This document shows positions 1 through 24,386 of a DNA stretch of 24,386 nt, piece by piece (the stretch's first letter is position 1; each line of letters opens with the position of its first letter). Both the position numbers and the translations under genes were made by a program. The stretch is from positions 1 through 24,386 of IMG/VR virus record IMGVR_UViG_3300040751_004612; one strand, 5' to 3'. The notes beneath the pieces were generated by a model. That model worked only from the letters and a program-made list of their open reading frames with translations, searched no databases and was not told the DNA's origin. The stretch is from a virus.

Positions 1-1515
1 CACACGCCACATTTCTTCATTTTCTTTGATCTCATCGTCTGTGAGACCCAGATATTTCTGTAATTTAAACTTATTACTCAGGAACGGAATGGCTTGTACC
101 TGATTAAACAACTGTGCTTTTTCTGCTTCGATCTGTAACTCACGATACATACTAAAGTTCATGGGTGCATTAAGCTGTATATAAAAACTACCGTTATCCA
201 CATTAACACCACGATATTTCAGGAACATCTTAAACTCTCTATCCAGATCTTCCTGGATCTGCTTTTGCAGTCTTTCCACAAACTTGGAAAATCTGTATTC
301 CTGAATGTAGGCAACACCCACTTTACCATCATTGTGTGTGGCTGTTCCGTCCTCTGGACCTGTGGGCAAGTATGAACTGGGCACACGCAAACCACGTACC
401 AGTTTGTTGTTGAAGTATTTTAGGTCATCAATCTGACCCAGGTTTTCCCCGCCTGGTAACGTATCCACTTTGCTTCCACGACCGTCTGCTGTTTGTGCAA
501 AGAAGTAATCTTCCAGCATACTCATGGGATTATAACTGCTATCTGCAATTGTCTGTCCTTGACTGTTTTTGCTGGGTATGCGTTTTTGTTGTACTTCGTA
601 TTTTACTTGCTCCAGATACTGTTTGGCTTTGTGAGGCGGCACATTACCCACATCAATCATAAACACACGGCGCTCTGGCGCTCTGTGTACACGGTAAATC
701 AGTATGCTGTCTTCCAGCAGTTCCTTCTGCTTGAACACTTTGTAGATGGGCTCCAGTATACTGGTACCAAATGGCCAGGCTTTGTCCATGCCTTCTGTGA
801 GGCTTATGTGAACAACGTGTTCTGCAGGTACTGGAATTCCCTGATCTGCGCCACCCTGATTACCACCAGATACCCAGCTGCCACCACTGCTGGGATTAAC
901 TGGACTCATTATGCCAGTAATACCCTGACCACTACCATAGGGCCTGCTGTGAATATTGGAAATATCTGAAGCTATGTGTTCTGCAAAAATTGGATCCAAA
1001 TCCTTGATAAAATAGTATTCAATTTTCTTGCCTTCTGACTCGTTAACAATCACTTTCTCCACGTTGGCAGGATCCACCCAGTACAACTCGTATGTTTCTG
1101 GATCACGCAAGAATATCTGATCGCCATATTTAATAGTGCTACGGAATATTCTGAATGCTCTCTTATATAAATCGTTTAATTTACACCACTGCTTCAGGGA
1201 CTTGACTAAAATTTTGCTTTCAGTATCTGAAGGATCTTCATCATAGTGGATTTCAAATGGCAATCCTGAAAATTCATCTTCCTGAGTACCAAATTCTGCA
1301 ATGGTATCCAGAGCACTGTTAATTTCAGGATCACCGTCCATGTTATCATACTGCTGATAGCGCAATAATCTGTTGGGCGAACCTGCGTAAATCTCTGGTA
1401 ACCAGCTTTCATAACGACTAGTCATAGCGGCTGCACCGCCACCATCGCCGCTGCTTTGTACATTTAGTGGTAGTCCACTGTTATCTACAGGTGTGAAATG
1501 TTTACGCCAACTCAT
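1..1515 (-). CDS. 20: T4 gp20-type portal protein (3' end cut by window edge)
   Basis: The portal forms the dodecameric ring at the unique capsid vertex, starts head assembly and is the channel for DNA packaging. The minus-strand frame starts at ATG 1513-1515 (MSWRKHFTPVDNSG) and stays open to base 1, giving 505 codons. T4 gp20 is 524 aa, so only the C-terminal tail is missing. Recognisable gp20-family stretches are LLRYQQYDNMDGDPEINSAL near the N-terminus, the DPETYELYWVDP segment, RVHRAPERRVFMIDVGN, NPMSMLEDYFFAQ, GRGSKVDTLPGG and LKYFNNKLVRGLRVPSSYL. A Shine-Dalgarno AGGA lies 6 nt before the ATG, and a late promoter element sits 23 nt upstream. The Ser/Gly-rich segment SSSGGSWVSGGNQGG looks like a variable loop. 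The family call is by recognition of motifs, not a database search. Confidence 0.95.
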   Translation of the reverse strand, partial: MSWRKHFTPVDNSGLPLNVQSSGDGGGAAAMTSRYESWLPEIYAGSPNRLLRYQQYDNMDGDPEINSALDTIAEFGTQEDEFSGLPFEIHYDEDPSDTESKILVKSLKQWCKLNDLYKRAFRIFRSTIKYGDQIFLRDPETYELYWVDPANVEKVIVNESEGKKIEYYFIKDLDPIFAEHIASDISNIHSRPYGSGQGITGIMSPVNPSSGGSWVSGGNQGGADQGIPVPAEHVVHISLTEGMDKAWPFGTSILEPIYKVFKQKELLEDSILIYRVHRAPERRVFMIDVGNVPPHKAKQYLEQVKYEVQQKRIPSKNSQGQTIADSSYNPMSMLEDYFFAQTADGRGSKVDTLPGGENLGQIDDLKYFNNKLVRGLRVPSSYLPTGPEDGTATHNDGKVGVAYIQEYRFSKFVERLQKQIQEDLDREFKMFLKYRGVNVDNGSFYIQLNAPMNFSMYRELQIEAEKAQLFNQVQAIPFLSNKFKLQKYLGLTDDEIKENEEMWRV

Positions 1516-1537
1516 TGAAAATCCTCATTCGTAGCAG

Positions 1538-1545
1538 TATTTATC
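1538..1545 (-). promoter_or_regulatory. T4-type late promoter element for the portal gene
   Basis: On the minus strand this reads GATAAATA, one base from the T4 late consensus TATAAATA recognised by gp55-RNA polymerase. It lies in the 54-bp gap between the tape measure gene and the portal. The expected start site near 1532 gives a leader of about 17 nt that carries the AGGA ribosome site. Four other late-type genes in the window have the same element. Confidence 0.8.
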
Positions 1546-1569
1546 AGGTTATGGTGATATTTGAAAATG

Positions 1570-4293
1570 TTACTGGCTGTCAGCAACTGACTGGTTGGAG
1601 TCTTTGATTTTCTTGGTCAATCCGTTCAGTCCAACTAGCTGCATATTCATCTGTCTGAGTTGTGAAAGTATCGCTTCCTGTAAATCTGAATTTCCTTGGC
1701 CCAATCCCATGACTTGATCTTGCTCACCTTGTGACAATGTTCCATCTGAAGCCAGTGATTTGGCAGCGTTTTTGGCTTGTTCTTCAAGGGTTTTAGCAGG
1801 AGAGGCAGGTGTTGATGTTTTTGGTTGCACATCTGTGTTATTACCTGCAGATGCCAACACCAAGGGAGCGGTTGATGCTGATTTTTTGTCTTTCAGCATG
1901 TCAGGCATCAGTTCCTCAACTACCTGATCTGATGCTGCTTTTGCTTCTGCTTTGGCTTCTGGTGTTACTGGTTGTTTTTCTTGTGGTTTGGTTTCTTCTG
2001 GTGTTTTTTCAGTTTTTGTATCTTTTTCAATTTTCGCTAGTTGTGCTTTGACTGCTGCCAGGTCTGCTTCATTAAGATCATCGTCTGCAATTATTGCTTT
2101 TAGCTGATCAACGTCTTTTGTTTTTTCCAATTTTTCCTGATCTATTTTGCTTTTGCCCAGCAGGTTTTTATCATACAGTCCACTTTCTTCAGCGGCTTCC
2201 ATGGCTTTTTCATCCGGAGAGTCACCAAAGAAGTAGCTGGCCAAGAAACCACTAATTGCTGCAACCAATGCAGTTATTCCTACTCCCAGTGCTGTTACTG
2301 GTGCAACCAGGGCAATTAGCGGTGCAAGAATTAAACCCAAACCACCAATTGCTACACCTATCCCAGCAGGGCCAGTAAAGAAATCCATGAATCCCTGTTT
2401 GATGTATTCCCAAATACCGTTAAGAGCAGGCATTACTACAGTGTTTATACCATCAATTAATGCAGGTTTTATGTTGTTTTCCCAGCCTTCCATTATGATC
2501 TTTTTAATTTCTGCTATGGGATCATCTGCACTGGATATACGTTCAATTAAACCAGAAATTGTGTCTGCCATGCTTTGAATCATGGGCTGCAAGTAATTGC
2601 GTATTCCGTCTGCTAATCCTTCTGTGCTTGGTCCCAGCGCATTTTTAAATGTATCAGAAATTTGTTTCATGGCATCTCTGAGCACACCCATGACACTTGA
2701 TTCTCTTTTTAAGTTTGCCGCTTGCTCATCAGTTAATTCATTTACGTCTTTGATTGCTACTGCCATGTTTTCTGTTTTGCCAGTTACTGAATTAAACACT
2801 TCTTGCATTTTGGTCATGCGTTTGCCATTTTGGTCTATCAGAAAACCTTCTGCATCTCTGGCCGCTGCACCCACTGTGAACGCATCAGCAAGTGCTTCCA
2901 TGGGCTGACTAAATGCACCCATGATGTTTGTAAATCCACCCTGTATTGCACCCTTAAATGTGGCAAAGCTGTTCTCAAACACTGTGGCGGCTTGTGCTAA
3001 ACCATCCAGGTTTGTGCCCACTTTTTCTGAAGCTGCTCTCATACTGAGCATGCCTTTAAAGAAGGCTTCCATGCCAGGACTGGATCTGCCCAATGCACTG
3101 ATAAATGCTTCCTGGTCTTCGATGCTCATGGACTTACTGAGCTCCATGAAATCTCCCTTGAGACTGCCCATCTGATCTATAGCAGCCTGCACAACTTTGG
3201 GATCTGTGCTGTTTAAGCCTTTGTTAATATTCTGTAAATTGCCCAGCATGTCAGTGCCAGCAGAACCCAGTGCACTGAATGCAGTAACAAGTTCAGTATC
3301 GTTGGCAGCAAATGCTATGGGGTCTATGATGCCTGCCATGATTCGCTGTGCTGTGGTTGCATCCAGACCAGCACCTTCCAGTTCAGCAGTTAGTGCTCTG
3401 GATGCATCACTGAAGGAAGCGCCCAATCCACCGCTCATTTTGCTCAATCTCTGGAAGTTCAGCTGAAAATCCAGACTGTCTTTCACAAATGCATCAGCAT
3501 TGCCTCGCAATTTATCTATGCTCTTGCCCAGTAACTGACTGGCTGCAACCTGACGGGCAAACAGTTCCTGACTGTTTTTTGCTTGTTGTTGAGCACTCAG
3601 TTGTTCTATCACACCCAGTTGTGCTCTGAGCTCCAAATCCTCTGCCAACAGATCCACACTTTCAGTAATGCTTAGTCCAAATTGTTGCGCAAATCCGCTA
3701 GCATTGGCCATTTCTCTGGTAAATTTGGCAAAATCTGTTTTGCCCATAACTTGCACTGCTGTACTGAAAGTTCCAATTCTGGCCACAGCATCATTCATGC
3801 TCATGCCCAGCATTTGCATGTCACTGATCAGTTGTACAGTACGACCACTGGCATCATCAAAACCTACCCCCACGTCTGTGATGCTTCGTATCTGGTTACC
3901 TATATTGGCTGTACCGGTAACAATTGTGCTCATTATGAATGATGCAGCAGATCCAATACCACTTGCAAAACTCAGTAGGCCTGCACCAGCTGCCTTGACA
4001 CCAGCAACCAGGCTGTCAGTGCTTAACAGTGTGCTTTTCTTGGCGCTTTCGTTAATTTGTCTCAGATGTTCCAGTGACTTTTCACGATCCTTGTCTGCCT
4101 CTTTCTGTGCATCTTTGTCTCTCTTGGCATCGTCACGTGCTTGTTTTAACAGGTCTTCCAGTTTTTTTGTGTCGCCACCATCCAGCTTGTACATTTCCTT
4201 CAGAACCTTGATTATGTCCTGCATGGTGCTGTCCATGGCATACTCTGGCAAGTTTACTGAATTTCCATCTGGTAATGTAACGTTGGTTGACAT
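1570..4293 (-). CDS. Probable tail tape measure protein (gp29 role)
   Basis: This 907-aa protein probably sets tail length and is ejected with the DNA. The N-terminus (about residues 35-85) is highly charged and predicted coiled coil (KKLEDLLKQARDDAKRDKDAQKEADKDREK). A hydrophobic Gly/Ala/Ser stretch follows at about 95-127. Long Ala/Gln/Ser-rich helical sequence fills the middle, and a long hydrophobic block at about 643-688 (VAIGGLGLILAPLIALVAP...) could span a membrane. The C-terminus has a Lys/Glu/Pro/Thr-rich linker and a final amphipathic helix. This composition is typical of tape measure proteins. T4 gp29 is about 590 aa, so a longer tail is expected. The neighbour at 4387 is a chaperone-like pair, which normally adjoins the tape measure gene, but here it is divergent. 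Start ATG 4291-4293 is preceded by GGAA. No direct gp29 sequence match was recognised; the call rests on composition and context. Confidence 0.75.
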   Translation of the reverse strand: MSTNVTLPDGNSVNLPEYAMDSTMQDIIKVLKEMYKLDGGDTKKLEDLLKQARDDAKRDKDAQKEADKDREKSLEHLRQINESAKKSTLLSTDSLVAGVKAAGAGLLSFASGIGSAASFIMSTIVTGTANIGNQIRSITDVGVGFDDASGRTVQLISDMQMLGMSMNDAVARIGTFSTAVQVMGKTDFAKFTREMANASGFAQQFGLSITESVDLLAEDLELRAQLGVIEQLSAQQQAKNSQELFARQVAASQLLGKSIDKLRGNADAFVKDSLDFQLNFQRLSKMSGGLGASFSDASRALTAELEGAGLDATTAQRIMAGIIDPIAFAANDTELVTAFSALGSAGTDMLGNLQNINKGLNSTDPKVVQAAIDQMGSLKGDFMELSKSMSIEDQEAFISALGRSSPGMEAFFKGMLSMRAASEKVGTNLDGLAQAATVFENSFATFKGAIQGGFTNIMGAFSQPMEALADAFTVGAAARDAEGFLIDQNGKRMTKMQEVFNSVTGKTENMAVAIKDVNELTDEQAANLKRESSVMGVLRDAMKQISDTFKNALGPSTEGLADGIRNYLQPMIQSMADTISGLIERISSADDPIAEIKKIIMEGWENNIKPALIDGINTVVMPALNGIWEYIKQGFMDFFTGPAGIGVAIGGLGLILAPLIALVAPVTALGVGITALVAAISGFLASYFFGDSPDEKAMEAAEESGLYDKNLLGKSKIDQEKLEKTKDVDQLKAIIADDDLNEADLAAVKAQLAKIEKDTKTEKTPEETKPQEKQPVTPEAKAEAKAASDQVVEELMPDMLKDKKSASTAPLVLASAGNNTDVQPKTSTPASPAKTLEEQAKNAAKSLASDGTLSQGEQDQVMGLGQGNSDLQEAILSQLRQMNMQLVGLNGLTKKIKDSNQSVADSQ

Positions 4294-4322
4294 AAAATTC
4301 CATTAAATACTGTTTTTATGGT

Positions 4323-4330
4323 GATAAATA
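4323..4330 (+). promoter_or_regulatory. T4-type late promoter element for the gp26/gp51-like genes
   Basis: GATAAATA on the plus strand, 56 nt before the ATG at 4387. The expected start site near 4336 gives a leader of about 50 nt containing AGGAG. It lies inside the leader of the oppositely oriented tape measure transcript. Confidence 0.75.
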
Positions 4331-4356
4331 GTTCACACACTAAACTGATTTACTGA

Positions 4357-4364
4357 TATTTATC
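4357..4364 (-). promoter_or_regulatory. T4-type late promoter element for the tape measure gene
   Basis: GATAAATA on the minus strand, 63 nt before the tape measure ATG. It is embedded in the short inverted repeat CTGATA-TT-TATCAG (4353-4366 region). The expected start near 4351 lies to the right of the plus-strand start near 4336, so the two divergent transcripts should overlap at their 5' ends. Confidence 0.75.
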
Positions 4365-4386
4365 AGAATCATTAACAGGAGTTTTT

Positions 4387-5244
4387 ATGAGTAACACACA
4401 GAATCCACTGGTGGGCTTTTACCGATCGCCCAAGCTGTACACACAGTTGCCCAGTCAGGGAAAATTTTACACAGATGACGTTGTGGAATTTCCCAGAGAA
4501 ACCGGAGAGCTACCAGTGTATGCAATGACTGCCAGGGACGAGATGATCATGAAAAATCCTGATGCCTTGCTGAACGGCGAAGCTGTGGCACAGGTTATCA
4601 GTAGTTGTGTGCCTGCTGTGAAAAAGCCCAGACAAATGATCAGCAACGACATTGACACACTGTTATTGGCTATTCAATCTGCCACAAATGGTGACGAAAT
4701 CAACATCAATGCAAACTGTCCAGAATGCAACGCAGAAACAGGCGGCATTGCCAGTATAGAAGCCTGCTTGGACACCATGACTTTACTCAAAGAAACATAC
4801 GAGTTTAAATCTGATTCTGGCTTGCTGATTGAAGTCAGACCTTTCAGTTATGAAAGCACAGTGAAAGCAGGTATTGCCAACTTCCAGAGCACTCGCAGTT
4901 TACAAAGCCTGGCAAACATAGAAGACGAACTGGAACAACTCCGTGCATTCAATGACAACTTCATGAAGATTGCCACACTTAATTTTGAACTGATAATTGA
5001 CAGTGTGGCCAGTGTAAAAGGCAAAACTCCAGATGGTGAAGAATTTTTGGTAACTGATCGTGCCAGTATCCAGGAGTTCATGGAAAACTGTGACGCACAG
5101 ATAGGCAAAGCAGTGGAAGCCAAGATTGACGAAGTAAACAAAATTGGTGCAAACAAAACCATCCAGCTGAAATGCGAAGAATGCGAAGCTGAATTCCCCC
5201 AAACAATCAATTTTGATCCTGTAAATTTTTTCACGGCTTCTTAG
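4387..5244 (+). CDS. 26: gp26-like baseplate hub/tail assembly chaperone, upstream frame of a frameshift pair
   Basis: A 285-aa protein starting at ATG 4387 behind a good AGGAG (4377-4381, 5-nt spacing). The segment VYAMTARDEMIMKNPDALLNGEAV, a following helical part, and a cysteine pair C111-x2-C114 resemble the T4 gp26-type proteins of marine T4-like phages. A second pair C263-x2-C266 near the C-terminus could complete a four-Cys zinc site. The gene ends at TAG 5242-5244, just after the run AAATTTTTTC. The next reading frame (-1) is open across the stop and continues into the gp51-like sequence. In tailed phages, two genes of this kind next to the tape measure gene encode tail assembly chaperones (lambda G/GT type), which coat the tape measure during assembly. 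T4 gp26 is shorter (about 208 aa). The gp26 assignment is moderately sure; the chaperone role is inferred. Confidence 0.75.
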   Translation: MSNTQNPLVGFYRSPKLYTQLPSQGKFYTDDVVEFPRETGELPVYAMTARDEMIMKNPDALLNGEAVAQVISSCVPAVKKPRQMISNDIDTLLLAIQSATNGDEININANCPECNAETGGIASIEACLDTMTLLKETYEFKSDSGLLIEVRPFSYESTVKAGIANFQSTRSLQSLANIEDELEQLRAFNDNFMKIATLNFELIIDSVASVKGKTPDGEEFLVTDRASIQEFMENCDAQIGKAVEAKIDEVNKIGANKTIQLKCEECEAEFPQTINFDPVNFFTAS

Positions 5245-5301
5245 CAAAGGCCGAACCTGCTGACATCCTTGCCATGTTAAACAGGTTGCGTCAAGAAGCC
5301 G
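5223..5301 (+). promoter_or_regulatory. Predicted -1 programmed ribosomal frameshift signal
   Basis: Two overlapping canonical slippery heptamers in the zero frame, A_AAT_TTT (5223-5229) and T_TTT_TTC (5226-5232), stand just before the zero-frame stop TAG (5242-5244). A perfect 9-bp stem follows: 5234-5242 (CGGCTTCTT) pairs with 5293-5301 (AAGAAGCCG). Inside it are a 6-bp stem (AACCTG 5254-5259 with CAGGTT 5282-5287) and a 5-bp stem (5262-5266 with 5274-5278, one G-U pair). The spacer is 4 nt from the first heptamer. Slipping -1 at either heptamer gives the same junction, VNFF then HGFLAKAEP, and a 359-aa fusion ending at 5465. Confidence 0.8.
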
Positions 5302-5465
5302 AGAACCTGGAACAGAGCCTGATAGAAATTGCTGTTTATAGCGAAGGTTCTATTTCCTGGTCTGATGCCATGCTGATGAGCACATCAGAAAGAAATTTAG
5401 CCGTCAAGGTCATTAACAAATACAACCAGATCAAATCAGGTAAACAGGTTAACGAGGAATTATAA
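5274..5465 (+). CDS. 51: gp51-like downstream frame, probably expressed as a -1 frameshift fusion
   Basis: From the first ATG (5274) the frame encodes 63 aa (MLNRLRQEAENLEQ...INKYNQIKSGKQVNEEL), but the frame is open back to 5217 and overlaps the end of the gp26-like gene. No Shine-Dalgarno precedes 5274, and that ATG lies inside the predicted frameshift hairpin, so independent initiation is unlikely. The segment WSDAMLMSTSERNLAVKVINKY resembles the short Trp/Glu-Arg motif of small gp51-type hub assembly proteins in marine T4-like phages. Its position after gp26 also fits. If frameshifting occurs, this sequence is the C-terminal 77 residues of a 359-aa chaperone, equivalent to the T part of lambda GT. 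The gp51 family call is tentative; that the frame is coding is well supported. Confidence 0.7.
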   Translation: MLNRLRQEAENLEQSLIEIAVYSEGSISWSDAMLMSTSERNLAVKVINKYNQIKSGKQVNEEL

Positions 5466-6002
5466 CACATCAGGTGTTAGGTACTTCGTACCTTCTCAAA
5501 CTGCATTCATTCATTCCGCTTCGCTACATTCACTCACTTGTTTGATATATTTTTTTTTCTGAAACATTGTGGGGTGTTGTACCTGATATTGGGATATTCA
5601 TACAGATTGTGATGCCATACGAAGCCCGATAAACAGGCTTCAAAAAAATGGTTTCATACGAGTTGGTTCAACCACACTGAAGACAGGTATTTCTGCATTG
5701 CACTCTGTTAGGCTCTGACCTTACCCTATACCTGTATCGACTTTTAATTCCACTCTCAGCTTCATCGTGGAAATACAGAGTATAGCAATGACTGACAACT
5801 ATTAAGACTGAACAAACGTTTCTCTGCTGGGCAGGACGTTTAAGCATCCATTACGGGTAGTGCTCAGAATTGGCTAACAGCAATAAACCTTTCAGTGGTG
5901 AACTATGTGTGTAGTGCTTACTGGATGGAAATTCAACCGGCCCATCAACCTTGTGTGCTGTTTTTTACAGGAGCCATGATGTATTGTGCCTTGACGTGGT
6001 GT
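5466..6002. other. 537-bp non-coding region with many hairpins; possible structured RNA
   Basis: No reading frame of useful length exists on either strand between the convergent gp51-like and GIY-YIG genes. Hairpins visible on the plus strand are: AACAC/GTGTT (5464-5478), AGGTAC-TTC-GTACCT (5479-5493), GAAGCC/GGCTTC (5621-5641), ACAGGTAT/ATACCTGT (5683-5690 with 5728-5735), TTCCAC/GTGGAA (5748-5772), a bulged 11-bp stem AAACGT...TCTGC-TGG-GCAGG-ACGTTT (5814-5841, one G-U pair favouring the plus strand) and a longer-range CATCCA/TGGATG (5845-5850 with 5922-5927). An 8-bp direct repeat GTAGTGCT occurs at 5857 and 5911. A T9 run (5550-5558) has no good stem before it. No tRNA, tmRNA, RNase P or known riboswitch core was recognised. 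Whether it is transcribed as an RNA is inference. Confidence 0.4.
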
Positions 6003-6428
6003 CTATAGTAGTTTTTGCAGAGATTCTTTCAGTATATTTGATCCGCCCACTCTGACATTGATAATACCGTTATAGTATTCGTCTGTGAGTAGCACGTTGC
6101 GATCGAATTGTTCCTTGGCTTCAAGGTAACTGGCTACGCCACGTGATGGACACAAATATAATATTTCCCTTGTAAATTTATCTTCGCCGAGGGATTCAAC
6201 ATCAGCTTTAAGATGATCTGAACTGCCCCAGTATGTTTTCCAGTCGCTCTCTACAGTACCACGTCTTTTGCGTGTTTTGCCTTTGAGAGGCGGTCGAGTT
6301 TTTTTAAATTTTGCTAGTTTTTTGCCTATGTATTTTCGGTTGTTGGTAAGATTTGTGATTAGATATACGAATGCTTCTGTACCCTCTGGTAATTCTTCTA
6401 AAATTTTTCCCTGATAAGTCCATAGCAT
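6003..6428 (-). CDS. Putative GIY-YIG-type endonuclease (SegE-like)
   Basis: A 141-aa protein. The N-terminus FVYLITNLTNNRKYIGKK matches the two-strand GIY...YIG core in its phage variant (VYLI / KYIG). It is followed by a basic stretch (KGKTRKRR), the ESDWKTYWGSS segment, REILYLC with a candidate catalytic Arg, and SYLEAKEQF with a candidate metal-binding Glu. Small proteins of this build are common in T4-like phages and are usually annotated as putative or homing endonucleases; no DNA-binding extension as in large homing enzymes is visible. The start ATG 6426-6428 has an AGG 4 nt upstream and lies 9 bp after the gp46 stop, so it is the last gene of the gp55-47-46 operon. Activity and target are unknown. 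Confidence 0.75.
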   Translation of the reverse strand: MLWTYQGKILEELPEGTEAFVYLITNLTNNRKYIGKKLAKFKKTRPPLKGKTRKRRGTVESDWKTYWGSSDHLKADVESLGEDKFTREILYLCPSRGVASYLEAKEQFDRNVLLTDEYYNGIINVRVGGSNILKESLQKLL

Positions 6429-6437
6429 CGTGCCTAT

Positions 6438-8201
6438 TTAGTTCACAAATTCTGTGTCAGTATTATAACTGGTAAAACCATTTTCTTTAACCACATACAA
6501 CACATTATTAACACGCCCAACAAGTTCTTCCTTGTGTGAAATCAGGAATATGTTCTTGCCCTGATCGCGGTTCATCTTTTTCAGTATGCTTAAACCTGCG
6601 TCCACACCCACGCTATCCATCCCGCTGTCCAGTAACTCGTCAACACACATGAAGTTCATAGGATGGTTGAGACTCTCATATATGTCACGGAACGCCCAAC
6701 TCAAACTCAGTATAAGTCTGTTCCGCTCTCCCCTTGACAAATTGTCAAAGTCGAGGTCTCTGCCGTATTCTGTGATCTCTACTCCCAAGTCTGAGCTAAA
6801 CTTGACTTCATGCGGCAACCCAATTCTTTCCAAATAGTGCGCTAGTCTGTGATTCAGATAGGCAATATTTTGATCTATAATTCGCTTACGAATAAAACTG
6901 TCCTTGCTGGTAAGTAACTTTAGCAGGAAGTCCTGGTGCTCACGCAAATCAGTGAGCTCATTAATTGCATCAAAGTCTATTTCCTGCATGCCTGTTACTT
7001 TCAGTGTGTCGATTTGTTCCACATAGGGATTTTGCTCAGCAATTTTGTCTGCATACTGCTGTGCCATTGTTTCCATGTTGTGTTTGTGTTCGTACGCTTC
7101 TTCTATAGTAGCATAGAATGGGTCGTCGCAATCAGGCACTTGTAAAAATTGCAAAGCGGCTGATATTTTGTTTGCTTCTTCGGATCTTTCATCCAAATAT
7201 TGTTGTTCTGTTTCTAGTTTTTCCTGCAACTCTGCTTTGTATTCAGCATGAGTTGTTAAATGTACTGTGCCTTGACCACAAGCTGGACAAACACCAGCAT
7301 CTGCATCTGCGATATTGCTTTGTAACTCTGCAATTCGATTTTCACTGCGACTAATACTGGTTTGTAATGTGGTAAGCTCTTTGTTCAGTGTGTCTATTTG
7401 TGTTTGTGTTTCTTTGGCTTCGGCCAAACACTTGTGAGTTTCGATCTCAGCATCCACATTGAGCTCTGCCAGTGTGGTAAGTGCTGACTCCATTTGTTGC
7501 AGTTTGTCTGACTTGTTTTTCTCCCAGGCAGCACTGCGCATTTCTATTTCTTTGATGTTCTTTTCAATACGCTTGTTGCTTTCTTCTTGTGCATTGATGC
7601 GTATTTCTTCTTCCTTGATACTGTCCTTGGTGCCTTTTAACAACTCTTTGAGCAAGTCTGCTTTTGCACTTAAATCTGTTATGCCCAGGAGCTGCTCGAT
7701 CATGGCTCGCTGATCGTTTGCTCGTAGACTTAGGAAGGGTTCTGTGTATGTGTTAAGCGCAATGAGCTGTTTAAACATCTCATGCGGAAAACCTATGATT
7801 TTTTCAATCTCTTTTTGTGTCTCACGATTCTCGCCCTGAGCATCATCGTCGCTGGGTTCCACACCATCAATCAGAAAACGCAATACCTGTGGTCGTCTGC
7901 CACGCTCAATGCGATAACTCACACCATCCTTCTCAAAATCCACAGTAACCATCATCTGTTTACCGTTTGTTTTGTTAATCAGATTGTCTTTCTTGATGTT
8001 TGTGAGAGCATCGCCGTATAGTGCATAACTGAGTGCATTCACAATGGTTGTTTTACCAGTACCATTACGACTGCCATCACCGCCCAGATCCAGATTGTGT
8101 CCTAAAACCAGAGTTAGTTGGCCGTTGTCGAAGTTAACGCCCTGTGTTTGAGCACCAATACTCATAAAATTACGAGCACTGATATTTTGAATTCGTAACA
8201 T
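6438..8201 (-). CDS. 46: gp46 recombination endonuclease subunit (SbcC/Rad50-like ATPase)
   Basis: A 587-aa SMC-type ATPase that works with gp47 to resect DNA ends for recombination-dependent replication and host DNA degradation. Walker A GSRNGTGKTT is at about residues 43-52. Two long coiled-coil arms flank a zinc-hook CPACG at about residue 306. The ABC signature LSRGERNRLILSLSWAF is at about 489, Walker B FMCVDELLD at about 520, then the D-loop SGMDS and the His-loop ISHKEEL at about 562. The length fits T4 gp46 (560 aa). It starts at ATG 8199-8201, 2 bp after the gp47 stop, with no strong ribosome site, so translational coupling is likely. Confidence 0.96.
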   Translation of the reverse strand: MLRIQNISARNFMSIGAQTQGVNFDNGQLTLVLGHNLDLGGDGSRNGTGKTTIVNALSYALYGDALTNIKKDNLINKTNGKQMMVTVDFEKDGVSYRIERGRRPQVLRFLIDGVEPSDDDAQGENRETQKEIEKIIGFPHEMFKQLIALNTYTEPFLSLRANDQRAMIEQLLGITDLSAKADLLKELLKGTKDSIKEEEIRINAQEESNKRIEKNIKEIEMRSAAWEKNKSDKLQQMESALTTLAELNVDAEIETHKCLAEAKETQTQIDTLNKELTTLQTSISRSENRIAELQSNIADADAGVCPACGQGTVHLTTHAEYKAELQEKLETEQQYLDERSEEANKISAALQFLQVPDCDDPFYATIEEAYEHKHNMETMAQQYADKIAEQNPYVEQIDTLKVTGMQEIDFDAINELTDLREHQDFLLKLLTSKDSFIRKRIIDQNIAYLNHRLAHYLERIGLPHEVKFSSDLGVEITEYGRDLDFDNLSRGERNRLILSLSWAFRDIYESLNHPMNFMCVDELLDSGMDSVGVDAGLSILKKMNRDQGKNIFLISHKEELVGRVNNVLYVVKENGFTSYNTDTEFVN

Positions 8202-8203
8202 AT

Positions 8204-9220
8204 TTAAATTACCAAACTGTTATATAAGTTAATCAGTTTTTGCTTGTCTATGGTGTTACTTTCTATTGTATCCAGCTGGCTTACCACAATGGCATCCACG
8301 CTTTCAAATTCTATTTCAGATCCCTGAAATTCGTCTTGTTCCTGTTTTACCGGTATCAGTTGTAGCTCACGTACCTGATACTGTTCTGCAAACTTCTCTT
8401 TGATAAAGTTTGCTTCTTCATAACTGATACCAATGTTTAATTTTACACGAGCATGGGTGTATTTGTCAAGTAAATTCTGATGATTGTCCAGTAATTCACT
8501 CAGTGTAATCACAATGTACTTGGGACAATCAGGCCAGTTCACATACTGTGGCTCACCGCCCCATTCCAGGAACATAGCACCACGTTCGTTGTCCCCCACA
8601 TCAGCATAGTTGTGCGGAAAAGCATTGCCAATATAGTGTATGTTACCTTTATACTGTCGTTTGTGGAAATGACCTGAAAACACATACTCAGGACCAGCCA
8701 GATGCTCTGCTTTGATGCCACCATGATCTGGCATCTCCACCATGGCATTCATTTTGAAGTGTGGCAGTTCCAGATGCCCAAACAGATATTTTGCTTTCAG
8801 CTTGCTGAGTTTCTTCCACTCGTCAGCCACAAGCCAGGGCACAATGGCTACACCATCTTCACAAAAAATCTCATCAATCATCACAAAGTTGGGCAGGTCT
8901 CTGGCATATTCCACACTGTTTAAGTCACGTTTATCTCTGTAGTACAAGTCGTGATTGCCAGTGATAAAGTACACTTTCTCGAAAGCATTGTTCAGTTTCT
9001 TTAACAGTTTAATACTGACGTTCATGCTGGCTACGTTAACACTGGCTCGCTGATGACTCCAGTCTCCCATAAAGATGCAAGTCTCTGCACCTCTGGCATG
9101 TGCTTCAGTTATAAACCATTCCACATAACGTTCACAATCTGAATTGTGTATTTTGCTGTTCTGCTTGTTGCCCACATGTAAGTCTGTGAACACGGCAGCA
9201 TGTTTGAAAAGTTGACTCAT
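8204..9220 (-). CDS. 47: gp47 recombination endonuclease subunit (SbcD/Mre11-like)
   Basis: A 338-aa metallophosphoesterase nuclease, partner of gp46. The phosphoesterase motifs are in order: D13-L-H15 (TDLHVGN), GD at 52-53 (FMGDWSH), GNHD at 88-91, then LFGHLE and GHFHKRQ toward the middle of the protein. The length matches T4 gp47 (339 aa). Its ATG (9218-9220) overlaps the stop of the upstream sigma-factor gene in an ATGA, and the gp46 gene follows after 2 bp. The order 55-47-46 on one strand is also the T4 order, although T4 has more genes in between. Confidence 0.96.
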   Translation of the reverse strand: MSQLFKHAAVFTDLHVGNKQNSKIHNSDCERYVEWFITEAHARGAETCIFMGDWSHQRASVNVASMNVSIKLLKKLNNAFEKVYFITGNHDLYYRDKRDLNSVEYARDLPNFVMIDEIFCEDGVAIVPWLVADEWKKLSKLKAKYLFGHLELPHFKMNAMVEMPDHGGIKAEHLAGPEYVFSGHFHKRQYKGNIHYIGNAFPHNYADVGDNERGAMFLEWGGEPQYVNWPDCPKYIVITLSELLDNHQNLLDKYTHARVKLNIGISYEEANFIKEKFAEQYQVRELQLIPVKQEQDEFQGSEIEFESVDAIVVSQLDTIESNTIDKQKLINLYNSLVI

Positions 9221-10092
9221 TCGCCAAATGACTCCGCATTGTCTAATTCTGCGTCAGCTAGCTCACGCATTTTGCGTATTTCTTCTTCATGGGCTAACTG
9301 TCTGGTATAGCTGGGCATGTGGCCCTGGTCAATCAGAATGTCGTCTCTGATAGATTGATTTTTCTTTTCTATGTTGAGCACACGAGTAAAACTGTTATTC
9401 ACTGCGGCAGTGTAATAAGCAAATGGGTTATCAGATTTTGCTTCATTAAACTTTAACCCAATATAACTCAATTGTAATAATGCCTGCCCACGCATCTCAT
9501 CCACATAGGTATAACCACGCCAGTTGGCTCTGTGGCTGTAACGCTCTACCAGCTTCAGATACATGGTGCCCAGTTTGTTTGTGATTCTGCCATGCTCACA
9601 GTCAAAACAGCCTGTATCCAGGTCTCCTTTCCAGTGACTTCTGGCTACTTCCCGCAACTCGTTTCCTGAAATCACATAATGCTTAAAAGGGGGAAAGTTT
9701 ACTTTGCTTTTTTCCTCTGATTCGTTTTTGGGATTTTTCTTTCTGCCTGGCTCTTCAGGAATGTGTTCGTATGTCATTACACGAAAAACCAAATCTTCTG
9801 TGTCAATGGTATCAGGTTCAACCAGAAAGTCTTTTTGCTTGGGCTTGTTACGTTGATTAGTGCTGTCAAAAGACTTCATTGCCTCTGCGTATTTTTCTGA
9901 TTGCATTCTGCTTGCACGATTTGCTTTTGCTTCGTCTACTACATTCCAGATATCCTGAGGGCCAGATTCCAAAATGATGTCAAATTGATGGTGTTTTTCA
10001 GGATCCTCAATATAGCAGTAGGACATTTTGCTTGAATGTATTTCTTTTAAAATGTCTTTGTTATTTAGGTAGTTTACTTTTTTAGCGGACAT
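9217..10092 (-). CDS. 55: gp55-type RNA polymerase sigma factor for late transcription
   Basis: A 291-aa protein whose second half matches the T4 gp55 sigma family, which directs host RNA polymerase to TATAAATA late promoters. The diagnostic region is YVDEMRGQALLQLSYIGLKFNEAKSDNPFAYYTAAVNNSFTRVLNIEKKNQ (about residues 198-249), equivalent to sigma region 2. T4 gp55 is only 185 aa; here about 100 or more extra N-terminal residues, many charged, precede the sigma part. They include GCFDCEHG with two cysteines just before the sigma core. The start ATG 10090-10092 has GGAG 5 nt upstream, and a TTGACT-N16-TATAAT promoter sits about 20 nt further up. Late promoter elements elsewhere in the window are its expected targets. 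Confidence 0.88.
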   Translation of the reverse strand: MSAKKVNYLNNKDILKEIHSSKMSYCYIEDPEKHHQFDIILESGPQDIWNVVDEAKANRASRMQSEKYAEAMKSFDSTNQRNKPKQKDFLVEPDTIDTEDLVFRVMTYEHIPEEPGRKKNPKNESEEKSKVNFPPFKHYVISGNELREVARSHWKGDLDTGCFDCEHGRITNKLGTMYLKLVERYSHRANWRGYTYVDEMRGQALLQLSYIGLKFNEAKSDNPFAYYTAAVNNSFTRVLNIEKKNQSIRDDILIDQGHMPSYTRQLAHEEEIRKMRELADAELDNAESFGE

Positions 10093-10119
10093 ATATGCTC
10101 CAATATATAATTACTAACA

Positions 10120-10147
10120 ATTATACAGTATTATATATAAGAGTCAA
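10120..10147 (-). promoter_or_regulatory. Sigma-70-type early promoter for the gp55-47-46 operon
   Basis: On the minus strand TTGACT (10147-10142), a 16-bp spacer, and a perfect TATAAT (10125-10120). The expected start near 10113 leaves a leader of about 20 nt with GGAG before the gp55 ATG. It fits early expression by the host sigma factor and points away from the late promoter at 10196-10203. Confidence 0.82.
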
Positions 10148-10195
10148 GCAGAAATAGGCCAGTTTTTGGTGATTATCTGAGCACTTAATTATACA

Positions 10196-10203
10196 GATAA
10201 ATA
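10196..10203 (+). promoter_or_regulatory. T4-type late promoter element for the baseplate block
   Basis: GATAAATA on the plus strand. The expected start near 10209 is just upstream of AAGGAG (10211-10216) and the ATG at 10223, giving a very short leader. It should drive the 10223-16793 gene block. Confidence 0.8.
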
Positions 10204-10222
10204 CTTGTGCAAGGAGAAACGC

Positions 10223-11212
10223 ATGGCAGATTTTTTTTCGAGTCTTTTAAATAGCAGAGCTGGTAACAGTTTATACAGTAAACTGAGCAATAAAGCTGGT
10301 GAAGCTCTGGGTAGCCTGGACGAACCTTGGAGAGGTGCTGCTAGCAGTTTGGTTAATAACTTCTTTCCAGGATTCGGTGGTGGCCAGCCTGACTTTAGTG
10401 ATAACACTTATGCAGGCCAACTCAGACGTCGACTATTAAATTTAGAACAGGAAAAGTTCGGTAATGAATCCACCAATGGTGGAATAATTTCCAATGGCTT
10501 TGAAGGCAGCAATACAGGTAACAGAGCTGTAACCAACGGCCAGAAAAAGTATGATTGGCGAGCCAGACTCAGACCCAAAAACGGCGGAATAGAAAGATTT
10601 TATGCACCTGTCATAAATTCTCGTGACCAGAACGGTAACCCAACTTTCTCCACAGAGGATATTGATTATCTGATGCGACCTATACGAGAAAGTAATGGTA
10701 TGGTATGGCAGTATACTCCACAAATTTTGTTAAACGGCGGTGCAGAGTATCATTCGCATATGGGTCAGGGTATGAACTACCCTATTAATACTTATACTCA
10801 GGGTATGCCCATGACTATTCCTGTCACTGCTGACTTCACAGCAAACGATATCTGGGAAGCCAGATATATGCTGGCAGTTCTGGTGTTTTTGCGTATCAGT
10901 ATTAAAAGTTATTTTGGTGACAGTGCAGTGGCAAATGGGTTTTATGGTGGCCCGCCTCCTGTGTTGGTTTTTGAATACATGGGTGATCATATGTTTAACA
11001 AAGTGCCAGTCACAGTTCAAAACTACACTGCTGAATTAAATCCCAACGTGGACTATATTCCAGTTCAGGTGAATAACACAGTGACTTATGTGCCCACCAG
11101 AATGAATGTCATGGTAACATTACAACCACATTACACACAACAAAAACAGCGCAGAAGATACGATGTGCAAGCAATTGCTAATGGGGCCGCATACAGGGAT
11201 GGATTTATCTAA
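10223..11212 (+). CDS. Baseplate tail-tube cap/initiator protein (gp48/gp54-like)
   Basis: A 329-aa protein expected at the top of the baseplate, where it templates tail tube polymerisation. The C-terminal half resembles the tube-like fold shared by T4 gp48 and gp54: YMLAVLVFLRISIKSYFGDS, then GPPPVLVFEYMGDHMFNKVPVTVQNYTAELNPNVDYIPV and VPTRMNVMVTLQPHYTQQKQRRRYDV, ending AAYRDGFI. T4 gp48 and gp54 are 364 and 320 aa. Only one such gene is visible here, so which of the two it matches is unresolved. The start is ATG 10223 (MADFFSSLLNSR) with AAGGAG 6 nt upstream. An in-frame TTG at 10205 lies at the expected promoter start and is not credible. Its TAA overlaps the next ATG by one base. Confidence 0.75.
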   Translation: MADFFSSLLNSRAGNSLYSKLSNKAGEALGSLDEPWRGAASSLVNNFFPGFGGGQPDFSDNTYAGQLRRRLLNLEQEKFGNESTNGGIISNGFEGSNTGNRAVTNGQKKYDWRARLRPKNGGIERFYAPVINSRDQNGNPTFSTEDIDYLMRPIRESNGMVWQYTPQILLNGGAEYHSHMGQGMNYPINTYTQGMPMTIPVTADFTANDIWEARYMLAVLVFLRISIKSYFGDSAVANGFYGGPPPVLVFEYMGDHMFNKVPVTVQNYTAELNPNVDYIPVQVNNTVTYVPTRMNVMVTLQPHYTQQKQRRRYDVQAIANGAAYRDGFI

Positions 11213-11508
11213 TGCCACAGAATTATAAAAAAGGTTCGTTTATTCGTAATCCTGATATCATTGACGGCAAGTTCATGGGACGTAATGAATTGCCTAAAGT
11301 TTTAAAGAATATCAAGGATGAGACATATATAATTGGACACGGATACGATGAAAGGCCAGATTTGCTGGCATATAAACTTTATGGAAGTACCAGACTATGG
11401 TGGGTTTTTGCACAGCGAAACCCAGACATACTGAAAGATCCAATAAGAGATTTTAAAGCAGGAAAACAGATTATTTTACCAGCAGAAGAAGTAGTCAACA
11501 GACTGTAA
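11212..11508 (+). CDS. 53: gp53-like baseplate wedge protein
   Basis: A 98-aa protein. The core YDERPDLLAYKLYGSTRLWWVFAQRNPDILKDPIRDFKAGKQIILP is the typical gp53/LysM-like pattern: a polypeptide that clamps neighbouring wedges. T4 gp53 is 196 aa, so this is a short form close to the conserved core. It starts by stop-start overlap (TAATG) with the preceding gene, so translation is probably coupled, and lies 9 bp before the hub gene. Confidence 0.88.
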   Translation: MPQNYKKGSFIRNPDIIDGKFMGRNELPKVLKNIKDETYIIGHGYDERPDLLAYKLYGSTRLWWVFAQRNPDILKDPIRDFKAGKQIILPAEEVVNRL

Positions 11509-11517
11509 GAGACACAC

Positions 11518-14073
11518 ATGCCACTACTCACAACTCTATCAGAAGAAGACTTAAAATATCCTGATCCCTACATTGGTGAGGTTTATGGTAACGCTTTGGA
11601 TTTTTATGATAACCCCACGTACAATATAAAATTATATCTGGTTAGTTCCAGTGCCATAGCTGATATACAACGAAAGCTCACTGATGGCACATTTGACAGT
11701 TTAAATCTAATACCTGCAGACCAACAAGTGATTTTGGCACAAACAGGTGTAACTGGAATAACCATAGACAATTTGGAACTACAGGGATTGACTTCTGTTG
11801 ACGGTGGTGCCAAACAAAATTTAGCCAGTTTTACAATCAAGGAGCCTGGCGGTGCTACTTTTCTGGATCAGATACAGTATGCAAAAGGCGCATTGGGATA
11901 TGGTGAAGAAGGAAAAACCACTCAGGCAACATGGTTCCTGGAAATCCGATTTCAGGGATACACAAATAACATAGAAGACAATGCTGAGGCAGGTGAAGCA
12001 GCCGTAATTGCAGGTCCTATTGTGTATGATATACAGCCCACAAACCTGGAATTAGCTTTGGACGAAACTGGAAGCACATACACTTTCGAAGCAATTATCG
12101 AAAACACATACTCATTTGCTGACACAAAATTTAAAATCAAACAAAACATCATCACTGTGGGAAAAACCATCACTGATCATGCTGACATTTTACAAAAAAC
12201 CATTCAGGCCTGGCATGATAAAGCTAATCCACAAGCAGTTGTTAAAGATGAGTTTGTGATTGATGTCAGTCAGGTAATCAATGCTAACGGTGATCAATCC
12301 AGCCTGGAAATTATTCAGGACGAGGAAGTTGCAAAAGATCAGGAATTAAAAGAGTCAGTAATTCGACTGGCCAAACCAGATTCTGTTGACGATGGCAGTG
12401 TGGCTGAAGACAGTGAAGATCCACAAACTGCACAAGCTAACCCCAATCGTCCAGAAAAGAAAGCAGAAGATCTGGTTATTCCACACAACAATGGTGATAG
12501 CATTGAAAAAATATTGCAGGTGATTTTTGCTGCCTGTCCAGAATATCTGTTTAAGACCTGCAGGTATGAGGACATTGAAGAACTTAATGGTCCACAGAGA
12601 AAAACACAAGCAAATGTGGCTGCTCTTAAAGTTGTATCTAAATCATATAACTTGGGGTACGATAAAGGCCGTAACGTGTATGCCAGGAAATATGTATACA
12701 TTCCTATTCTGTATTTAACGCCCAATCCTAACCTGGACGAGCCTAATTCCCGTGCCACAGAAGTGGATGAAAAACGTGAAAGAGTCAAACAGCTCAAAGC
12801 GAACGGCCAGTTATTCAAAGCATACAACTATATTTTTACTGGTGCAAACGATCAAATAATAGACCTGGATATCAGATACAATTACAATATCAGTCAGATG
12901 CTGCCGCCCAAGGCAGGTGCTGTGGGTGATCCTGCAATTGCGAATAAGTCTCTGGCACCCACAGCCCCCCAGGATGAAGATCTGGGTTTATTGGGCGGTG
13001 TAAAAAAATTGCTGGACGATGCAAAGGGTTTAACAGATTTTGCCAAAGGATTGGACTTGTTTGATAAGCTAACAGATTTAAAACAAGATGCACAAGATGC
13101 GTTTATAGGACAGGTTGAGGGCCTGCTGGGAGAAGGTACCAGTGATGCAATCAGGGCTGCTGTGGGAGACAGAGATGCTGCCGCATCATTACTGGAAGGC
13201 CTGGTAGGCAGTGAATTAGCCAGTATTGCGAGTGGACAAATTTTGTCAGGCAATGCTGAAGTTACAACAGAATCGCCCACTACAAATTTGCCAGGTGGCG
13301 GCGCATATACACCTGATTTAAGTCCCTTCCGTTACAGCGAGGATTTTTTAACAGAGGACGAACTGGGCTACACCATTAAAAGTCTGGATGACTTAAAAGA
13401 ACTGGGATACAATCCTGACACTTATGATCAATATGAGATAGAGCCTTCCTCTGAGGCGGTGGATGATGTTGCCACAAGAACAGACAACTTGCCAATCAAA
13501 ACAGGCAGTGTGGCTACCAAGTTACATGGATTTATGCTGGAAAAGCGTTTTGAAAATGTGTTCTTTTCTGAAATTAACATGACTATCCGTGGCGACCCTT
13601 GGTATCTGAATTCAACTAACCCCACACAAAAAAGTACACCCACGCAATCAAATTATAAAGCAAGTGCAAACTGTTTTTGGTTACGTGTGGGCGCACCGCT
13701 CAGGTATGACCTGGACTGGAGAGACGAAGATTTGAACTCTGGATATCAGCCTGGAGATGGTTTTTCCAGAGCGTTTAGTTCTGTCTATATTTTAAACAGC
13801 GTGGTAAACAGATTTGTGGGTGGTGTATTTACCACTGATATAAAAGGAATAAAAAGTATCGACCTCACAGAACCACTGGATGACGCACTGATAGATTTAC
13901 AAAATTCTATCAGAGAGGAAAGACAACAAGCAGAGCGTGATGCACAAACACAAGCGGCAGCACAACAACAGACTCAAAATTCACCACTGGTGGAACCTGA
14001 CGACAATCTGTCTCCTGCATTGCCACCAGATACCGACAACAATGATCCAATCACAGGGGGTGGAATAGCATGA
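11518..14073 (+). CDS. Large baseplate hub protein (gp27 position)
   Basis: An 851-aa protein between gp53 and the gp5-like spike, the place expected for the central hub ring that carries the spike (gp27 in T4, 391 aa). The first 220 residues look beta-rich (GITIDNLELQGLTSVDGG..., AIAGPIVYDIQPTNLELAL). A middle portion has ILQVIFAACPEYLFK and the AYNYIFTGANDQIIDLDIRYNYNISQMLPP segment, which resembles hub-type domains. About residues 480-590 are an Ala/Asp/Leu-rich helical insert. The C-terminal domain (KLHGFMLEKRFENVFFSEINMTIRGDPWYLN, FWLRVGAPLRYDLDWRDED) is followed by a Gln/Asp/Pro-rich disordered tail. It overlaps the spike gene by 4 bp (ATGA). The hub role is inferred from position and fold impression; direct homology to gp27 is not certain. 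Confidence 0.6.
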   Translation: MPLLTTLSEEDLKYPDPYIGEVYGNALDFYDNPTYNIKLYLVSSSAIADIQRKLTDGTFDSLNLIPADQQVILAQTGVTGITIDNLELQGLTSVDGGAKQNLASFTIKEPGGATFLDQIQYAKGALGYGEEGKTTQATWFLEIRFQGYTNNIEDNAEAGEAAVIAGPIVYDIQPTNLELALDETGSTYTFEAIIENTYSFADTKFKIKQNIITVGKTITDHADILQKTIQAWHDKANPQAVVKDEFVIDVSQVINANGDQSSLEIIQDEEVAKDQELKESVIRLAKPDSVDDGSVAEDSEDPQTAQANPNRPEKKAEDLVIPHNNGDSIEKILQVIFAACPEYLFKTCRYEDIEELNGPQRKTQANVAALKVVSKSYNLGYDKGRNVYARKYVYIPILYLTPNPNLDEPNSRATEVDEKRERVKQLKANGQLFKAYNYIFTGANDQIIDLDIRYNYNISQMLPPKAGAVGDPAIANKSLAPTAPQDEDLGLLGGVKKLLDDAKGLTDFAKGLDLFDKLTDLKQDAQDAFIGQVEGLLGEGTSDAIRAAVGDRDAAASLLEGLVGSELASIASGQILSGNAEVTTESPTTNLPGGGAYTPDLSPFRYSEDFLTEDELGYTIKSLDDLKELGYNPDTYDQYEIEPSSEAVDDVATRTDNLPIKTGSVATKLHGFMLEKRFENVFFSEINMTIRGDPWYLNSTNPTQKSTPTQSNYKASANCFWLRVGAPLRYDLDWRDEDLNSGYQPGDGFSRAFSSVYILNSVVNRFVGGVFTTDIKGIKSIDLTEPLDDALIDLQNSIREERQQAERDAQTQAAAQQQTQNSPLVEPDDNLSPALPPDTDNNDPITGGGIA

Positions 14074-16793
14074 GCGGCTTATTAGATTCCAATCAACAAA
14101 CCAAACAGAATCAGGCGTTTAAAAATTTCCAAAAACACGCACCAACTACTGGAATATATCTGGGCAGAGTGGTTGCCACAGAAGATGAATTAAAATCAGG
14201 TCTTTGCACTGTGAGCATCAGTGCAATGGGCAAGGACGGTGACGAAAAAAGCACGGTATTCTTTTGCACTTGGAGTTCACCTTTTGCAGGTACTACTGAT
14301 GTTGGTGGTGTAGGACCAGAAATAGAAAACTTTGATCAAACACAAAAAAGTTATGGTATGTGGATGGTGCCACCTGATGTGGGCAATTTAGTATTGGTTG
14401 CATTTGCTGATGGCAAACGCAAAATGCCAATCATTATAGGATGCTTGTATGACAATCAGTATCATTACATGGTTCCCGGAATGGCATCAGGTAAAAGTTA
14501 CAGTGATCCTGCTATGTTGGCTCCTGTTGCAGAAAAAAATCGTAAAGACGGCTTATTAACTCATGACGATGCAAACAGACCAATACACATTGATATGGCA
14601 GAAACTCTCAATCGTCAGGGACTGATTAATGATGAGATACGTGGCGCTGGCAACAGTTCTAGCAGACGAGAGTCACCCAGTGAAGTGTTTGGTATACTTA
14701 CACCAGGGCCCAAGGCGCCAGATTTTCAGAGAACAAAAAATCGTTTAGCTGGTCACCAGTTTGTCATGGATGATAACAAGAAAAGCAGGATGATCAGATT
14801 ACGCACAGCAGGCGGCAGTCAGTTGTTGCTGGACGATACCACAGGCAGTATTTACGCAATTAACAAACTGGGTACCAGCTGGATGGAAATGACAGCACTG
14901 GGTGATTTTCATGTGTATGCAGGCAGCAGTATCAACATGCGCACCAGGGGTAATTTTAATTTACGTGCAGATAAAAATGTAAACATCGAAGCAGGACAAA
15001 ATATTAACATCAAGGCTGCTGGTGATAACATAGCAGGACAATATGTGGGCTTGCCTGATTTGGGCATAATTAATTTACCCAGTTTGGGCACAGGTGGCGA
15101 TATTAATTTTGATGCGGCTTCCAGTGTGACCAGTTTGGCCCGAGCCAATCAAACTCACAGTGCAGGAGGTGGTAGCTTTACTATTACCAGTGGCGGTGCA
15201 ACCAGAGTGAATGCTGGTTTTGATCAGACTGATCCTAACATGGGCTTTTTTGTGAACACCACAGGCGGTGTACAGTTAAGTGCACTGCAACAAATAGATA
15301 TTAGTTCTCCTATTGCTACTAATTTACTGAGCGCCGCTCTGGTGAATATTTTTGGCGGCATAACAAATATCAACAGTGCAACAGGTGCGGCACTGATCAG
15401 CACAGCAGAAACCCTGGCAGCAGCCAGATCCCTTTTGGTTACACCTGCAACCGCCCTGGGTGTGAATGACTTTGAGGACAACAAAACAGATACACCAGAG
15501 TTTGACAAAGAAGCTGCCAGAAAAGGAGAGACAGGATTCCCCACAGGTGGTCTCAGAGAAAAACAGGGTCTGCCTGTGCAAAGTATTGTGAGCACAATGG
15601 TTACCAATGAACCCTTTATTGGTCATGCACAGTATGATCCCACAGATCTGGAGCAAACTGCGCCTGGTGACATAGGCTTCAAGCCGCCTGAATTACCTCC
15701 CAACGGTACAGACCTAAGCGGTGCACCTGCAGATGTTAGCACACCAGACGGATTCCTGGCTGGTACATCCTATCAGGGCCTTAAGGAAGAAGTTGTGAGT
15801 GCTGGTGGAGCATTGGGTGCGGCTGTACAAGATGCTACCTCAGGGCTGGGTTCACTAAACGGTCAGTTTGGGGAGTTAAGTGCGCAATATACAGAAATAG
15901 CTGGCGTGTTTAACAATTTCCAGGCATTACAGAATGTTAATTTATTCAGCATTCAAGGACTCACGCAGGTTATTTCAGCATTACAAACTATATTACCCTA
16001 TTTGCCATTTCCCACGACTGGTCCATTACAACAACAGATTATTGGTTACACAAAACTGCTAAATGAACAAATGGCGCAACTAGAACAGTTTGCACTGGAT
16101 CAGTTTGGTCAAGTAAAAGATTTACTGGACGAGGCAATTGGTGATATGCAAGGAGCTATTAATAATGCACTAAATCAGGCACTTGATGGTGCAGATTTTG
16201 ATGCATTGTTGGCAGAATCAGGAATCACAAACATTGGCAAGGATTTAGTGCCACCTGAGGATATTTTCCAGGATGCACTGGGTAATATACTGGTAGACTT
16301 TGGCAGTAAAGGCCTGGGCGCTGTGGGTGCAAGTTTGGGACTGACATCAGACATCAATAGTGCGTTCAATAATGTGAAAGGCTATTTTAATGAGAATGTG
16401 CAATTGTCTGAAAACCAATCGCTTGCTATAAGCAATTTTGTTCATAATATAGGCGAAGAAAACTTTCTTAACAGTAACGTGTTTGAAGCCATACAGGACG
16501 GTAAATTAGATCGTGTACCACATTTGATGCAAGGTTGGGTATTGGGAAGTCCACAGCCTGGTGAAGCTACTCAACCACTGGCATACCTACAGGACAGACG
16601 TGAATGGGAAGCAGAAATATTTCAGACACCAGATGGTGTGGAACCTCCAGATTTTAGCGGTTTTGCTGCGGGAGAACTAACACTGAAAGTGGCCGCTCAA
16701 AAATATCGTCAAACCAGATACAAGTACATTCAGGAACTTGCTGGTGCAGTAGAAAACCAGGGATTCACACTGGGCGGCGATTCAGTAGTATAA
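14070..16793 (+). CDS. 5: gp5-like baseplate hub/tail spike with C-terminal lysozyme-like remnant
   Basis: A 907-aa spike protein. Residues about 28-128 form the OB-fold of gp5/VgrG type (GIYLGRVVATEDELKSGLCTVSI, then PPDVGNLVLVAFADG and KMPIIIGCLYD). Residues about 225-330 carry QLLLDDTTGSIYAINKLGTSWMEMTALGDFHVYAG followed by short repeats (NFNLRADKNVNIEAGQNINIKAAG) typical of the beta-helical needle. The region 530-720 is helical and Gln/Leu-rich. Residues about 775-846 (ENQSLAISNFVHNIGEENFLNSNVFEAI...LQDRREWEAEIF) resemble the C-terminal half of GH24 phage lysozymes. The N-terminal catalytic half with its glutamate is not seen. In T4 gp5 (575 aa) a complete lysozyme domain lies between OB fold and needle, so the order differs here. 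Start by ATGA overlap, with GGGGGTGG upstream. Confidence 0.85.
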   Translation: MSGLLDSNQQTKQNQAFKNFQKHAPTTGIYLGRVVATEDELKSGLCTVSISAMGKDGDEKSTVFFCTWSSPFAGTTDVGGVGPEIENFDQTQKSYGMWMVPPDVGNLVLVAFADGKRKMPIIIGCLYDNQYHYMVPGMASGKSYSDPAMLAPVAEKNRKDGLLTHDDANRPIHIDMAETLNRQGLINDEIRGAGNSSSRRESPSEVFGILTPGPKAPDFQRTKNRLAGHQFVMDDNKKSRMIRLRTAGGSQLLLDDTTGSIYAINKLGTSWMEMTALGDFHVYAGSSINMRTRGNFNLRADKNVNIEAGQNINIKAAGDNIAGQYVGLPDLGIINLPSLGTGGDINFDAASSVTSLARANQTHSAGGGSFTITSGGATRVNAGFDQTDPNMGFFVNTTGGVQLSALQQIDISSPIATNLLSAALVNIFGGITNINSATGAALISTAETLAAARSLLVTPATALGVNDFEDNKTDTPEFDKEAARKGETGFPTGGLREKQGLPVQSIVSTMVTNEPFIGHAQYDPTDLEQTAPGDIGFKPPELPPNGTDLSGAPADVSTPDGFLAGTSYQGLKEEVVSAGGALGAAVQDATSGLGSLNGQFGELSAQYTEIAGVFNNFQALQNVNLFSIQGLTQVISALQTILPYLPFPTTGPLQQQIIGYTKLLNEQMAQLEQFALDQFGQVKDLLDEAIGDMQGAINNALNQALDGADFDALLAESGITNIGKDLVPPEDIFQDALGNILVDFGSKGLGAVGASLGLTSDINSAFNNVKGYFNENVQLSENQSLAISNFVHNIGEENFLNSNVFEAIQDGKLDRVPHLMQGWVLGSPQPGEATQPLAYLQDRREWEAEIFQTPDGVEPPDFSGFAAGELTLKVAAQKYRQTRYKYIQELAGAVENQGFTLGGDSVV

Positions 16794-16814
16794 AAAAGGG
16801 GGACAATGTCCCCC
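16792..16814 (-). terminator. Rho-independent terminator of the small antisense gene
   Basis: Perfect 7-bp GC-rich stem GGGGGAC/GTCCCCC (16798-16804 and 16808-16814) with loop AAT on the plus strand (ATT on the minus), followed on the minus strand by six T (16797-16792). It lies 31 nt after the stop of the minus-strand ORF and directly abuts the stop codon of the spike gene. On the plus strand no T-run follows, so it should act mainly on minus-strand transcripts. Confidence 0.85.
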
Positions 16815-16844
16815 AGAAAGAGCAGTTTACACTGGCATATGTAA

Positions 16845-17093
16845 TTACTGCTTTACCATCTTGGACATTTCCCTAAACTCAGGTGGCACTACCTGACTGT
16901 TATAGCGAAAATTGCCGCTAAAGTTGATGGTATCAAACATGCAATACTTCTTGGTTAGTCCATCGTAGATACCGATAGTGACGTATCGCTTGTTTTGCTG
17001 GTAAATCCTGTGAAAACGCTGAAAGCCTTCACGTTCATTACACTGCTCTGCACTAGCCCAAATGTCATCAAATAACTTGATTAATTTACGCAT
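16845..17093 (-). CDS. Small unknown early protein
   Basis: I do not recognise this 82-aa protein (MRKLIKLFDDIWASAEQCNEREGFQRFHRIYQQNKRYVTIGIYDGLTKKYCMFDTINFSG...MSKMVKQ). It is soluble and slightly basic, with two Cys and many aromatic residues, and has no signal or membrane segment. The start chosen is ATG 17091-17093, with TAAGG about 9 nt upstream. A GTG at 17136-17138 in the same frame would add 15 residues and cannot be excluded. It is the only minus-strand gene in an otherwise plus-strand structural block and has its own consensus sigma-70 promoter and its own terminator. That makes it a complete early transcription unit; a role in host takeover or regulation is a guess. Confidence 0.75.
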   Translation of the reverse strand: MRKLIKLFDDIWASAEQCNEREGFQRFHRIYQQNKRYVTIGIYDGLTKKYCMFDTINFSGNFRYNSQVVPPEFREMSKMVKQ

Positions 17094-17170
17094 ATTATGC
17101 AACCTTATTTGAGTTAATAACAAGGCATTTCTGCCCACCTCGCATTGCTTTGTTACAATGCTTATTAATA

Positions 17171-17198
17171 ATTATACATGTCTTTTTGATAATGTCAA
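17171..17198 (-). promoter_or_regulatory. Perfect sigma-70 promoter for the small early gene
   Basis: On the minus strand TTGACA (17198-17193), a 16-bp spacer, and TATAAT (17176-17171), both boxes being perfect consensus, in AT-rich surroundings. The expected start near 17164 gives a leader of about 70 nt to the ATG at 17093, or about 25 nt to the alternative GTG. The gp55 operon promoter has the same 16-bp spacing. Confidence 0.88.
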
Positions 17199-17233
17199 TA
17201 ATTTTGGTAATTAAAACTACACTTAATTTTTTG

Positions 17234-17241
17234 TATAAATA
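17234..17241 (+). promoter_or_regulatory. Consensus T4 late promoter for gp25-gp6
   Basis: TATAAATA, an exact match to the T4 late consensus, ends only 5 nt before the gp25 ATG (17247). In T4 transcription begins about 6 nt after this element, that is, at or next to the A of the ATG. Confidence 0.88.
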
Positions 17242-17246
17242 AGCAT

Positions 17247-17621
17247 ATGGCAAGATTTAAAGGATTTAGCACAGTAAACAGGATAAAACCACCGTTTGTT
17301 CTCACAGACAACGAACTGGTGAAAAGAGACTTGCTGAACGAATTTTACACCAAAAAAGGTGAGCGTGTGATGCGTCCAAATTTTGGATGCATAATTTGGG
17401 ACCTTCTTATGGATCCTATGACACCAGATGTCAGAGAACTAATTTTGGAAGATGTGGAGCGTATTGTGCAAAGAGACCCCAGAGTACGCTTGGTAAACAT
17501 GGATTTGTTTGAATTAGATCACAGTATCAGAGTTGAAGTAACACTGAATTATGTGGAAGTGGATCAAACAGATGTGCTTTATCTGACTTATCTGAGAAAC
17601 AATGAAGAGGAAATTAACTAA
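17247..17621 (+). CDS. 25: gp25-like baseplate wedge protein
   Basis: A 124-aa wedge protein of the gp25/GpW family that contacts sheath and gp6 in the inner baseplate (T4: 132 aa). The family pattern is clear: NELVKRDLLNEFYTKKGERVMRPNFGCIIWDLLMDPMTPDVRELILEDVERIVQRDPRVRL, including the EPR-like core region RVMRPNFGC, then a beta-strand end HSIRVEVTLNYVEVDQTDVLYLTYLR. No Shine-Dalgarno is present before ATG 17247 and the late promoter almost touches it, so the mRNA may be leaderless. No alternative ATG lies near enough to preserve the family N-terminus. Its TAA overlaps the gp6-like ATG by one base. Confidence 0.92.
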   Translation: MARFKGFSTVNRIKPPFVLTDNELVKRDLLNEFYTKKGERVMRPNFGCIIWDLLMDPMTPDVRELILEDVERIVQRDPRVRLVNMDLFELDHSIRVEVTLNYVEVDQTDVLYLTYLRNNEEEIN

Positions 17622-20600
17622 TGACTGTGTCCAGGCAACAGAATTTATTTGCAGCAGAAGACTGGAAAGTTGCATATAAAGCATACACGCAGATAGACTT
17701 TCAGGCCTATGACTTTGATACTATCAGAAATTCTCTGGTAAATTACGTTAAACTAAATTATCCAGAAAACTTTAACGACTACATTGAGAGTTCAGAGTTT
17801 ATCGCAATCATTGAATTGCTGGCATATCTGAGTCAGACACTAGCGTTCAGAATGGACGTTAACACTCGTGAAAACTTTTTAGAAACAGCAGAAAGACGAG
17901 ACAGTGTTTTCAAATTAGCTCGCATGCTGGGCTACAACCCCAAGCGCAATATTCCTGCTAGTGGGTTGTTAAAAATTACCAGCGTAAAAACCACACAGCC
18001 CATAGTGGATAGCCTGGGTAATCAGTTGGACAATCAGCGAATTTATTGGGACGACACAAACGACCCTCAAAGTTATGAGCAGTTTTTATTGGTAATCAAT
18101 AATGCTATTAGTAAAACCAATCGCTTTACTTCTCCCAGCAAGCAGGGCACAGTCAATGGTGTAAACACAGAACTATATCAGCTCAATACACCAGTAAACT
18201 CTCCTGTTGCATATAATTTTGAAGCTAGACCCAACGGAGTCAGCAGACGATTTAATTTAGTGAATGCTGACTTTATTGATGATGGATATTTTTATGAAAG
18301 GCACCCAGATGCCAGTAACAGATTTAATTTAATTTACAGAAATGACAGCAAGGGACTGAGCAGTAAAAACACTGGTTTCTTTTTTATGTTTCGTCAGGGC
18401 GAATTATTATTCCAGGACTATAATTACACTACTCCAGTAATTAGCAGAGTTGAAGATGTTTTGATTCCCAATATAGCAGAAAACGATCTATACTTCCAGG
18501 AAATTGACAGTGTGGGATTGCCTCTAAACAAGTGGGAACGTGTACAAAATACAACTGGACAAACACTGAACTTTAACAGCAAAAGTTTAGACAGCAGAAA
18601 TCTTTATGCTGTGGAAAATTTAGGTAATGACGGAATCAGACTGAGATTCCCAGACGGCAACTTTGGCAACGTTCCAAATGGACTATATCGTTTGTGGCAT
18701 CGTGTGAGTGATCCTGTCCGTTACGTGATTTCACCTCAGGATATTCGTAACATATCTATCAACTTGCCTTATGAGGACACACAAGGCAAGCGACAAACTC
18801 TCACTGTGACAATGAGCTTACAATACACTGTGCAGAATAGTTTGCCAGCAGAAAGCATTAACGCAATTAAAGATCGTGCACCACAAAGTTTCTATACTCA
18901 AAACAGGATGGTGAGTGCAGAAGATTATAATGTGTTTCCACAAACACAAAGCAGCAATATCAAGAAGCTGAAAGCAACAAACCGAACACATGCTGGACAT
19001 AGCAGATATATTGACATTAATGATCCTACTGGTACGTATCACAATGTGGATACGTTTGCTGATGATGCATATCTGTATTCAGATTATGCTCCCATAACTC
19101 AGCTTGTTACAGTAAACTCCACTTCTACACCCACAGATTTGGCTACCACGGTGATTCCAAACCTGTTGAAAAAGCAGCAAGTAAATAATTTTGTTTATCA
19201 CACTGCCAGAAATATCTGGAAAGATCCTAACCAAAATGGATCTTTAACAAACTTTGAATTCCAGGCATCAGATGCGATTGAGTGGCAACCACTGCCCACC
19301 AGAGCTACTGGTAAAACAGGTTATTTTACAGAAAAATTCAGTACTGGTGAAAGGAACGTGCTGTTAAACAATGTGGATTATTCACGCAGAATGGTGGCGA
19401 ATACTTTCCTTAAGGTTGTTAATCCCACAGACAGAACAGAATACAAGTGGGTCAGAATTGTGCAGGTGTTATACAATGGCCAGCTTACAGCAGGTGTAAA
19501 CACTGCCAGAGGACCTTGGACGCTGAGCGAAGAAGTTCCTGCAGGCTGGCAAGTTACAGACACTGTGGTAACAATCAGAAAACAATTTACAGTGCAGGAA
19601 ATCAACGACATTGTGTTTGAAATAGCACAAAGACGCACTTTTGCACTGGGCTTTAACCTAACACAAGACCGCTGGTATATTATTAACAGTCTGACATCTG
19701 ACAACAGAACAGGTGAGTATCAACTGGATGTGGATCAGGCAGGAAGCAACAGTTGGATTGTGTTAATGGAATATCAGCCTATTGATCTTAACACCTATGC
19801 TTATGCTCTCACCTTGCGTGGCGAAAATTATGTAGTACAAAGCAAACAGGATATCAGATTTTATAACATAACAAATATTAAAACAGTGGGAAGTGATAAC
19901 AGAACTGGCAGTGATTCTATCACGTTTACACCAGCAAACACTCAGCCTGGTGAAACAGAAATATTTAAATGGCAAGGTACCTCCTGGTTAAACACAACAA
20001 CAGGCACAACACATACGCCTGGTGGCTTACGTGTGGACCTGCCTCTTAAAACCAGAGACACAAACTTCCAGGATGTGAGTACGCAGTGGATCAGTAACTT
20101 TGGTATTTTCCAATTACCTGCTGGTAATAATGTTAGTGATTTTGTAATAAAAAACAGATATGTAACTGAAACAATAGTGCCTCTGAATACATACAAGCCT
20201 GTGGGTGGTATAACTTCAGAAGCCAATGTTGTTGTGGGAAACAACACAGGAACAGTGGTTAGTTTGCCCAGCAAAATCACAGTACAGTTTAATGATAACA
20301 CATTTGGATCTGTGATTGTTAATGATTCATTGGCCACACCGTTTATTGTGTACAGACAGATTCCTGCTGATGGTGGTCCTGGATCAGAAGTTATTTTCAA
20401 AGCAGAACTAGGTGCTGATCCAGTGAGTTGGGGCTCAGATGGTTTACTGGAAGATCCCACTACATTGGGTAGGTTATATTTTACTGCATATGATTCAGGC
20501 ACAGGCGAAGGCACACTGGAATATCGCGACATTCAGCTTAACGACCTGCACAGCAGTGCAGACAGAACTGCCAGAGTTTATCAGGACCAGTTCAGTGTTT

Positions 20601-21772
20601 ATTATTTGCATAACAATGCAAGACTGGAACTGCCACTGGATTGGCAAGTAACTGATGTATTTACGGAAACAGATGGGTATACAGATCCACGCAAAGTAAA
20701 AGTATCTCCTATAGACACAGATGGTGATCTGGTTCCTGACAGACCATTACAGTTTTCAGAATATGTGGGTCCCAGGGATTTGGTATTATTTGAATATTAC
20801 ACTGATCTGGATGGATACATTTATGACAGACCTGTATCAGGTGTGATATATGACTACAGGGAAAGTGAAGATATCAGAGTAGATGGTATTAATGATATTA
20901 TATCTCCCAGTAACTTCAGAGAAAATAAGTCAATCAGCGCCGCAGATTGGATATTAGTTAAAAATTTGTCCAGTGCCCAGAGATTGGAAAACATCCAGGT
21001 TGCAAGCGGTGTTGTGGTTTATGTGGAAGCAGAATCCAAGACATATCAATTACTGCCCTTGAGCACAGATAGTTCACAGATTTTGTTAACAGAAACAGAT
21101 CAATTTTTTGTCAAAGAAGGCAGAGGTAAAACACAAAACACTGCTGATCCTGTACAAGAAGATGGCGTTATTAGATGGAGCCATATTGCTCCTAACAATG
21201 TCAGAATTGATCCCAGTATCAGCAATGTGGTAGACATGCTGGTTTTAAGTCAAACATATTATGATGAAGTGTTAAAATGGCAAGCACGGCCCACAGTGAA
21301 TTTTCCTCTGGAACCCACCAGTGATGAGCTGAGTGCAGAATTATCAGGACTAAATACATACAAGGCTGCAAGCGATACACTAGCCTTCCGCAGTGCCAAA
21401 TTTAAGCTACTGTTTGGCGAACAAGCAGAGGACACATACAAGGCAAAATTCAGAGTGGTAAAACTTTCCGATCAACTAAGCGACAACGAACTCAAGACCA
21501 GAATAATTTCTGCTATCAACGAATACTTTAGTGTTGATAATTGGGAATTTGGAGAAACATTTTTCTTTACAGAAATGAGCACATTCATACACCAAAAGCT
21601 GGGCAGTGCAGTGGGCAGTATTGTGATATTACCCAGAACTATAACAGGCCAATTTGGTGAGCTTTTCCAGGTAAAAGCAGAGCCAGATGAATTGTTTATA
21701 AGCACAGCAACAGTAAACGATATAGAATTAGTTAGCAGACTAGATAGTCAAACACTTAAAATTGATAGTTAA
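17621..21772 (+). CDS. 6: Giant gp6-like baseplate wedge protein
   Basis: A 1383-aa protein; T4 gp6 is 660 aa. The N-terminus is typical of gp6 (FQAYDFDTIRNSLVNYVKLNYPENFNDYIESSEFIAIIELLAYLSQTLAFRMDVNTRENFLETAERRDSVFKLARMLGYNP, residues about 26-110). The MVSAEDYN segment at about 430 is a baseplate J-type signature. The last 120 residues (LSDNELKTRIISAINEYFSVDNWEFGETFFFTEMSTFIHQKLGSAVGSIVILPR) match the usual C-terminal end of gp6/J proteins. Between about 450 and 1240 there is a large beta-rich insert with a calcium-site-like DTDGDLVPD at about 1033. gp6 forms the ring linking wedges and triggers sheath contraction. It is coupled to gp25 by TAATG, with GAGG about 10 nt upstream. Confidence 0.88.
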   Translation: MTVSRQQNLFAAEDWKVAYKAYTQIDFQAYDFDTIRNSLVNYVKLNYPENFNDYIESSEFIAIIELLAYLSQTLAFRMDVNTRENFLETAERRDSVFKLARMLGYNPKRNIPASGLLKITSVKTTQPIVDSLGNQLDNQRIYWDDTNDPQSYEQFLLVINNAISKTNRFTSPSKQGTVNGVNTELYQLNTPVNSPVAYNFEARPNGVSRRFNLVNADFIDDGYFYERHPDASNRFNLIYRNDSKGLSSKNTGFFFMFRQGELLFQDYNYTTPVISRVEDVLIPNIAENDLYFQEIDSVGLPLNKWERVQNTTGQTLNFNSKSLDSRNLYAVENLGNDGIRLRFPDGNFGNVPNGLYRLWHRVSDPVRYVISPQDIRNISINLPYEDTQGKRQTLTVTMSLQYTVQNSLPAESINAIKDRAPQSFYTQNRMVSAEDYNVFPQTQSSNIKKLKATNRTHAGHSRYIDINDPTGTYHNVDTFADDAYLYSDYAPITQLVTVNSTSTPTDLATTVIPNLLKKQQVNNFVYHTARNIWKDPNQNGSLTNFEFQASDAIEWQPLPTRATGKTGYFTEKFSTGERNVLLNNVDYSRRMVANTFLKVVNPTDRTEYKWVRIVQVLYNGQLTAGVNTARGPWTLSEEVPAGWQVTDTVVTIRKQFTVQEINDIVFEIAQRRTFALGFNLTQDRWYIINSLTSDNRTGEYQLDVDQAGSNSWIVLMEYQPIDLNTYAYALTLRGENYVVQSKQDIRFYNITNIKTVGSDNRTGSDSITFTPANTQPGETEIFKWQGTSWLNTTTGTTHTPGGLRVDLPLKTRDTNFQDVSTQWISNFGIFQLPAGNNVSDFVIKNRYVTETIVPLNTYKPVGGITSEANVVVGNNTGTVVSLPSKITVQFNDNTFGSVIVNDSLATPFIVYRQIPADGGPGSEVIFKAELGADPVSWGSDGLLEDPTTLGRLYFTAYDSGTGEGTLEYRDIQLNDLHSSADRTARVYQDQFSVYYLHNNARLELPLDWQVTDVFTETDGYTDPRKVKVSPIDTDGDLVPDRPLQFSEYVGPRDLVLFEYYTDLDGYIYDRPVSGVIYDYRESEDIRVDGINDIISPSNFRENKSISAADWILVKNLSSAQRLENIQVASGVVVYVEAESKTYQLLPLSTDSSQILLTETDQFFVKEGRGKTQNTADPVQEDGVIRWSHIAPNNVRIDPSISNVVDMLVLSQTYYDEVLKWQARPTVNFPLEPTSDELSAELSGLNTYKAASDTLAFRSAKFKLLFGEQAEDTYKAKFRVVKLSDQLSDNELKTRIISAINEYFSVDNWEFGETFFFTEMSTFIHQKLGSAVGSIVILPRTITGQFGELFQVKAEPDELFISTATVNDIELVSRLDSQTLKIDS

Positions 21773-21785
21773 TTTTGGATAGCAC

Positions 21786-24386
21786 ATGGCATCAGATAAG
21801 AAAATTTACGAAAACTTACCAGCAGTAAATCAAACACCTGCTAATAAGAACTTTTTTGAAAATACTGTTGAACAGATTTTTAGTAAAGCAAATGTGGAAA
21901 ACATTCAGGGTTTTATTGGCAAACCTTCTGATGAAGATGCAGAAAGCATTAAAAATTATTTGCCTGAACCCACAGTTGCAAAAAGTTTTTATTCACTGAG
22001 TCCTGCAGTAAACACTGTGAATGCAGACACTGGCAGAAGTGAAAATTTTGTTTTTTATGATGAGTTTTTGGAAACGCTTGCAACATATGGTATTGATACT
22101 AGAAACCATAATAAAATTTTTAGCGAGCAGTATGGTACATTTTTACCACCAATTGATACAGACAAGTTAGTCAACTATCAGGAATATTATTGGTATCCAC
22201 AGGGCCCTAAAACCATTGAGGTAACAGGTTCACTGTCAAGTCCTATTGATATTGATCAGGATGTAATTGGACAAAAGACATTTACACCTCCCAATGGCAA
22301 AACTTTCCGTAACGGAATGATTGTGCGTTTTGCTGGAGAGTATGTGATTCCACAAAGCAAGACAGGTATCGAATATGTCGTGGAAGGGGTTGGTAATAAG
22401 ATTATACTGATAGCCAAGAACGGTAATTTTAGTACCAGATTTAGCACACTGGAAGAGTTTAACTACGACAACGATCCTATCAGTTTGCTTAATACTACTG
22501 ATCTCAGACACAGTGCAGCACCAGTGGAAACTGTGAGTGTTTTGACATCAGGTGTTGGCTATGTCAATCCTGTGTTATTCATTTATGATGATGTTAGAAC
22601 CTCAAACGCCAGTTTGTTGAGTGCTTATCCTGATCTCAGAGAGTACGATGCAGAGTCAGAATCATACACTAACTTTATTGGTTTGGAAACCATTGTTGCT
22701 AACGACAGTGTAAATTATGATTTGCTAGAGTATGCAAACGTTGTAGCACTTTATGAAAATAATCGTGATGGCAGATTGGCATCAACAACACTGGTGCAGG
22801 ATACAAGCACAGGTGGAATCACAGGTGTAACTGTCACAGATGGAGGTGAAAACTACTTTGGTGATGTAAAAGTTGCTGTTTATGATAGCGGTGTAGACAG
22901 AGTGGCAGACGCCGCACTTACCACAGGTGGATTAGCTACACTGGTAACAAACACCATAGAGCTGGACAGTTTAGTGGATGTATTTGTGGGTCAGCAGGTA
23001 ACAGGTTACGGCGGCAATATCAGTGCACTGGTAGTAGAGTTAATTCAGGAAGATGAAGTCACTGGCGTGACTCCCAAAGTGGTTTTAAGCACTCAGGTAA
23101 GCATTACTGAAGCTGACTTTGCTTCTGACAATGTGTTGACATTCAGAGGTGTAGGTTTCGGTTCAGAAATACAACTGGAAGACTACCATATCAGAAGTGC
23201 TGGATCTGTGGAAAATTTGGCCACAATGGCAAAAGTGGGGATTAACCCAAATGACAGTAATGACTATTACTTATTGGGTGGCACACAGGGTTTTGACACA
23301 GATTTTGATGGTGATGGAGTGGGCGACCTGTATTGGGGCGGATTCTTATCACAAAGTAACCTGGATTATATTTTGCAACAGCGTGGCGCCACAAACCAAA
23401 ACGTGTGGAGCCGTGTAAACTTTTGGTATCATCGAGATAATTTCATTGATGCTGGTGACCAGTTGCCTAACAGACAGTTTAGAGCTAACCGTCCTATTAT
23501 AGAATTTAGTCGTGATCTGGAATTGTACAACCATGGTGAGAACACACTGGGCGCAGTGATTTTTTCCAGTGAAACATACAACTACCAGGACCTGGATGGT
23601 GTAACCACAGACTTTTTGGTTGATGGTGTGCCCATTACCAACTCAACATTTATTTTTCCAAATGAATCTGCAGAAATAGCAAAATCAGTTTGGACTGGTA
23701 AGCCCATACTATCTGAAACCACAGTGACTATCACAGGCGATGGTAGTTTGGCAGAAGCAACAGCAACGATTGCTGGCAAAGGTGCAGACAGCTATATCGA
23801 CTCTATCACAGTCACAGTGCCAGGAACAGGATACACCGCAGGTAATGTGGATGTAACAGTGGACAATCCATACGGCACAGGTTTTGAAGCCACAGTAACG
23901 GTTGATGCTGGTGCCATTACTGACATTCAGGTTGTCAACGGTGGATCTGCATATTATGATTATGGTACTATCAGGCTGGAACGAGTAGGCGATCCAGTTC
24001 TTAACCCAATTGATCCTGCAACAACACTGGGCGTCAGAGACGGCGCAATAGACTTTGTACCACTTGAAGCCAAAGTAAATTACACTGTGCAAGTACAAAC
24101 AGGAAACTTTGGTGTAGGTAAAGAATATATCTGGAACGGAACTGAATGGACTATTGCACAAGAAAAACTGGACATTAACCAAGCACCACTGTTTAATTTG
24201 TATGACCATAATGGAATATTACTGAATGACCCTGCTGTTTATCCAGAAAGTACATTTGCTGGAAATCAGATATTTGGATACGCCAGAGATTTGCCAACTC
24301 CCAACACAAACGCATTGGTAAAAGAAGCAAATGCAGACTCAGAACTGGATTTTAATCTAATATTTAGACAATTTAAAGCAAGTTCA
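21786..24386 (+). CDS. Large virion structural protein, gp7 position (3' end cut by window edge)
   Basis: The frame is open from ATG 21786 (MASDKKIYENLPAVNQTPANKNFFEN), with GGA 6 nt upstream, to the window end: 867 codons without a stop. It follows gp6 after 13 bp, where wedge proteins gp7/gp8 lie in T4. The N-terminal ENFVFYDEFLETLATYGIDTRNHNKIF...LVNYQEYYWYPQGP resembles large structural proteins of marine T4-like phages. At least four divergent copies of a roughly 25-residue unit, of the form I-x-x-(I/V)-x-V-x-x-x-G-x-x-Y followed by V-x-(V/I), occur at about residues 249, 345, 671 and 711. A DFDGDGVGD calcium-site-like loop is at about 506, before NVWSRVNFWYHRDN. T4 gp7 is 1032 aa. Equivalence to gp7 is positional only; a baseplate or fibre-attachment role is inferred. 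Confidence 0.8.
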   Translation, partial: MASDKKIYENLPAVNQTPANKNFFENTVEQIFSKANVENIQGFIGKPSDEDAESIKNYLPEPTVAKSFYSLSPAVNTVNADTGRSENFVFYDEFLETLATYGIDTRNHNKIFSEQYGTFLPPIDTDKLVNYQEYYWYPQGPKTIEVTGSLSSPIDIDQDVIGQKTFTPPNGKTFRNGMIVRFAGEYVIPQSKTGIEYVVEGVGNKIILIAKNGNFSTRFSTLEEFNYDNDPISLLNTTDLRHSAAPVETVSVLTSGVGYVNPVLFIYDDVRTSNASLLSAYPDLREYDAESESYTNFIGLETIVANDSVNYDLLEYANVVALYENNRDGRLASTTLVQDTSTGGITGVTVTDGGENYFGDVKVAVYDSGVDRVADAALTTGGLATLVTNTIELDSLVDVFVGQQVTGYGGNISALVVELIQEDEVTGVTPKVVLSTQVSITEADFASDNVLTFRGVGFGSEIQLEDYHIRSAGSVENLATMAKVGINPNDSNDYYLLGGTQGFDTDFDGDGVGDLYWGGFLSQSNLDYILQQRGATNQNVWSRVNFWYHRDNFIDAGDQLPNRQFRANRPIIEFSRDLELYNHGENTLGAVIFSSETYNYQDLDGVTTDFLVDGVPITNSTFIFPNESAEIAKSVWTGKPILSETTVTITGDGSLAEATATIAGKGADSYIDSITVTVPGTGYTAGNVDVTVDNPYGTGFEATVTVDAGAITDIQVVNGGSAYYDYGTIRLERVGDPVLNPIDPATTLGVRDGAIDFVPLEAKVNYTVQVQTGNFGVGKEYIWNGTEWTIAQEKLDINQAPLFNLYDHNGILLNDPAVYPESTFAGNQIFGYARDLPTPNTNALVKEANADSELDFNLIFRQFKASS

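Follow-up and report, generated by a model that had tools for sequence, protein, structure and literature searches.

A likely programmed -1 ribosomal frameshift joining a gp26-type gene to a gp51-like C-terminal extension in large T4-related phages

Our analysis of a viral DNA record of 24,386 bases, referred to here as the window, gives us high confidence that one of its loci uses a programmed -1 ribosomal frameshift to make two tail assembly chaperones that share a start codon. The majority of ribosomes would terminate at 5242 and release a 285-aa gp26-type short form. On AAATTTTTTC a minority would move back by one base, probably aided by a downstream RNA stem, and these would read on in the -1 frame to produce a minor 359-aa long form equivalent to gp51. 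As the tail is assembled, the short and long forms would then load together on the tape measure or hub, like gpG and gpGT of lambda. A -1 frameshift had already been proposed here by the first-pass annotation, and the sequence evidence from the reading frames, the heptamers, their conservation, the codon selection and the stem supports that proposal. The occurrence of slippage, its efficiency and ratio, and the chaperone activity of the products are what we infer by analogy with lambda G/GT, a T4 review (PMC3004832) and the chaperone assignment in T4-like phages.

The first gene, ORF A, occupies 4387-5244 (+), is preceded by an AGGAG ribosome site and encodes 285 aa up to the stop TAG at 5242-5244; its zero-frame 3' end reads ...GAT CCT GTA AAT TTT TTC ACG GCT TCT TAG. 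The -1 frame, ORF B (5217-5465, +), is open from 5217, directly after a TGA at 5214-5216, to a stop at 5463-5465, and the two frames overlap by 28 nt. Within this overlap of -1-related frames the sequence AAATTTTTTC at 5223-5232 contains two overlapping canonical X XXY YYZ heptamers, both in phase, A AAT TTT at 5223-5229 (+) and T TTT TTC at 5226-5232 (+). This decamer has a single occurrence in the 24.4-kb record, where the reversed control sequence is absent. Slipping on either heptamer would give the identical junction VNFF-HGFLAK (...DPVNFF-HGFLAK... in the predicted 359-aa product), with ORF B expressed from about 5233. These readings agree in full with the earlier description of the locus, in which the downstream frame was exactly -1 and open from 5217 with two heptamers in a 28-nt overlap, a perfect 9-bp stem with two nested stems inside it began 4 nt after the first heptamer, and an internal ATG at 5274 had no ribosome site.

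The recoding signal is strongly conserved across relatives. The alignment of homologous loci that had been suggested as a check keeps the heptamer and the -1 relation throughout. Each of the 47 close relatives among viral contigs has a heptamer in frame and a -1 ORF whose length is similar. In wider surveys the heptamer and the -1 ORF are kept in all 56 distinct window-type loci and all 51 distinct cyanophage-type loci, two of the latter having a short ORF B only because the contig ends. The heptamer is likewise in frame in all 12 jumbo phages, whose protein identities are 23-39% and whose -1 ORFs are 72-86 aa long. The first heptamer is present in all window-type relatives. The second is found in 37 of the 47 close relatives, in 11 of the 12 jumbo phages (T TTT TTT in XacN1) and in 51 of 51 cyanophage-type loci; the other 10 close relatives have T TTT TCC at this position, leaving only A AAT TTT. 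Clades that retain just one of these overlapping heptamers offer natural experiments to show which of the two works. More distantly, the Rhizobium phages IC12 and RL38J1 and the Aeromonas phage phiAS5 have T TTT TTC or T TTT TTG together with a -1 ORF. In one relative (L013, 1570-2512) ORF A has lost its zero-frame stop and continues for another nine codons; the slip site and the -1 ORF are kept, with the heptamer 43 nt ahead of the displaced stop.

One could ask whether the two frames are simply one longer gene that was split by a frameshift mutation or an assembly error, given that T4 encodes the homologous gp51 in one uninterrupted ORF. The same -1 arrangement with its heptamer is present in more than 100 distinct contigs and also in finished phage genomes, and we give this explanation practically no weight. 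Sequencing or assembly error and a mutation in a single gene are both refuted by the conservation of the -1 arrangement.

A second alternative is that ORF B stands as a small gene in its own right, with ribosomes either starting internally at ATG 5274 or re-initiating past the ORF A stop. Database annotations often list ORF B as a separate ORF, and cyanophages have an ATG just past the ORF A stop from which ORF B may be initiated independently. Pseudomonas phage Cygsa01 (L076, 3307-3311) has the same gene pair with a TAATG overlap and no heptamer at the pair, which suggests coupled translation or another recoding site there. Against these observations, ATG 5274 has no Shine-Dalgarno motif upstream and is not common to the close relatives. 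Additionally, several relatives have a conserved ORF B that lacks a start of its own, three of them (L007, L015 and L052) with neither ATG, GTG nor TTG among its first 50 codons. These start-free relatives, together with a slip site conserved beyond amino-acid need, led us to reject independent initiation of ORF B, which we regard as very improbable. As a point of annotation, ORF B is conserved in PA5oct (L052), RaK2 (L057) and Atu_ph07 (L051) and is absent or truncated in their database entries.

The evidence on the slip site comes from codon usage in 37 distinct sequences of relatives. Only 4 of the 81 invariant degenerate residues of ORF A are encoded by a single codon throughout, namely V279 (GTA), N280 (AAT), F281 (TTT) and A284 (GCT). 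The first three make up the slip site and the fourth lies in the overlap, and at the other invariant degenerate residues the commonest codon averages 62%. By this measure the conservation of the slip site exceeds what the amino acids require. Double coding in the overlap could be a partial cause of the single-codon pattern, but double coding itself needs a frame switch within the overlap. On the ORF B side, amino-acid conservation among relatives starts right at the slip site (FFxxxL onward).

Downstream of the heptamers, CGGCTTCTT (5234-5242, +) and AAGAAGCCG (5293-5301, +) form a perfect 9-bp helix around two nested stems, with a fold energy of -27.4 kcal/mol and a z of -3.2 against dinucleotide shuffles. 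The helix begins 4 nt after the first heptamer and 1 nt after the second, a short spacer that counts against the frameshift reading. Folding and covariation had been proposed as checks at the outset. RNAalifold alone was negative, finding no consensus structure and predicting no pairs in the window clade, and the stem was therefore tested by direct pair counts. In 21 sequences 86.2% of cells were paired, compared with 30-54% in slid versions, and 13 cells were compensatory with both sides changed, mostly from U-A to C-G at columns 19/72, all of these counts being inflated by the relatedness of the sequences. When the 3' arm was resampled 2000 times with synonymous codons, the maximum was 159 stem pairs, compared with 163 observed. 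The stem is thus conserved in the window clade and remodelled elsewhere: in a second clade it forms again with a 3' arm that lies nearer, the stem of Rhizobium-type loci is longer and has 3 compensatory pairs, and some relatives lack the stem or build it from a different 3' arm. Taken with the fold energy, the compensatory changes and the resampling, a stimulatory role for this stem is likely.

Looking at the protein families can help to say what the two products are. ORF A matches Pfam T4_baseplate (PF12322) with an E-value of 7e-15 and 55.7 bits, where the curated cut-off is 24.5, and the baseplate hub family phrog_150 with an E-value of 1e-16; these matches and its relatives mark it as a gp26-type short tail assembly chaperone (TAC-N). 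T4 gp26 and T4 gp51 each cover essentially the entire PF12322, gp51 being about 48 residues longer. The connection of ORF B to gp51 is weak directly and strong through bridging ORFs. The window-type ORF B profile reaches an hhalign probability of 37% against gp51, with a score of 23.2 compared with a maximum of 15.2 in 60 shuffles. The bridging ORF Bs, from a cyanophage and from phiAS5, match the baseplate hub assembly catalyst family phrog_634 at E-values of 8e-27 and 2e-15. This family also matches residues 147-246 of T4 gp51, and the bridge profile aligns with the gp51 C-terminus at a probability of 96%. From these profile links, together with the open frame and its conservation, we take ORF B to be homologous to the gp51 C-terminus and the long form to carry the gp51 C-terminal extension, ORF B being this extension and not the whole of gp51. 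The locus had been described as a gp26-like gene followed by a gp51-like gene; the gp26 part of this description stands, and the gp51 part holds for the extension.

Structure prediction was less informative. ORF A and ORF B were modelled separately, and ORF B is predicted to be all-helical with an AlphaFold pLDDT of 85. A Foldseek search of both models against solved structures, tail chaperones included, gave no significant match, the best VIA-align Z was 7.1 and went to unrelated helices, and a profile search of PDB sequences returned no meaningful match. For these models the fold comparison speaks neither for nor against a tail-chaperone fold.

The frameshift could also be real and its products be structural proteins of the baseplate hub rather than transient tail assembly chaperones. 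Database names and some genetics do place gp26 in the hub (PMC3004832), and the predicted fold is without a match to solved tail chaperones. However, the same T4 review lists gp26 and gp51 among the hub assembly chaperones and notes that gp51 is needed for assembly and is not in the T4 particle (PMC3004832). Tail assembly chaperones have just this architecture, a short form and a minor form extended at its C-terminus, and Vladimirov, Gautam and Davidson (Virology 2022;566:9-15), as cited in PMC10885494 and PMC12846349, assigned the T4-like genes as chaperones. We consider the hub alternative unlikely, though less so than either of the two discussed above.

The predicted pair of products resembles known systems. 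Lambda gpG/gpGT, P2 E/E+E' and HK97 gp13/14 each consist of a short major form and a frameshifted long form, and in tail chaperones of the lambda type the slippery site lies at the 3' end of the first ORF, as it does here. During tail assembly gpG and gpGT of lambda load on the tape measure or hub. The comparison showed no sequence or fold match to their proteins, and the present locus differs from these systems in that the candidate tape measure gene is adjacent and divergent instead of downstream. A likeness in annotation is found in the Vandenendeviridae and Andersonviridae, where the tail chaperone frameshift also uses a conserved poly-T -1 site and ORF B is also routinely annotated as a separate hypothetical gene (PMC12846349), although there the slip motif is GTTTTT and the phages belong to another lineage (PMC12846349).

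Within the T4-like phages, the likeness extends to a shared PF12322 family and to a short form paired with a C-terminally extended long form. According to the PRFect paper (PMC10885494, citing Vladimirov 2022), some T4-like phages have separate short and long chaperone genes, and the Adele paper (PMC12846349, also citing Vladimirov 2022) refers to known poly-T -1 slippery signals in TAC-N genes of T4-like phages. The first-pass annotation was not aware of frameshifting in gp26 and gp51, which these citations indicate had been published, and from the chaperone assignment and the poly-T signals they relay, the central idea is already known. T4 itself differs: its genes 26 and 51 are separate and divergent, and the end of gene 26 (GAG TTC TTT GAG) contains no heptamer, whereas here one gene is combined with a frameshift. 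The further suggestion that T4 gp26/gp51 and lambda G/GT are the same kind of system therefore fits as a likeness and fails for T4 using a frameshift. In a literature search that was thin on subscription journals we found no earlier report of gp26 frameshifting in jumbo phages or cyanophages. To this the present analysis contributes a view of how widely the signal is conserved, a test at the codon level, and clades in which one heptamer has been lost naturally or the stem has been remodelled.

The genomic neighbourhood is of T4 type, with portal gp20, gp46/gp47-like, gp53, gp5-like and gp25 genes in the window. Its closest annotated relatives, large T4-related phages that include Phosso, Atu_ph07, PA5oct, RaK2, 121Q and GAP32, mostly have these genes in the same arrangement: portal(-), structural protein(-), ORF A(+), ORF B(+). 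The structural protein corresponds to a divergent 907-aa gene at 1570-4293 (-) that is syntenic with virion structural proteins of jumbo phages. We tentatively regard it as a tape measure protein and a possible client of the chaperones; it has no profile match to T4 gp29 or to a tape measure family. Between this gene and ORF A two sequences that resemble T4 late promoters (GATAAATA, at 4323-4330 (+) ahead of ORF A and at 4364-4357 (-)) face outward, a pair reminiscent of divergent late transcription in T4; the assignment comes from the sequence match. Further sites of this kind are at 10196(+), 17234(+, TATAAATA) and 1545(-). Downstream of ORF B there is a gap of about 540 nt without a clear gene (5466-6002), and by eye small hairpins can be seen at its start (TAACAC/GTGTTA at 5463-5479 and GGTAC/GTACC at 5480-5492). 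A gene for a SegE-type GIY-YIG endonuclease (6003-6428, -; PF19835, E-value of 6e-35) sits between this gap and the gp46-like gene. Rfam and tRNA scans of the window gave no matches.

These findings correct the annotation of a gene pair found in many large phages, for which databases give ORF B as a separate hypothetical protein or omit it, although it would be the tail of a long chaperone. The recoding signal has been kept over a very wide span of T4-related phages, and T4 itself is without it. We lean slightly toward a history in which a single frameshifted gene is the ancestral state of the T4 superfamily, here jumbo phages, cyanophages, Rhizobium phages, phiAS5 and the window lineage. The separate genes of T4 would have originated when the gene was duplicated, the extension became fused in frame and the slip site was lost. 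If this is true, T4 would be the odd one out and would offer a natural example of recoding that gave way to gene duplication.
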